From Saccharospirillaceae bacterium (GTDB lineage: Bacteria; Pseudomonadota; Gammaproteobacteria; Pseudomonadales; Oceanobacteraceae), in assembly GCA_022448365.1 (NCBI GenBank), contig JAKVCS010000005.1, forward strand, positions 124,001-188,000: DNA of 64,000 nt. The letters run 5' to 3'. Of this stretch, positions 1 through 64,000 are shown in pieces. The position numbers were made by a program, and so were the translations under genes. The notes under the pieces are model-generated. The model saw only the letters and a list, made by a program, of their open reading frames with translations, ran no database searches and had not been told where the DNA came from. Position 1 is the first letter of the stretch. Each line of letters begins with the position of its first letter.

Positions 1-45
1 CAGCGCCAGCGCTTGCTTCAGGCTAGGTGATTCAGAGTTGGCCAA
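1..45 (-). CDS. 5' end of a gene leaving the window (partial, unidentified)
   Basis: On the minus strand a TTG at position 45 opens a frame with no stop to the window edge (15 codons, beginning LANSESPSLKQALAL). A GAGG ribosome-binding site (plus-strand CCTC 51-54) sits five bases upstream, and a perfect TATAAT (plus 78-83) lies about 33 bases upstream. Too little is visible to name a family. The gene would be downstream of and codirectional with tex. Confidence 0.35.
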   Translation of the reverse strand, partial: MANSESPSLKQALAL

Positions 46-77
46 TGTCGCCTCGGTATCTTGTCAAATGTGCCGGG

Positions 78-106
78 ATTATAGGACAAAGGCGACAGGT
101 GGGTAA
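78..106 (-). promoter_or_regulatory. Putative sigma-70 promoter for the partial gene
   Basis: Minus-strand TATAAT (plus 78-83) is preceded 17 bases upstream by TTACCC (plus 101-106), a weak -35. It lies correctly for the partial TTG-started gene at the left edge. Confidence 0.35.
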
Positions 107-154
107 GAGCGTCGGCGGAACAGCGTGTGGCTATAAATGGAACAGGCTTGTCTT

Positions 155-198
155 CAGGGTCCGTCCTACACACCATCGTGCCGTAGGATCGAACCCTG
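155..198. repeat. Imperfect 15-bp inverted repeat downstream of tex
   Basis: CAGGGTCCGTCCTAC (155-169) is mirrored by GTAGGATCGAACCCTG (183-198), with one bulged base, one mismatch and a 13-base loop. It lies just past the tex stop, so it may form a hairpin at the end of the tex mRNA. No T-tract follows on either strand, so a plain intrinsic terminator is doubtful. Confidence 0.5.
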
Positions 199-218
199 TT
201 CGCGATGCTTAAAAGTTC

Positions 219-2585
219 TTACTTCTTCTTAGCGTTGGCAAACGCCGCCGCCATTGCACCACCCATCGCACCTTGACTGCCACCAGAGTTACCGCCAAAG
301 GAACGCTGCTGTGATCCACGATTACCCTGACGGCTACCACCTTTGCGCTCACCAGGTGTTTTCTCCTTAGTGCGCTCATTAGCATCGTCAGAAAGTCGCA
401 TCGACAGCCCGATACGCTTACGCGGCACATCCACTTCCATCACTTTCACTTTGACAATATCACCGGCCTTCACTACGTCACGCGGATCTTTCACAAAGGT
501 ATCTGACAGCGCAGAGATATGCACCAGACCATCCTGGTGAACACCAATATCCACAAAAGCACCAAAAGCCGCCACGTTGGTGATCACACCCTCGAGCACC
601 ATATTCGGCTTCAGGTCTTTGATCTCTTCTACACCGTCCTGGAACTGCGCAAATTTAAACTCAGGGCGCGGGTCACGACCCGGTTTATCCAGCTCTGCGA
701 TGATGTCTTTCACGGTAATTTCACCGACACTTTCGCCTGCAACATCAGAGGTAAACTGCGATGCATTGACCGACTTCAATGTCGCTGAATCGCCAATCAG
801 GCTGGCAACATCTTTGCTGAATTCATGGGCGATCTTTTTCACGACCGGGTAGGATTCCGGGTGAACTGCCGACGCATCCAGTGGGTTTTTGCCATTCATG
901 ATACGCAGGAAGCCCGCCGCTTGTTCAAACGCCTTAGGTCCCAAACGTGCGACTTTTTTCAAATCCGAACGGGATTGGAAAGCGCCGTTTTCATCGCGAT
1001 AAGCGACAATATTGTTGGCCAGCGTGGTATTTAACCCGGACACACGAGTCAGCAATGGTGCCGAAGCGGTATTCAGATCCACGCCCACCGAGTTCACACA
1101 ATCTTCCACAACCGCATCCAGCGAGCGCGCTAATTGCGTCTGATTAACATCGTGCTGGTACTGGCCCACACCAATGGATTTGGGTTCGATCTTCACCAGT
1201 TCCGCCAGTGGATCTTGCAAACGACGCGCGATAGAAACCGCACCACGGATGGTCACGTCCAGATCCGGGAATTCTTTCGCCGCAAGCTCGGAAGCGGAGT
1301 ACACCGAAGCGCCGGCCTCGTTGACCATCACCTTCTGCACATTTTTCAGTGCAGGCTGAGCTTTGATCATATCACCGACAAATTTGTCGGTTTCACGCGA
1401 GCCGGTACCGTTACCAATCGAGATCAGCTCAACGTTATGCTTGGCAATAAACGCGCTTAATACCGCCGCCGAACCCGCCAGATCGTTACGCGGAGGTGTT
1501 GGATAAATCGTTGCGTGATCCACTACTTTGCCGGTGGCATCGACAACCGCGACTTTTACCCCGGTGCGTAATCCTGGGTCGAGACCCATGGTCGCTTTGG
1601 TGCCTGCCGGGGCAGCCAGTAATAAATCTTTCAGATTTTCGCCGAATACTTTGATGGCTTGTTCTTCAGCGCTTTCACGCACGTTGCCCATCAACTCGGT
1701 TTCAAGATGGGTCAACAACTTGATACGCCAGGTCCACTTCACTACTTCCGCCAACCAGCGATCACCGGCACGGCCCTGGTTTTCGATACCCACATGGTCA
1801 GCAATAATGCTCTCACACGGGCTGGCAGATAATTTATCGTCCGGGTCACCCGTCACCAAAGAGAAGCTCAAAAAGCCTTCGTTACGACCACGCAGAATCG
1901 CCAAGGCACGGTGCGATGGCACGCCTTTTAACGCTTCATCATGTTCAAAATAATCAGAGAACTTGGCACCTTCGGCTTCTTTACCCGGCACCACACGAAC
2001 AGACAAGGTCGCTTCATTAGTCATGAAACGGCGCAGGTTTGCCAGCAGGTTCGCGTCTTCAGCAAAGCGCTCCATCAGGATGTACTTGGCACCATCTAAC
2101 GCCGCCTTGGTGTCGTCGATTTTATGTTCGCTATTCAAGAACGCCTGAGCTTCCGCTTCCGGATTCAGATTTGGATCGGCGATTAACTTCTCCGCTAACG
2201 GTTCCAGACCCGCTTCAATCGCAATCTGACCTTTAGTGCGACGCTTCGGTTTGTACGGCAGGTATAAATCTTCCAGACGTGTTTTGGTGTCTGCCCCCAG
2301 AATATCGCGTTTCAACTCATCACTGAGCTTGCCCTGATCATCAATGCTTTTCAGGATGGTGTCGCGACGATCTTCCATCTCACGTAAGTAACGCAGGCGC
2401 TCTTCTAGGGTACGCAACTGCCCATCATCCAGTGACCCCGTGACTTCCTTCCGGTAACGGGCGATAAACGGCACCGTTGCACCTTCATCTAATAGGGCAA
2501 TGGCCGCAGCGACTTGCTGCGGGCGGATGGATAATTCTTCAGCAATGCGAGCGCCAATTTGAGTAGCGCGAGAATCGACAGACAT
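219..2585 (-). CDS. tex: Tex family S1 RNA-binding transcription accessory protein
   Basis: This 788-residue protein has the full Tex layout. A helical Tex-N region holds the motif [11 protein letters not shown] near residue 40. A YqgF/RuvX-like RNase-H fold starts at [10 protein letters not shown] near residue 333. A helix-hairpin-helix region follows ([18 protein letters not shown]), and a C-terminal S1 domain holds [19 protein letters not shown]. Tex binds nucleic acid and acts on transcription and RNA turnover in the cytoplasm. The tail is Gly/Arg/Lys-rich and low-complexity. The ATG giving MSVDSRATQ matches the family; an upstream in-frame start would add 12 unlikely residues. In E. coli the homologue yhgF lies in the same neighbourhood as pckA and hslO, so the block is ancestral. 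Confidence 0.95.
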
Positions 2586-2685
2586 ATTTTTCTTATTACC
2601 TTGATAAACAGCTTGTAACAATCGATGGAATGATAAAACAGGAGGGGGAGTATAACGGAGAAATTAGGTTTCGGATAAAGCTCAG

Positions 2686-2798
2686 ATCACAACCATACAC
2701 GTCTTCATACAGGGCACGCAGCAAGTACGTCCCTGTATGCTCTGCTATCGCATCCCTGTGATAGAAGGCCGCGTAATAAAGACCTGTATGGTTATGAT
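2686..2798. repeat. Cloverleaf-like multi-hairpin intergenic element (copy 1)
   Basis: Outer arms 2686-2705 and 2779-2798 are complementary at 18 of 20 positions. They enclose two more hairpins: CATACAGGG (2706-2714) with CCCTGTATG (2731-2739), and CTATCGCA (2745-2752) with TGTGATAG (2757-2764). The tip motif CATCCCTGTGAT (2751-2762) recurs exactly, on the other strand, in copy 3 at 52286-52297. It sits between two codirectional genes (SPFH protein and tex) and encodes nothing visible. Confidence 0.75.
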
Positions 2799-2807
2799 TA
2801 CGAAGGA

Positions 2808-4316
2808 TTAGTTCTTGCCCGAAACCTCACGGTTGTAGTTCAGACGTTTGGCTGCATCCAGCGTTAGCATCTGCATAAAAGCTTTGGTTTCAGCATCGGA
2901 GCCAACCGGTGCGCCGCCGCTGCCAGAACCACCGAAGACATTGGTTGGCACCTGACGTTTCGCAAAGGCTTCTGCCCACAGCTTCTGAATTTCGATTTCT
3001 GCGTCCAGTTTTTGTGCCAGGGCGTTATCCGCTTTCAGAATCACTTCTTTCTGGTAAGCCTCAGCGTCGGCCAACGTGCGCTGAGTTTCTGCTTCAATAC
3101 GCGCTTTTTCCAGTTCAATCTGAGCCGTGTCTTTGGCAATTTCTGCTTGCTCTTTGAGTTTTTGAGAATTGGTCAGCGCCAGTTGTTTCTCAGTTTGTGC
3201 TTCCGTGGTGCGCTGGATTTGCTCTACCTTTGCCTTAGCCTGACGTTGCGCTACTTCACGCTCACCTTTAGCAATGGCCAACAAACGCTGTTCCTCTTCC
3301 TGAATTCGCTGCTCACGGGCGATCGCACGGTCTGCCGAAGCTTTTTGTTTTAACTGCATACGCTCAACAAACTTTTTATTCGGGCGCATGTCGGTAACAC
3401 GAGCGTCTAATACCGTAATTCCGAAGTTGGTAAATTTCTGAGTTTTACGCCTTGGTGTACCTTCATCATCCAGTACTTTGTTAACGACAAATTCGATCTT
3501 AGTTTCGTCACCGTATTCCTGCTGGTTTTCACCTAAAGCAGCGTTTGCTGAAGACTTGGTTTTACGTGCGCTGCGTTTAATTTGCTCTTCACGACGCACC
3601 AGGTAAATACCACTGGACATCTGATTTTCAAATTCGGAATTAAATTCAGAACGACCACCGGAATAATATTCTTCCGCACTCATCAGGGATGCAGTTGCCT
3701 GAATGGTTTCTTTAAAGGCCGGAATTAATGCGGTACGTAATAAGTTCGCGGGGGAGCGATATTCATGCGCCAGTTTTAAGAACGATTCGGGATCTTCCGG
3801 AATGGAAAAACGCACCGTCGCTTCCGAGTCGGCGTCCACTTGATCGAGAAACATAATATTCATCGGTGGTAACGTCGCACTGGCATCAGAGTCGTCACTT
3901 TCTGCCTCCAGCTGTTCGCGACGACCGGCAACCGCCTGAACCGTCATGGCACGTTTCCAGGCATTGTAACGACCAAATAAATAGGTGTTATAGCCCACAT
4001 CAGAAACCACTTTTTCTTCACCGGTGATGGTACGAACATGGTAGATAAAACCGGGTTCTGCGTAGAAGAAAATCTGATTAAAAGCACCAACCGCAAACGA
4101 CAGAATAGCTGCGCTCACCAAAGTCGGAACGATTTGCACAGGAATATCGTAGGTGATTTCATCGAGACGTCCGCGAATCTCTTCCGGGCTTTTTCCTTGC
4201 CCTTCCAGTTCGGAGCGCATTCGCTCAATTTTCATTTTTTGTGATGAGCGTACGAAGCCTAATACGATGATGCTGGCGATGCATAAAACGCCAATCAAGA
4301 TGCCCCAAAAAGCCAT
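2808..4316 (-). CDS. SPFH/Band 7 (prohibitin-like) membrane protein
   Basis: This 502-residue protein has an N-terminal membrane segment (about residues 4-22) and a second hydrophobic stretch (about 55-80). An SPFH/band-7 domain follows, then a long charged coiled coil rich in Lys, Glu, Gln and Ala (about 320-450). The tail contains GGSGSGGAP. Such proteins oligomerise in the inner membrane and organise microdomains or protease complexes; the partner here is unknown. The start is preceded by AAGGAAAG. No NfeD-like partner gene lies next to it. The cloverleaf element separates it from tex, and the pckA terminator lies upstream. Confidence 0.8.
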   Translation of the reverse strand: MAFWGILIGVLCIASIIVLGFVRSSQKMKIERMRSELEGQGKSPEEIRGRLDEITYDIPVQIVPTLVSAAILSFAVGAFNQIFFYAEPGFIYHVRTITGEEKVVSDVGYNTYLFGRYNAWKRAMTVQAVAGRREQLEAESDDSDASATLPPMNIMFLDQVDADSEATVRFSIPEDPESFLKLAHEYRSPANLLRTALIPAFKETIQATASLMSAEEYYSGGRSEFNSEFENQMSSGIYLVRREEQIKRSARKTKSSANAALGENQQEYGDETKIEFVVNKVLDDEGTPRRKTQKFTNFGITVLDARVTDMRPNKKFVERMQLKQKASADRAIAREQRIQEEEQRLLAIAKGEREVAQRQAKAKVEQIQRTTEAQTEKQLALTNSQKLKEQAEIAKDTAQIELEKARIEAETQRTLADAEAYQKEVILKADNALAQKLDAEIEIQKLWAEAFAKRQVPTNVFGGSGSGGAPVGSDAETKAFMQMLTLDAAKRLNYNREVSGKN

Positions 4317-4410
4317 AATCTTTCCTTGTGTTCCTTAGCAAAAGAGGGGCGTTACTTTATATAGGTGTCAGTAAAGAGACAAGAGTGGTAAATAGATAAG
4401 CATCCAGGTA

Positions 4411-4458
4411 ATAAAAAACCGCTTTTCCTTTACTGCTGACAGTAAGAAAAAGCGGTTT
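4411..4458 (-). terminator. Rho-independent terminator of pckA
   Basis: On the minus strand AAACCGCTTTTT and AAAAGCGGTTT form a strong stem (plus 4416-4425 with 4447-4458) followed by a run of six T (plus A run 4413-4418). It lies 60 bases past the pckA stop. Confidence 0.85.
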
Positions 4459-4518
4459 CTTTTTATTCGCTATAACGAATAACTGGCTGTATTACGTTCG
4501 TAACTAGTCCAGCCGATC

Positions 4519-6057
4519 TTAATCCAGCTTAGGCGCTGCAGCCTGAATGCCTTCAGAAACGTCGTATTTCTTGAAGTTTTCAACGAACTGGGCAGCCAGA
4601 TTCTTAGCGGATGCAGTCCATGCCGCTTCGTCTTCCCATGCTGCGATTGGGTTCAGCAGCTTGGTGTCGACACCGTCTACAGACTTAGGCACATTCAGAC
4701 CGAATACTGGCAGAGTTTCAGTGTCTGCGTCACGCAGAGCACCGCTTTGGATCGCGCTGATCACTGCACGAGTCGTCGGGATAGAGAAACGCTCACCACC
4801 GTTACCGTTCGCGCCACCGGTCCAACCAGTGTTTACCAGGTACACCTGAGAGTCGAATTCAGTCACACGCTTCATCAGCAGTTCCGCGTATTCACCTGCT
4901 GGACGTGGGAAGAATGGCGCACCGAAACAGGTAGAGAAGGTAGATTTCAGACCTTTAGACCCCCCCATCTCAGTAGAACCAACCAGAGCGGTGTAACCAG
5001 ACAGGAAGTGGTATGCCGCCTGTTCTTTGCTCAGGATAGAAACCGGAGGCAGAACACCGGTCATATCACACGTCAGGAAGATAACAGCTTTAGGCTCGCC
5101 ACCTTTGTTTTCGGCAACACGCTTCTCAACGTGCTCCAGCGGGTATGCACAACGGCCGTTCTCAGTCAGGCTGGTATCAGCGTAGTCTGCAGTGCGGTTG
5201 TCATCACCAATCACTACGTTTTCTACGATGGCGCCAAACTTAATCGCGTCCCAGATGATTGGCTCGTTCTTCTTAGACAAATCGATGGTTTTTGCGTAGC
5301 AACCGCCTTCGATGTTGAATACGGTGCCTTTGCCCCAACCGTGCTCGTCATCACCAATCAGGTAACGGCTTGGATCTGCAGACAGAGTGGTTTTACCAGT
5401 ACCTGACAGACCAAAGAACAGGCAAGTATCGCCGTCTTCACCCACGTTGGCAGAACAGTGCATTGGCAGCACGTCTTTCTCTGGCAGCAGGAAGTTCTGT
5501 ACAGAGAACATCGCTTTTTTCATTTCGCCCGCGTAACGCATACCGGCCAGCAGCACTTTGCGTTGTGCGAAGTTGATGATCACACAACCATCAGAGTTAG
5601 TGCCGTCACGTTCTGGTACACATTCGAAACCGGCACAGTTGAGAATCTGCCACTCTTCTTTATCAGCCGGATTGAAGCTTTCAGGACGGATAAATAGGTT
5701 ACGACCGAACAGGTTCTGCCATGCCGTCTGAGTGGTCATTTTAACCGGCAGGTAGTGCGCCGGATCGGAGCCAACATGAACGGTCGATACGAAGCTGTCG
5801 TGCTGAGACAGGTATTCTTCTACCCGCTCCCACAGCGCATCAAACTTGTCAGCGTCAAATGGTCGGTTGATGTTGCCCCAGTCAATAGCGTCTTTGCTAC
5901 TTGGTTCTTCAACAATGAAACGATCCATTGGAGAACGACCAGTGCGCTTACCAGTGGTAACAACCAGCGCGCCAGTGTCTTGCAGACGACCTTCGCCTCG
6001 TTGCAGTGCGTGTTCCACCAGTTGAGCTGAAGATAAGTTAGTGTAAACAGTGGTCAT
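4519..6057 (-). CDS. pckA: Phosphoenolpyruvate carboxykinase (ATP)
   Basis: A 512-residue ATP-type PEP carboxykinase: oxaloacetate + ATP to PEP + ADP + CO2, the first committed step of gluconeogenesis. Visible motifs are RSPMDR (41-46, substrate side), the kinase P-loop GLSGTGKT (216-223), and the metal/nucleotide region [10 protein letters not shown] just after it. Length is normal for the ATP-dependent class, slightly short of E. coli (540). It has its own terminator downstream and a 329-base leader upstream, so it is probably monocistronic. With malic enzyme in the same window it connects C4 acids from acetate, amino acid or leucine breakdown to sugar synthesis. Confidence 0.97.
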
Positions 6058-6182
6058 ATCGGTGCCCTGTGGGTCCTCATGTGGTCTGTACGGCTTATGG
6101 CCATATCAAAGCTGTGTACCGTCCCTGATGCTGCTCTGCCTTAATGAACAGAAGGGGCGAATCCATAAATTTCTGGCGCGCG

Positions 6183-6211
6183 ATTATGGCAGAAAATCGT
6201 ACGAACGATAA
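6183..6211 (-). promoter_or_regulatory. Putative pckA promoter
   Basis: Minus-strand CATAAT (plus 6183-6188) lies 17 bases from TTATCG (plus 6206-6211). The -35 is weak and overlaps a short dyad (ATCGTACGAT), which could be an operator. The rest of the gene-free stretch 6058-6386 holds only two inverted repeats (6253-6276 and 6293-6333). Confidence 0.35.
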
Positions 6212-6292
6212 CCCTTGTCTTTTAGAGTCCCGCGCCCTGTCCTGTTTGGCCACCTGTTATTGACTGAAAAAACAGGCATTTGAGATCAACAT

Positions 6293-6333
6293 AAAGGGCG
6301 GAAATATTCGCTATTCAGAATACTTCCGCCTTT
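6293..6333 (-). terminator. Hairpin downstream of hslO, probable terminator
   Basis: AAAGGGCGGAAATATTC (6293-6309) pairs with GAATACTTCCGCCTTT (6318-6333) with one bulge and one mismatch. On the minus strand the stem ends in CCCTTTATGTT, a poor T-tract, so termination may be incomplete. Confidence 0.5.
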
Positions 6334-6386
6334 GGTCTAACCCACCCCCGAAGTCAGGGAACGTAAGCGAGGCAGCTAGCTCTCGA

Positions 6387-7232
6387 TCAATGAGGGTGAC
6401 GCTGAGGGAATAACTCTTCCACCTGCTGACGATCAAAGGCGTAATGTTGCTGGCAGAATTCACAGCTGACTTCAATCTTGCCTGCTTCCTGCAAAATGGC
6501 ATCCAGCTCGTCATAACCCAGCTGCGTCAGCGCTGTTGCCAGACGCGGCTTGGAGCAGGTGCAGAAAAACGTCAGTTCCTTAGGTTCGTAAACCCGGATT
6601 TGTTCTTCGTGGTACAAGCGATGCAGCAATACATCGGTATTCAGCTCCAGCAGTTCCTGCTGTTTGATGGTGCTGGCCAGATGCGTCAGGCGATCCCAGG
6701 CATCGGCATCACTGGTCTCTGCCGCCGGCATTTTCTGCAACATAAATCCAGCTGCGTTCTGACCATCGCATTCCAACCAGAAACGCGATGCCAGCTGTTC
6801 TGACTGCTCGAAGTAGTCTTCCATCGCCTTCGCGATATTGCCGCCTTCAATTCCGGTGATACCCTGATACTTCTGGCCTTTCTCCGGTTCAATGGTGATC
6901 ACCAGCTGGCCGTCTTCAAAGCTCAGTTGCTCAGCATCAACGCTTTCATCGTAACGTGCGATAGCGCGCAACTCGCCTTTATCGCTGCTTTCAGCCTGTA
7001 ATAAAGACACATTGCCAGGCAAACGTACTTGCAGCGTCAGGCGCCCGGCAAATTTCAGATTGGAACTCAGCAATGCCGTCGCAGCCATCAGTTGTCCCAG
7101 TTCAACCGCAATCACGGTTGGATAACTATGACGCTTTAACACATCGCGATAACTGGCCTTCAGATGCGTGATCTCGCCACGGATATCGGTCTGATCAAAA
7201 CTGAAGCGTTGTAACTGGTCGGCACTGTTCAT
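6387..7232 (-). CDS. hslO: Hsp33 redox-regulated holdase chaperone
   Basis: A 281-residue Hsp33. The N-terminal substrate-binding domain begins MNSADQLQRF. The C-terminal zinc switch shows C224-T-C226 and C257-E-F-C260, the four cysteines that release zinc and form disulfides under oxidative stress to activate the holdase. The start at 7232 was chosen because Hsp33 proteins start just before the DQLQRF motif; upstream in-frame codons would add an unrelated leader. It is followed by pckA and preceded by hslR, as in enterobacteria, which supports a shared heat/oxidative stress unit. Confidence 0.95.
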   Translation of the reverse strand: MNSADQLQRFSFDQTDIRGEITHLKASYRDVLKRHSYPTVIAVELGQLMAATALLSSNLKFAGRLTLQVRLPGNVSLLQAESSDKGELRAIARYDESVDAEQLSFEDGQLVITIEPEKGQKYQGITGIEGGNIAKAMEDYFEQSEQLASRFWLECDGQNAAGFMLQKMPAAETSDADAWDRLTHLASTIKQQELLELNTDVLLHRLYHEEQIRVYEPKELTFFCTCSKPRLATALTQLGYDELDAILQEAGKIEVSCEFCQQHYAFDRQQVEELFPQRHPH

Positions 7233-7418
7233 ATTGTGAATCCCAAAAATCATCCGCCCTATGTTAGGGCTGCGATTCAGCAATTCAATGGTGGGACAGG
7301 ATAATCGTCCAGAAATGGCCGCAGCGGCAGCAACCCGAGAGCCATTTCAACAGGGACTAAGACACTGTTAACTGCCTGACTCTCTGATTGACTCATGCAT
7401 CCGCTGATGGTTCAACTG

Positions 7419-7823
7419 TCAGAATTCCTGATCCTGACGGAACCTCTCCATATCTCGGCGTTCTTTTTTGTTGGGTTTGTGGTCGGGTATAAACGCTGCC
7501 GATTTCATCACCCGGCGACGCTCAGCATTATCCATGCGCTTTTTGATACTCTCTGCAGTTTCTTCGTACAGTGTCTGGGCCTCCGGCGCGCCACGACGTT
7601 GATCAGAGATCGCCTTCACCACCACCGTCTTTTCATCAAAGCCCTGGCGCAAGGTAATACGAGCATCCAAATCAACTGTTTTGCTGACTTTGCAGCGCTG
7701 GCCATCATAGTGCACCTTGCCGCCTTCAATCGCCCCTTTGGCGATAGCACGGGTTTTATAAAAACGAGCGGCCCACAACCATTTATCTAACCGGACTTTA
7801 CCGGAGGAGTTTTTGTCAGACAT
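7419..7823 (-). CDS. hslR: Hsp15 ribosome-associated heat-shock protein (S4 domain)
   Basis: A 134-residue basic protein with an N-terminal S4 RNA-binding domain (VRLDKWLWAARFYKTR from about residue 10) and a Lys/Arg-rich tail. Hsp15 binds the 50S subunit carrying stalled nascent tRNA after heat shock and helps recycle it. The start MSDKNSSGK fits the family; a longer in-frame leader lacks similarity. It sits between yrfG and hslO, the same order as in E. coli. Confidence 0.93.
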   Translation of the reverse strand: MSDKNSSGKVRLDKWLWAARFYKTRAIAKGAIEGGKVHYDGQRCKVSKTVDLDARITLRQGFDEKTVVVKAISDQRRGAPEAQTLYEETAESIKKRMDNAERRRVMKSAAFIPDHKPNKKERRDMERFRQDQEF

Positions 7824-7966
7824 ATTGCACTGGATGATGTTCAGCTGAAAACAGCTTGATTCTACCACAGTCGGGCTATCGGCCAGCAGCAATCCGGCGA
7901 ATCGTTATATCTGCTGGCTGTTGGAAATCATGTCGTTCTAGCACGCGACGATGAATGCATATCGCC

Positions 7967-8623
7967 TTAAAGGCCAAGCTCGTCGAAGTGATGAACGCCA
8001 GGAAATTCACTGTCAGTATTCGGTGGTTGCTGGCTGTCCGGATGATAAATGGTCAGTAGCCAACGGATGCCCCAGACCTCAGCCGATTTCAATACGGCCT
8101 GACTGTCATCCACCAGCAGCGTGCGGTTTTTATCGAACGGTTCTTCGCGCGATAAATGATCCCAGAATGCCTGACTCTCTTTTGGCTCCTGATAGTCGTG
8201 CGAAGAAATCACCCGATCCACAAGCTGATCGAGATGAGTGTGTTCCATCTTCAAGTCCACACTGTCGCGATGTGCATTGGTCACAATTACGGTGCGTTTT
8301 CCCATCCGTTGCAGTGTTGCCAGAAAGTCTTTCACGTGCGGGCGAAAGCCAATCTTATGTTGCACATCGCGCTTTAACTCAGCAATTGGCAACCCGGTCA
8401 GTTGACTCCAGTGATCAAGACAATACCAGTTCAGTGTGCCTTTCAGGCTTACAAAACTCTTATTCAATTCCGCCAGCGCATCTTCTTCACTCATGTTGTG
8501 ATGATCAGCGTAAGCCTTTGGCATATGGGTCAGCCAGAAGTACGTATCAAAGTGCAAATCCAATAACGTGCCATCCATATCCAGCAGCACGGTATCAATT
8601 TGTTGCCAATCGGGCAGGCTCAT
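7967..8623 (-). CDS. yrfG: HAD hydrolase, GMP/IMP nucleotidase type
   Basis: A 218-residue HAD-superfamily phosphatase. Motif I is D15-M-D17-G-T, motif II is VTNAHRDS near residue 116, and the acidic motif IV is LLVDDSQ near 168. E. coli YrfG dephosphorylates GMP and IMP. The call rests on these motifs plus conserved position next to hslR and nudE. It is divergent from nudE with a 43-base shared promoter gap. Confidence 0.88.
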   Translation of the reverse strand: MSLPDWQQIDTVLLDMDGTLLDLHFDTYFWLTHMPKAYADHHNMSEEDALAELNKSFVSLKGTLNWYCLDHWSQLTGLPIAELKRDVQHKIGFRPHVKDFLATLQRMGKRTVIVTNAHRDSVDLKMEHTHLDQLVDRVISSHDYQEPKESQAFWDHLSREEPFDKNRTLLVDDSQAVLKSAEVWGIRWLLTIYHPDSQQPPNTDSEFPGVHHFDELGL

Positions 8624-8666
8624 AAGAGTATACTCAGTTAAAATTTTAAAGCGTCACAGGTTTGAT

Positions 8667-9230
8667 ATGCATAAAAAACCCGAAATTCTGCATCGTTCTA
8701 TGGTGGCACAAAGCCGTTTATTCCGCATCGAATCGTTTGATTTACGATTTTCTAATGGTGTTGAACGCACGTACGAACGTCTGGTTCCGGGAGGCTCAGG
8801 TGCGGTCATGATGGTTGCCTTGCTGGATGACGAAACAGTCGCGCTGATTCGTGAGTATGGCGGTGGTGTCGAAGATTACACATTAACATTGCCGAAAGGT
8901 GCGGTCGATCAGGGGGAAACCATGCGCGATGCCTGTAACCGCGAATTACAGGAAGAAATTGGCTTTGCCGCCCGCGAATTCATTCACCTGAAGAAAGTGA
9001 GTCTGTCGCCGAGCTATATGACTGGTGGCATCGACGTGGTTCTGGCGAAAGACTTATATCCATCACAACTGCAAGGTGATGAGCCAGAGCCGCTGGAACT
9101 GGTGGAGTGGAAGCTGGCGAATCTGCACGAATTGTACGGGCGTGACGACTTCAATGAGGGGCGTGCCATTGCTGCCCTGGCATTAGCGCAGGATTACCTG
9201 GCCGGGCGCTTCGAAGGCAAACTTCTTTAG
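8667..9230 (+). CDS. nudE: ADP compounds hydrolase NudE (Nudix)
   Basis: A 187-residue Nudix hydrolase with a complete box: G78, E84, then R92-E93-L-Q-E96-E97-I-G99. NudE cleaves ADP-ribose, NADH and Ap3A-like compounds. The start MHKKPEILHR at 8667 was chosen because an upstream in-frame ATG would run into yrfG on the other strand and add non-conserved residues. Divergent from yrfG, as in E. coli. Confidence 0.92.
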   Translation: MHKKPEILHRSMVAQSRLFRIESFDLRFSNGVERTYERLVPGGSGAVMMVALLDDETVALIREYGGGVEDYTLTLPKGAVDQGETMRDACNRELQEEIGFAAREFIHLKKVSLSPSYMTGGIDVVLAKDLYPSQLQGDEPEPLELVEWKLANLHELYGRDDFNEGRAIAALALAQDYLAGRFEGKLL

Positions 9231-9249
9231 CCCGAACATCATGGTGACA

Positions 9250-11700
9250 TCAGCTTTTCAGCAACAGGCCTGCAATGACTTCGCGCAGAGCATCAAGCTT
9301 GATCGGTTTACTGATGAAACCATTCATTCCCGCAGCCAAACAACGGTTGCGGTCTTCCATCATCGCATTGGCGGTTAATGCAATGATGGGAACCTGGTTT
9401 TTCGGATAAGACAAATCTCGAATACGTTCAGTTGCCGCAATGCCGTCCAGTACTGGCATGTTCACATCCATCAAGATCAGGTTGTAATCTTTCTGCAGCA
9501 CTTCGGCGACCGCTTGCTCGCCGTTCTCAACAATATGACAACACAGTCCTAAGCGCTGCAGCATCTTCTCAGCAATGCGCTGATTCACCTGATTGTCTTC
9601 GGCCAGTAACACCAAACCACTGAGCTTGCCGACATCTTTTGGCTCTTCAGCCGATGGAACGTTGCGGTCATCACTGGTTGCCAAGCCGGCGCTGTTTTGC
9701 TCGTCCGCCTGTAACGTTAACTGCAAGGTAAAATAGCTGCCCTGGCCGAGTTCAGAACGAACCTCAATATCCCCGCCCATCGCCTGTGCCAAATGGCGGC
9801 TGATGGTCAGTCCCAGTCCCGTGCCACCGTATTTGCGACTGGTGCTGGTATCAGCCTGACGAAAGGCCGAAAAAATCTGTTCAATTTTCTCCCTGGATAC
9901 ACCGATACCCGTGTCATTAACACAGATATTCAGACGATGACTATGATCGCTGATGACCTCACCTGACACTCTGATTTCAATTCGGCCCTGTTCAGTAAAC
10001 TTCAGTGCGTTGCTCACCAGGTTGTTAATGATCTGCCGGATGCGCTTTGGATCACCTAACCAGCGTGCCGGCAAGGCAGAATCATATACATACACCAGAC
10101 CCAGGCCGCGGCGCCGTGATGGTTCAGAGAACAACTGATACACATCGCGTAACAGCTTATTCAGATCAAAATCGATGCACTCGATTTCAAGGTTGCCCGA
10201 CTCAATCTTCGAGAGATCGAGAATATCGTTAATGATATCAAGCAGTGCATTCGACGAGCTGTGGATAATTTCCAGGTAATTACGCTGCTCATCCTGCAAC
10301 GGACTTTCCAGCAGCAGTTCCGCCGCTCCCAGGATGCCGTTCATCGGTGTCCGGATTTCATGGCTCATACTGGCGAGAAAAATCGATTTACTTTGATTTG
10401 CCGCCTCAGCCTGAGACAAGGTGTCGCGGATTCGTCGGTTGGCCGCCTCCAGCGCCGTACGATTCGCCACCGACTCGGAAATATCCAGACCCGCTAACAC
10501 GACCTCCACACGACCGGTTCCCGGATCTTCTACTTTGGTGATGCGCCAGCTGATGATGGACTCTTTGCCTGAGGCAGAAATGACCGGACACTCAAGCGAT
10601 AATGTTTCCCGGTCAGAAGTCAGCAATTCACGCCACATTCCCAGCAGGCGTGTGGCTTCGCTGTTCGGCAACAGACTGCGGATCGGATAACCGATCAACT
10701 GCGACTGCGGTAAATCGAGCATTGCCTGAGTTTGCTGATTAATGCGCTCGATGTTGCCGTACTTATCGCAAATCACCAGCAAGGTTTGCATTGAGTCAAA
10801 ATAGGTTTTCACGCGCTGCTGCTCGTGACGCAACTCCAACTCCATATGGTGGCGCTTACTGATGTCATCGCCGGTAATCAGCCAACCGGTGTAACCTTCA
10901 CGATACCAGGGTTTTACATGCAACGCCCAGCGACCCAATTCCTGATATTGGTCGAGCAGGCTACATTCGAAATCAATGGCGACATTATCTTCCTTCGACT
11001 GCTGCAGGTATCCACGAACCTTCTTCCAATCTTCATCGGCAACAATATCTTCGAGATTGCTGTGGTCTTGTGTGTTAAACAAATCCCAGAAAGCCGAATT
11101 GCCATCGGAAAAGTAGAAACTGTTGCCAACAAAAAACGCGATACCGGTCATATGATCAAGACCCAGTTCGCTGACTTTGCGGTCGCGTTGTTCAATCAAC
11201 CAGCGTCTGCCAATCATGTACAGAACCAGCAATAACATCAGGTTCAGAACCGTCAGCCATAACCCCAGATTGATCGTATCGTGCAACAATGGTTCGCACG
11301 AAACGGCCATAAATAGTCCGTATCCCGAGTTAATACTGATGGCGACGATCTGATAATCACGGCGTCGCCAGCTGATACGCTCCTGCGTATCTCTGCCGTG
11401 CACGGCGTGTTGCAGTGCCTGCGCCGGAATCCGCGCGTTGTTCTCCCACAACACCTGCATTCCCTGAGGAGATTGACGCACATAGCGCAGGATATAGCCG
11501 TCAACTTCGAGCTCTGCGGCATTGAATTTAAAATCAGACGGTGAGTTTGTCAGCTGAGATGTGTAAGAGTTCGCTTTACGCAGCAGTTCATCCGCTTGTC
11601 GATCCAGCGCGCGCTGATAACTTAGCCCGGCCCCGACAATGGCGCTGAGCAAAATCAGTAACAGGGCCAATGGCCAGAAAAGCGAAACCTTGCGGCCCAT
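9250..11700 (-). CDS. Hybrid sensor histidine kinase with PAS domains and receiver
   Basis: An 816-residue inner-membrane hybrid kinase. TM1 spans about 6-26, a periplasmic sensor about 28-143, and TM2 about 144-164. Two PAS-like regions follow (about 185-285 and 300-410). HisKA has H447 in SMSHEIRTPMNG. The ATPase domain shows the N box INNLVSNALKF, VNDTGIGVS and GTGLGL. The C-terminal receiver has phospho-acceptor D745 in LILMDVNMP and acidic residues near E701-D702. There is no Hpt domain, so a separate Hpt protein or response regulator must exist; none is adjacent. The signal is unknown. The gene faces nudE tail to tail with a 19-base gap. Confidence 0.9.
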   Translation of the reverse strand: MGRKVSLFWPLALLLILLSAIVGAGLSYQRALDRQADELLRKANSYTSQLTNSPSDFKFNAAELEVDGYILRYVRQSPQGMQVLWENNARIPAQALQHAVHGRDTQERISWRRRDYQIVAISINSGYGLFMAVSCEPLLHDTINLGLWLTVLNLMLLLVLYMIGRRWLIEQRDRKVSELGLDHMTGIAFFVGNSFYFSDGNSAFWDLFNTQDHSNLEDIVADEDWKKVRGYLQQSKEDNVAIDFECSLLDQYQELGRWALHVKPWYREGYTGWLITGDDISKRHHMELELRHEQQRVKTYFDSMQTLLVICDKYGNIERINQQTQAMLDLPQSQLIGYPIRSLLPNSEATRLLGMWRELLTSDRETLSLECPVISASGKESIISWRITKVEDPGTGRVEVVLAGLDISESVANRTALEAANRRIRDTLSQAEAANQSKSIFLASMSHEIRTPMNGILGAAELLLESPLQDEQRNYLEIIHSSSNALLDIINDILDLSKIESGNLEIECIDFDLNKLLRDVYQLFSEPSRRRGLGLVYVYDSALPARWLGDPKRIRQIINNLVSNALKFTEQGRIEIRVSGEVISDHSHRLNICVNDTGIGVSREKIEQIFSAFRQADTSTSRKYGGTGLGLTISRHLAQAMGGDIEVRSELGQGSYFTLQLTLQADEQNSAGLATSDDRNVPSAEEPKDVGKLSGLVLLAEDNQVNQRIAEKMLQRLGLCCHIVENGEQAVAEVLQKDYNLILMDVNMPVLDGIAATERIRDLSYPKNQVPIIALTANAMMEDRNRCLAAGMNGFISKPIKLDALREVIAGLLLKS

Positions 11701-11745
11701 GAAATATCCTTTGTGGGCAAGTCCGTTAACAATAGCGCTATATGG

Positions 11746-12432
11746 CTAAACAATCCATGGCAGCAGCAGCGCGTGCAGAGTGGCTGTCAGGGTCATTGCC
11801 ATCGCGGCATACGCTGCCTGCTCTGACCCCAGTTCCAACGCCCGGGCAGTGCCAATGGCATGAGCACATACTCCCAGCGTTAAGCCGACCGTTTGTGCAT
11901 CATCCAGACGCATCCTCTTTAATAAACCCGGTGCCATCGCAGCACCTAATATACCGGTCACAATGACTGAAGCAGATGCGATTGCCGCCATACCACCTAC
12001 CTGTTCTGCAATTGCGATGGCAACCGGCGAGGTGATCGATTTCGTAGCGATGGTTTTAGCCAGCATTTCATCACCAACCCACCATTGGGTCAGCACCACA
12101 GCAACAGCCACAGTCGTGCCACTGCCAACAGTGACAGCCAGAAGAATACGCCGCCATTGATCTCGCATCGTGTGAATAAACTGATACAAGGGCACTGCCA
12201 ACATAACGATGACGGGGCCGAGCATAATGTGGATCAGTTGACCGCCTTCCATGTACACCGAATACGGTGTGTTACTCAGCTCCAGCGTCGTCACTACCAG
12301 CGCAACACTGGATAAAATAGGCGGCAAAAACGGGCTGTTGCCAGTGGCGGCGTATACGCTCTGACCAATCACAAACGCGGCAATGGTCAGCGTCGCCCAG
12401 AATAAGGGGAGGCTCAGCAATTCGGTCATCAC
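11746..12432 (-). CDS. lrgB: LrgB/CidB family membrane protein
   Basis: A 228-residue polytopic protein matching the LrgB/CidB family throughout, with many hydrophobic segments. LrgB with LrgA modulates murein hydrolase export or, in other bacteria, transports pyruvate, glycolate and similar small acids. The start overlaps the lrgA stop by four bases, a translational-coupling arrangement. Substrate cannot be told from sequence alone. Confidence 0.88.
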   Translation of the reverse strand: MMTELLSLPLFWATLTIAAFVIGQSVYAATGNSPFLPPILSSVALVVTTLELSNTPYSVYMEGGQLIHIMLGPVIVMLAVPLYQFIHTMRDQWRRILLAVTVGSGTTVAVAVVLTQWWVGDEMLAKTIATKSITSPVAIAIAEQVGGMAAIASASVIVTGILGAAMAPGLLKRMRLDDAQTVGLTLGVCAHAIGTARALELGSEQAAYAAMAMTLTATLHALLLPWIV

Positions 12433-12776
12433 GACTTCTCCCCCCTACCGACGGTCATAATCAGCCCGGTAACCACAATGCCCGGCACCAGACTAATGGC
12501 CAAAATCACAAGCAACTCAAAGCCGAAGTCACTGATAATTTCTTTCTGCGTGATGATGCCGCTGCTGACTGGAATCAGGAATAAGGGTAACAACGGCGAT
12601 AACGATTTGGTGGTTTGTTGCAGTGAATCCGGGGTCTTGCCGCGAATAACCAGAAACAGCAGCAGCAGCAACATACCAACAATGGCGTCTGGAACAGGCA
12701 GCGAGAACTGGCTTTGAAGGGCGCCACCAACAAGAAGAAATACAAACAGGAGGAGAAGACCAGGCATCTGATTCAA
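12429..12776 (-). CDS. lrgA: LrgA/CidA family holin-like protein
   Basis: A 115-residue protein with about four membrane segments, typical of the CidA/LrgA family (PDAIVGMLLLLLFLV region near residue 30). It forms a two-gene operon with lrgB. No LytSR or CidR regulator lies next to it. Holin-like and transporter roles have both been proposed for the family. Confidence 0.87.
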   Translation of the reverse strand: MNQMPGLLLLFVFLLVGGALQSQFSLPVPDAIVGMLLLLLFLVIRGKTPDSLQQTTKSLSPLLPLFLIPVSSGIITQKEIISDFGFELLVILAISLVPGIVVTGLIMTVGRGEKS

Positions 12777-12818
12777 CCTTGAGAGATTGTCCTCAAATCA
12801 GGACCCGTCGGGAAAAAG

Positions 12819-12903
<85 letters not shown>

Positions 12904-12917
12904 ATGACAGGGCGCGC

Positions 12918-12946
12918 ATAATAATAAAGCACGGCGCGTTTGCCAA
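12918..12946 (-). promoter_or_regulatory. tRNA-Leu promoter
   Basis: On the minus strand TTGGCA (plus 12941-12946) and TATTAT (plus 12918-12923) are exactly 17 bases apart, ending about 15 bases before the tRNA 5' end. Confidence 0.75.
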
Positions 12947-13027
12947 GCCCCTGATGCAATATTTTTACACTGCACAATACAAAGGCTTTTGCTAAGGTGG
13001 CGAAAATTGTTTTTGGATGACCCGATT

Positions 13028-14050
13028 ATGACGCAGGAGCGTACCCGCCTCGCCAGCAATATCATTCTCACTGCCGCCGCGGCAGTGATTGTCATTGCCG
13101 GCGTTAAAAGCGCAGCCGCCGTACTGGTTCCTTTTTTACTGGCGATATTTATCGCCGTACTCAGTGCACCGATGATGCGCTGGTTAACTTCCTATCGAGT
13201 ACCGGAGGTGGTTGCCCTGCTGATCCTGCTGTGCGGCTTTATTCTGGTGGGTACGATGCTGGCGACGTTTATCGGTAGTACTCTGAATTCCTTTTATCAG
13301 GATGTTCCCACTTATGAAGCCAAACTGAGTGGACTGGTACAGCAGGCCGTCACCTGGCTGCGTGATATGGGGGTTCAGGTGGCCGATAACATTGTGGCTG
13401 AATACGTAAATCCAGGCGCAGTCATGAAGATGGTAGGTACTGTCTTCAATGGCCTGGGTGGTGTTTTAACTAATACCTTCCTGATTCTGTTTACCGTGGT
13501 ATTTATTCTGTTGGAGGCCAGCAGCTTCCCGGCCAAATTGAAACGTGCCTTTGGTGAACAGACGACCGCGTTTGTGCAGTTCGAGCGCTTCAGCAACTCA
13601 GTACAGCAGTACCTCGCTATCAAGTCTCTGGTCAGCCTCGGCACCGGTGCTACGATCGGTTTTATCCTGTGGATTATCGGTGTCGATTACTTTGCCCTGT
13701 GGGCACTGGTTGCTTTTCTGCTGAATTACATTCCTAACATTGGTTCTATTATTGCTGCCATCCCGGCCGTGCTGATTGCTCTGATCCAGCTGGGTGTTGG
13801 TGAAGCGGTTCTGGTCGGTGTCTCTTATGTGGTTGTAAACACGGTGTTTGGTAATGTGGTGGAACCCCGCCTGATGGGCCGTTCACTGGGGTTATCAACA
13901 CTGGTGGTATTCCTGTCATTGGTTTTCTGGGGTTGGGTACTGGGCCCGGTTGGCATGCTACTATCGATACCTTTGACCATGGTGATGAAAATCGCACTGG
14001 AAAATCGTCCCCAGTCGCGCTGGATTGCCACCCTACTGGATCATGACTGA
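13028..14050 (+). CDS. AI-2E/PerM family transporter
   Basis: A 340-residue polytopic membrane protein of the PerM/UPF0118 (AI-2E transporter) family. It has paired N-terminal helices, a central soluble loop, and C-terminal helices with the family motif NYIPNIGSIIAAIPAVLIAL near residue 240. Members export small molecules, peptides or ions; the substrate here is unknown. ATG 13028 (MTQERTR) is preferred over an in-frame TTG at 12989 because the extra residues are not conserved. Confidence 0.85.
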   Translation: MTQERTRLASNIILTAAAAVIVIAGVKSAAAVLVPFLLAIFIAVLSAPMMRWLTSYRVPEVVALLILLCGFILVGTMLATFIGSTLNSFYQDVPTYEAKLSGLVQQAVTWLRDMGVQVADNIVAEYVNPGAVMKMVGTVFNGLGGVLTNTFLILFTVVFILLEASSFPAKLKRAFGEQTTAFVQFERFSNSVQQYLAIKSLVSLGTGATIGFILWIIGVDYFALWALVAFLLNYIPNIGSIIAAIPAVLIALIQLGVGEAVLVGVSYVVVNTVFGNVVEPRLMGRSLGLSTLVVFLSLVFWGWVLGPVGMLLSIPLTMVMKIALENRPQSRWIATLLDHD

Positions 14051-14090
14051 ATCGGACATTGACCACCCTTGAGGGTCCTTCTAGATTGAC

Positions 14091-14111
14091 GATGGCTGCT
14101 TGGCAGCCATC
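14091..14111 (+). promoter_or_regulatory. Perfect 9-bp hairpin in the leader of a small lipoprotein gene
   Basis: GATGGCTGC (14091-14099), loop TTG, GCAGCCATC (14103-14111). No T-tract follows (AATACAAT), so it is more likely a leader structure or mRNA-stability element than a terminator. A smaller ACCC/GGGT hairpin lies just upstream. Confidence 0.45.
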
Positions 14112-14133
14112 AATACAATAACAAGGAATCTCC

Positions 14134-14418
14134 ATGAAAAAGCTGATTTTCTCCGCCCTGACAATTGCGCTGTTATCTGGCTGTTCAGGTCTGCGTACCA
14201 CCGACGAAACCTTCTCCTCACACGCCGAGAACTTTAATTTACTGTTTATGCAATTCCCCGGTGGTGACACCCAAGAACGTGCCATGGCACTGGTTCCTCC
14301 AGGCGCAACCGTCACCACACTGATCTCTACACCAAACGATACGGACTCCCTGATTGGTGTTTTAAGCCGTTTATTAGGTGTCGACTACACCACAGTTAAT
14401 GGTGAATTGAAAAAATAA
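14134..14418 (+). CDS. Small predicted lipoprotein, unknown function
   Basis: A 94-residue protein with a lipoprotein signal (MKKLIFSALT start, lipobox LLSG-C17) and a mature part of about 78 residues. Function is not recognised. It is preceded by an AAGGAA ribosome-binding site and followed by an intrinsic terminator, so it is a separate transcript. It lies directly upstream of cpxR-cpxA in the same direction. Cpx systems commonly monitor envelope lipoproteins, but this link is only positional. Confidence 0.75.
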   Translation: MKKLIFSALTIALLSGCSGLRTTDETFSSHAENFNLLFMQFPGGDTQERAMALVPPGATVTTLISTPNDTDSLIGVLSRLLGVDYTTVNGELKK

Positions 14419-14427
14419 TCAGCGACT

Positions 14428-14454
14428 CCAGCCGCCCTGTGCGGCTGGCTTTTC
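14428..14454 (+). terminator. Rho-independent terminator after the small lipoprotein
   Basis: CCAGCCGC (14428-14435) pairs with GCGGCTGG (14441-14448), followed by CTTTTCG. Confidence 0.75.
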
Positions 14455-14546
14455 GTATTTATTTCAACCTTCGTAAGGAAGGGTCAAAACCGCTGTTCTG
14501 GCGCAGGTTCTGGCGCTACTCTCCGTGCAGATACCCGGGAGATGTT

Positions 14547-15239
14547 ATGTACCAGATTCTTTTAATTGATGACGACTTTGAACTTGGCGAATTGCTGCAG
14601 GAATACCTCGGCATGGAGGGCTTTGAGCTAACCACACGCCAGGATGGTGAATCCGGTCTGGAAGCGGCGATGTCCGGTGATTACGATCTGGTCCTCCTCG
14701 ATGTTATGTTGCCAAAGATGAACGGCTTCGAGGTGTTAAAAGCGCTGCGTGAAAAGTCATCACTTCCCGTCATCATGCTCACCGCACGCGGCGAGAGCGT
14801 CGATCGGGTTCTCGGTCTTGAGCACGGCGCCGACGATTACATTCCCAAGCCTTACCACCATCATGAACTGGTTGCCCGAATCCGTGCGTTGTTCCGCCGA
14901 ATCGAAATCAGTAGCGAATCTCCGGAAAAGTCAGACAATAAATACCAAGTCGGTGTCCTGAAGCTGGACCCGTCAACGCGTGTGGCCACCTGCGATGGCG
15001 TCGAACTGGCACTCACCGGTGCTGAATTTGGTGTTCTGCAGTGCCTGATGGACCACGTTGGCGAGCTGGTTGATAAAGACAGTTTGTCAATTGCCGCATT
15101 AGGGCGACCACTGATGGCGTATGATCGCTCGATTGATATGCACGTCAGTAACCTGCGCAAAAAGCTGGGCAAGCGTGATGACGACTCTGACTGGATCAAA
15201 ACCGTGCGCGGTCGTGGTTACCAGCTGGTTAACGGCTGA
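14547..15239 (+). CDS. cpxR: CpxR-type OmpR-family response regulator
   Basis: A 230-residue response regulator. The receiver has D8-D9-D10, phospho-acceptor D52 and K101. Its ADDYIPKPY and ARGESVDRVLGLE segments closely follow E. coli CpxR. A winged-helix domain ends in DRSIDMHVSNLRKKLG and RGRGYQLV. The ATG at 14547 gives the canonical MYQILLIDDD start. It is followed 20 bases later by its kinase gene. Confidence 0.9.
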   Translation: MYQILLIDDDFELGELLQEYLGMEGFELTTRQDGESGLEAAMSGDYDLVLLDVMLPKMNGFEVLKALREKSSLPVIMLTARGESVDRVLGLEHGADDYIPKPYHHHELVARIRALFRRIEISSESPEKSDNKYQVGVLKLDPSTRVATCDGVELALTGAEFGVLQCLMDHVGELVDKDSLSIAALGRPLMAYDRSIDMHVSNLRKKLGKRDDDSDWIKTVRGRGYQLVNG

Positions 15240-15259
15240 ACCACTGAGTACTCCTTGTT

Positions 15260-16594
15260 ATGAGCTGGCACCGCACTCTTTTCTTTAAAATTTTCTTCTG
15301 GTTCTGGGCGGTGATCTTTCTCGCCATTTTTGCTGCTGTTTCTACCAGCCACTGGATTGCTAACGATTACGTTCGTGAAGCCAGTCAGCGAGAGCGGGTT
15401 CATCTGTTACGACTGATGGAACTCAAGCGTCCGATTATGGCGGAAGGTCGCAAACTGTGGCGCAAACTGCGCCCGGACTGGAATCTGGTCGCGGTTCCTG
15501 TGGATATGGTCAGCCAGCTGCCACACGACGTTGAAGAGTTCGTCGATACCGCCGCCGACATGCGCAAAATTCTGTGGGGCCAGGAAGACGATTTTCTGAT
15601 GGTTGGTCCGATCCAGCGCGGAGACTATTTATACATTGGCATCCGCCGCCAACATTGGAGCAGCATCTGGGATGACGAGCAGCGCTGGATGGTGCCAATC
15701 GTATTTCTGGTGGTCGTTACCCTGTTGTGTATTGCTCTGGTCTGGAGCCTGACCCGGCCCATTCGCCGTCTGCAACGTACCGTGCGAAAACTGGGTAAAG
15801 GGGACTTCGACGTCTCTGAAATTAAATCCGATGCCAGCCGCTACGATGAAATTGGTGAGTTGTCCGGCGACGTCATCGATATGGCAGAAGCCTTAAATCG
15901 ACTATTACAGAGCCACCAACAATTGTTGCGCGATGTTTCTCATGAGCTGCGCTCACCGCTGACGCGACTGCAAATCGCGCTGGGGATTGCTCGTAAAAAA
16001 GACCCCGAAGGTTCACTGCAAACCGAACACGATCGGATTGAGCGTGCTGTTGGTCAGGTCGATGGCTTAGTCGGACAAATTCTCGATCTCGCTCGTTTAC
16101 AGCAACAAGACAGTAACCAGCTGCAACTGGACGGTCGTTCCGTTGCCAGTCAGCTCGACAACTGGATCAAAGATGCTGAAATCGAGATGGACGAAAAACA
16201 GATTCAGCTTCAAAGCCGGTTACCGGCGGAAGACATCGACTGCAACTGGGACTGGGTTCTGGTCGAGCGTGCCGTCGATAACATTCTGCGTAACGCCATT
16301 CGTTTTTCGCCACACGGCGGCAAGCTGGATGTCAGTAGCCATTTGACCAACGATGGCAGTATTGAAATTGCCATTCAGGATCAGGGGCCCGGCGTTCCGG
16401 AAGAAGACCTGAAACGAATTTTTGATCCGTTCACCCAGGTGGACTCCGCTCGCGATCATGCTTCCGGCGGTTATGGCATTGGCCTGGCTTTGGTTTACCG
16501 GATTATTGAATTACACGACGGAATCATTGAGGCTTCCAATCAATCACCCGGCCTGCGCATCACAATGCGTTTACCTCGTAAGAGGAATGACTGA
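15260..16594 (+). CDS. cpxA: CpxA-type envelope stress sensor kinase
   Basis: A 444-residue histidine kinase. TM1 spans about 8-28, a periplasmic domain about 30-142, and TM2 about 143-163. HAMP covers about 164-216, and HisKA has H228 in RDVSHELRSPLTRLQ, which is the CpxA signature. The catalytic domain shows NILRNAIRFSPHG, DQGPGVPEEDL and GGYGIGLALV. It phosphorylates CpxR in response to misfolded envelope proteins. No cpxP is visible nearby. Confidence 0.9.
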   Translation: MSWHRTLFFKIFFWFWAVIFLAIFAAVSTSHWIANDYVREASQRERVHLLRLMELKRPIMAEGRKLWRKLRPDWNLVAVPVDMVSQLPHDVEEFVDTAADMRKILWGQEDDFLMVGPIQRGDYLYIGIRRQHWSSIWDDEQRWMVPIVFLVVVTLLCIALVWSLTRPIRRLQRTVRKLGKGDFDVSEIKSDASRYDEIGELSGDVIDMAEALNRLLQSHQQLLRDVSHELRSPLTRLQIALGIARKKDPEGSLQTEHDRIERAVGQVDGLVGQILDLARLQQQDSNQLQLDGRSVASQLDNWIKDAEIEMDEKQIQLQSRLPAEDIDCNWDWVLVERAVDNILRNAIRFSPHGGKLDVSSHLTNDGSIEIAIQDQGPGVPEEDLKRIFDPFTQVDSARDHASGGYGIGLALVYRIIELHDGIIEASNQSPGLRITMRLPRKRND

Positions 16595-16640
16595 TTATCT
16601 CTGACAAATCTGGGTAAAAATCCTGTTTTTTTCTGGTAAC

Positions 16641-16717
16641 AAGGGGGAGTTTTTGGTATTAAATACGCCCCCTTAACCTGGGTGTCTATTGGACTGAAGT
16701 GCACCTGGGGGTTTTTT
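16641..16717 (+). promoter_or_regulatory. Possible attenuator or switch in the malic enzyme leader
   Basis: Three segments can pair in two exclusive ways: AAGGGGGAG (16641-16649), CCCCCTT (16668-16674) and GGGGG (16707-16711) followed at once by six T (16712-16717). Pairing 1:2 would free segment 3. Pairing 2:3, helped by GGTG 16681-16684 with CACC 16702-16705, makes a terminator-like hairpin and hides the G-run that could serve an ATG at 16721. Inferred from base pairing only. Confidence 0.4.
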
Positions 16718-16744
16718 ACAATGCGACAAGACTGGACGAGTACT

Positions 16745-18007
16745 ATGTCAGAAGATTTGAAACAAGCTGCTCTCGATTACCACGCGAATCCTAAGCCAGG
16801 TAAAATCAGCGTTCAGCTGACTACCCCTGCTAATTCCGCCCGCGACCTGTCTCTGGCTTACAGCCCAGGTGTTGCTGAGCCGGTAAAAGCCATCGCAGAA
16901 GATCCTGAGAACGCCTACAAGTACACCTCTAAAGGCAACATGGTTGCTGTTATCACAGACGGTACTGCGATTCTGGGTCTGGGTGACCTGGGTCCTCTGG
17001 CATCCAAGCCAGTGATGGAAGGTAAGTCTCTGCTGTTCAAACGTTTTGCTGGCGTAGATTCGTTCGACATCGAAGTTGAATCTGAAAGCCCACAAGCTTT
17101 CATCGACACGGTTCGTCGTATTGCTAACACTTTCGGCGGTATTAACCTGGAAGACATCAAAGCGCCTGAGTGTTTCGAAATCGAACGCACTCTGATCGAG
17201 CAATGTGACATTCCTGTATTCCACGATGATCAACACGGTACAGCAATCGTAACGGTTGCCGGTGTTCTGAACGCACTGGAAATTCAGGGCAAAAACATCG
17301 AAGACGCTACTATGGCTGTTTTGGGTGCCGGTGCTGCTGCTATCTCTTGTGCCAAGCTATTGATCCTGGCGGGCATGAAGCCACAAAACATCTTCATGTG
17401 TGACCGTAAAGGTGTTATCCACTCTGGCCGTGACGATCTGAACCAGTACAAGCAAGCATTCGCAGTTGATACCGACAAGCGTACCGTTGATGACGCTATC
17501 TCAGGTGCTGACATCTTCCTGGGTCTTTCTGGTCCGAACATGGTTAGCGGCGAACAAATCAAAACTATGGCTGATAACGCCATCGTATTTGCTTGTGCCA
17601 ACCCTGTTCCAGAGATCATGCCTGAGATTGTTAACGAAGTTCGTCCGGACGCCATCATGGCAACAGGTCGTTCTGACTTCCCTAACCAGGTGAACAACGT
17701 ATTAGGCTTCCCATTCATCTTCCGTGGTGCTCTTGACGTACGTGCTAAGCGCATCAACGAAGAAATGAAGCTGGCTGCTGCCAAAGCACTGGCTGCATTG
17801 GCTAAAGAGCCAGTAACTCAGGAAGTTCTGGATGCATACAAACTGGATGCTCTGGCATTCGGTAAAGACTACATCATCCCGAAAGCGACCGATTCTCGCT
17901 TGCTGGGTATCGTATCGACTGCCGTTGCGCAAGCTGCGATCGATACTGGTGTGGCGGCTGGCCCTCTGCCTGCAAACTACCCACTGAAGTCTATCGAAGA
18001 CATCTGA
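16745..18007 (+). CDS. maeB: Malic enzyme, short NADP-type (MaeB-like without PTA domain)
   Basis: A 420-residue malic enzyme: malate + NAD(P)+ to pyruvate + CO2. The tyrosine of LSLAYSPGVAEP (Y39) is the catalytic residue. The metal site region is FHDDQHGTA, and the dinucleotide site is VLGAGAAAISCAKL. The enzyme lacks the C-terminal phosphotransacetylase domain of E. coli MaeB, as in Pseudomonas. The start is uncertain. ATG 16745 (MSEDLKQAAL) fits homologues, while ATG 16721 has the better-placed G-rich ribosome-binding site and would add eight residues. A strong terminator follows. Confidence 0.92.
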   Translation: MSEDLKQAALDYHANPKPGKISVQLTTPANSARDLSLAYSPGVAEPVKAIAEDPENAYKYTSKGNMVAVITDGTAILGLGDLGPLASKPVMEGKSLLFKRFAGVDSFDIEVESESPQAFIDTVRRIANTFGGINLEDIKAPECFEIERTLIEQCDIPVFHDDQHGTAIVTVAGVLNALEIQGKNIEDATMAVLGAGAAAISCAKLLILAGMKPQNIFMCDRKGVIHSGRDDLNQYKQAFAVDTDKRTVDDAISGADIFLGLSGPNMVSGEQIKTMADNAIVFACANPVPEIMPEIVNEVRPDAIMATGRSDFPNQVNNVLGFPFIFRGALDVRAKRINEEMKLAAAKALAALAKEPVTQEVLDAYKLDALAFGKDYIIPKATDSRLLGIVSTAVAQAAIDTGVAAGPLPANYPLKSIEDI

Positions 18008-18061
18008 GACAGATGATTCGACCTTGCAGCATCCATCATTGGTAGCAACAAGGTAAGCTTG

Positions 18062-18100
18062 AAAAAACCGCGACTCCGTTAATGAGTTCGCGGTTTTTTT
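18062..18100. terminator. Bidirectional terminator between maeB and the binding-protein gene
   Basis: AAAAAACCGCGA (18062-18073) and TCGCGGTTTTTTT form a long stem flanked by A and T runs, between convergent genes. Confidence 0.9.
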
Positions 18101-18118
18101 ATGGCCGTAAGATAACCG

Positions 18119-18889
18119 CTAACGGAACAGATAATCGGACAGTAATGCCTGGTAGGTACGCAATATCCGTTCATACCGACCGTTCTCACGGATTTTGGCA
18201 AACCCCTCATCAAACGCATTTTTCATGTCAGGATTATGGAATAACGCAAAATGGCGCGACTTCGGAAACAGATCGAAATACTCGTATTGTTGGCGATACA
18301 CCTGACTCGATGGACTCTGACGGCGTAACTGGCTCAGGTAATAGCGAAAAATCGTTGAATCAATGACCAGCACTTGTTGGTCCTGACGAAACAGGTCCTC
18401 CACCTGTTCGATTTGTTGCACGTATTCACGATAGCCAACGGCTCGCTTGCTGGTCGCAGCAAAAGGTGGTGGCAGCAACTTAGTCGCCAATCGGTAAGCG
18501 CCCAAACGGTAATAGCGCAAATCGCGAATCGTCTCCAGCTGCACATCGCTGGCTTTCAACGCAACGGCCTGATTGTGCAATACCACCAATGGCAAATCAG
18601 AGATATAGGCGTTGGGGGCAAGATCTTGGTTGGCAACAAAAATTGCATCCAGTGCCTGCTCATTAAATGCGCTGACGATGTTTTCGTTGTTGTCGTATTC
18701 AATGTTCACACTGATCCCGACCTGATCCATCGCGGCACGAAACAAGTCAACCGCAATCCCGCGATCGGTAGCAGCGATAACATAGGGAGGCATCGAAATG
18801 CCCGCTCCCATGGTAATGGTTTGTTGTGCCTGCACTGCGAGCGTCCCTGTCAGCAAAATGCACAGCCCGAGCACTCGACTTAACAGCAT
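18119..18889 (-). CDS. Periplasmic substrate-binding protein, SBP family 3
   Basis: A 256-residue periplasmic protein with a signal peptide (MLLSRVLGLC start, cleavage near AVQA-QQ). A type II binding fold follows the family-3 pattern (MPPYVIAATDRGIAVDLFRA early, a GYREYVQQI middle, FAKIRENGRYERIL at the end). Such orphan proteins bind amino acids or similar ligands, but no ABC permease is adjacent, so the role is open. The start at 18889 has GAGGGTGAT upstream and gives a clean signal peptide; upstream in-frame codons do not. Confidence 0.8.
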   Translation of the reverse strand: MLLSRVLGLCILLTGTLAVQAQQTITMGAGISMPPYVIAATDRGIAVDLFRAAMDQVGISVNIEYDNNENIVSAFNEQALDAIFVANQDLAPNAYISDLPLVVLHNQAVALKASDVQLETIRDLRYYRLGAYRLATKLLPPPFAATSKRAVGYREYVQQIEQVEDLFRQDQQVLVIDSTIFRYYLSQLRRQSPSSQVYRQQYEYFDLFPKSRHFALFHNPDMKNAFDEGFAKIRENGRYERILRTYQALLSDYLFR

Positions 18890-18995
18890 ACATATCACCC
18901 TCAATTGCCATTCTTTAAGCTTAGTGGATACAACGCATGAAATCTGTAAAAAATGCAGCAAGTCACAATGCGAGAACTGGCCGTATAAAGACCAT

Positions 18996-19034
18996 AAAAA
19001 AACCCCACTAGCCATCCTGGTTAGCGGGGTTCTT
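18996..19034. terminator. Bidirectional terminator-like hairpin
   Basis: AACCCC (19001-19006) with GGGGTT (19026-19031), extended by GCTA/TAGT-type pairs, with A-run on one side and T-run on the other. On the minus strand it would end the prlC-yheV transcript before the binding-protein gene. Confidence 0.75.
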
Positions 19035-19036
19035 TA

Positions 19037-19211
19037 AGAACCGGATAAATCCGGTCATATCAGGGTGCTGGATCGGCTTTGCTGATCAGTCGCTCTACAG
19101 AGTCGCAAGACTGGCACAACAGTACCGTAGCATTGTCGAGCAGATTACTGGGGTATTCGCTTGAACACAAGTTTAATTATGTAATGAGCAACACTCCGAA
19201 AAGTCTAATGA
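19037..19211. other. Intergenic stretch with a small hairpin and a tiny CxxC frame
   Basis: ACCGGAT-AA-ATCCGGT (19040-19055) is a perfect short hairpin. On the minus strand a 36-codon open frame (TTG 19170 to TGA 19060) encodes a peptide containing CQSC and ending ISKADPAP. No convincing ribosome-binding site precedes it, so it is not called as a gene. Confidence 0.3.
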
Positions 19212-19502
19212 TTACTCATTAGAATTATCTAAACCAATGATCTTCAATGGTTTTTCGTCGTCATCCAAGACGGCCTTTCCAACTGGAGTAACTCGTGTTG
19301 CAAGGCCCTCAGCCTGTTCCCGGCGAGCCTGATCTTCTGCGGCCTGCTCAGTGGAAGTCTGAATAAAGCCACAACTGATGCATTCACGCACCTCCTCATC
19401 GTCATCGTTGCGATAGATCACTGTGCGATCCATTTCAGAGCACTTAGGACAGACGACACCAGCGACAAAACGTCTTGGCTTTTTCGTTTGTTGGTATTCC
19501 AT
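19212..19502 (-). CDS. yheV: YheV-type zinc-ribbon protein
   Basis: A 96-residue protein with two CxxC pairs (C18/C21 and C41/C44) forming a zinc ribbon, and a charged tail. It matches the YheV putative metal-binding family that travels with prlC. The stop of prlC and this ATG share one base (TGATG), so the two are translationally coupled. Function is unknown. Confidence 0.85.
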   Translation of the reverse strand: MEYQQTKKPRRFVAGVVCPKCSEMDRTVIYRNDDDEEVRECISCGFIQTSTEQAAEDQARREQAEGLATRVTPVGKAVLDDDEKPLKIIGLDNSNE

Positions 19503-21568
19503 CAGGCGATTTCCTCCAACTCAATACCTGAGTGACGTAACAGGGGTTCTACCGATGGCTGACGGCCACGGAAGTTTGCAAACAACTCAGAGGCTTCGCG
19601 ACTGCCACCCTGACTCAGAATTTCATTTAAGAAGTGCATTCCGGTATCTCGGTTAAAGATGCCGTCTTCTTCAAATTTCGAGAACGCATCCGCACTGAGC
19701 ACTTCAGCCCACTTGTACGAGTAGTAACCTGCGGCGTAACCACCGGCAAAAATATGGCTGAAGCTGTGCTGGAAACGATTAAATTCAACCACCGGCACCA
19801 CGGTGACCTGATCCCGTACCTGAGAAAGAATCTGATCCGGTGTGATTGGATTTTCGCGGCTGTATTCACGGTGCAAGCGGAAATCGAACAAAGCAAATTC
19901 CAGCTGGCGCATCATCATCATGGCACTCTGGAAGTTCTTCGCCGCCAGCAGTTTATCCAGCAATTCCTGCGGTAAGGGCTCGCCTTGTTGGTGATTGTCA
20001 TCCGCTTCAAAACGACCAGAAATAAAGGCCAGTGCTTCCGGCTCGTAACACCAGTTTTCCAGGAACTGACTTGGCAGCTCGACGGCATCCCAGGCCACAC
20101 CGTTAATACCACTGACGGCGCCCACATCAATCTGTGTCAGCATGTGGTGTAAGCCATGTCCAAACTCGTGGAACAAGGTGGTCAGCTCATCGTGAGTCAG
20201 CAATGCTGGCGTGTCACCTACCGCCGGGCTGAAGTTGCAAACCAAATAAGCCACCGGCAGCTGCAGGCCATCAACGGTCTGACGACGGATGCGACAGTCA
20301 TCCATCCAGGCACCACCGCGTTTTTTCTCACGGGCATACAAGTCGAGATAGAAGGCTGCGATTTGTTGGCCGTCTTTTAATACATGGAAGAAGCGTACAT
20401 CCGGGTGGTAAGTATCGAAGCTGGCTTGTTCTTCAAACTCGATGCCATACAAACGGGCAACCGTCTCAAACATCCCTTTAACCACGGTATCAATCGGCAG
20501 GTAAGGGCGGATATCTTCCTGCGAAATGGCGTAACGACTCTGACGTAATTTCTCGGCATAGTAAGTGATATCCCATGGCTCAAGTTTGATCACCTGATGT
20601 TCGTCACGGGCAAACTGTTCCAGTTCTTCAAACTCACGCTGTGCCTGCGGGCGCGCTTTAGCGGCCAGATCGTTCAGGAAATCGATCACTTCCTGAGCAT
20701 TACCCGCCATTTTAGTGGCTACTGAATATTCGGCATAGTTATCAAAGCCCAGCAAACGCGCCAGCTCGTAACGCAGTGCCAGAATCTCTTCCATATTGGT
20801 GCTGTTATCAAACTCACCGGCATTCGGACCCTGCTCCGAAGCACGCGTCACAAACGCGGTGTATACTTCCTGACGTAACTCACGGCGGTCAGCGTACGTC
20901 ATGATGGGCAGATAAGACGGAAAATCCAGCGTGACCTTGTATTTACCCTCTTCACCGGCCAGCTGTGCCAACAAGCCAACCGCACTTTCCGGTAAACCCG
21001 CCAGCAGTGCCGGGTCATCAATTTCTTTACTCCAGGCCTGAGTGGCATCCAGTACGTTTTCACCAAACTTGCTGGTTAGCTCCGATAAGCGCTGCTTAAT
21101 TTCGCCATAACGGGCCTTTTTATCGCCTTCCAGATCCACCCCACTTAACCGGAAGTCGCGCAATGCGTGCTCAATGGTGGTTTGTTGCGCTGTGGATAAG
21201 GTAGCGAACTCGTCGCTGTTACGCAGCGCCTGATAGGCATCGAATAGATCGCGATTCTGACCCATTTCCGTGCTGTATTGGCTCAGTAAAGGTAAGCATG
21301 CGTTGTAAGCATCACGCAGTTCGTCGGTATTCAGCACTCCGTTTAAATGACCCACTGGCGACCAGGCTTTGGATAACTCATCGTCCCATTGCTCAATCGG
21401 TGCCACCAGCGAATTCCAGCTTGGTGTTGTGCCTTTCAGCTCAGTCAGTAACTGGTTAATTCGCTCGCGGTTCTGGTTCAGCCGCTGCTCCATTGCCGGA
21501 ACCACCTGGTCGGCTTGGATGGACGAAAATGGCGGCAGCAGGTGTTCTTCTAACAGCGGGTTGCTCAT
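19502..21568 (-). CDS. prlC: Oligopeptidase A (M3 metallopeptidase)
   Basis: A 688-residue M3 peptidase with the zinc motif H467-E468-F-G-H471 and a third ligand E497 in the DAVELPSQF segment. Oligopeptidase A degrades cytoplasmic peptides and cleaved signal peptides. Length is typical (E. coli 680). It is coupled to yheV downstream and is divergent from the gamma carbonic anhydrase gene. Confidence 0.95.
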   Translation of the reverse strand: MSNPLLEEHLLPPFSSIQADQVVPAMEQRLNQNRERINQLLTELKGTTPSWNSLVAPIEQWDDELSKAWSPVGHLNGVLNTDELRDAYNACLPLLSQYSTEMGQNRDLFDAYQALRNSDEFATLSTAQQTTIEHALRDFRLSGVDLEGDKKARYGEIKQRLSELTSKFGENVLDATQAWSKEIDDPALLAGLPESAVGLLAQLAGEEGKYKVTLDFPSYLPIMTYADRRELRQEVYTAFVTRASEQGPNAGEFDNSTNMEEILALRYELARLLGFDNYAEYSVATKMAGNAQEVIDFLNDLAAKARPQAQREFEELEQFARDEHQVIKLEPWDITYYAEKLRQSRYAISQEDIRPYLPIDTVVKGMFETVARLYGIEFEEQASFDTYHPDVRFFHVLKDGQQIAAFYLDLYAREKKRGGAWMDDCRIRRQTVDGLQLPVAYLVCNFSPAVGDTPALLTHDELTTLFHEFGHGLHHMLTQIDVGAVSGINGVAWDAVELPSQFLENWCYEPEALAFISGRFEADDNHQQGEPLPQELLDKLLAAKNFQSAMMMMRQLEFALFDFRLHREYSRENPITPDQILSQVRDQVTVVPVVEFNRFQHSFSHIFAGGYAAGYYSYKWAEVLSADAFSKFEEDGIFNRDTGMHFLNEILSQGGSREASELFANFRGRQPSVEPLLRHSGIELEEIA

Positions 21569-21689
21569 ATCAAAAGGTATCCGGGTGCTTAAATCTGTGA
21601 ATACGAAATAAAAAGGTGAATAGCATTTGTTAATCAGATTGGGTCAAATAGCGGGTAATTCAAGCGCAGAACAACAGATGAGAGAGCGT

Positions 21690-22250
21690 ATGGCTGAGAT
21701 TAGCAGCAAAGTCGTCCGGAAATATCAGGGCACTGAACCGAAACTGGGCGAGCGGGTCTTCGTTGACCGCAGTGCCGTGGTCATTGGGGATGTTGAAATG
21801 GGCGACGACGTCTCAGTTTGGCCATTAACAGTGATTCGTGGCGATATGCACCACATACGCATTGGTGCCCGCACCAGTGTTCAGGATGGCTCGGTACTCC
21901 ATATCACCCACGCCAGCGACTTTAACCCCGGTGGTTATCCACTGATCATTGGTGAAGACGTCACCATTGGCCACCAGGCAATGTTGCATGGCTGCACCAT
22001 TGGTGACCGTGTTCTGGTTGGTATGAAGTCGATGATTATGGATGGCGCCGTGGTGGAAGATGAAGTCATCATTGCCGCCGGGGCCGTCGTCACACCCGGA
22101 AAGGTGCTGGAGAGCGGGTATGTCTACAAAGGTAACCCGGCAAAACAAGCCCGCCCGATTTCAGAGAAAGAACGCAAGTTCTTCACTTACAGCGCTGGCA
22201 ACTATGTGCGTCTGAAAGATAAACATCTGGATGAAGGGTTTGATAACTAG
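21690..22250 (+). CDS. Gamma carbonic anhydrase-like hexapeptide protein (YrdA type)
   Basis: A 186-residue left-handed beta-helix protein with hexapeptide repeats (IGDVEMGDDVSVWPLTVIRG onward). Metal-binding histidines lie in RGDMHHIRIG and IGHQAMLHGC. It resembles E. coli YrdA; carbonic anhydrase activity is not certain for this branch. ATG 21690 has GAGAG upstream and aligns with the family. An ATG at 21678 is a possible alternative. Confidence 0.85.
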   Translation: MAEISSKVVRKYQGTEPKLGERVFVDRSAVVIGDVEMGDDVSVWPLTVIRGDMHHIRIGARTSVQDGSVLHITHASDFNPGGYPLIIGEDVTIGHQAMLHGCTIGDRVLVGMKSMIMDGAVVEDEVIIAAGAVVTPGKVLESGYVYKGNPAKQARPISEKERKFFTYSAGNYVRLKDKHLDEGFDN

Positions 22251-22255
22251 CAGAA

Positions 22256-22300
22256 CAAAAAAGCCGCACCCCGGCGTGTTGCAGGCGTGCGGCCTTGTTT
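22256..22300. terminator. Terminator between convergent genes
   Basis: GCCGCAC (22263-22269) pairs with GTGCGGC (22287-22293), flanked by an A-run upstream and CTTGTTT downstream. Confidence 0.7.
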
Positions 22301-22315
22301 CTGGCATCAGCGCAT

Positions 22316-23095
22316 TTAATTGCCAGCAATCGCAGTGGCAGGCCCGACACAAGCATAACCGGCATGGTCTTCACAGGTTTCCAGCAAGGTGCGTTCGCCC
22401 AGACTGTTCCAGGTACTGATACTCACCGGATGGGCTTCGCCCGTGTTAATGCGGGCAGTGACGGCTTTACCACTCAAGTCGCTGCGGATCAGGGTTTTAT
22501 ATTTCTTTGAGGGCTGCCCCTGAGAATACTGAGTGCCCACCGATTCCTCGCGGCCTGCAGAATAATCCACCTCCAGCTCAGCACTGACTGGATCACTCCC
22601 TTCAAACTCAAGCGTGCAATCGGACAGCTGTCGGACGGTATAATTGCGGCGGTTGCCGTAGTCGTAACCGGGGCCGCCATCCAGTGTCAGTGTCCAGATT
22701 TCGATGCCATTGCTATTGGTGTAGTTAATGGTGCTGGTGAGTCCGTTACTGGTTGCACTCCAGCTTGGCCCCTGGTTTTCCCGGCCATCATCCTTGGCAT
22801 CAACGACTTCAATCAGTGCTCGCCTTACATCCTGAAAACGGAATTCTGGGTCGGGAGCGGTAATCACAGGGACTTGCAGTGAATAACCAGGGTATTCCGG
22901 CATCGGAAAGGAGTAGCCCCGCCACTGACCTGCGCTGCAATCGCGTTTAGCCACATCACCGAGACTACTGCCACCACCCGGATTAGCACCACCACTGAGC
23001 GGGTCGGCATTGCCGGGGGTTGAGCCATCCGAGCTGGAACCGCCACCGCATGCCGCCAGTATAAGGGTCAGAGGTAAAACAGAGACAAGACGCAC
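22316..23095 (-). CDS. Predicted lipoprotein, unknown function
   Basis: A 259-residue lipoprotein: short signal MRLVSVLPLT, lipobox LAA-C16, then a Gly/Ser/Asn-rich linker to about residue 45. A mature domain with four cysteines follows. No family is recognised. The low-complexity linker after Cys is shared in style with three other lipoproteins in this window, suggesting outer-membrane anchoring. Monocistronic, convergent with the carbonic anhydrase gene. Confidence 0.75.
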   Translation of the reverse strand: MRLVSVLPLTLILAACGGGSSSDGSTPGNADPLSGGANPGGGSSLGDVAKRDCSAGQWRGYSFPMPEYPGYSLQVPVITAPDPEFRFQDVRRALIEVVDAKDDGRENQGPSWSATSNGLTSTINYTNSNGIEIWTLTLDGGPGYDYGNRRNYTVRQLSDCTLEFEGSDPVSAELEVDYSAGREESVGTQYSQGQPSKKYKTLIRSDLSGKAVTARINTGEAHPVSISTWNSLGERTLLETCEDHAGYACVGPATAIAGN

Positions 23096-23303
23096 ATCGT
23101 ATTCCTTTTTTATTGATAATTAGATTATTTTATAGCATTCATCACCGGGAGAAAGGTTGTTGCTACTTTTTTGTGATAGCCCCCTCAATAAAACCGGTGC
23201 CATATCAACAGTACGACGCTCGCTCCCAACACAGACTCGCGCTACAATCAGCGCTGATTTTTAAACCCTATCTCTAAAGAACAAAACGGACAGACGATTT
23301 CCC

Positions 23304-24026
23304 ATGGGCAGAGCGTATCAAAACCGTAAAGAGTCGATGGCTAAAACGGCCGCAGCAAAAACCAAGGTCTATTCCAAATATGGCCGTGAAATTTACATGA
23401 CAGCCAAGGCCGGTGGTTCTGACCCATCTGGCAACCTGTCACTGCGCTCCCTGATCGACCGTGCTAAAAAAGACCAGGTTCCGTCTCACGTTATCGATAA
23501 AGCCATCGCCAAAGCAGAAGGTGGCGCGGGTGAAGATTTCCAGCCAGCGCTGTATGAAGGTCTGGCTCCGGGCGGCGCGATGGTGCTGATCAGCGCATTA
23601 ACCGATAACCCGAACCGTACCTTTGGTGAAATCCGGGGTGTTTTCTCCAAGTGTAAAGCCAAGCTGGGTACCCAGGGCTCAGTGAGCCACAGCTTTGAAC
23701 ACTGTGCGATGTTTGTATTCCCGGGTGAAGACGAAGAAGCGGCACTGGAAGCGCTGATGATGGCCGACGTGGATGTGGGCGAAATCGAATGTGAAGACGG
23801 TATGATTTCCGTTCAGGTTCCGCCAACGGAGTTCTTCAAAACCAAAACCGCACTGACCGAAATGGATGAAAACATCGATTTCGAAATGCAGGAAATCACT
23901 TACCTGCCACACGCTGAGCACGAAATCGCTGCCGATAACGTTGAAGCCTTCGAGCGTTTCATCAATCTGATGAACGAACTGGAAGATGTGCAGGAAATCT
24001 ACCACAACGGTAGTTACGCCAGCTAA
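23304..24026 (+). CDS. YebC/PmpR family regulator, YeeN branch
   Basis: A 240-residue YebC-family protein starting MGRAYQNRKESMAKT, which is the YeeN-type rather than the MAGHSKW-type N-terminus. It has the conserved VPSHVIDKAIAKAEGG and YEGLAPGGAM motifs. YebC proteins act as transcription regulators and as translation factors for proline stretches. It is monocistronic, with a strong terminator. Upstream, TACAAT at 23243-23248 is a possible -10. Confidence 0.92.
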   Translation: MGRAYQNRKESMAKTAAAKTKVYSKYGREIYMTAKAGGSDPSGNLSLRSLIDRAKKDQVPSHVIDKAIAKAEGGAGEDFQPALYEGLAPGGAMVLISALTDNPNRTFGEIRGVFSKCKAKLGTQGSVSHSFEHCAMFVFPGEDEEAALEALMMADVDVGEIECEDGMISVQVPPTEFFKTKTALTEMDENIDFEMQEITYLPHAEHEIAADNVEAFERFINLMNELEDVQEIYHNGSYAS

Positions 24027-24052
24027 GCACTGATTCGCACGCGCCAGTTTAT

Positions 24053-24087
24053 AAAAGCCGTCAGCACCTTGTGCTGACGGCTTTTTT
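24053..24087 (+). terminator. Strong Rho-independent terminator after the yebC-like gene
   Basis: AAAAGCCGTCAGCAC, loop CTT, GTGCTGACGGCTTTTTT: a perfect 15-bp stem with a T6 tail. Confidence 0.95.
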
Positions 24088-24254
24088 CGTTCGGCATTTA
24101 ACCGCCAGGGAAGGGCGACACCTGCCACCAGCTGGTGCAATTTCGCCAATCCACCGAATTGTTACATAGCGCAATATAACAGTAATTTTTTTGTCATTTT
24201 CCGCTGCCAACCTCTGCAACCAATTTTAAGCAATCGGCTCAGCGGAATATCGAC

Positions 24255-25898
24255 ATGGGAAAAAAACTACTGGCTATGGCCATCAGCGGCGCTTTGTTAA
24301 GTGCTTGTGGCAGCGATGATAACAACAAAAACGCCAATAACGATGGCGCTCAGGGCGCCCCGGCAGCACCGGTAACGTCAAAAGCGACCGGCGCGATTAC
24401 CAAGATTGGTCAGTATCAGTCGGGGATTTACGACGATGGCGGTGCTGAGATTGTCTCCTTTGACGCCAGCACAGATAAGTTGTTTGTAGTGAACTCCGGT
24501 GATGCCACCATCGACGTTCTTGATCTGAAAGATCCGGCTAACCCCCAAAAACTGACCACCATCGATGTTAAAGCAGCCAGCGTAAACGGCTTTACCGCAG
24601 GCGGAGCTAACAGCGTCGCGGTAAAAAATGGCAAGCTGGCAGTGGCGGTCGAAAACGACAACAAGCAGGGCAACGGCCAGGTTTACTTTTACAACAGCGA
24701 TAGCCTGTCATTTATTGGTGCTGCAGCTACCGGTGCGCTGCCGGATATGGTCACTTTCACACCCAACGGCGACTATGTATTAAGTGCCAACGAAGGCGAG
24801 CCAAACGATGCCTACGACAACGATCCGGAAGGTTCTGTTTCCATCATCAAAGTCTCTGACCTGACGGTTCGAACCGCTGATTTTTCTGACTTTAACCAGG
24901 ATAAACAAAGCCTGATTGAAAAGGGTGTTCGTATCGGCGGTCCTGCGGGTACTACCGTTGCTCAGGATCTGGAGCCAGAATACATCACCGTTGATCGCGA
25001 CAATCAAACCGCTTACGTTGCTTTGCAGGAAAACAATGCGATTGCCGTGGTTAACATCGCAGATGCAGAGGTAACGTCGGTTTTGCCACTGGGCTATAAA
25101 GATCACAGCCAGGCCGGTAACGGCCTCGATGCCAATAAAAACGATGAAGCGGCCAACATCGAACTATTGCCGATACTGGGCATGTATCAGCCAGATTCAA
25201 TCGCCAGCTTTATGGCAAACGACGGCAAAACCTACATCGTCACCGCTAACGAAGGGGATGGCCGCGACTACGATGGTTTTAAAGACGAAGCGGACCTGCA
25301 GGACCTGAACCTGGACGCAGCGGCCTTCAGTTCAGCCATGCGCACCCGGCTGGGTGACAAAGACGGCCTTGGTGACCTGACCGTTGCCAATAACATCGGC
25401 GACAGCGACAACGATGGCGACTTCGATAAAGTTTATGCCTACGGCGCTCGTTCTTTCTCCATCTGGAACAGCAGTATCCAACAGGTATTCGACTCCGGCG
25501 ACCAGTTCGAACAAAAAGTAAAAGAAGTCGCCCCAGACAACTTCAACGCCAGTAACGATAAAAATAAAATCGACAACCGCAGTGACAACAAAGGTCCGGA
25601 GCCGGAAGGCCTGGCGCTGGCAACTCTGGGAGATGAGACGTTTGCATACATCGGTCTGGAACGTCAGGGTGGCATTATGGTGTACAACATCACCGATCCG
25701 GCAATGCCTGAATTTGTTCAGTACTTCAGTGACCGTAACTTCGCTGTAGAGGCGGATGAAAACAACGCTGCAGCTGCAGGTGATCTTGCACCAGAGGGGA
25801 TGTTGTTTATCTCTGCGAGTGATAGTCCAAGTGGCAAACCATTGCTGGTTGTTGGTAATGAGGTCAGCGGCACGACTTCAGTTTACGAAATCCGTTAA
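24255..25898 (+). CDS. Choice-of-anchor I family beta-propeller lipoprotein
   Basis: A 547-residue lipoprotein with lipobox LLSA-C18 and an Asn-rich linker. Beta-propeller repeats resemble the alkaline-phosphatase-like choice-of-anchor I family: ANSVAVKNGKLAVAVE, PDMVTFTPNGDYVLSANEGE, the acidic DSDNDGDFDK and PEGLALATLGDETFAYIGLE. The acidic loops suggest calcium binding. Activity is unproven in most members. It is monocistronic, with a terminator downstream. Confidence 0.8.
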   Translation: MGKKLLAMAISGALLSACGSDDNNKNANNDGAQGAPAAPVTSKATGAITKIGQYQSGIYDDGGAEIVSFDASTDKLFVVNSGDATIDVLDLKDPANPQKLTTIDVKAASVNGFTAGGANSVAVKNGKLAVAVENDNKQGNGQVYFYNSDSLSFIGAAATGALPDMVTFTPNGDYVLSANEGEPNDAYDNDPEGSVSIIKVSDLTVRTADFSDFNQDKQSLIEKGVRIGGPAGTTVAQDLEPEYITVDRDNQTAYVALQENNAIAVVNIADAEVTSVLPLGYKDHSQAGNGLDANKNDEAANIELLPILGMYQPDSIASFMANDGKTYIVTANEGDGRDYDGFKDEADLQDLNLDAAAFSSAMRTRLGDKDGLGDLTVANNIGDSDNDGDFDKVYAYGARSFSIWNSSIQQVFDSGDQFEQKVKEVAPDNFNASNDKNKIDNRSDNKGPEPEGLALATLGDETFAYIGLERQGGIMVYNITDPAMPEFVQYFSDRNFAVEADENNAAAAGDLAPEGMLFISASDSPSGKPLLVVGNEVSGTTSVYEIR

Positions 25899-25941
25899 TC
25901 CTCGACTACCCAGTCAGTTAATCAAAGTTTCACCACTGACC

Positions 25942-25975
25942 GAAGCCGCTGCGGCATATCCGCTGCGGCTTTTTT
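25942..25975 (+). terminator. Rho-independent terminator after the propeller gene
   Basis: AAGCCGCTGCGG and CCGCTGCGGCTT form a stem with loop CATAT, followed by TTTTTTG. Confidence 0.85.
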
Positions 25976-25992
25976 GCACCAACAATAACCAT

Positions 25993-26138
25993 TTGGTCAG
26001 CATCTGCCCCGATTCGGGGTGGATGCTATAAGCCAACACAGCAGAACATACCGGTCCATGCGTCTGTGTTCGTATTTTTTACCGCTAATTTTCAACAACT
26101 TAGCTTGTTCTCTAATTTTTTATAACCGGTTGGTCAGC
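25993..26138 (+). promoter_or_regulatory. Structured leader upstream of the nucleobase permease
   Basis: This gene-free stretch holds several features. A strong hairpin spans 25999-26027 (AGCATC-tg-CCCCG-att-CGGGG-tg-GATGCT). A second hairpin pairs AACACAG (26035-26041) with CTGTGTT (26064-26070) and is followed by T6 at 26075-26080, like a terminator. ACCGGT occurs in its loop (26050-26055) and again within AACCGGTT (26124-26131), so the two could pair. TTGGTCAGC is directly repeated at 25993-26001 and 26130-26138. This looks like a regulated leader or twin operator. Confidence 0.4.
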
Positions 26139-26190
26139 TTATTGCTAACAGTAGCGCAGATAACAAACCCAAACCCTGTGGAGAATACTC

Positions 26191-27579
26191 ATGTCGGATT
26201 CTGCGCCTTCCGAACTGCTATACGGCTTAAACGATAAACCGCCTGCCCCGGCTGCTTTTCTGGCAGCCCTGCAGCATATGCTTGCCAGCTTTGTTGGCAT
26301 TATTACCCCGACTCTGATCATCGGTGGAGTGCTGGGATTAGGGGCAGAAATCCCATACCTGATCAGCATGGCGCTGATAGTATCCGGTGTTGGTACCTTT
26401 ATTCAGGCACGCCGCTTTGGCCCGGTGGGCTCTGGGTTGGTCGCAATTCAAGGCACCAGCTTCGCGTTTCTTGGCGCAATCCTGGCTGCCGGTTTTATTG
26501 CCAAGAGCAAAGGGGGTGGCCCGGAAGAAATACTGTCGCTGATTTTCGGAGTGTGTTTTTTGGGTGCGTTCATCGAAATATTCCTCAGCCAGTTCCTTCA
26601 CAAGCTGAAAACCATCATTAATCCGCTGGTCACTGGCATTGTGATCACCACCATCGGTTTCTATCTGATCAAAGTTGGGATGACAGATCTCGCCGGTGGT
26701 TTTAAAGCACCAGACTTTGGCAGCCCGGAAAATCTGACATTGGGTGGTTCGGTATTACTGCTGATTATCATCATGAACCAGAGCAATAACCCGATTCTGC
26801 GCTCAGGTGCGATCTTCTTTGGTCTGGTGGCTGGTTTTATTGCGGCCTTTTTTATGGGTAAGGTCGATTTTAGCAAACTGGCAGATATGGATTGGTTTGC
26901 ACTGCCACTGCCGTTTAAATATGGCTTCTCATTCGATATTGAGGCCTTTATTCCGGTTGCTCTGATTTACCTGATCACTGCGATCGAATCATCAGGCGAT
27001 CTGACCGCAACCTCGATGATTTCGCGTCAATCGATAAATGACGACGCGTACCGTCAGCGAATTCGTGGTGGGGTTTTGGCCGATGGATTTAACTCGATGA
27101 TTGCCGCGGTATTTAATACCTTCCCGAACACTACCTTCAGTCAGAACAACGGTGTGATTCAACTGACCGGAATCGCCAGTCGTTATGTGGCATTCTGGGT
27201 TGCCGGAATCCTGATTGTGCTGGGTTTATGCCCGATGATTGGTGGAGTCTTCCAGCAATTGCCTAAACCCGTATTAGGTGGCGCAACACTGGTGATGTTT
27301 GGCACCATCGCTGCTGCGGGCATCCGCATTCTGGCAACCTTGGAACTGGATCGCCGCACCATGTTAATCATGGCAGTGTCGTTTGGTCTTGGCCTTGGGG
27401 TTGCTATGGTTCCGAACCTACTGCAGGAAATGCCAAAGCTGGTTCAGAACCTGTTTGGCTCTGCCGTAACGGTGAGTGGTTTGAGTGCCATCATTCTCAA
27501 CACACTGCTTCCACGTCGCGATGCAGCAGCAGTCGATACAACCACAACCGACATCAATGGCGCTGAAACGACCGCCTGA
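26191..27579 (+). CDS. NCS2 family nucleobase (xanthine/uracil) permease
   Basis: A 462-residue polytopic membrane protein of the nucleobase-cation symporter-2 family. The family signature region is ALIYLITAIESSGDLTATSM near residue 265, with FNTFPNTTFSQNNGVIQLTG near 310. The pattern is closest to xanthine/uric acid permeases of the XanP/XanQ branch; the exact purine is inferred. It is followed by a bidirectional terminator. No purine catabolism genes are adjacent. Confidence 0.87.
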   Translation: MSDSAPSELLYGLNDKPPAPAAFLAALQHMLASFVGIITPTLIIGGVLGLGAEIPYLISMALIVSGVGTFIQARRFGPVGSGLVAIQGTSFAFLGAILAAGFIAKSKGGGPEEILSLIFGVCFLGAFIEIFLSQFLHKLKTIINPLVTGIVITTIGFYLIKVGMTDLAGGFKAPDFGSPENLTLGGSVLLLIIIMNQSNNPILRSGAIFFGLVAGFIAAFFMGKVDFSKLADMDWFALPLPFKYGFSFDIEAFIPVALIYLITAIESSGDLTATSMISRQSINDDAYRQRIRGGVLADGFNSMIAAVFNTFPNTTFSQNNGVIQLTGIASRYVAFWVAGILIVLGLCPMIGGVFQQLPKPVLGGATLVMFGTIAAAGIRILATLELDRRTMLIMAVSFGLGLGVAMVPNLLQEMPKLVQNLFGSAVTVSGLSAIILNTLLPRRDAAAVDTTTTDINGAETTA

Positions 27580-27598
27580 TCCACGATCTGCAACAGCA

Positions 27599-27627
27599 TA
27601 AAAAGCCTGCATTATGCGGGCTTTTTG
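27599..27627. terminator. Bidirectional terminator between the permease gene and algR
   Basis: AAAAAGCC-TGC and GCG-GGCTTTTTG form the stem with loop ATTAT, between convergent genes. Confidence 0.85.
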
Positions 27628-27644
27628 CTGCATACCAGCCAACA

Positions 27645-28376
27645 TTAAAGCGCTTTCATCGCTTTGCGAACCGCAGGCAAATGGCGCCGGCTCACCGCAA
27701 TGCCCTCTGATAATCCTTTCAGGAATAACTGATGGCCGCCTTCATCCAACGTCTCGAGACGTTCAATACGTGCCAACGACACTAACGCACTGCGATGCAC
27801 ACGCAGAAAGTGTGCACCAAATTCCTCTTCAAGTTGTTTCAGCGAATCATCTATCAGGGTTTCACCCTGGGTGTGATGAACGTTGACGTACTTTTGGTCG
27901 GCGTAAAAATAAAAGACATCGGTTAACGGTATCAGCTGCATACCGGTGTGAGTGCGCGCACTGATATGGGTACGACAGCCGCCCCGGTCTTCCTGCTCCT
28001 CCGGGAGTTGATCCAGCCATTGAGCCGTGCGTTGTAACGCCCGTCTCAGATCATCCTTGGCAATCGGCTTCATTAAATAGTCGATGGCCTTTACCCGGAA
28101 CGCCTGCAATGCGTGCTCATCGTAAGCCGTACAAAATACCACCAGAGGAACCTGCTCAAACTGCTGTAATTCTTCAGCGACTTGTAATCCGGTTTTACCC
28201 GGCATCTGAATATCCAGTAGCACCAAATCACATTTATGCTGGCGCAACCAGGACAAGGCCGCTTCGCCGTCACCAGCTTCGGCAACCCATTCGAAATCGC
28301 TGTGTTCGAGCAATAATCGTTTCAGCCGTTCTCGCGCCAGTGGTTCGTCATCCACCAGCAATACACGATACCCCAT
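27645..28376 (-). CDS. algR: AlgR-type LytTR response regulator
   Basis: A 243-residue regulator: receiver with phospho-acceptor D55 (LVLLDIQMPG) and K103-type FRVKAIDYLMKPI, then a LytTR DNA-binding domain from about residue 140 (FLRVHRSALVSLARI). AlgR regulates alginate, twitching motility and virulence in Pseudomonas; targets here are unknown. Its ATG shares a base with the algZ stop (TAATG). The position next to argH matches Pseudomonas, but hemC is not downstream. Confidence 0.87.
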   Translation of the reverse strand: MGYRVLLVDDEPLARERLKRLLLEHSDFEWVAEAGDGEAALSWLRQHKCDLVLLDIQMPGKTGLQVAEELQQFEQVPLVVFCTAYDEHALQAFRVKAIDYLMKPIAKDDLRRALQRTAQWLDQLPEEQEDRGGCRTHISARTHTGMQLIPLTDVFYFYADQKYVNVHHTQGETLIDDSLKQLEEEFGAHFLRVHRSALVSLARIERLETLDEGGHQLFLKGLSEGIAVSRRHLPAVRKAMKAL

Positions 28377-29458
28377 TACTTAATCTCCCCATCTGGCTTT
28401 GCCTGCGGTAGATACAACTGCGCCATATAGTGCTGTCCTGAATCTTCAATTCGCAGCTCTGCTAACTGCGACTCGTCACTGATGGCCTCGAGACGTGCGC
28501 GAATATTCGCCTGCGCCATGTGATTCCCGTGATCGGTTACAACCGAAGAATCTTTTGAATTACGGATTTCTAACAACCAGCCAGCGGTTTTCTGAGTCAG
28601 AGTAATTGTGATAAAGCCGCCTGTAATCGAAGGCTGGATGCCATGGTAGACAGCGTTTTCCAGTAGCGGCTGCAGCAATAACTGCGGCACCTTTAATTCC
28701 GGTAGCTCCGGGGGCAATACAAAATTGACCGTCATACGATCGCCCAAACGTACCTGTTCAATATCGAGGTAGCGTCGCCCAAGCTCAATCTCCTGAGTAA
28801 TCGGCACCAGTTTATCGTCGGCTTTTAAAACAGCCCGAAACAACTGTGCCAGATCCACCAGCATACGCTCAGCTTTATCCGGATCGATAACAATTAATGA
28901 GGCAACAGTATTCAGAGTGTTAAAAAAGAAGTGCGGACGAATATTGGCCTGCAATGCAGCCAGGCGCGACTTCAGCTCTGCCTGGGTTTTCAAGCGCCAC
29001 TGACTTTGTACGTAAAAATAACGCAACGCCATCATTGCAAAAATAGCTGCAATCACCTGATTACGCAGCACCCACGGCCAATCAATACCGGGCCTGTCCA
29101 TAGGCCAGATGTATTCCCCCAGCAGACTTACCGATACGGTTACTGCCTGTGTAATCAACATCGCAACCGCCGAAGCGCTGACGACATGCAGACGTGACAT
29201 CAGTACCCGTAGCTGACAAAGGATCGCTACTGTTAACAACGCCACCCACTGTACAAACAGAGAGACAATCGCGAAGCGTTGCCAGGAAAAGCCGGGCAGT
29301 CCGGTCTCGATCAGGGTTAATGCCAAGACCAGCGCCTCACTGAGAATCAACAGAAACATCACCGCTCGGGTGTTACACAGGTCGGGCAGAAAAAACGCTT
29401 CTAGCAAGTCCTGCTGTTTTTCATGTTCGGCTTTTTTATCGTTATTGCTGAAAGCCAC
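28376..29458 (-). CDS. algZ: AlgZ/FimS-type LytS-family sensor kinase
   Basis: A 360-residue membrane kinase. Several N-terminal membrane segments (about 35-170) lead to a His_kinase domain with HFFFNTLNTVASLI, the unorthodox LytS/AlgZ motif, and a degenerate ATPase region (LLLQPLLENAVYHGIQP). The FFLPDLC motif near the N-terminus is shared with Pseudomonas FimS. The GTG at 29458 after GGGATCTCC is taken as the start; the upstream in-frame TTG is less likely. Divergent from argH. Confidence 0.83.
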   Translation of the reverse strand: MAFSNNDKKAEHEKQQDLLEAFFLPDLCNTRAVMFLLILSEALVLALTLIETGLPGFSWQRFAIVSLFVQWVALLTVAILCQLRVLMSRLHVVSASAVAMLITQAVTVSVSLLGEYIWPMDRPGIDWPWVLRNQVIAAIFAMMALRYFYVQSQWRLKTQAELKSRLAALQANIRPHFFFNTLNTVASLIVIDPDKAERMLVDLAQLFRAVLKADDKLVPITQEIELGRRYLDIEQVRLGDRMTVNFVLPPELPELKVPQLLLQPLLENAVYHGIQPSITGGFITITLTQKTAGWLLEIRNSKDSSVVTDHGNHMAQANIRARLEAISDESQLAELRIEDSGQHYMAQLYLPQAKPDGEIK

Positions 29459-29645
29459 GGAGATCCCTGATTTCTGGTTGGAATAACGGCTTAGTCTCCG
29501 ATGTGTCAGCAATTACCGCAAGGTATCTGTGACCAAATGGTGGTGAAACAGGGACAGAATGCGTAGTGGTTGGTTATAATCCGCCGCCATAACGCTGTCC
29601 GCCTGCCAAGAATGCAGGCGCCCGTCGAATAATTAGAGGTGTGAT

Positions 29646-31043
29646 ATGACTGATCAGAACCAAACCAACTCATCTTGGGGTGGCCGTTTTTCCGAACCAA
29701 CAGACGCCTTTGTTGCGCGTTATACCGCTTCGGTGAACTTCGATCAGCGTATGTACGCTCAGGACATTCAAGGCTCTGTGGCACACGCAAAAATGCTGTG
29801 CAAAGTGGGCGTACTGAACGAGCAGGAGCGTGACGATATCCTGCGTGGTCTCGAAGAAGTTCGCCAGGAAATCGAAAGCGGCAACTTCAACTGGTCGGTT
29901 GAGCTGGAAGATGTCCATATGAACATCGAAGCCGCTCTGACCGCTAAGATCGGCATTACCGGTAAAAAGTTACACACCGGCCGTTCTCGCAACGACCAGG
30001 TGGCAACCGATATTCGTCTGTACATGCGAGATGAAATTGATGTGATTGCTGCCGAGCTGACCCGTTTGCAACAAGGCCTGATTGAGCTGGCAGAGAAAGA
30101 AGCCGACACCATTATGCCGGGGTTCACTCACCTGCAAACCGCGCAGCCGGTAACTTTCGGTCACCACTTGCTGGCCTGGAACGAAATGCTGGAGCGTGAT
30201 TACGCACGCCTGATGGACTGCCGTAAGCGTATCAATATTCTGCCATTAGGCGCGGCGGCTCTGGCCGGTACCACGTATCCGATTGACCGCTTTTACACCG
30301 CTGAACTGCTGGGCTTTGATCGCCCGACAGAAAACAGCCTGGACTCCGTATCCGACCGTGACTTCGCCATCGAATTCACCAGCGCAGCGTCGCTGATTAT
30401 GATGCACATGTCGCGCTTCTCCGAAGAGCTGGTGCTGTGGGCTTCGGCTCAATTCCAGTTCATCGATCTGCCAGATCGTTTCTGCACCGGCTCATCCATC
30501 ATGCCGCAGAAGAAAAACCCGGATGTGCCTGAACTGGTTCGTGGTAAAACCGGTCGCGTGTATGGCCATATGATTTCTCTGCTGACGCTGATGAAGTCGC
30601 AGCCACTGGCGTACAACAAAGATAACCAGGAAGATAAAGAGCCGCTGTTCGATACCGTCGATACCCTGCGTGACTCCCTGCGTGCCTTCGCAGACATGGC
30701 GCCACACCTGCAGCCGAAGAAAGAATTCATGTACGAAGCTGCCAAGCGTGGTTTCTCCACCGCAACCGACCTGGCTGACTACGTTGTGCGCAAAGGTATT
30801 CCATTCCGTGATGCCCACGAGATTGTCGGTAAAGCCGTGGCTTATGGCATCGAGAGCAACAAAGACCTGAGCGATATGACACTGGCAGAGCTGCAACAGT
30901 TCTCCGATGAAATCACTGCGGATGTGTTCGATGTATTAACGCTGGAAGGTTCAGTAGCTGCTCGTGATCATATTGGTGGCACCGCACCGGATCAGGTGCG
31001 TGCGGCATCGGCTCGCGCGAAAGAAGCACTGGCTAAGCGTTAA
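29646..31043 (+). CDS. argH: Argininosuccinate lyase
   Basis: A 465-residue fumarase/aspartase-superfamily enzyme: argininosuccinate to arginine + fumarate, the last step of arginine synthesis. Signature [12 protein letters not shown] near residue 280 and [13 protein letters not shown] near 110 are intact. Full length for the family. It is preceded by a GAGGTG ribosome-binding site and has its own terminator, so it is monocistronic. Confidence 0.97.
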
Positions 31044-31061
31044 GCACCCGCCCTCAAGAAC

Positions 31062-31102
31062 AAAAAGCCCGTTATGGAGTGATCTGTAACGGGCCTTTTT
31101 AT
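31062..31102 (+). terminator. argH terminator
   Basis: AAAAAGCCCGTTA (31062-31074) pairs with TAACGGGC (31087-31094), followed by CTTTTTATT. The flanking A-run may let it work for the convergent small gene too. Confidence 0.9.
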
Positions 31103-31134
31103 TGGGAGCTGATTCCGGTGTTCAGAACCAGGAA

Positions 31135-31422
31135 TTAGCTACCAGTCTTCAACGCTGCATCTCTGCGCTTAAACCAGCTTGCCACATTCACCACTGTCAC
31201 AAAGCGGAACACCAAAACCGCGTGGATAAAGCCAATAATGCCAGCCATGGCGTAATTACCAGCCGTCATCATATCCCACACCATGGCGGGTAAAACCAGA
31301 ATCGGAAACCAGGCAAAAAAACGGTAAAACACTTTCTCAAAGCGTGATATCGCCGGGTTTTTATCTTCAACCGGCGCTTCGGTCACCACCTTCTGCTGTA
31401 TCTTTTTACTCTTTTTCGCCAT
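31135..31422 (-). CDS. Small two-helix membrane protein, unknown
   Basis: A 95-residue protein with a Lys-rich N-terminus (MAKKSKKIQQK), two predicted membrane segments (about 35-50 and 55-78) and a basic C-terminus. No family recognised. It is preceded by a good GGGAGCAGG ribosome-binding site and converges on argH. Confidence 0.65.
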   Translation of the reverse strand: MAKKSKKIQQKVVTEAPVEDKNPAISRFEKVFYRFFAWFPILVLPAMVWDMMTAGNYAMAGIIGFIHAVLVFRFVTVVNVASWFKRRDAALKTGS

Positions 31423-31443
31423 TAACCTGCTCCCGTGTGAGCG

Positions 31444-31457
31444 GATGCCGCGGCATC
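31444..31457. promoter_or_regulatory. Perfect 14-bp palindrome, possible operator
   Basis: GATGCCGCGGCATC lies 22 bases upstream of the small membrane-protein start and 170 bases before the HDAC-like gene. No T-tract follows, so a regulator-binding site is more likely than a terminator. Confidence 0.35.
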
Positions 31458-31627
31458 TGCTGTGTTATTTTTTATTCAACGGACAGCAGACCACAGCCTG
31501 CAGGTCAGTCACACTGGTCTTTAGTCGAAGATGGGCAAGCCGCCGGAACCGGTGCAATGCCCGACAAGATGCAATTTTTGCCAATGAACCGCACAATAAC
31601 GACTTTGATACTCAACCGAGAGTTCAC

Positions 31628-32557
31628 GTGTTACCACTGGTTTATCATTCGAATTATTCCTGCCCGTTTCCGGAAAACCATCGCTTTGTGATGTCTAAAT
31701 TCCGCCGCCTGCACGCATATTGCGAACAGCAAGGATTAATCGGCAGCAGCAACCTGTTCCAGCCCGAATCCGTCAGCAAAGCAGTGATGAGCATTGCTCA
31801 TGACATGGATTATCTGCAGATGATCAGTGAGCAGAATGACGACACCGATCCGGTTAATAAAAAAGCCTGGCGACGGATTGGCTTGCCCTGGAGTCAGGGT
31901 TTGGTTGATCGGACTTTCACGGCGCCCAATGGCACCCTGTTAACGGCGCAGTTGGCGTTGCAGTATGGTATGGCCAGTCACTTGGCCGGAGGTACTCACC
32001 ATGCACATCGTAACTTTGGCTCTGGCTTTTGCCTGTTGAATGATCTGGCGTTTGCAGCGTTGTCCTTGCTGCACAATGGTGAGGCAAATAGGGTACTGAT
32101 TTTCGATCTCGATGTGCATCAGGGCGATGGCACCGCTGCAATTCTGGCCAATGAACCCAGAGCCTTTACCTGTTCGATTCATTGCGAGAAGAACTTTCCG
32201 TTCCGTAAATCCGCCAGCGATCTCGACATCGGCCTGGATAAACACCTCAAAGATGATGACTACCTCAATGTTGTTGAAAGCACATTGAGGCAGCTACTGG
32301 ACGAACTACAGCCGGATATTGTGCTGTACGACGCCGGAGCAGACGTCTGGATCGATGATGAGTTGGGTCATCTGGACATCAGCTGGGAAGGTGTGCAACA
32401 ACGTGATGAACTGGTACTCAGCGCCTGCCTGCAGCGCCATATCCCAGTAGCAACAGTGATTGGTGGCGGCTACGACCAAAATCATAATCGTCTGGCAATG
32501 CGCCACGCAATTGTTGTCGAGTCAGCATCGCATTTGTTTCAACAGTATCTGGACTGA
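31628..32557 (+). CDS. Histone deacetylase/AcuC/AphA family hydrolase
   Basis: A 309-residue class-II-like HDAC-family metal hydrolase. The catalytic His pair lies in GGTHHAHRNFGSGFC. Zinc ligands lie in DLDVHQGDGT, and the third Asp is in LYDAGADVW. These bacterial enzymes deacetylate small molecules (polyamines, acetylated metabolites) or proteins such as Acs. GTG 31628 preceded by GAGAG is the best start (VLPLVYHSNY); longer in-frame extensions do not resemble the family. Confidence 0.87.
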   Translation: MLPLVYHSNYSCPFPENHRFVMSKFRRLHAYCEQQGLIGSSNLFQPESVSKAVMSIAHDMDYLQMISEQNDDTDPVNKKAWRRIGLPWSQGLVDRTFTAPNGTLLTAQLALQYGMASHLAGGTHHAHRNFGSGFCLLNDLAFAALSLLHNGEANRVLIFDLDVHQGDGTAAILANEPRAFTCSIHCEKNFPFRKSASDLDIGLDKHLKDDDYLNVVESTLRQLLDELQPDIVLYDAGADVWIDDELGHLDISWEGVQQRDELVLSACLQRHIPVATVIGGGYDQNHNRLAMRHAIVVESASHLFQQYLD

Positions 32558-32618
32558 TGCAACAACCTGACTTTTTTACACATAAGTGCAAGGGTTAAGC
32601 AAAGACTGAGTCCGGTCG

Positions 32619-32647
32619 TTTACAGTACAATTGTACCGTTTTACTGT
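32619..32647 (+). promoter_or_regulatory. Promoter with a palindromic operator in the spacer
   Basis: TTTACA (32619-32624) and TACTGT (32642-32647) are 17 bases apart. The spacer contains the perfect 12-bp palindrome GTACAATTGTAC (32625-32636), well placed for a repressor. The regulator is unknown. Confidence 0.55.
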
Positions 32648-32689
32648 ATTCAACCATTGATCGACCAAACAATAATAAAGGTTAAAGCC

Positions 32690-33838
32690 GTGCAACTCTC
32701 TCGCCTTGCTCTTACCGTACTGATCCCCTCAATAATGGCTCTGACTGCGTGTTCGGACAACGACTCACCGACAAAGTCGGCTGCACAACCAGAAGAAACA
32801 CCCCCGCCTGTCAGTGATGACAACGGCGGCGACAACAACGGTGGAACAAATCCAGGTCAGGATATTGATGAAGGTTGCTTGTATGCTGCGGCAGATTATC
32901 AGGAGCCGGAAGCACTTCCGATCCAGGAATACCTGGATATCTCTCTCCAAAGCGATACTTACCGTATTCAACAGGGGCAAGAAATGACTTCTGCTGATTC
33001 CGACCTGACCGGCACCTGGCTATTGACCCACAATGTTCAGAAGAAAACTTCGACCCGGTATACACAAAAGATCATCACAGACCATCACCGTATGGTGTTT
33101 GTCATTCGTGAACGAAATGGAACACTGGAATACGGCCAGTGTACCGGGGCGCAAATTGACGCTAAAACGCTGGCACCCGATTTTATTCCCATGGAAGCAG
33201 ACTCCGTTGGCGATGAAGCTCGCTTACTGCTCAACCAGGCAGCCAGCTCTGTAAAAATGACGATAGATTCAAACACGTCTATGTCAGGTATCACCCTGAA
33301 TGGTATCGACGACAGTGATCCCCGAACCCGGGTAGAGTATTCGGGCCAATACAGCAAGGCGGTGAAGATTTCGGCATCGACCAATCCATTTGGAACTCTG
33401 TCCCTGAGTGCTTTTGAACTTGCCAGCGATCACAACAATGTTGGCGTTTACTGCACGGTGCTGACACACACTTACGCCAGTACCTCACAGTGTTTGACCC
33501 CGGAGATCAGTCGCCGAAGCGACGTCTTTCTCGCCACCCGCGGTGACGGCAATGTGCGCACAGATTTTGGATTCAGTGCAACCAGCGGCAGTTCAAGTGA
33601 GCTGCTTATTTTCGGCTACCAGCAAGACAACGGCAGTTTTTACAAGAATTTTATCGCTGAAAAACTCACTGGCCTGCCAAATCAGGGGTCACCTGCTTCC
33701 AGCATCAACCTTGCTGTATCGAAGTCACGCATCTCAGGCAACGCCGCAATTCAGGGACTGGTGGGACTGAAACAAGAAATTGCGGGCAGCGCTAATGTCA
33801 CTATGGATATTCAGGTACCGTTACAGATTCAGCCCTGA
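32690..33838 (+). CDS. Predicted lipoprotein, unknown function
   Basis: A 382-residue lipoprotein starting at GTG (VQLSRLALTV) after an AAAGG site. The lipobox is LTA-C21, followed by a Pro/Asp/Asn/Gly-rich linker to about residue 60. The mature part is mostly predicted beta with a few cysteines; no family recognised. It has a clear operator-bearing promoter. Its stop overlaps the convergent LysR gene by 10 bases. Confidence 0.72.
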   Translation: MQLSRLALTVLIPSIMALTACSDNDSPTKSAAQPEETPPPVSDDNGGDNNGGTNPGQDIDEGCLYAAADYQEPEALPIQEYLDISLQSDTYRIQQGQEMTSADSDLTGTWLLTHNVQKKTSTRYTQKIITDHHRMVFVIRERNGTLEYGQCTGAQIDAKTLAPDFIPMEADSVGDEARLLLNQAASSVKMTIDSNTSMSGITLNGIDDSDPRTRVEYSGQYSKAVKISASTNPFGTLSLSAFELASDHNNVGVYCTVLTHTYASTSQCLTPEISRRSDVFLATRGDGNVRTDFGFSATSGSSSELLIFGYQQDNGSFYKNFIAEKLTGLPNQGSPASSINLAVSKSRISGNAAIQGLVGLKQEIAGSANVTMDIQVPLQIQP

Positions 33839-34776
33839 TCATCGTTCATCACGCCAGGTAAGCAATCCAATATTTGTTGCTTTAACCACATTAAGGCCGG
33901 ATCTCTGCTGCCCTTGCGGTGCCAGTAAAGGTGCATTTCAACAGCTGATGTCTCTAATGGCAGCGGCGTTATGCGAATACCACCGGCCAGTTCCATCTGA
34001 CGCGCATAACTTAGCGGCAAGGTCACCAGTAAATCGGTTTCCTTGGCCACTTGCAGCGCCGCATAATAATTCTGACAGCGTAAGCTGATTTCTCGGTTCA
34101 GCCCTAGCCGGCTCAGTGCAAAATCCTCAACGCCAGGCCCCTCATTGCGACTGGATACCAAAATGTGACGCGCCTGTGCGTACTGTTCAATGTCCAGTTT
34201 CCGTTTCGTCAATTCATGATCTTGACGCATGGCAACCGCCAAACGCTCACAGCCCAGAGGCTGATGCTCAATGTCACTGTTCACGGGTAACAATACGTCA
34301 ACCGCAAAATCGATCTGACCGCGGCTGAGTTGATTAATCATATCCCGGCGCGGTACCCGCATACTGCGCAGCTGAATGTGCGGTGCAGTACGCTGCAGGT
34401 GAACCATCAATGGCGGCAGCGCGGTAAACTCCATGACGTCGCGGGCGGCCAGAGTAAATACCCGACTGGCTTCGGCTGGCTCAAATGCCAGTCCCTCAGC
34501 CAATGTTGACTCCAGATCCTGCAGCGCTGACCGAACCCGGTGCACGATGGCTTTTGATAACGGTGTTGGCGCCATTCCTTTACCCGCGCGCTCAAATAAG
34601 GGGTCATCAAAGCGTTCCCGCAGACGCGCTAGCGCATGACTCACCGCTGGCTGTGACAGATGCAGTTGCTGCGCCGCTTTGGTCAGATTACCTTCCCGGT
34701 AGATTGCGTCGAACACCACAAACAAATTGAGATCGACTCGGGATAAATTAATTTCCTGCATTATTCGCTGAACCAT
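33829..34776 (-). CDS. LysR-family transcription regulator
   Basis: A 315-residue LysR regulator: N-terminal winged helix (LTKAAQQLHLSQPAVSHALARLRERF) and C-terminal effector-binding domain. The start at 34776 (MVQRIMQEINLSRVDLNLF) or ATG 34761 (MQEINLSRV) is uncertain, since neither has a clear ribosome-binding site. It is divergent from the spondin-domain lipoprotein gene across about 130 bases and may control it. The 3' end overlaps the neighbouring lipoprotein gene tail to tail. Confidence 0.9.
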   Translation of the reverse strand: MVQRIMQEINLSRVDLNLFVVFDAIYREGNLTKAAQQLHLSQPAVSHALARLRERFDDPLFERAGKGMAPTPLSKAIVHRVRSALQDLESTLAEGLAFEPAEASRVFTLAARDVMEFTALPPLMVHLQRTAPHIQLRSMRVPRRDMINQLSRGQIDFAVDVLLPVNSDIEHQPLGCERLAVAMRQDHELTKRKLDIEQYAQARHILVSSRNEGPGVEDFALSRLGLNREISLRCQNYYAALQVAKETDLLVTLPLSYARQMELAGGIRITPLPLETSAVEMHLYWHRKGSRDPALMWLKQQILDCLPGVMNDDQG

Positions 34777-34906
34777 AAATTCATATGCGCAATAGGTTAT
34801 CAGTAATTCAAGCCACTGAGCAGAACGGTGAACCTTTATAAATCCGGAACTTTGCATCTCATCACGGTTCCAACACCGACACGACAAATACCGCTCAGGG
34901 GACATC

Positions 34907-35635
34907 ATGATGGAAAATAAAATACAAAAGACACTCGCTATATCCGCCTTCGCCTTCACACTGGCGGCTTGCGGCAGTGACAGCAACGATAGCTCAACAC
35001 CCAAAGTTGACCCAGGTAGTGGCACCGTTAGCTACACACTGACTTTTAAACAAAACTGGGATCAAACCACCTTTCCGACAAACTTCCCAAGCAATCCTCA
35101 TTTCTCACCGTTAGTGGGCGCTACCCATAACAGCCAGGCTGTTATCTGGCGCCCGGCTGGCCAAGGTGGGGCAGAGACGACGGCTGGTCTGGAAGTTGTT
35201 GCAGAAACCGGTTCAACAGCCACCTTGATCGCTGAACTGACTTCGGCCAAAGAAGCTGATGGCCATATTGATGCTATTTTCGCCCGCAGCGGTGGAGCAA
35301 TTTCACCAGGCACGCAAACCCAGACAATTAAGCTCAGTACTCAGTTTCCGCTGGTGTCAGCGGTCAGCATGATTGCTCCAAGCCCGGACTGGTTTGTGGG
35401 TATTCGTGACGTTAACCTTTACCCAAATGGCGAATGGCTGGATGAAGTCACCGTGGACCTTCGCCTTTATGATTCCGATACCGACCTCGGCCAAACCTTT
35501 ACCGCGGCGAATCAAGACGGCGGAGATCGCAATATCCAGCTGGTTACCACACAGGCTAACGAAACTGACTTTAACAACGGCGTTCACCGTACCAGCGGGG
35601 CTTTTGTTGGTCAGATGATTCTTAAGCGGCAATAA
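34907..35635 (+). CDS. Spondin-domain lipoprotein
   Basis: A 242-residue lipoprotein (lipobox LAA-C22, short Ser/Asp linker). Its mature part matches the spondin N domain: FSPLVGATHNSQAVIW early, then the signature APSPDWFVGIRDVNLY and a closing DSDTDLGQTF. The spondin fold is best known in animal extracellular matrix proteins but also occurs in marine bacteria, where the role is unknown. Ribosome-binding site AGGGGAC. Divergent from the LysR gene. Confidence 0.85.
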   Translation: MMENKIQKTLAISAFAFTLAACGSDSNDSSTPKVDPGSGTVSYTLTFKQNWDQTTFPTNFPSNPHFSPLVGATHNSQAVIWRPAGQGGAETTAGLEVVAETGSTATLIAELTSAKEADGHIDAIFARSGGAISPGTQTQTIKLSTQFPLVSAVSMIAPSPDWFVGIRDVNLYPNGEWLDEVTVDLRLYDSDTDLGQTFTAANQDGGDRNIQLVTTQANETDFNNGVHRTSGAFVGQMILKRQ

Positions 35636-35653
35636 ACAGAAACATTTGTCGCT

Positions 35654-35682
35654 TTGACCTGAGGTCATGATCTCCCTATATT
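35654..35682 (+). promoter_or_regulatory. Promoter with an overlapping dyad upstream of the crotonase gene
   Basis: TTGACC (35654-35659) and TATATT (35677-35682) are 17 bases apart. The palindrome TGACCTGAGGTCA (35655-35667) overlaps the -35, fitting a repressor operator. The regulator is not identified. Confidence 0.55.
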
Positions 35683-35729
35683 GACACTGTAAACATAACA
35701 ATAAGTGCATAGACAAGGAATCCGAGATC

Positions 35730-36599
35730 ATGACCCAATCTTCAGATAACAGCGACTTTGACTACAGTTGCTTTGCAATCGAAGTCAGCGACCAGATTGC
35801 CCATCTGCAATTCTGTCGGCCGACAGAGCTTAACTCCATGAACAAAGCCTTCTGGCTGGAACTGCCTCAAGCCATACGGGATATCGAAGCGAACTCAGAT
35901 GCTCGGGTCATCGTTATTTCTTCGTCCGGTAAACATTTCTCGGCGGGAATGGATCTGGGGGTATTTTCAGATTCCAAAGCCGTTCCGATGTCCGGTGATC
36001 CCGGCCGCATGGCTGAAAATCTGCGTCGGGTTGTGCTGCAATTACAGGACAGCCTGAGTTCGCTGGAAAAAGTCCGACTGCCAGTATTAACTGCGGTTCA
36101 GGGAGGGTGCATTGGCGGAGCTCTGGATCTGGTGTGTGCCTCCGATATGCGTTACTGCACTGCGGACAGTTACTTCAACATCAAAGAAACCGAAATTGGT
36201 ATGACCGCTGATGTCGGCACCCTGCAGCGCATGCCAAAACTGATGCCTGCCGGCATCGTTCGCGAACTGGCATACACCGGACGCAAGTTTCTGGCTGCTG
36301 AAGCCTTACAATTGGGTTTCGTTAACCAGGTGTTCGATACTCAGGAAGCGATGCTGGATGGTGTTATGACGATCGCCAAACAGATCGCTCAGAATTCACC
36401 GTTGGCCGTAACCGGCTGCAAAGAAATGCTGAATTACAGCCGTGATCACAGTGTTGAAGACAGCCTGAATTATATGGCGACCTGGCAAGCGGGGATGTTC
36501 CGCCCGAATGATCTGATGAAAAGCTTCCAGGCCAAAGCGACGAAACAAGCCGCCGTCTACGACGATCTGTTTCCACACAAAGACCTGTTCGAGCAATAA
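35730..36599 (+). CDS. Crotonase family, dienoyl-CoA isomerase-like
   Basis: A 289-residue enoyl-CoA hydratase/isomerase. The oxyanion-hole region is SSGKHFSAGMDLGVF and GGCIGGALDLVCASDMRYC. The segment ETEIGMTADVGTLQRMPK has the TADVGTLQR pattern of delta3,5-delta2,4-dienoyl-CoA isomerases, where the Asp and Glu are catalytic. Likely role: beta-oxidation of unsaturated fatty acids with odd-numbered double bonds. Monocistronic. Confidence 0.83.
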   Translation: MTQSSDNSDFDYSCFAIEVSDQIAHLQFCRPTELNSMNKAFWLELPQAIRDIEANSDARVIVISSSGKHFSAGMDLGVFSDSKAVPMSGDPGRMAENLRRVVLQLQDSLSSLEKVRLPVLTAVQGGCIGGALDLVCASDMRYCTADSYFNIKETEIGMTADVGTLQRMPKLMPAGIVRELAYTGRKFLAAEALQLGFVNQVFDTQEAMLDGVMTIAKQIAQNSPLAVTGCKEMLNYSRDHSVEDSLNYMATWQAGMFRPNDLMKSFQAKATKQAAVYDDLFPHKDLFEQ

Positions 36600-36702
36600 G
36601 TCAGGTAGCGAAGCTGCCAGTCGCTAAATCTCGTCTAAGCTAACAATATTCAACGCGGCCCGCCTTCCACTGCGGAGTAGCGTTTCATTTCTAGCAGGGA
36701 TT

Positions 36703-37650
36703 ATGGAGAGACACGTGGCTGAGCAGCAATTCCGATTGGTAACCCGCAGCGACTTTGATGGCCTGGTTTGTGCCGTTTTATTCAAAGAACTGGGCATGAT
36801 CGACGACATCCTGTTCGTTCATCCGAAAGATATGCAAGACGGTAAAATCGATATCACCAGTCAGGATATCACCACCAATTTACCGTATGTCGAAGGCTGC
36901 CATCTCAGCTTCGACCACCATGCTTCTGAATTAAAACGTCGCGGCGATCACGCCTACGATAACCACATCATCGATGACAAAGCGCCATCAGCGGCGCGTG
37001 TGGTATACGATTATTACGGCGGTAAAGAACGCTTCCCGAAAATATCCAGTGACATGATGGAAGCTGTGGATAAATCTGACTCAGCGCAGTTCTCCAAAGA
37101 AGAAATTCTGAACCCGGAAGGTTGGGTGCTATTAAACTTCCTGATGGATTCCCGCACGGGTCTGGGTCGCTTCCGAGAATTCCGCATCAGCAACTACCAG
37201 CTGATGATGCAGCTAATCGACTACTGTCGTGACCACACCATCGAGCAGATTCTTGAATTACCCGATGTGAAAGAGCGGGTAGAACTGTTCTTCGATCATA
37301 AAGATAAATTCGAAGACCAGCTGCGTCGCTGCACCACAGTTCATAACAATCTGGTGGTGCTGGATCTGCGCGAGGAAGATCCGATCTTCGCCGGCAACCG
37401 CTTTATGATTTATGCCCTGTTCCCGGAAACCAATATTTCCATCCATGTGTTATGGGGCCTGAAAAAACAGAACACCGTATTTGCTATCGGCGGTTCGATC
37501 ATCAACCGAACGCATAAGACTCACATTGGTGAACTGTGCTTAGAGCATGAAGGTGGTGGCCATCGTAATGCCGGTACCTGTCAGGTGGATAACGATGGGG
37601 CCGAAAGTGTTCTGACAAAGTTAATTCAGCGGATTAATGCGGACGGTTAA
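36703..37650 (+). CDS. DHH-family phosphoesterase
   Basis: A 315-residue DHH/DHHA1 phosphoesterase with motif I SDFDG (16-20), the eponymous SFDHHASE near residue 70, and a DHHA1-like end EGGGHRNAGTCQV. Relatives cleave nanoRNA, pAp or polyphosphate; the substrate is not predictable here. ATG 36703 is used. A GTG at 36715 with GGAGAG just upstream is a good alternative start (AEQQFRLVTR). Confidence 0.83.
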   Translation: MERHVAEQQFRLVTRSDFDGLVCAVLFKELGMIDDILFVHPKDMQDGKIDITSQDITTNLPYVEGCHLSFDHHASELKRRGDHAYDNHIIDDKAPSAARVVYDYYGGKERFPKISSDMMEAVDKSDSAQFSKEEILNPEGWVLLNFLMDSRTGLGRFREFRISNYQLMMQLIDYCRDHTIEQILELPDVKERVELFFDHKDKFEDQLRRCTTVHNNLVVLDLREEDPIFAGNRFMIYALFPETNISIHVLWGLKKQNTVFAIGGSIINRTHKTHIGELCLEHEGGGHRNAGTCQVDNDGAESVLTKLIQRINADG

Positions 37651-37678
37651 CACTAAGTTGATCTGAAAAGCAGACATA

Positions 37679-37706
37679 CAAAAACCGGCATAAGCCGGTT
37701 TTTGTA
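37679..37706. terminator. Terminator after the DHH gene
   Basis: AAAAACCGGC, loop ATAA, GCCGGTTTTTG. It works on both strands, and on the minus strand it follows the left copy of the atpC-like end; it may be the original atp operon terminator. Confidence 0.9.
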
Positions 37707-37710
37707 TTTG

Positions 37711-37749
37711 CGTTAAAGCAGGAAAGCTAAATGCTTGCCCAGTTCTTCA
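37711..37749 (-). repeat. Diverged second copy of the atpC 3' end (left copy)
   Basis: This 39-base stretch matches the true atpC end at 38175-38212 at 32 of 38 positions with one gap, including the perfect 13-bp core TGCTTGCCCAGTT (37733-37745). Translated on the minus strand it gives ELGKHLAFLL-stop, versus KLGKH-stop in atpC. With the right copy it brackets the small gene below like attachment-site repeats. Confidence 0.65.
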
Positions 37750-37760
37750 CAGTACTTTAT

Positions 37761-38081
37761 TTAATATTTAACTTGGAACTGTGCCAAGGTATTGTGGTAT
37801 CGACAAGCACCAGTCCATACATTAACTAAATTACCTGCTGCTGCTGCCGAAATAATTAACGATATTAGTTTTTTACCTTCTGTACTTTCGTCGTTATGTA
37901 TTACCAGCCAATCCCCACCATCATCGCATTGAGTGGGGAACTTTTTATCGAACCGCACAACAATGGAATCGCTTCGATAATTAATTTGGACTATTTTGGC
38001 GTCTTTAATACCACTAGCGTAGCAATTAAAAGATATCATAGAAGTCAACGCCAGAAATATAAACAGTATAGATTTAGTCAC
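37761..38081 (-). CDS. Small secreted protein, unknown, in an AT-rich insert
   Basis: A 106-residue protein starting at GTG (VTKSILFIFLALTS) after AAAGGA. Its signal peptide likely ends near CYA-SG. The mature part is about 84 residues with two cysteines (TQCDDGG and TGACRYHN) that could pair. No family recognised. Base composition is clearly AT-richer than the flanks. It is bracketed by the atpC-end repeats, and a terminator lies only about 25 bases upstream of the start, leaving little room for a promoter. It may be a transferred cassette gene. Confidence 0.6.
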   Translation of the reverse strand: MTKSILFIFLALTSMISFNCYASGIKDAKIVQINYRSDSIVVRFDKKFPTQCDDGGDWLVIHNDESTEGKKLISLIISAAAAGNLVNVWTGACRYHNTLAQFQVKY

Positions 38082-38107
38082 ACCAGAATCCTTTTTGAAT
38101 GAGTTAA

Positions 38108-38145
38108 TAAAAACCCGCACCGTAATAATACAGAGCGGGTTTTCT
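38108..38145 (-). terminator. Terminator of the atp operon
   Basis: On the minus strand AAAACCCGC and GCGGGTTTTT form the stem with a loop of about 16 bases, followed by a T-run. It is just past atpC and just before the small secreted-protein gene. Confidence 0.8.
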
Positions 38146-38174
38146 TTGTCTGTACTCCAGAGAGCCTGACATTC

Positions 38175-38212
38175 GCGTAATGCAGAAAAGCTTAGTGCTT
38201 GCCCAGTTTCTC
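38175..38212 (-). repeat. atpC 3' end, right copy of the duplicated segment
   Basis: This is the genuine end of atpC plus 17 bases past its stop; TGCTTGCCCAGTT (38196-38208) is the perfect core. See the left copy at 37711-37749, about 463 bases away. Confidence 0.65.
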
Positions 38213-38620
38213 GCGAATTTGCTGGATAGTACGCAGTTGTGCTGCGGCCTCGGCCAGCTGAGTAAGCGCACGAGAGTAATCAAAGTCTGCACCTTGATTT
38301 TCCATCGCTTGCAGAGCGTGTTTCTTAGCTTCCAGAGCCGCAGCTTCATCGATGTCACCAGCGCGAACAGCGGTGTCAGCCAGAACAGAAACGCAATTGG
38401 GCTGTACTTCCAGATAACCACCAGAGACGTAAACAACCTCTTCTTCGCCGCCTTGCTTAACAATGCGGACTGGACCAGGTTTCAGCGGAGTCAGCAGTGC
38501 TGTGTGACCAGGTTCAATACCCAGATCACCCAGTTCACCGTGAGCTACTACGCGTTCTACCAGGCCAGAGAACAGGTTCTCTTCGGCGCTGACGATATCG
38601 CAGTGGACGGTAATCGCCAT
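38192..38620 (-). CDS. atpC: ATP synthase F1 epsilon subunit
   Basis: A 142-residue epsilon subunit: N-terminal beta-sandwich ([19 protein letters not shown]) and C-terminal helical hairpin that can inhibit ATP hydrolysis. It is the last gene of the nine-gene atp operon. Its last codons are duplicated downstream. Confidence 0.95.
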
Positions 38621-38681
38621 AGTCGTATCCTCAGTTAGAGAGGCGACTCGTTACTCAGTGAGTATTGAGCCGCCAGCCCAA

Positions 38682-40088
<1,407 letters not shown>

Positions 40089-40114
40089 TTAATCTTAAAC
40101 CTTGAATCCCGGGC

Positions 40115-40975
40115 TTATACAGCCGCGGCACCGCTTACGATTTCTGAAATTTCCTGAGTAATTGCTGCCTGACGAGCCTTGTTGTAAAGCATGTTCAGGT
40201 CGTCAATCATACTGCCCGCGTTATCGGTAGCGTTCTTCATCGCTAACATACGTGCAGCCTGTTCACAGGCATTATTCTCAATTACACCTTGGTACACCTG
40301 GGATTCTACGTAGCGAATCAACAGGCCTTCGATAATCTCTTCAGGCGCTGGCTCGTAGATATAACCCCACTGGCGTTTCAGTGAATCGTCTTCTTTCGCC
40401 TTCAGAGGCAGTAACTGCACTGAAGTCGGCGTTTGGGTCATGGTGTTCACAAAACGGTTATAAACGATGAACAGACGATCGATCTTGCCTTCGTCATATG
40501 CGTCCAACATTACCTTAACCGATCCGATCAGGCTGGCTAACTCAGGAGCATCACCCAGATGGGCTTTAGCTGCTACTACGTTGCCGCCAAAACTGTTGAA
40601 AAACAGGCCGGCTTTTGCACCAACGGCACAAAAATCTACTTCTACGCCTTTGTTTTTCCAGTCCTGTGCTTCTTTAGCGACGGTCTTGAACATGTTGTTG
40701 TTCAGGCCACCACATAAGCCACGGTCGGAAGACACCACGATATAACCAACACGCTTGATTTCGCGGTCTTGCATATAACGGTGACGATATTCAGGTGCAG
40801 CATTCGCCAGGTTGCCAATCACATCACGGATTTTATCCGCGTATGGACGGCTCGCTTGCATGCGCATCTGAGCGCGACGCATTTTACTTACGGCAACTTT
40901 TTCCATTGCTGAAGTAATTTTCTGCGTGCTTTGAACACTCGATATCTGCTCTTTAATCTCTTTTCCGACTGCCAT
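40115..40975 (-). CDS. atpG: ATP synthase F1 gamma subunit
   Basis: A 286-residue central-stalk subunit. N-terminal helix [20 protein letters not shown] and the C-terminal [20 protein letters not shown] signature are intact. It rotates inside the alpha3beta3 ring. Confidence 0.97.
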
Positions 40976-41038
40976 AAGACTGTCCTACGTTTCTTAGTGA
41001 ATCCAGCTGGCAAAGCTCACACTATGCCAGCACCGGAC

Positions 41039-42577
41039 TTACCAGGTCTGAGTGCTCTTGAATTTCTCAATCAACTCTTTCAGACCGGCAGCGATTTCAT
41101 TGTTGTAGTCGCCTTTAACATTGATCTGTGCCATCAGCTCGGAGTACTCGCTGTTTGCATAGCTCAACAGGGCGGCTTCAAACGCCTGAATCTTGTTCAC
41201 TTCAACGTCTTCCAGGAAGCCTTCAGTAGCAGCAAAGATAGACAGACCCATTTCAGCGGTCTTCATCGGAGCGTACTGACCTTGCTTCATCAGCTCGGTT
41301 ACTGCACGGCCGTGTTCCAGCTGCTTACGGGTTGCATCATCCAGGTCAGAAGCGAACTGAGCGAATGCTGCCAGTTCACGGTACTGAGCCAGAGCCAGAC
41401 GGATACCACCGCCCAGTTTCTTGATGATCTTAGTCTGTGCTGCACCACCTACACGAGATACCGAAATACCGGCGTTCATTGCAGGACGGATACCTGAGTT
41501 GAACAGGCTGGTCTCCAGGAAGATCTGACCGTCAGTAATAGAGATCACGTTGGTCGGTACGAATGCAGATACGTCACCACCTTGAGTCTCAATGATCGGC
41601 AGAGCAGTCAGGGAACCGGTTTTACCTTCAACACCACTGACGCTCTTAACGTAGTCAGCGTTTACGCGACATGCGCGTTCCAGCAGACGGGAGTGCAGGT
41701 AGAAAACGTCACCAGGATAAGCTTCACGGCCAGGAGGACGCTTCAGCAACAGGGAAATCTGACGATATGCCCATGCTTGCTTAGTCAGATCGTCATAAAC
41801 GATCAGAGCGTCTTCACCACGATCCAGGAAGTATTCACCCATCGCACAGCCAGCGTAAGGAGCCAGGAACTGCATAGCAGCAGGATCGGCAGCGCCAGCA
41901 GCAACGATGATGGTGTGATCCATCGCGCCGTGTTCTTCTAATTTACGTACTACGTTAGCAATGGTTGACTGCTTCTGGCCAACGGCTACGTAGATACACT
42001 TAACACCAGTACCTTTCTGGTTGATGATCGCATCGATGGCCATTGCAGACTTACCAGTCTGACGGTCACCAATGATCAGCTCACGCTGACCACGGCCGAT
42101 TGGCACCATGGAGTCAACGGCTTTGTAACCAGTTTCCAGTGGCTGGTCTACGCCTTGACGTGCAATTACGCCAGGTGCAACACGCTCAACCGGAGCAGTA
42201 GTGTCAGTTTCGATCGGACCTTTACCGTCGATTGGGTTACCCAGAGTGTCGACTACACGACCCAACAGAGCTTCGCCAGTCGGTACTTCTAAGATACGAC
42301 CAGTACATTTAGCGGTCTGACCTTCGGCCAGAGTTTTGTATTCACCCAGTACAACAGCACCTACAGAGTCACGCTCCAGGTTCATTGCCAGGCCGTATAC
42401 GCCGCCTTCAAATTCAATCATTTCACCGTACATGGCGTCAGCCAGACCGTGAATACGAACGATACCGTCAGATACAGATACGACGGTGCCCTCGTTCTGG
42501 GCTTGTGAAGTCACATCGAGACTTTCGATGCGTTTTTTGATGACTTCACTGATCTCAGATGGATTCAGTTGCTGCAT
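41039..42577 (-). CDS. atpA: ATP synthase F1 alpha subunit
   Basis: A 512-residue non-catalytic nucleotide-binding subunit with Walker [10 protein letters not shown] (170-178), [14 protein letters not shown] and the usual N-terminal [10 protein letters not shown]. Full length, 15 bases after atpH. Confidence 0.98.
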
Positions 42578-42592
42578 GCATCGTCCCTCAAA

Positions 42593-43129
42593 CTAGGAGT
42601 TCATCGCTTCGGCTAACTTGGACAATTTGCCAGTTAGCGAGCCGTCAATTACCAGGTCACCGGCACGAATGATCGCACCACCGATGATGGACTCATCGAT
42701 TTCGCTGCTCATACGTACTTCGCACTTCAGCTTGGCCTTTAAAGACTCAGCCAGCTTATTTTGTTGTGCGTCGGTCATTTCAAACGCGGTAGTTACTACA
42801 ACGTCTACCGTGTTTTCCAGTTGTGCCTTCAGCTCTTCAAACAGAGCTGCAACTTCTGGCAACAGCGCCAGGCGCTTGTTGTCTGCCAGAATGGCTACCA
42901 GGTTTTTGGCTGCTTCATTCAGCTTGTCGCCACATACGTTTAATAACGCTTGCGCTTGCTGTTCAGCGGTCAGAGAAGGGTGCACCAGGATCTTTGCCAG
43001 ATCAGCGTCAGCTGCGAAAGCAGCCAACACGCTCAGGTCCGCAGACCAGGCATCCAATGCATTTTTCTCTTGTGCTTCAGCAAACGCAGCTTTTGCGTAT
43101 GGCCGAGCGAGAGTTGTTAATTCAGCCAT
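42593..43129 (-). CDS. atpH: ATP synthase F1 delta subunit
   Basis: A 178-residue peripheral-stalk subunit of normal length (MAELTTLARPYAKAAFAEA start, GGAIIRAGDLVIDGSLTGKL near the end). It links alpha subunits to the b dimer. Confidence 0.95.
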   Translation of the reverse strand: MAELTTLARPYAKAAFAEAQEKNALDAWSADLSVLAAFAADADLAKILVHPSLTAEQQAQALLNVCGDKLNEAAKNLVAILADNKRLALLPEVAALFEELKAQLENTVDVVVTTAFEMTDAQQNKLAESLKAKLKCEVRMSSEIDESIIGGAIIRAGDLVIDGSLTGKLSKLAEAMNS

Positions 43130-43141
43130 GCCAAACCTCGC

Positions 43142-43612
43142 TTACAATTCGTCAGCCAGTTGATTCAGCAGCTCTTCGTGAGCGGCAGCGTCAACAGACT
43201 TAGCAAGGATTTTGGCGGCGCCTGCTACTGCTAACTCAGATACCTGAGCACGCAGTGCTTCTTTCGCGCGGTTTGCTTCCTGAGCAACTTCTGCCTGAGC
43301 AGCAGCTACCAGACGCTCACCTTCAGCGCGTGCCTGTTCTTTGGCTTCGTCAACGATTTGGTTAGCACGCTTGCTAGCCTGCTCGATGATTTCAGCAGCT
43401 TTCTCTTTGCTCTCACGTAACTGATCAGCCGCTTTTGACTGAGCCAATTCCAGATCGCGAGCAGCGCGGTTTGCTGCATCCAGACCATCGGCGATTTTCT
43501 TTTCACGTTCTGTCATGGCGCTGGTCAGTGGTGGCCAGACGTATTTCATGCAGAACCAGACAAAAATCGCGAACGCAATCAATTGACCAAGAATAGTCAG
43601 ATTTAAGTTCAC
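43142..43612 (-). CDS. atpF: ATP synthase Fo b subunit
   Basis: A 156-residue subunit with one N-terminal membrane helix ([20 protein letters not shown]) and a long charged coiled coil, typical of the b dimer stator. Confidence 0.96.
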
Positions 43613-43676
43613 AGCGATTTACCTCTTACGAATTCGTTGGATTCGGTGAAGAACACGATCTCAGATCGTGCTCACC

Positions 43677-43919
<243 letters not shown>

Positions 43920-43976
43920 CTAAAGGTTTAGTTAAGTAGTTAAATTAAGGGTTAAAATCGTCTGTTAATTACGCTG

Positions 43977-44843
<867 letters not shown>

Positions 44844-44863
44844 TCACTCTCAATTCCAAAGGT

Positions 44864-45235
44864 TTAAAAATTAGTTATTCGTGCTGAGGCTAAGTGCCCC
44901 AGCTGCACTGTCATAAACGCAATAAACAATGCAGGAACATTCAATGGCTCAACTCGCACAAATATCACGCCAAAACTCAGTGCGGTGAGCATAAATTTCC
45001 AGGCTTCTCCCTGGTATAACGACTGAACCACCCGGTCAGCCATACGGGCACCTGAGTAGCGGAATGCTCGCCAAACAAAATAAGCGCTTGGGACAGCACA
45101 AGTCAGGCCTCCCAATAACGCCGATTTGGCGGCTACATCGCTGTGTAACCAGGCCACCAATGCAGAAAACAGCGTTAACCCAAACTGTACAAGCATCACT
45201 TTGTACACGGATTGGCGAGGAAAAATCGATGACAC
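44864..45235 (-). CDS. atpI: ATP synthase subunit I (assembly factor)
   Basis: A 123-residue four-helix membrane protein at the head of the operon. Starts at GTG 45235 with GAGG five bases upstream. AtpI helps c-ring assembly or Mg2+ supply; it is not essential in several species. Confidence 0.88.
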   Translation of the reverse strand: MSSIFPRQSVYKVMLVQFGLTLFSALVAWLHSDVAAKSALLGGLTCAVPSAYFVWRAFRYSGARMADRVVQSLYQGEAWKFMLTALSFGVIFVRVEPLNVPALFIAFMTVQLGHLASARITNF

Positions 45236-45288
45236 ACTAGCCTCGCACTGTTCAAAAAATCTGCAACGCCCAAATTTAAGGCGCCGTG

Positions 45289-45317
45289 ATTATATTGGCT
45301 CACCCTTTGGGCATCAA
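45289..45317 (-). promoter_or_regulatory. atp operon promoter
   Basis: On the minus strand TTGATG (plus 45312-45317) and TATAAT (plus 45289-45294) are exactly 17 bases apart, about 55 bases before the atpI GTG. This is the best-looking sigma-70 promoter in the window. Confidence 0.8.
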
Positions 45318-45464
45318 CCGAAACCATGAGTAAAGGCTCGATAATTCGTCGTATTTGCGTGATATGTGTCATTCACAGGGTGAATGGGCGGACAAAAGTG
45401 ACGGAAATAGTGCATTATCTGTTACACATCGGCCTGCACGCTCTATCAATCTCTACCAAGCCAG

Positions 45465-45670
45465 TTGTTCGTAGAAACCCCTTTTTTTATTAAAAATTCC
45501 GGTACCCTATATGTATGCCGCCATCTCAGACAGCTAAAACACATTCGTCCACTCAACGCCTAACCAAATGGCGACGAGTGGATAACGCCACGAAGACATT
45601 TTCAATGATGCCCAATGGCTAATCTCATCTTTTTATTGAATGAAAAAAGGAGCCATCAGGCTCCTTTTTA
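45465..45670 (+). ncRNA. Candidate small RNA between atpI and parB
   Basis: The gene-free stretch 45318-45642 carries a plus-strand promoter-like pair, TTGTTC (45465-45470) and TATTAA (45488-45493), spaced 17 bases. No long frame follows. A stem TCCACTC (45548-45554) with GAGTGGA (45576-45582) lies downstream, and a terminator that works on this strand ends the unit. A transcript of about 165 bases would run antisense towards the parB end. A separate 17-bp palindrome, CATTCAC-AGG-GTGAATG, lies upstream at 45370-45386. Confidence 0.3.
45643..45670. terminator. parB terminator (bidirectional)
   Basis: AAAAAAGGAGCC, loop ATCA, GGCTCCTTTTT. A-run and T-run on either side allow use on both strands. 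Confidence 0.9.
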
Positions 45671-45695
45671 ACTTCTGCGATTCGGAGAATCACAC

Positions 45696-46658
45696 TCACT
45701 GAATATGGCGCAGAATCCCATCCAGCTCATCCAGGTTGGTGTAGTTAATCACCAACTGACCTTTGCCTTTAGCGCTGTGTTTAATCGCCACTTTCGCACC
45801 TAAACGGTCACCCAATAAACGTTCCAGGCGCTGAATATCCGGATTGGCTTTGGCCTGCTCCGGATTCTTATCACCACCGTTTTGCAGGTTACGCACCAGC
45901 GCTTCGGTCTGTCGTACCGTTAACACGCGGGTTACGACCTGGGCGGCGGCCTCGGACTGCTGGCCACCGTGCAGACCCAGCAGGGCACGAGCGTGACCCA
46001 TCTCAATATCACCATGTTCCAGCAGACGTTTCACATCGTCATTGAGATTCATCAGACGCAGTAAATTGGCAACGGTAGCGCGGTTTTTACCGACGGCTTC
46101 GGCCACCTCCATTTGAGTTAGCTCAAATTCGTGTTGCAGCCGATGAAGCGCGATGGCTTCTTCCATCGGATTCAGGTCTTCACGCTGAATGTTTTCGATC
46201 AGCGCCATCGCAATGGCAGCTTCATCCGGCACATCCCGTATCAACGCCGGAACCGATTCCATCTGCGCCAGCTGGCAGGCACGCCAGCGCCGCTCACCAG
46301 CAATGATTTCGAAACGTGGCGCTTCGGGAGTACCCGCAGCAATCGGACGAACTACGATTGGCTGCATCAGACCCTGAGCTTTGATAGAGGCTGCCAGTTC
46401 TTCCAGCGCTTCCGGCTGGATGTCTTTACGCGGCTGATATTGTCCCGGCTGAATCCACTCCACCGGAAGATGGCGTAACGCTCCATCTTTAACAGACCCT
46501 TCCGTGTCAGCCGCAATAGGCTCGGCTGTGTCGGCAGCTGCGGTAGTATCAGTGACCGGTTCAATCGCAACCTCAGCAGGCTCAACCGCCACGGCGGCTT
46601 TTGAGCTGGCCATCAGGGCATCCAGCCCACGTCCTAATCCGCGTTTCTTTTTAGACAT
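45696..46658 (-). CDS. parB: Chromosome partition protein ParB
   Basis: A 320-residue ParB/Spo0J: an unusually Ala/Glu-rich N-terminal segment (residues 15-55), then the CTPase/ParB-N domain with GERRWRACQLAQ and an HTH (TQMEVAEAVGKNRATVANLLR), and a C-terminal dimer domain. It binds parS and spreads as a clamp. A parS site lies at 54586-54601. Confidence 0.95.
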   Translation of the reverse strand: MSKKKRGLGRGLDALMASSKAAVAVEPAEVAIEPVTDTTAAADTAEPIAADTEGSVKDGALRHLPVEWIQPGQYQPRKDIQPEALEELAASIKAQGLMQPIVVRPIAAGTPEAPRFEIIAGERRWRACQLAQMESVPALIRDVPDEAAIAMALIENIQREDLNPMEEAIALHRLQHEFELTQMEVAEAVGKNRATVANLLRLMNLNDDVKRLLEHGDIEMGHARALLGLHGGQQSEAAAQVVTRVLTVRQTEALVRNLQNGGDKNPEQAKANPDIQRLERLLGDRLGAKVAIKHSAKGKGQLVINYTNLDELDGILRHIQ

Positions 46659-46678
46659 TCTTCTATCTTTCTACACAA

Positions 46679-47443
46679 TTATTTATTTCGGCGATTCATT
46701 TCGCCGGCCAGCGCCAGATACGCTACCGCACCGCGGGAAGTCTTATCGTAAATAAGAGCAGGTAACCCATGGCTTGGCGCTTCCGCCAGCCGCACATTAC
46801 GCGGAATGACCGTGCCATAAACCTTGTCTCCGAAATGCTCGGTCAACTGCGCCGACACATCCTGGGTCAGGCTGTTGCGCGGGTCATACATAGTGCGCAG
46901 CAGTCCCTCAATCTCCAGCTTCGGATTCATACTTTCTTTCAATGATTCAACGGTTTGCAACAGAGCGCTCAGGCCTTCCAGCGCATAATATTCACATTGC
47001 ATCGGAATCAATACACCCTGAGCGGCAACCAGCGCATTCAGAGTCAGCATATTTAATGAGGGTGGGCAGTCGATCAGGATGTAATCGTAGTCTGGACGAA
47101 CCTCACCCAAAGCATCACGCAAACGGCTTTCTTTACGACTGACATCCATCAGCTCAACTTCGGCAGCCACCAGATCACCATTGCCCGGCAATAAATCGTA
47201 GCCTGCAGGTTCCGCCTTTTGCAAAGCAGCAGCCGTGCGGCAACCACCGGTTAATACGTCGTACAGGGATAATTCCAGATCGTGCTTATCGATGCCGGAA
47301 CCCATGGTGGCATTACCCTGAGGGTCCAGATCCACCAACAAAACACGACGCTTAGTGGCGACCAGAGATGCAGCCAGATTCACCGCTGTGGTGGTTTTAC
47401 CCACACCACCTTTCTGATTGGCAATCGCCAGAATTTTACTCAC
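46679..47443 (-). CDS. parA: Chromosome partition ATPase ParA (Soj)
   Basis: A 254-residue deviant-Walker ATPase with KGGVGKT (11-17), ending in the usual AGEMNRR. ParA forms gradients on DNA and moves ParB-parS complexes. It is followed by parB after 20 bases. Confidence 0.96.
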   Translation of the reverse strand: MSKILAIANQKGGVGKTTTAVNLAASLVATKRRVLLVDLDPQGNATMGSGIDKHDLELSLYDVLTGGCRTAAALQKAEPAGYDLLPGNGDLVAAEVELMDVSRKESRLRDALGEVRPDYDYILIDCPPSLNMLTLNALVAAQGVLIPMQCEYYALEGLSALLQTVESLKESMNPKLEIEGLLRTMYDPRNSLTQDVSAQLTEHFGDKVYGTVIPRNVRLAEAPSHGLPALIYDKTSRGAVAYLALAGEMNRRNK

Positions 47444-47469
47444 AGGAATCTTCCTTTATGCAGCGCACG

Positions 47470-48111
47470 TTATTTCGGCAGGATTCTTAACAGATGACGC
47501 TCGCCATCAACACCCGGCACTTCCAGCCTGAAGCTTTCCACCACCTTAAAATCGCTGTCGATAGCAGCGATCTCATCATCCGGATACTGACCCTTCATAG
47601 CCATAAAACAGCCGTCGTCGGCACGCAGATGCTGGCACCAATGGGTCATATCGTACAAGGATGCGAAGGCGCGGCTGACAATCATATCGAAAGGCTTTGG
47701 AGGATGATACGCCTCAACCCGATCGTTCACTATGGTGACATTGTCGAGGCCCAGGGCGGTTTTTGCCATAAACAGAAAGCGGGTTTTTTTGCCGTTACTG
47801 TCGAGCAGCATAAACTCCTTGTCCGGGTTCATGATCGCCAACACAATGCCGGGCAACCCAGGGCCGGTGCCGATATCTGCGATCAGACTGGCTTCCTGCA
47901 CGTAGCGATTCACCACCAGACTATCGAGCAGATGCAGCGGTACCATTTGTTGTGGATCGCGAATGGCCGTCAGGTTGTACGCCTTATTCCACTTCATAAA
48001 CAGCGCCAGATAATCACTGAGCTTATTCAGCTGCTCAGACGATAAATCGACGTTCATCGCCTGAGCGCCGCGGGCGATTTGCTCGGTCAGTTGTTCAATG
48101 GGCACGGTCAT
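47470..48111 (-). CDS. rsmG: 16S rRNA G527 methyltransferase RsmG
   Basis: A 213-residue SAM methyltransferase with motif I VADIGTGPGLPGIVLAI-like (SLIADIGTGPGLPGIVL). It methylates the N7 of G527; loss gives low-level streptomycin resistance. In most relatives mnmG lies upstream, but here a liu gene cluster does. Confidence 0.95.
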   Translation of the reverse strand: MTVPIEQLTEQIARGAQAMNVDLSSEQLNKLSDYLALFMKWNKAYNLTAIRDPQQMVPLHLLDSLVVNRYVQEASLIADIGTGPGLPGIVLAIMNPDKEFMLLDSNGKKTRFLFMAKTALGLDNVTIVNDRVEAYHPPKPFDMIVSRAFASLYDMTHWCQHLRADDGCFMAMKGQYPDDEIAAIDSDFKVVESFRLEVPGVDGERHLLRILPK

Positions 48112-48265
48112 GGAAATGTCGCTCGCAAGCTGTCAACGAAAAGCCGCGCATCTTAGCATAAAAGCGTTCTGAACAGAGGATTTGCCAATGCAAAGCTGAG
48201 TGATTACGGATTATGCTGCAGGACGACGTGGTGAAACCCGATATCGCTCTGTTACCGCGCAAATC

Positions 48266-49060
48266 CTACAATTTAAAACCCGACTCATGGTGCAGAATCC
48301 CCTGAATCTGTGCTGCGCTATCCAGCGCTTGCTCCAGGGTCTGGCTTTGTGCTTCATGGAATAAACGTTTGGTTTCACGTAAACAACGAGCATCGTTGGT
48401 TGCCATCTGACGTGCCAGACCTAACGCATGACCCACCAGCTGATCGGGTTCGACCAGGCGCGAAACCAGGCCCATGGCCAAGGCCTCATCGGCAGAAAAT
48501 GCACGGCCGGTTAACGCCATTTCCAGCGCTTTTTGCATCCCGATACGCCGCGGTAATAACCAGGCGCCACCGTCACCCGGAATAATGCCCAACTTGATAA
48601 AGCTTTCGGAGAATGTCGCCTGATTGCTGGCAATCGCGATGTCACACATACACACCAAATCGTTGCCTGCGCCAACGGCCGGACCATTTACAGCCGCAAT
48701 CACCGGCACTTGCAGGCGGGCAAACGCCAACGGAATTCGCTGAATAAACTGCTTATAGTTTTTCTGCAGTTGTTCTGCATCGCCCTCAAACATACCCGTG
48801 CGGTTTTTCATGGCTTTGATATTGCCACCGCCGGAGAAGACATCGCCGGCACCAGTGAAGACAGCAACTTTCACACGGTCATCTGCATTCAGTTGATCAA
48901 CCATGGTATCAAAGGCGTCGATCACGTCGGCATCGGAAATCGCGTTTTTAATCTCTGGGCGATTCAGCGTCATTAAGGCAATGCTGTTATTACCAGCATC
49001 GTCCTGAATCCGTTCAATGATTAAAGGGTCTGTCTGGTTATCCACCTGATGGTCAGTCAT
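48266..49060 (-). CDS. Enoyl-CoA hydratase/isomerase (crotonase)
   Basis: A 264-residue crotonase with oxyanion-hole segments GAGDVFSGGGNIKAM and NGPAVGAGNDLVCMCD, and a GIIPGDGGAWLLPR helix. It overlaps the acetoacetyl-CoA synthetase gene by eight bases and ends the liu operon. The exact substrate is unclear; it is a second crotonase besides liuC. Confidence 0.82.
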   Translation of the reverse strand: MTDHQVDNQTDPLIIERIQDDAGNNSIALMTLNRPEIKNAISDADVIDAFDTMVDQLNADDRVKVAVFTGAGDVFSGGGNIKAMKNRTGMFEGDAEQLQKNYKQFIQRIPLAFARLQVPVIAAVNGPAVGAGNDLVCMCDIAIASNQATFSESFIKLGIIPGDGGAWLLPRRIGMQKALEMALTGRAFSADEALAMGLVSRLVEPDQLVGHALGLARQMATNDARCLRETKRLFHEAQSQTLEQALDSAAQIQGILHHESGFKL

Positions 49061-51098
49061 AGGCTAGCTCCTCAATATCTTTAAAGTGCGCCAGTGCCTG
49101 TGGGTTGGCTAATGCATCGGTGTTTTTCACCGGGTCGCCGTGCACCGCATTGCGCACCGCCAGTTCCACCAGCTTGCCAGAAATGGTACGGGGTAATTCC
49201 GGTACCGCGATTACCTTAGCCGGAACATGGCGTGGGGTGCAGTTGGCGCGAATCTGCTGACGTATTTTCTGACGCAAGTCGTCAGTCATAACGGTGTTTT
49301 GCAAACCCGATGCCAGCGCTTCCTTAGATAAAACAACAAACAACACAACACGTACGTCGTCCCGCCATTGCTGACCAATCGCGAGACTTTCTATCACTTC
49401 ATCCAGCTTCTCGACCTGCCGATAAATCTCGGCGGTACCAATACGCACACCGCCGGGATTTAACACCGCATCGCTGCGACCATGAATAATCAAGCCACGG
49501 TGTGGGGTTACCTCTGCATAGTCTCCATGGGCCCAAACATTCTGAAATTGATCAAAATAAGCGCTGTGGTATTTCAGACCGTATGCGATTTCCGAGCAGT
49601 CATCATTCCAGAAACCCACCGGCATCGAAGGGAAGGCCTGAGCACACACCAGTTCGCCTTTTTCGCCTGCTTTGGCCTTGCCACCGTCGTCATTCCAGGT
49701 CTGAACATCCATTCCCAGCCCAAAACACTGTAGCTCACCGCGATAAACGGGTAACAGCGGGCTGCCCAGCGCAAAACAGGAAATAATATCGGTGCCGCCA
49801 GAGATTGAGCATAACGCCAGGTCCGCATGGCCATTACGTTCAACAGCTACATCACGATACACATAATCGAAACTTTCATGCGCCAGCGGTGAGCCGGTGG
49901 AGAGCAGTGTGCGAACTTTATGATGATGAGAGGCAGCAGGCTTAATGCCGGCTTTTTCCAGCGCACTGATGTATTTGGCACTGGTACCAAAAATCGTCAT
50001 GCCTTCCTGCTCGGCAATATTCCACATCACCTCAGGGTTGGCCTCCCCGTCCTGATGAAACGGTGATCCATCAAACAATAATAACGTCGCCCCTGTGGAT
50101 AAACCCGATACCAGCCAGTTCCACATCATCCAGCCACAGGTGGTGAAATAGAACAGCACGTCAGCCGGTTTTACGTCGGTGTGCAGCAGCAGTTCTTTTT
50201 TGTGCTGCAGCAAAGTACCGCCAGCACCGTGCACAATGCATTTCGGCACGCCGGTGGTACCGGAGCTGTACATAATATAAAGCGGGTGATCGAAGGGCAG
50301 GGCTTCGAAATCGATATCACTGGAATCGTTGTTTAAAAAATCATTCCAAATAATCGACTGCTCGGGCTGAGAAAATTCATTATCTAAACCAACGTAAGGC
50401 ACCGAGATCAATTGTTCGGCATTCAGATTCAGTGATTCAGCAATAGCCGCAACCCGTTCACCACAATCGATCTTTTTACCGGCATATAAATAGCCCTGAG
50501 TTGCCAGCAATAACTTAGGTTTGATCTGACCAAAACGATCCAGCACCCCCTGGATACCAAAGTCCGGCGAGCACGATGAGAACACCGCTCCGATGCTGGT
50601 TGCGGCCAACATAGTAATTACGGTTTGTGGGCAGTTGGGCATAAACGCAGCAACGCGATCTCCGGCAACAACGCCCACTGCACGCATGGCATGAGCCGCT
50701 TTAGCGACCTGCAAATACAGTTCGGCGTAGCTGATCTCAACACGGGTATCAGGGTCTTCATTGCGGAAAACCAGAGCGGCTTTATTCGCCAGATCAGGAT
50801 TGTTGGCGGGCGCCAGCAGGTTCTCAGCGAAGTTCAATTTTGCACCGTCAAACCAGCGCGCACCGGGCATGTTATCGCCGTTGGTTAATACGCGGTTATA
50901 AAGCGTCTGGGCTTCTATCTGAGCGTAATGCCACAACAGAGACCAAAAGGCTTCGCGCTGTTCAATACTCCATTGATGCAGGTCTGCGTAGCTGTTCAGG
51001 TTTAGGGAATATTCGCTGTTGGCCCGCTCGAGGAAGGCCAGCATATTCGACGCTTGTTGCCGCTGCGGGCTGGCTTGCCACAATAAATCCTGAGTCAT
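49053..51098 (-). CDS. aacS: Acetoacetyl-CoA synthetase
   Basis: A 681-residue adenylate-forming enzyme: acetoacetate + ATP + CoA to acetoacetyl-CoA. AMP-binding signature MYSSGTTGVPKCIVHG and CGWMMWNWLVSGL are the AacS pattern. It recovers the acetoacetate released by HMG-CoA lyase. Six bases follow liuE. Confidence 0.93.
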   Translation of the reverse strand: MTQDLLWQASPQRQQASNMLAFLERANSEYSLNLNSYADLHQWSIEQREAFWSLLWHYAQIEAQTLYNRVLTNGDNMPGARWFDGAKLNFAENLLAPANNPDLANKAALVFRNEDPDTRVEISYAELYLQVAKAAHAMRAVGVVAGDRVAAFMPNCPQTVITMLAATSIGAVFSSCSPDFGIQGVLDRFGQIKPKLLLATQGYLYAGKKIDCGERVAAIAESLNLNAEQLISVPYVGLDNEFSQPEQSIIWNDFLNNDSSDIDFEALPFDHPLYIMYSSGTTGVPKCIVHGAGGTLLQHKKELLLHTDVKPADVLFYFTTCGWMMWNWLVSGLSTGATLLLFDGSPFHQDGEANPEVMWNIAEQEGMTIFGTSAKYISALEKAGIKPAASHHHKVRTLLSTGSPLAHESFDYVYRDVAVERNGHADLALCSISGGTDIISCFALGSPLLPVYRGELQCFGLGMDVQTWNDDGGKAKAGEKGELVCAQAFPSMPVGFWNDDCSEIAYGLKYHSAYFDQFQNVWAHGDYAEVTPHRGLIIHGRSDAVLNPGGVRIGTAEIYRQVEKLDEVIESLAIGQQWRDDVRVVLFVVLSKEALASGLQNTVMTDDLRQKIRQQIRANCTPRHVPAKVIAVPELPRTISGKLVELAVRNAVHGDPVKNTDALANPQALAHFKDIEELAYD

Positions 51099-51104
51099 GT
51101 TGTT

Positions 51105-52043
51105 TTACCCACTTGCGCTTTGTGCCGCGATGGCCAAGCCGGCCTTACTGCCATTCGGACGGTTTAATTGTTCACTGATCCAGGCACCGGTTTGTGCCAA
51201 CGACTGTAGATCAACACCCGAGTCGTAACCCAGGCCGTTAAGCATATATACCACGTCCTCGGTGGCGACATTACCGGAGGCGGCTACTCCGGTCGCTGTG
51301 GCACCGGCATACGGGCAACCGCCCAAACCAGCAACCGAGCTATCCACGGTACGAATACCCAGTTCCAGTGCGGCGTAGATATTGGCCAGCGCCTGGCCAT
51401 AGGTATCGTGGAAATGCACTGCCAGCTGCGACATCGGTACATGCATCGCCAGGGTACGAATCAGTTGTTGAGTTTTGGCTGGCGTGCCAACACCAATAGT
51501 GTCGCCGAGAGAAATTTCATAGCAGCCCATATCCAGCAAAGCTTGGGCAACATCGACCACTTTATTCACATCCACTTCACCCTGATACGGGCAGCCCATC
51601 ACGGTGGAAACATAACCGCGCACCGGTAAACCAACGGTACGGGCGTGATCCAGCACTGGACGAATTCGCTCCAGACTCTGCTGAACCGTGCAATTAATAT
51701 TCTTTTGCGTGAAGGCATCTGAAGCAGCGGTGAATACCGCCACTTCATCGGCGTTAGCGGCTAACGCGCCTTCTAACCCTTGTAGGTTGGGTGTCAGCGC
51801 TGCGTATTTCACCGCGTTGTTGCGCTTAGGACTGGCCTTCAGTTGTTGCAGCACCTGATCGCTGCCCGCCATTTGCGGCACCCATTTTGGTGAGACAAAA
51901 CTGCCCGATTCGATGGTCGTTAAACCACAAGCGGCCAGACGTTCGATCAGCTCAACCTTGAGTTTGACCGACAGTTCCTGCTTTTCATTTTGCAGGCCAT
52001 CGCGGGCGCCTACTTCGACGATTTTTATTTTTTCTTTTTTCAT
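51105..52043 (-). CDS. liuE: Hydroxymethylglutaryl-CoA lyase
   Basis: A 312-residue TIM-barrel lyase: HMG-CoA to acetoacetate + acetyl-CoA. Active-site ARDGLQNE near residue 12 and the signature cysteine in VAGLGGCPYAGATATG are present. The start at ATG 52043 (MKKEKIKIVEV) is preferred; near GTG/TTG starts would add three residues. It is separated from liuD by two cloverleaf elements. Confidence 0.94.
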   Translation of the reverse strand: MKKEKIKIVEVGARDGLQNEKQELSVKLKVELIERLAACGLTTIESGSFVSPKWVPQMAGSDQVLQQLKASPKRNNAVKYAALTPNLQGLEGALAANADEVAVFTAASDAFTQKNINCTVQQSLERIRPVLDHARTVGLPVRGYVSTVMGCPYQGEVDVNKVVDVAQALLDMGCYEISLGDTIGVGTPAKTQQLIRTLAMHVPMSQLAVHFHDTYGQALANIYAALELGIRTVDSSVAGLGGCPYAGATATGVAASGNVATEDVVYMLNGLGYDSGVDLQSLAQTGAWISEQLNRPNGSKAGLAIAAQSASG

Positions 52044-52073
52044 CACTAGCAAACCTTATCTAGGTTTTACGCC

Positions 52074-52187
52074 GAGTGTGGCAGCCATAAGACTTTTTTA
52101 CCGCCGCGAAAAGGGTACATCCATGCACTGATTCGCGGTCGCAACATCCTGTTGCTGCTTTAAAAAAGCCTTATGACTGCCGCACTC
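52074..52187. repeat. Cloverleaf-like multi-hairpin intergenic element (copy 2)
   Basis: Outer arms 52074-52100 and 52161-52187 match as inverted repeats at 24 of 27 positions. Inside are CCGCGAA (52104-52110) with TTCGCGG (52132-52138), tipped by GTACATCCATGCAC, and the perfect GCAACA-TCC-TGTTGC hairpin (52141-52155). It shares the CATCC tip motif with copy 1. Confidence 0.75.
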
Positions 52188-52200
52188 TTTTCCTTTATCC

Positions 52201-52212
52201 GAAACACGTTTC
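52201..52212. promoter_or_regulatory. Short dyad between the two elements
   Basis: GAAACACGTTTC is an inverted repeat of GAAAC with a two-base centre, resembling the motif reported for PsrA-type fatty-acid regulators. A weak, low-certainty site. Confidence 0.2.
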
Positions 52213-52229
52213 CGGTTAGTCCAAGAATA

Positions 52230-52339
52230 TTGGATGGTTCCGTGATTTTTCAGAGCCAGCAACAGGATGTTGCGTGTGCATAGAGATCACAGGGATGTGG
52301 CTTTCTATGCACCGGCTGAAAAATTACGGTGCCATGCAA
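52230..52339. repeat. Cloverleaf-like multi-hairpin intergenic element (copy 3)
   Basis: Outer arms 52230-52257 and 52314-52339 pair with a two-base bulge and a few mismatches. Inside are GCAACA-GGA-TGTTGC (52259-52273), the exact inverse of the copy 2 hairpin, and GTGCATAGA (52276-52284) with TCTATGCAC (52304-52312), tipped by CACAGGGATGTG. It is oriented opposite to copies 1 and 2. Confidence 0.75.
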
Positions 52340-52346
52340 AATTCGT

Positions 52347-54338
52347 CTATTCCTCACCCTGAAGAGCAATCAACTCAGCACCTTCAAACACCTGATCACC
52401 AGTGCCGTAGAACACCTGCTTAACCACGCCGTCTTCGGCTGCGCGAATGCTGTGCTCCATCTTCATCGCTTCCATAACCATCAGCACCTGACCGGCTTCC
52501 ACCTGATCACCGGCTGTGACGTTGACTTCCAGCACCTGACCCGACATCGGAGCGGTTAAACCACCATGGTCGTCACCAGCACCTTCGCCCAACCAGACAT
52601 GGCGGGCGTAACGCTTGGTCGCTTTTTCCAGCCAGACGATGGCTTCGTCATCGGTAATTTTGACGTTATGGCGTTGAATTTTGCCATCCAGCTCGTAGCT
52701 TAAAACGCCGCTATTCAGGCTCAGGCCGTTAACCCTGTATGACTGGTCTTCGATGTCGATCTGAAGCGAACCATCCGCTTGATGCTGAACCTTGGCGACA
52801 CAGGAATCACCGCTGGCGGTATTCAAATAAACCGTTTTGCGAGCATTCAGATTCATTCTGAAATGATCATGGATATTCCAGGGATCAGAGGACGTCGCAA
52901 CCCCGGATTTTGCCTCGTGCGCCAGCTCTGCCAGTGCGCCCAATAACCAGTCCGGATCCTGCTCGGCATCCAGCTCATGACGATCAATAAAATCGGTCGA
53001 TAGATCTGCTGCGATAAAGCCCGGCTCTGCCATTAAACGCGCGAGAAAATCACGGTTGTTTTTAACCCCATCGATTTCCAATTCAGTTAACGCTTGCTGC
53101 ATGCGAACAATGGCGGCATTGCGATCGGCACCCCACACAATCAGCTTAGCGATCATCGGATCGTAATACGGCGATACGGTATCACCTTCGATCACACCAC
53201 TATCAACCCGAATAGAGGAAGTCCTGTCAAAGTTACAGGCGGCAGGCCAGCGTAAACGGCTTAAATCACCAATCGCTGGCAAGAAGCCATTGTCGGCATC
53301 CTCGGCGTAAATCCGCACTTCGATTGCGTGGCCATGAACGCGCAACTGGTCCTGAGTCACCGGAAGGGTCTCACCCGCAGCCACACGCAGCTGCCATTCC
53401 ACCAGATCCTGGTCAGTGACCATTTCGGTAACCGGATGCTCAACCTGCAGACGGGTGTTCATCTCCATAAAGAAGAAATCACCACGGCTATCGAGCAGGA
53501 ATTCCACGGTACCGGCGCCAACGTAATTAATCTTATGGGCGGCGGCGAGGGCGGCTTCACCCATGCGGCGACGTAAATCTTCGTCGTCATTAAAACCCGG
53601 AGCCGGTGCCTCCTCAATCACCTTCTGGTGACGACGTTGCACCGAACAATCACGTTCAAACAGGTAAACACCGTTGCCGTGTTTATCGCAGAATACCTGC
53701 ACTTCCACGTGACGTGGCTTCAGCAGATATTTTTCAATCAGCAGACGGTCATCGCCAAAAGACGATAACCCCTCACGACGGGCACTGACGATGTTTTCCA
53801 ACACGTCGGCGGCTTTGTCCACCACCCGCATACCTTTACCACCGCCACCCGCGCTGGCTTTTAACAGCACCGGAAAGCCAATGCGTTCGGCTTCAGCGCA
53901 CAACAAATCATCAGACTGGTCTTCACCGTGGTAGCCAGGCACCAGCGGCACTGCGCTATCAGATAACAGGGCTTTGGCGCTGGCTTTGTCACCCATGGCT
54001 TCGATAGAAGATGCCGATGGGCCAATAAATTCGATAGCGTTTTCAGTACAGGCACGGGAAAACGCCGCGTTTTCACTCAGGAATCCATAGCCCGGATGAA
54101 TTGCCTGGGCGCCGGTTTGTTTTGCCGCTGCAATCACATTATCGATTTGCAGATAGCTTTGGCTGGCGGCCGCCGGGCCAACACACACGGCTTCATCAGC
54201 GGCTAATACATGTTGCGCGTGACGATCGGCTTCGGAATACAACGCCACGGTGCGAATACCCATGGCTTTAGCAGTACGCATCACCCGCAGGGCAATTTCG
54301 CCGCGGTTAGCAATCAGGATCTTACTGAACATAGTCAT
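52347..54338 (-). CDS. liuD: Methylcrotonyl-CoA carboxylase, biotin-carrying alpha subunit
   Basis: A 663-residue biotin carboxylase plus BCCP: ATP-grasp with SAGGGGKGMRVV, EMNTRLQVEHPVTE, and C-terminal biotin site AMKME with K626. With LiuB it carboxylates 3-methylcrotonyl-CoA. ATG 54338 follows AGGAG. Confidence 0.95.
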   Translation of the reverse strand: MTMFSKILIANRGEIALRVMRTAKAMGIRTVALYSEADRHAQHVLAADEAVCVGPAAASQSYLQIDNVIAAAKQTGAQAIHPGYGFLSENAAFSRACTENAIEFIGPSASSIEAMGDKASAKALLSDSAVPLVPGYHGEDQSDDLLCAEAERIGFPVLLKASAGGGGKGMRVVDKAADVLENIVSARREGLSSFGDDRLLIEKYLLKPRHVEVQVFCDKHGNGVYLFERDCSVQRRHQKVIEEAPAPGFNDDEDLRRRMGEAALAAAHKINYVGAGTVEFLLDSRGDFFFMEMNTRLQVEHPVTEMVTDQDLVEWQLRVAAGETLPVTQDQLRVHGHAIEVRIYAEDADNGFLPAIGDLSRLRWPAACNFDRTSSIRVDSGVIEGDTVSPYYDPMIAKLIVWGADRNAAIVRMQQALTELEIDGVKNNRDFLARLMAEPGFIAADLSTDFIDRHELDAEQDPDWLLGALAELAHEAKSGVATSSDPWNIHDHFRMNLNARKTVYLNTASGDSCVAKVQHQADGSLQIDIEDQSYRVNGLSLNSGVLSYELDGKIQRHNVKITDDEAIVWLEKATKRYARHVWLGEGAGDDHGGLTAPMSGQVLEVNVTAGDQVEAGQVLMVMEAMKMEHSIRAAEDGVVKQVFYGTGDQVFEGAELIALQGEE

Positions 54339-54339
54339 G

Positions 54340-55143
54340 TTATTTATCTCCTGTTGCGCTGTTTGTTACGGAATAAGCTGCAGCACGCTTTTCAAAAAAT
54401 GCGGTTAAGCCTTCCTGACCTTCATCACCCACACGTAAACGAGCAATCAGTTCCGAGGTGTAGGCTTTTAACTCATCATCGATGGCTTTATTACTGACCT
54501 CTCGAATCAGTTGCTTGGTAGCGGCGATGGCTTGCGGGCCGTTATTCAGCAGATTTCTGATCCAGCCAGCCGTCACATCAGAGAGCGTTTCACGTGAAAC
54601 AATTTGATGTATCAATCCGATTTCATATGCCTTTTCGGCATTAATAAGTTCAGCCGTTAAGAAATAACGACGCGCCTGACGTGCGCCCATCGCCGCAATC
54701 ACATACGGACTGATGGTTGCCGGACTCAGACCCAGTTTCACTTCACTCAGACAGAAACGGGCATCATCCGATGCCACTACCATATCGCAGCAGCTGATCA
54801 GACCCAGGGCACCACCAAAAGCAGCACCTTGAACTTCAGCAATCGTGGGTTTTGGGAAGGAGTTCAGTTCATCCAGCAGATCAGCCAGACGGCCAGAGTC
54901 GGCCTGGTTTTCTGCCAGCGACGCTTGTTTCTGTGACTTCATCCAGTTCAGGTCACCACCGGCGCAAAAGTGTTTACCTTCGCCCTGCAATACCAGAACC
55001 CGCACGGCATCATCTGCCGCCAGGCTGGCCAGTGCCTGACGTAATTCGGAAACAGTTTCGGCATTAAAAGCGTTATGAACCTGTGGACGGTTCAGAGTTA
55101 AGCGGGCGATTTTCCCTGCAATATGAACGGTAATATTTTCCAT
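54340..55143 (-). CDS. liuC: Methylglutaconyl-CoA hydratase
   Basis: A 267-residue crotonase with GKHFCAGGDLNWMK and GAAFGGALGLISCCDM; the position in the cluster assigns it to 3-methylglutaconyl-CoA hydration. It carries the parS site within its codons for V-S-R-E-T. Only one base separates its stop from the liuD ATG. Confidence 0.92.
   Translation of the reverse strand: MENITVHIAGKIARLTLNRPQVHNAFNAETVSELRQALASLAADDAVRVLVLQGEGKHFCAGGDLNWMKSQKQASLAENQADSGRLADLLDELNSFPKPTIAEVQGAAFGGALGLISCCDMVVASDDARFCLSEVKLGLSPATISPYVIAAMGARQARRYFLTAELINAEKAYEIGLIHQIVSRETLSDVTAGWIRNLLNNGPQAIAATKQLIREVSNKAIDDELKAYTSELIARLRVGDEGQEGLTAFFEKRAAAYSVTNSATGDK
54586..54601. promoter_or_regulatory. parS centromere site inside liuC
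   Basis: CGTTTCACGTGAAACA: the inner 14-bp GTTTCACGTGAAAC is a perfect palindrome. The whole matches the ParB consensus TGTTTCACGTGAAACA at 15 of 16 positions. It lies about 7.2 kb from parA and 8 kb from parB, as expected for chromosomal parS clusters near the origin. Confidence 0.88.
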
Positions 55144-55155
55144 AGTTCCGTACCC

Positions 55156-56796
55156 TTACATCCGAAACACGCCAAACTGCGTGTCCTCAATCGGTTTATT
55201 CAGACAAGCGGATAACGCCAAACCCAACACCCGGCGGCTATCAGCCGGATCAATAATGCCGTCGTCCCACAGGCGTGCGGAGCTGTAATACGGATGACCT
55301 TGTTTTTCATACGTATCGCGTATCGGTTGTTTAAATGCCTCGGCTTCGGCGTCTTTCCATTCCACACCTTTCTTGGCGAGAGCGTCTTTTTTCACCTGAG
55401 CCAGAACACCGGCGGCCTGTTCGCCGCCCATCACCGAAATACGGGCGTTGGGCCACATAAACATAAAGTTCGGATCATAAGCACGGCCACACATGCCATA
55501 GTTACCGGCACCAAAAGAGCCACCAATCACCAAGGTTAATTTAGGCACTCTGGCACACGCGACAGCGGTAACCATTTTGGCGCCATGACGGGCGATACCT
55601 TCGGCTTCGTATTTTGATCCAACCATAAAACCGGTGATGTTTTGCAGGAAGATCAGCGGAATCTTGCGCTGCGCGCACAACTCAATAAAGTGCGCCCCTT
55701 TTTGGGCAGCCTCACTGAACAGGATGCCGTTGTTGGCAACAATGCCCACCGGCATGCCGTATAGCCGGGCAAACCCTGTCACCAGCGTGGTGCCGTATCG
55801 CGCCTTAAATTCATCAAATTCAGAACCATCGACTAAACGGGCAATGACTTCACGTACGTCATACGGGAGGCGGGTATCCTGAGGGATCAGGCCATACAAC
55901 TCTTCCGCCGGATACCGTGGTTCTTTAGTTGGGGACTCAACACTTTCGCGCTGATCCACAGCCGTGTTCTCAAAAGAATAGGGCTTCTGCCAGTTGAGAC
56001 GACCTACGGCGTTACGCGCCAGCTGCAAACCGTGGGCATCGTTTTCCGCCAGATGATCGGCAACACCAGATTTCGTGGTGTGTAATTCGCCGCCACCCAG
56101 TTCTTCGGCGGTGACTTCTTCACCGATTGCCATCTTCACCAGCGGTGGGCCCGCCAGAAAAATGGTGCCTTGCTCACGCACGATAATGGCTTCGTCCGCC
56201 ATGGCTGGCACATAAGCACCACCAGCGGTACAGGAACCCATTACTACCGCAATTTGTGGAATGCCGCAGGCCGACATGTTGGCCTGGTTAAAGAAGATGC
56301 GTCCGAAGTGTTCGCGGTCCGGAAATACTTCTTCCTGACGCGGCAGATTAGCACCGCCAGAATCGACAAGATAAATACACGGCAGACGGTTCTGCTCCGC
56401 AATGGCCTGGGCGCGCAGGTGTTTTTTCACGGTCAGCGGGTAATAGCTACCGCCTTTTACCGTGGCGTCGTTAGCGACAATCATACATTCCACACCATTC
56501 ACCCGACCGATTCCGGCAACCGCTCCGGCGGCAGGGACGTGCTCACCGTCGTACACTTCAAACGCGGCCATCTGGCCAATTTCCAGAAAAGCACTGCCCG
56601 GATCAAGCAACTGCTGAATGCGTTCGCGCACCGGCAGTTTGCCGCGGCTGATGTGACGTTGCATCGACGCTTCACCACCGCCCTCACGGATGGTGGCGAG
56701 TTTATCGCGCAGGTCATCAACCAGCGACTGCATATGGGCGTGGTTGGCCTCGTAGTCGGGTGAGTGTGTATCCAGACGCGTCTGAATGATTGGCAT
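55156..56796 (-). CDS. liuB: Methylcrotonyl-CoA carboxylase, carboxyltransferase beta subunit
   Basis: A 546-residue carboxyltransferase with the [20 protein letters not shown] start region and [15 protein letters not shown]; the partner of LiuD. It belongs to leucine/isovalerate degradation. Confidence 0.95.
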
Positions 56797-56826
56797 AACG
56801 CTTACCTCGTTCTCGCAGTACCGGAG

Positions 56827-57984
56827 TTATTTCAGTTCTTCAAACATTTCACGGCCGATCAACATACGGCGGATCTCCGACGTACCGGCACCAATTTCAT
56901 ACAGCTTGGCATCGCGTAATAAACGACCCGTCGGGAAATCATTGATATAGCCGTTTCCACCCAGTAGTTGAATCGCATCCAGCGCCATTTGCGTGGCTTT
57001 TTCAGCGGTATAGAGAATCACGCCAGCCGCGTCTTTGCGGGTGGTTTCACCACGGTCACAAGCTGCAGCAACGTTGTAGAGATAAGAACGTGAAGCGTTC
57101 ATATTGGTGTACATATCCGCCAGCTTGCCCTGTACCAGCTGGAACTGACCCAGCGATTTACCAAACTGCTGACGATCAACAATGTAAGGTTTCACAATAT
57201 CCATACAGGCCATCATGATGCCGGTCGGGCCACCCGACAGCACCACACGCTCGTAATCCAGGCCACTCATCAGCACCTTCACACCCTGATTTAAACCACC
57301 GAGGATATTTTCTTCTGGTACTGCACAGTCTTCGAAAATCAGTTCACAGGTATTGGAGCCGCGCATACCGAGCTTGTCGAGGTGGGTGCCACGGCTGAAC
57401 CCTTTAAAGTCGCGCTCAACAATAAACGCGGTAATACCGTGAGGGCCTTTTTCACTGTCGGTTTTGGCGTAGATCACATAAGTGTTGGCGTCCGGACCAT
57501 TGGTAATCCACATCTTGCTGCCATTCAGAATGTACCTATCACCTTGTTTATCAGCGCGCAGCTTCATGCTAACCACATCAGAGCCGGCGTTTGGTTCACT
57601 CATTGCCAACGCACCAATGTGTTCACCGGATATCAGTTTTGGCAAGTACCTGGTCTTTTGCTCAGCGCTGCCGTTACGCGAAATCTGGTTTACGCACAGG
57701 TTTGAGTGGGCACCATAAGACAGGCCAACGGAGGCGGAAGCACGGGAAATTTCTTCCATCGCGACGACATGGGCCAGATAACCCATGTTGGCGCCGCCGT
57801 ATTCTTCTTCTGCGGTGATACCCAGCAAACCCTGGTCACCAAAGCGCTTCCACATCTCATTTGGGAACCGGTTTTCCTTATCCACCTCAGCCGCAATGGG
57901 CGCCAGCTCGCTCTGAACGAAGCCGTTGACCTGGTCGCGCAACATGTCGATGGTTTCGCCTAAGCCGAAATTTAAATCGCTCAT
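56827..57984 (-). CDS. liuA: Isovaleryl-CoA dehydrogenase
   Basis: A 385-residue acyl-CoA dehydrogenase with the catalytic Glu in [13 protein letters not shown], which is the internal position typical of isovaleryl-CoA dehydrogenases, and the FAD region [16 protein letters not shown] 57984 with AGGAG upstream is taken over the in-frame TTG two codons earlier. Confidence 0.95.
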
Positions 57985-58092
57985 AGTCAAACTCCTGTTG
58001 GGTTAGCCCAAGTTTAAATTGTGATTTTTGTTTTTATTTTTCCCGCCGCGCTTATTCACGAGGCGGTTGATCAGGTGACAACGCAGCTAGTT

Positions 58093-58470
58093 TCAGGAAA
58101 GCGCTTCTCGTGCTTTCAGCTCCGCATCGTCCAAATCTTCCATCATGCGCTCGATATCATGTAACTGCTGACGCAAATGCGCACGACGGTCTTCAATCAC
58201 CGCCAGCAGCTTTTCCAACTGCGGCCGGTTGGCATCGGGCGTTTCACCCGGGGCGTACATTTCAATCAGCTCTCGACTCTGGGCCAGCGACAAACCTAAA
58301 CGTTTACCACGCAGAATCAGCTTGAGAGTTACCCGATCCTGGGGGGAATAAATCCGCGTCTGACCTTCACGTCGCGGCTGCAACATACCCTCAGCTTCGT
58401 AAAAACGAATGGTGCGGGTGGTGATATCAAACTCATCCGCTAAATCGCGGATGCTGTAGGTCTGGCTCAT
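58093..58470 (-). CDS. liuR: MerR-family regulator LiuR
   Basis: A 125-residue MerR-type regulator: N-terminal HTH (YSIRDLADEFDITTRTIRFYEAEGML) and a dimerisation coiled coil. It has no obvious metal cysteines, fitting an acyl-CoA-sensing repressor of the liu operon. It heads the operon. Confidence 0.92.
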   Translation of the reverse strand: MSQTYSIRDLADEFDITTRTIRFYEAEGMLQPRREGQTRIYSPQDRVTLKLILRGKRLGLSLAQSRELIEMYAPGETPDANRPQLEKLLAVIEDRRAHLRQQLHDIERMMEDLDDAELKAREALS

Positions 58471-58486
58471 AGGTTTCTCTGGATAA

Positions 58487-58525
58487 GGTAATACAACCTA
58501 AAGATTACCTTTACGTTAACGTAAA
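58487..58525. promoter_or_regulatory. LiuR operator region (two adjacent dyads)
   Basis: TTTACGTTAACGTAAA (58510-58525) is a perfect 16-bp palindrome. Immediately beside it, GGTAAT (58487-58492) and ATTACC (58504-58509) form a second dyad. Together they cover the promoter of liuR. The first resembles published LiuR sites; the second is unassigned. Confidence 0.75.
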
Positions 58526-58629
58526 CATTAAGCGAAAGAAAGGGATGAGAACAGCACGAGAAACCGATAAAAAAGAGCGCGATGACAGAACTTCAGATGG
58601 CGCTTCCGCAAACGGGTCAGCGCTATCTT

Positions 58630-60204
58630 TCAGGCCGCTTTCGCCTGAGGGGCGCTGGCCATGTGGGATTGCCGAAGCTGGTTATCAGCTCGCGCCGATC
58701 GCAGAAAGATCAGCGCAAACAACAGAGCAATCATCTCCAGTAGCCAGGATTCGAAGGTATGACTGACTGGCAGACCCAGTGCCGGAATCATCCAGCCAAT
58801 CAGAGACGTCAAAGGCATTAATAAACACAGAGAACCACACACAATCTTCAGTGTTTGTGCCAGCTGCTCGTTCGTGCGCCAGAATGCAAAGCCGACACAT
58901 GCAAAGAACATCAGATAATAACTCCAGACATATAAGGCATTAATATCGCCATACGCAGAGAACCAGCGCCCTAACAACATGGAAAAAGCAATGCCTGCAA
59001 TACAGCCATGGCTGACACCCAGCGTCAGTGCCGTCATATTACGCAGGATTTTCTCTGAATAGTTTTTTTGCTGACGGCGTTTTTCCAGCCATAACAAGTT
59101 GCCGCTGTAAAACAGGTAAGCACCGGCCAAACCCAATAGGAAATACACCCAACGCGTCCAATCACCGCCGTAACTGCCAAAATGTAAAGCAAAGAAGCTA
59201 CTGACGACGCGGCCCCAAATACTGTCCGGTCCTGTAGGGCTGGTGTTGTAACCAACTGCTAACGTGAACGGATGAACAACCAGAAAATCGCCCTGTGGAT
59301 TGACCATCAGACGATCGGGATTCTGCATCGCCATTCGTGCCATTGGCTGGGTGGTGTCCAAACCAAGCAGTTCAATACTTTGCAGCTGATAGTCCGGCAG
59401 TTCACGCTGGCCCAAATCAATAAACTGCTGCAGTGATGGCAGCTGCGACAACTGATACACCTCAGCATCAGGTGACTGGCGCTCAAAAAGTGGTTGGTCG
59501 TCATACACTGCCATCAACCCGCCATAAAACAGGTCGTGAAAAGCAAACACCACCACAGTCAACGCAATAATAATATGAAAGGGTAAACTGGCGACTCCGA
59601 CCAGATTATGCGTATCCAGCAAGTAACGAAAACGTCCTCTTTTTTGCCGCAGAGCAAAAAAGCTTCGCACCAGCGTTGGTAACAGAAAGATCACACCAGA
59701 AATCAACGCCAGAAAATACGCTATGGCGGCAATCCCCAAAACATAAACACCCAAATAGGTATGACCCATTTCCCCAGCAATGCCAGCGGTACGATGCAAT
59801 TCATCGATCAGCTTTGATAACTGATTCTTTTCTGACTGATGCAATAGCAGGTTGTCGCCATCAAGACTGGCATAACGCTTTAGAACCGTTTGCCCCAATT
59901 CTGAATCCGCTGTATCCCAGCTCATCGGTGGCTGCGAACCATCCAAGGTCAATACGAACCCCTTGGCCGCCGTCACATCTTTGGCCACAACCCGCTGAAT
60001 CAGGTGGTCGGTTTTAACCGACGAGAGAACGGGCCAGTGGTCAGTTACTTGCTGCGTTCCCATGTCAGCCCAACGCTGAATGCTGCCCTGAAACATAGTT
60101 AAAGCACCCGCAAAAAACCCAATAAACAGCAGCAGTCCGGTCGTTATGCCAGTCCAGGTGTGCAGAGCCTGATAGGTGCGAACAATATCACTGCGAATCT
60201 TCAC
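58630..60204 (-). CDS. PepSY-associated membrane protein (siderophore/iron uptake)
   Basis: A 524-residue membrane protein with four or more transmembrane segments and PepSY-type periplasmic domains (YQALHTWTGITTGLLLF near the N-terminus). Such PiuB/FoxB-like proteins reduce or process ferric siderophores in the inner membrane. It is the last gene of the divergent iron-uptake unit, and its 3' end nearly touches the liuR promoter region. Confidence 0.85.
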   Translation of the reverse strand: MKIRSDIVRTYQALHTWTGITTGLLLFIGFFAGALTMFQGSIQRWADMGTQQVTDHWPVLSSVKTDHLIQRVVAKDVTAAKGFVLTLDGSQPPMSWDTADSELGQTVLKRYASLDGDNLLLHQSEKNQLSKLIDELHRTAGIAGEMGHTYLGVYVLGIAAIAYFLALISGVIFLLPTLVRSFFALRQKRGRFRYLLDTHNLVGVASLPFHIIIALTVVVFAFHDLFYGGLMAVYDDQPLFERQSPDAEVYQLSQLPSLQQFIDLGQRELPDYQLQSIELLGLDTTQPMARMAMQNPDRLMVNPQGDFLVVHPFTLAVGYNTSPTGPDSIWGRVVSSFFALHFGSYGGDWTRWVYFLLGLAGAYLFYSGNLLWLEKRRQQKNYSEKILRNMTALTLGVSHGCIAGIAFSMLLGRWFSAYGDINALYVWSYYLMFFACVGFAFWRTNEQLAQTLKIVCGSLCLLMPLTSLIGWMIPALGLPVSHTFESWLLEMIALLFALIFLRSARADNQLRQSHMASAPQAKAA

Positions 60205-60216
60205 CCCCTGACTCCT

Positions 60217-60504
60217 TTAAGCCCAGACTCTGAGAACTGCGAACAGCCCCCAGCAAACAAGATTGGCCAGACCCAGCGTCAGTGCAGCACTTCGCCAGCT
60301 GATAAACAGATAGCTGAAGCTGAATACCGTCAACCAGATCGGTGTAATCATCCACATATTAAACTGCACCTTTACCCCGGCCCTCAGACCACCGGGGCCA
60401 TACCAGGCAAACAATGCAATCAGGCCATAAGCCAATAGCAAGCTGCCGATTAAACCAATCAGGGTTTTCTGCCACCAGTGTGGCTGAATGCGTGGTTTAT
60501 CCAT
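60217..60504 (-). CDS. Small membrane protein, DUF3649-like
   Basis: A 95-residue protein with three predicted membrane segments, found between the PepSY gene and another small membrane protein. The layout (small helical proteins beside PepSY and a TonB receptor) is common in siderophore loci; the family name is tentative. It overlaps the next upstream gene by eight bases. Confidence 0.6.
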   Translation of the reverse strand: MDKPRIQPHWWQKTLIGLIGSLLLAYGLIALFAWYGPGGLRAGVKVQFNMWMITPIWLTVFSFSYLFISWRSAALTLGLANLVCWGLFAVLRVWA

Positions 60505-60757
60505 GGTTTTTCCCTATGGCAGTTGACGCCAGAAATGCTAGCCAGGGGAGCAATATCGCCTGCAGCATTAATTGCATTAGCCAGAAAACCAAACTCGCAG
60601 ATGTCATATCGATAACCGAAATCGACATCAGCGAGATCGCCAACAGTAAATATCCCAACCACCGCCATGACAATGACAGAGGCTTCGATAACAACTTCTG
60701 ATGCTTATTGGTCAGATACAGAATCAAAATACTTAACGTTGTCGTGATGATACTCAT
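60497..60757 (-). CDS. Small membrane protein, DUF3325-like
   Basis: An 86-residue protein (MSIITTTLSILILYLTNKHQ) with about three membrane helices. The ATG at 60757 is chosen because the Fur box lies just upstream; a longer in-frame extension would cover it. Family name is tentative, based on similar loci. Confidence 0.58.
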   Translation of the reverse strand: MSIITTTLSILILYLTNKHQKLLSKPLSLSWRWLGYLLLAISLMSISVIDMTSASLVFWLMQLMLQAILLPWLAFLASTAIGKNHG

Positions 60758-60783
60758 GGATTTTGGTTCGCTGAAAAGATAGC

Positions 60784-60802
60784 CAATGATAATGATTTGC
60801 AA
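60784..60802 (-). promoter_or_regulatory. Fur box upstream of the minus-strand iron unit
   Basis: CAATGATAATGATTTGCAA contains the ATGATAATGATT core of the Fur consensus, 27 bases upstream of the first minus-strand gene. Confidence 0.65.
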
Positions 60803-60921
60803 TGAGGTCCAGGTACGGCAAAAATACACCCCAGCTACGGTAAAAATATCAATCTGCCAGTTGTGCCGATTTTTTATCTCATAGCCATCCGATTTCAGTC
60901 AGAACAGTCCGAAAACCAAGT

Positions 60922-61824
60922 ATGAAGCCAACGCAAAACCTCTCTCGCCTTACCGATCCTTTGCCCGGAATGAAGGGCCATGTGATGCTGCATCAACTCC
61001 GCGAAGGCCTCATGCTGAAATACGAAGACCTGACCATCAGTCAGGCACAAAACTTCAGTATGTCGTTTGAGCCAGGTATCAGAATCGTCTTTGCATTAGA
61101 TGGCGCTACTCATATCCGTATTGGTCGCAAAGAGATTAATTTTGCCAGTGACCGGCCATTTTCTGCGGCGATTTTTCCCGTGTTGGAAAACTCTCTCGGA
61201 TACAAACGGTTTGACCAGGAATATAAGCGCGAACTGGTGCTAATACTGAGTCAGGGGTGGCTTGCGGAATCTTTTCCGGAACAGGATCTCGCGAGTATTG
61301 CCACCATTATGGAGGATCATTTACGGCCTTTTTACTTCTCCATTACGCCGCTGATCCACCAACATTTATTGCGCCTGTGTTGTGACGAATACGAGTCATT
61401 AAAACCACTGCAACAAGAAGTTCTGTGTCTCACTCTGATTCAGGAAACTCTGCAATTAGTGATGCCAACAAAGCAGCAAAACAGCAATGAACGGCTGACC
61501 CAGGTCGCCGACAAAGTGGATTTGCTGCTGCAGCAGGACGATAGCCAACAGCTGTCTATTAAACAAATTGCCCATCAGTGCCACAGCAACCCTTCGACGA
61601 TTCAGCGCATATTTAAACAACGCCATGGAATCACACTCGGTGCTTATCGCCGCCGGCTGCAGCTGGAACAAGGCCATCAAGCTCTGAAAGCAGGTGCCAG
61701 TGTTATCGAAGCCGCGCAAATAGCGGGCTACAGCCATTTGCAGAGCTTTAGTGATGCTTTTCGGGACGAGTTTGGCTGCCTGCCCAAAGCGGTAAAAAGG
61801 GCTGTTTCGAAGGAGAATAAGTAG
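60922..61824 (+). CDS. AraC-family regulator (PchR-like)
   Basis: A 300-residue regulator: N-terminal ligand-binding part and C-terminal double HTH (IKQIAHQCHSNPSTIQRIF and AAQIAGYSHLQSFSDAFRDE). Its place between a TonB receptor and PepSY genes suggests it senses the ferric siderophore and activates uptake, as PchR does. Confidence 0.88.
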   Translation: MKPTQNLSRLTDPLPGMKGHVMLHQLREGLMLKYEDLTISQAQNFSMSFEPGIRIVFALDGATHIRIGRKEINFASDRPFSAAIFPVLENSLGYKRFDQEYKRELVLILSQGWLAESFPEQDLASIATIMEDHLRPFYFSITPLIHQHLLRLCCDEYESLKPLQQEVLCLTLIQETLQLVMPTKQQNSNERLTQVADKVDLLLQQDDSQQLSIKQIAHQCHSNPSTIQRIFKQRHGITLGAYRRRLQLEQGHQALKAGASVIEAAQIAGYSHLQSFSDAFRDEFGCLPKAVKRAVSKENK

Positions 61825-61841
61825 TTTCACGCTCCCGCACA

Positions 61842-61864
61842 AATGGTAATAGTTCTCATTTAAC
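61842..61864 (+). promoter_or_regulatory. Fur box upstream of the TonB receptor
   Basis: AATGGTAATAGTTCTCATTTAAC closely follows the pattern AAT-G-ATAAT-N-TCTCATT seen in Fur sites of siderophore receptors. It is about 80 bases before the receptor ATG. Confidence 0.6.
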
Positions 61865-61941
61865 TTGCAAATATCTCTGTGCTAACGTCGCCGCCTCATT
61901 TTTAGCCAGACCGTTAACTCAGCAAATTAAAGCGAGGTGTT

Positions 61942-63987
61942 ATGAATTACCAACCCCTGAAGCGCAACCTGTTATTGATTGCTATTGCCACAGCCGGAAC
62001 CTCACAAGTTCAGGCTGAAGCGAATAATCAAATTACGCTGGATAATATCACCGTTGTCGGTGAGAAAACTGAGCGCACATTAAAAGACACTACGTCGTCA
62101 GTATCTGTTATTGGCGAAGAAGAACTCAGCAGCATGGAACACATCAGTGTCAGCAGCGCTATTGCCGAGGTGCCAAACGTTGTGGTGCTATCGGGCTCCA
62201 AACCTAACATCCGGGGTGTATCCGGTAATGGTTCCGCCACCGGCTTTAACTCCTTCACAGGGGGGGCCAAGGCGCGTGTTTCGCGGCTGGTCGATGGTGT
62301 TGCCGAACCTTTTGTTGCCGACCTGACCGGCGATACCGGTTTGTGGGATGTTGAACAAATTGAAGTGTTCCGCGGACCGCAATCAACGAACAATGGACGC
62401 AGCAGTATTGGTGGCAGTGTCTACATCAAAACTAACGACCCCACCTTCGACTGGGAAGGCAAGGCTCGTCTAGGTGTACGCAATCAGGATCAGTTAATCG
62501 ATACTTCCGTTGTTGCATCCGGACCGATTATTGCCGATCAGCTGGCATTTCGTTTAGCAGCACAGCGTCTTGATGGCGATACCTACAACGATGGTGCCGA
62601 GTTCGATACACACACTTCCCGCTTTGACCTGAACGAGCTTAAAAACCAGACACTGCGCGGCAAGTTGCTGTTGCAACCCGATGCAATCAGCGGTTTTTCT
62701 GCGCTATTGAGCCACACCAGCACAGAAGAAGAAGGAGATGCCGGGCGTGAATACTTTATCGAAGATGACCTTTGGAACAAGTATGTTCCTCTGACTCAGC
62801 GCTACATGGATACCGAGTCAGACACCACCAGCCTGAAGCTGGATTACAGCATTAATGATCATACTTCGATCGATTTATTAGCGGCCAAAACCGACTTCAG
62901 CTGGGGCTTCAAAGAGTATAACGCCAGTCAGGCCAGCCAATCTGATGTCATCATGGAGCAGGACAACACCAGCATTGACAGCAAAATCCGTTATTACAAC
63001 CCGGAAAGCATGGTGAACGGATTTATCGGACTTGCCTACTCCAAGCAAGAGCAAGAGTTCAGCAGCGCCGGCGCATTCAATTACAACGGTGATGACGAAT
63101 CATCCTCTGCTGCGTTGTATTCCGAGATCAGCTTAGCGGCGACTGACAAGATTGAAATCACCGTTGGTGCTCGCCGCGAGCAGGATAAGCAAGAGCGGGT
63201 GTTCAGCATGAATGGCCAAACTGCCAAGCTGGATCGTGATAAGTCTATTATCCTGCCGAAACTGGTATTGCAGTACGAGGTCAGCACTGACACGGTAATC
63301 GCCCTCAGCAGTCGCAAAGGCTACAACCAGGGTGGTGGCGCTCTCGATTACCGTGCTGGCGAATATTACTACTTTGATGAAGAAAGCGTGATTGCACATG
63401 AAATCAGCAGCCGCAGTAGTCTGTTAGAGGGCAACCTGAATGTTCGAGCCAACCTGTTTTACAATAAATACGATGGCTACCAGGCAACCAATAGTCTGCG
63501 TCGTATTGCCAACGTAAACGAAGCAAAAACCTACGGTCTGGAGTTGGAAGCCAACTACCTGGTGAATGCCAACCTGCAACTGCGCAGCGGTGTTGGCCTG
63601 TTAGAAACCAAGATCGAGGATGCTGGCGATGAATATCCTGAGGTGGATGGTAATCGCCTTGATTCCGCTCCGGGCTTCAGTGCCAATATTGGTGCGCAAT
63701 ACTGGCTCACCCATGATCTGGATATCGATTTGTCTGCTCGTTACGTCGGTGAGTACTTCGGTGACATCAGCAACAGCAAAGAACGCACAGCCGGGGATTT
63801 TGTGATCGCCGGTCTCAAGCTTAATTACGACATCAATAATTGGCTGATCAGCGCTTTTGTCAGCAACTTGGCAAATAAAGAAGCGCGCACATCGCGTCAG
63901 CCAGCCAACCCGGCTCGCAATGACCCGGCTTACGCTTCGGTGATTGATCCACGTACTGTGGGTGCGTCAGTGACTTACAGTTTCTGA
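61942..63987 (+). CDS. TonB-dependent siderophore receptor
   Basis: A complete 681-residue outer-membrane receptor: signal peptide ending near VQA-EA, a TonB-box-like DNITVVG near residue 35, a plug domain (RNLLLI leader, then PNIRGVSGNG and VEVFRGPQS-type VEQIEVFRGPQ), and a C-terminal 22-strand barrel ending in VTYSF. The ligand is unknown. No siderophore biosynthesis or tonB/exbBD genes are in the window. Confidence 0.92.
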   Translation: MNYQPLKRNLLLIAIATAGTSQVQAEANNQITLDNITVVGEKTERTLKDTTSSVSVIGEEELSSMEHISVSSAIAEVPNVVVLSGSKPNIRGVSGNGSATGFNSFTGGAKARVSRLVDGVAEPFVADLTGDTGLWDVEQIEVFRGPQSTNNGRSSIGGSVYIKTNDPTFDWEGKARLGVRNQDQLIDTSVVASGPIIADQLAFRLAAQRLDGDTYNDGAEFDTHTSRFDLNELKNQTLRGKLLLQPDAISGFSALLSHTSTEEEGDAGREYFIEDDLWNKYVPLTQRYMDTESDTTSLKLDYSINDHTSIDLLAAKTDFSWGFKEYNASQASQSDVIMEQDNTSIDSKIRYYNPESMVNGFIGLAYSKQEQEFSSAGAFNYNGDDESSSAALYSEISLAATDKIEITVGARREQDKQERVFSMNGQTAKLDRDKSIILPKLVLQYEVSTDTVIALSSRKGYNQGGGALDYRAGEYYYFDEESVIAHEISSRSSLLEGNLNVRANLFYNKYDGYQATNSLRRIANVNEAKTYGLELEANYLVNANLQLRSGVGLLETKIEDAGDEYPEVDGNRLDSAPGFSANIGAQYWLTHDLDIDLSARYVGEYFGDISNSKERTAGDFVIAGLKLNYDINNWLISAFVSNLANKEARTSRQPANPARNDPAYASVIDPRTVGASVTYSF

Positions 63988-64000
63988 TACAAATAAAAAC

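Follow-up and report, generated by a model that had tools for sequence, protein, structure and literature searches.

A small number of dedicated sRNAs are believed to set the activity of CsrA. These RNAs, CsrB and CsrC or RsmX, RsmY and RsmZ, come from few dedicated genes and carry many sites each. In the literature, cited throughout from excerpts, the closest described element is TwoAYGGAY (Rfam RF01731), which appears in a 2010 table as a probable RNA (PMC2864571); in 2014 it was proposed to bind CsrA, with an external stem called poorly conserved (PMC4333381). The many-site make-up of the dedicated sRNAs is also described in PMC7652899, together with a SELEX consensus, RUACARGGAUGU, the CsrB repeat CAGGA(U/A/C)G and a preference of SELEX for short stems. 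The high-affinity target of RsmE is an ANGGAX hexaloop on a stem, in which N and X are variable (PMC4005645). In P. putida, RsmA, RsmE and RsmI bind several intergenic sequences in vivo, one of which is described as a long palindromic region (PMC7937890). With regard to repeats of the kind presented below, the excerpts from papers on dedicated CsrA sRNAs (Alteromonas/Alcanivorax; PMC5864184, PMC9788540) and from the Rfam 12 paper (PMC4383904) do not mention them, and among the literature matches listed no paper was found to present TwoAYGGAY or CsrA-loop elements as repeats dispersed in a genome. We propose, with slightly better than even confidence, that dispersed RNA elements of the TwoAYGGAY kind act as decoys and form a distributed CsrA sponge.

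Three cloverleaf elements in the window

The window is the whole stretch of DNA analysed here, 64,000 nucleotides of contig JAKVCS010000005.1 from a Saccharospirillaceae bacterium. It holds three elements for which an earlier note had described a cloverleaf design, with a long outer stem around two inner hairpins, and folding confirmed their coordinates, outer stems and inner hairpins. On the + strand the fold energies of copies 1, 2 and 3 were -44.5, -53.6 and -56.9 kcal/mol, with fold z-scores of -6.14, -7.73 and -8.57 and 0 of 200 shuffles as low. The features are given below, where R1 is a covariance model made from ten copies picked by the 15-mer of hairpin A.

2686..2798, - strand: copy 1, putative sister subtype, outer arms 2686-2708 and 2776-2798 around two hairpins; fold z -6.1
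2745..2764, - strand: copy 1 hairpin with loop AGGGAT, CTATCACAGGGATGCGATAG on the - strand; from sequence and fold
2706..2739, - strand: copy 1 second hairpin, CATACAGGGACGTACTTGCTGCGTGCCCTGTATG; from by-eye likeness to L054:17258, L075:9890, L095:15098 and L097:13415
51105..52046, - strand: downstream gene, hydroxymethylglutaryl-CoA lyase family; NF004283, 428 bits, cut-off 246
52074..52187, - strand: copy 2, R1 family, outer stem of about 27 bp; R1 77.5 bits, fold z -7.7
52141..52155, - strand: copy 2 hairpin A, GCAACAGGATGTTGC, pentaloop AGGAT; from sequence and genome 15-mer count
52103..52139, - strand: copy 2 hairpin B, ATGGAT tip; from sequence and fold
52230..52339, + strand: copy 3, R1 family; R1 73.4 bits, fold z -8.6
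52259..52273, + strand: copy 3 hairpin A, GCAACAGGATGTTGC; from sequence and genome 15-mer count
52276..52312, + strand: copy 3 hairpin B, tip AGGGAT; from sequence and fold
52347..54338, - strand: upstream gene, biotin carboxylase family; NF006367, 613.5 bits, cut-off 597

Among the 12 inverted repeats listed for the window, with arms no more than 150 bases apart, the outer stems of copies 3 and 1 rank first in length, that of copy 1 being inverted repeat I2 (87%); the outer stem of copy 2 is absent from this list because it is interrupted. The shared hairpin tips were also recovered as described before, since CATCCCTGTGAT of copy 1 is found again as ATCACAGGGATG in copy 3, and GCAACATCCTGTTGC is common to copies 2 and 3, in inverted form. 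Short hairpins with a CATC-type tip account for 13 rows in the window, three sites appearing in two rows, whereas 20 mononucleotide shuffles average 4.15. Furthermore, the 3.92-Mb genome contains 10 occurrences of GCAACATCCTGTTGC, the 15-mer of hairpin A, and none of its reversed, uncomplemented control. Two points absent from the earlier note are that the complement of the CATCC tip is AGGAU or ANGGAU, a published CsrA/RsmA loop, and that sibling copies of the family match TwoAYGGAY. The idea of a single family for all three copies stood for copies 2 and 3, which R1 matches, and not for copy 1, which R1 does not match and which by eye falls into a sister subtype whose second hairpin follows TACAGGGACGTA.

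The GGA strand of copy 1 is the - strand, as are both flanking genes. That of copy 2 is also the - strand, sense to its operon; copy 3 is inverted with respect to copy 2, with its GGA strand on +, antisense to the operon. This likely leucine-degradation operon (51105-57984; carboxylase, lyase and acyl-CoA dehydrogenase families) contains both copies. The nearest relative of its lyase among named genomes is in a Thalassobium MAG (75%). In the genus g6, an R1 element likewise adjoins an acyl-CoA dehydrogenase gene (gene read by eye). The only Rfam match over its cut-off in the window is a tRNA gene at 12822-12903.

Family size, relatives and placement

A covariance-model search of the whole genome, which the earlier note had called for, uncovered further copies and a dispersed family. 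When 150 of its 1871 candidates were scored, the genome of the window (G000) gave at least 44 R1 matches at E<=1, at least 39 of them at E<=0.01; a congener (G001) gave at least 80 at E<=0.01 from 81 candidates scored. Across 55 genomes 13 had a match, with a family copy number from 0 to at least 80; a further genome, G003, had 61 matches (best E 6.8e-7), and the other matching genomes had 1 to 3 each. A genome would hold some 40 to 80 of these short intergenic RNA cloverleaves, the two hairpin loops of which resemble docking sites for CsrA, a global regulator. Among 80 named loci R1 had one match, in Marinobacter sp. F3R08, at a locus with no RF01731 match at cut-off. Six R1 pairs of opposite orientation, 37 to 70 bases apart, were seen in G000, including 52088/52242 of the window; the others are as follows.

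C1:390425/390558, C1:686444/686570, C3:1484023/1484151, C4:612466/612571 and C5:367928/368071: inverted R1 pairs of G000 outside the window, opposite orientation

With regard to RF01731, the copies of the window gave no match even at E<=5. Eight loci were tested: L011 reached 41.3 bits against the gathering cut-off of 43, L011 and L041 aligned over model positions 1-168 on the GGA strand, and L046 and, weakly, L048 were also matched. In 55 relatives, 21 had a match at E<=0.01 and 12 were over cut-off (G001 and 11 others), with at least 26 copies in G001, 40 in G003, 19 in G010, 20 in G012 and 19 in G017 from at most 41 candidates scored in each; the G001 copies scored up to 52.5 bits, over the cut-off. 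Of 274 genomes from the class, for each of which no more than 9 candidates were scored, at least 15 matched at E<=1e-4 and at least 13 exceeded the cut-off. In the genus g8, RF01731-matching loci (L134-L169) share stretches of about 150 to 600 bp, arms included, among the matches listed, in contrast to the private arms of G000 and G001.

The sister subtype comprises the four loci named for the second hairpin of copy 1 and copy 1 itself; its members have private arms, a second hairpin that is by eye of the TACAGGGAYGTATTYACGGCGTG type, and a first hairpin with GGA at or near the tip. A first search pattern found 1 site and missed copy 1, and an exact 15-mer had 0 occurrences in 289 loci. A looser pattern gave 7 intergenic sites, 5 of which fold below -40 and 4 of which fit by eye. 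An Rfam search of the L097 and window copies of this subtype gave no credible match. In the genus g6, four loci (L272, L274, L279 and L282) hold more long intergenic palindromes, which by eye have ATGGAT or CAGGGA hairpin tips and a different sequence, and which sometimes share one gap with an R1 element.

Placement was classified for 129 copies, namely the 128 R1 matches at E<=0.5 and copy 1, placed by hand, in 83 stretches around copies with genes called by a dicodon score made for this analysis. Copy 1 is included in the placement, stem-extent, G.U, promoter and replication-strand counts and excluded from the loop, core-identity/G.U, random-arm and column-shuffle analyses. The intergenic bias that the earlier note had proposed to check is evident: 7 of the 129 copies overlap a called gene, 100 lie in co-directional gaps, 16 in convergent and 5 in divergent ones, and 1 at an edge. 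Divergent gaps are avoided: they hold 5 of 121 copies but, counting gaps of at least 100 bp, 29% of the intergenic bases. This background is not independent, because the stretches were picked around copies. In the 100 tandem gaps, the element starts a median of 18 nt past the upstream stop codon, and the GGA strand is the sense strand in 53 of them and the antisense strand in 47. Neither flank composition nor a simple -35/-10 score revealed a shared promoter, and the score did not differ between the GGA side and the opposite side.

Constraint on stems and loops, and exchange of cores

The expected covariation of the stems is borne out by a 128-copy alignment, in which 89.1% of cells are paired against 68.8% in shuffles and the covariation score is 0.492 against 0.158 shuffled and at most 0.096 with partners slid, the rows having been fitted to R1, which biases pairing towards the model. 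The outer stem reaches position ~26-28 from the core and then fades. On the GGA strand, at positions 3-26 of the 129 copies, mismatches comprise 273 G.U against 56 A.C, beside 145 others and 2450 Watson-Crick pairs, and G.U exceeds A.C in 105 of the 115 copies with unequal counts; an ungapped count gives 287 against 77. The G.U:A.C counts are 155:18 and 113:37 on the two replication strands (127 of the 129 copies, strand taken from GC skew), and 116:13, 95:30 and 40:6 in sense, antisense and convergent copies, so that the bias is present in antisense copies and weaker there than in sense copies (Fisher p 0.004). The chief objection to the decoy reading is this antisense half, since for it to keep the constraint, antisense transcription or recent turning would be needed.

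The search model opposes this signal, since R1 was built from the other strand, on which the same pairs read as A.C mismatches. At positions 14-26, outside the R1-matched stretch, the counts are 181:35, a G.U share of 0.838, whereas in 2000 column shuffles of these positions the share averages 0.615 and never exceeds 0.665, so that composition alone was rejected as the cause. Random pairing of arms from different copies gives 608 G.U against 313 A.C. Base composition accounts for part of the G.U excess, not all of it. A DNA hairpin gives no reason for the remainder, whereas RNA folding of the GGA strand does, and the excess agrees with an RNA-level constraint on that strand. A nucleoid protein target, one of the roles suggested before, fits poorly with a bias that keeps to one strand whatever the gene or replication orientation, and a DNA cruciform is disfavoured by the same signal.

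Copies with a core at least 95% identical to another carry 2.2 G.U per stem, no fewer than divergent copies; G.U was therefore not visibly gained since core duplication, which speaks against a simple account. A.C rises from 0.27 per stem in near-identical-core copies to 0.5-0.6 in divergent ones. One reading of these loads is that the arms may be older than the cores; core identity as an age clock for the arms was dropped.

In the GGA frame, hairpin A is GCAACAGGATGTTGC-like, mostly with an AGGAU pentaloop, and hairpin B reads CA-N-GGA-X-G. GGA is present in hairpin A of 114 of the 128 copies, in hairpin B of 107 and in both in 99. In loop B of the best 96 copies, GGA holds 1.68-1.72 bits, X 1.31 and N 0.81, N and X being the two least conserved of its eight letters, against 0.23-1.39 in stem columns; part of the loop conservation is ascertainment, because the 15-mer seed holds hairpin A and the model scores both loops. 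For the loop counts, hairpin picking by longest stem, which chose the wrong helices in many copies, was replaced. Hairpin B is an ANGGAX loop on a stem, as in the published consensus of CsrA/RsmA-binding RNA, and hairpin A has no N, a lack that lowers RsmE affinity (consensus and effect of N from PMC4005645). G000 has one CsrA gene (PF02599, E 2.6e-25), the product of which is nearly identical to a CsrA of solved structure, PDB 1vpz, with 55 of 57 aligned residues in common (E 2.7e-31).

In 24 within-genome pairs with a core identity of at least 0.95, the outer-arm identity is 0.54 against a null of 0.545, the inner arms being partly shared. Near-identical cores without common outer arms indicate that the whole unit is not what gets copied; copying of a whole unit with its terminal repeats, as in a MITE, was not found. 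Between G000 and G001, the arms in the same gap are homologous in 12 of 20 pairings where core orientation agrees (p<=0.0125) and in 4 of 12 where the core is flipped (p<=0.0035), some of these 32 between-species pairings having a copy in common. Paired positions in 15 arm-conserved pairs comprise 242 unchanged, 21 changed on both sides and still paired, 35 changed on one side and still paired, 23 broken and 11 restored by one change, and 3 broken and 3 restored by two.

Core identity at the four flipped loci is 0.75, 0.67, 0.73 and 0.79, against a random cross-genome mean of 0.67 (sd 0.09), and the core there resembles another variant, which leaves a simple inversion of the orthologous core unsupported; with 10 of the 17 same-orientation pairs listed also at or below 0.79, an inverted core that has since diverged could account for these values as well. 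Given that the arms are near-palindromic, inversion of the whole unit fits the arms equally well or better at two of the four loci (L116 and L121). The arms thus outlast core orientation, and perhaps core identity too.

At several sites one species holds an element in a gap where the other has neither arms nor core. A pre-existing palindrome as insertion target was rejected on readable empty gaps, in which both arms are missing (12 pairs in part, plus 6 pairs). At L070:5582, the other species holds an apparent decayed copy. At one site in the genus g6, the element is found in G016 and G021, and G006, G011 and G031 have no R1 match; G006 carries the left arm of G021 once, its inverted partner being absent, and this is the one case that comes close to such a target. 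Insertion with an inverted target duplication and hairpin deletion between CATGC direct repeats fit this G006/G021 site equally well.

The elements have short conserved inverted ends, TTTTTCA/TGAAAAA. Template switching between short inverted repeats inverts spacers and homogenises arms (PMC8604942), and it also creates and mends RNA stems (PMC8794818). We infer that the putative CsrA decoys may spread or exchange like cassettes. A core exchange could proceed when a nascent strand copies the core of another element, in either direction, through these ends. Taken as a whole, it is a tentative suggestion, to which we give a minority share of our confidence, that the sponge consists of exchangeable cassettes, short cores with two CsrA loops each that travel or are copied from one locus to another in either orientation and via their inverted ends, and that a locus-private 25-bp stem is kept across species by selection on RNA pairing.

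Readings of the family and comparison with known systems

In the proposed sequestration of CsrA, the transcript of the GGA strand would fold into an outer stem of about 25 bp that closes hairpin A (mostly AGGAU) and hairpin B (ANGGAU). Each element would thus offer two putative CsrA docking sites, sufficient for one CsrA dimer, within a sealed stem that is probably nuclease-resistant. Tens of copies on many transcripts, if transcribed and bound, could jointly titrate CsrA as a sponge, and the elements may also protect the upstream mRNA end. Only the pairing of the stem would matter and not its sequence, so that the arms stay private to their locus.

A selfish short DNA element of the MITE or REP kind, with ATCC tips read as single-stranded DNA by a transposase and no cellular function, is the alternative that survives best, and we regard it as unlikely. 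It would account for a dispersed, mostly intergenic family of almost random orientation (53:47), for the range of copy numbers, the gaps empty in one species, the six inverted pairs in G000 and the conserved inverted ends. The association of a REP with its tyrosine transposase, which the earlier note had raised, was not found: PF01797, the only transposase family searched, has 0 matches in G000 and G001, though G001 has at least 80 copies, and a RAYT/REP origin is thus unsupported in this genus. This family was present in 4 of the 10 genomes searched. Near-identical cores without common outer arms also speak against a selfish element, as does the one-sided G.U excess on the GGA strand, which would be unexpected of a DNA hairpin.

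The short distance to the upstream stop codon in tandem gaps and the avoidance of divergent gaps would both suit a role as intercistronic hairpins in the mRNA, which stop exonucleases or show RNases where to cleave, similar to REP stem-loops, and in which the GGA loops are incidental. This reading appears improbable, given that the loop letters are conserved while the stems vary, that the variable loop letters are N and X, and that the strand-specific constraint persists in antisense copies. A neutral origin, in which template switching during replication creates and repairs the palindromes around a conserved core, is very improbable: such switching does make and mend stems and invert spacers (PMC8794818, PMC8604942), and one arm is single-copy in the empty G006 site with the other its inverted copy in G021, but equal G.U and A.C per strand would be predicted, against the 273:56 observed and the excess on both replication strands.

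If, as in the proposed sequestration of CsrA, each of tens of intergenic repeats has a pair of CsrA loops, the amount of free CsrA would vary with the share of the genome under transcription as well, and a global regulator would be tuned by the number of repeats. The exchange of cores within conserved arms would, if confirmed, be an unusual route of evolution for a non-coding element, and if the cassettes are indeed exchangeable, the TwoAYGGAY of Rfam would represent a mobile repeat of RNA decoys and not an sRNA from a single locus. At a more general level, the asymmetry of G.U and A.C in private stems provides a simple sequence-only test of RNA- versus DNA-level constraint in palindromic repeats.

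Compared with known systems, the family resembles REP/BIME elements with a RAYT in its short intergenic palindromes, some of them in inverted pairs, and differs in the absence of Y1_Tnp from G000 and G001, in its private arms and in the RNA-strand constraint. The P. putida Rsm targets near ISPpu8, as described in the excerpt from PMC7937890, are likewise intergenic repeats, one of them a long palindrome; they are tied to an insertion sequence, and the likeness lies in their description. CsrB/CsrC and RsmX/Y/Z share the GGA hairpin loops of CsrA consensus and a proposed role in sequestration, whereas the elements presented here have two sites, many copies and no recognisable promoter. TwoAYGGAY has the same outer stem around two GGA-loop hairpins on one strand, hairpin A being here usually an AGGAU pentaloop and not AYGGAY. 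The literature excerpts treat TwoAYGGAY as an sRNA or RNA candidate, whereas here it is a dispersed repeat with locus-specific arms in either orientation. What is new is the multi-copy family with locus-specific outer arms, together with four loci at which conserved arms surround an oppositely oriented core.
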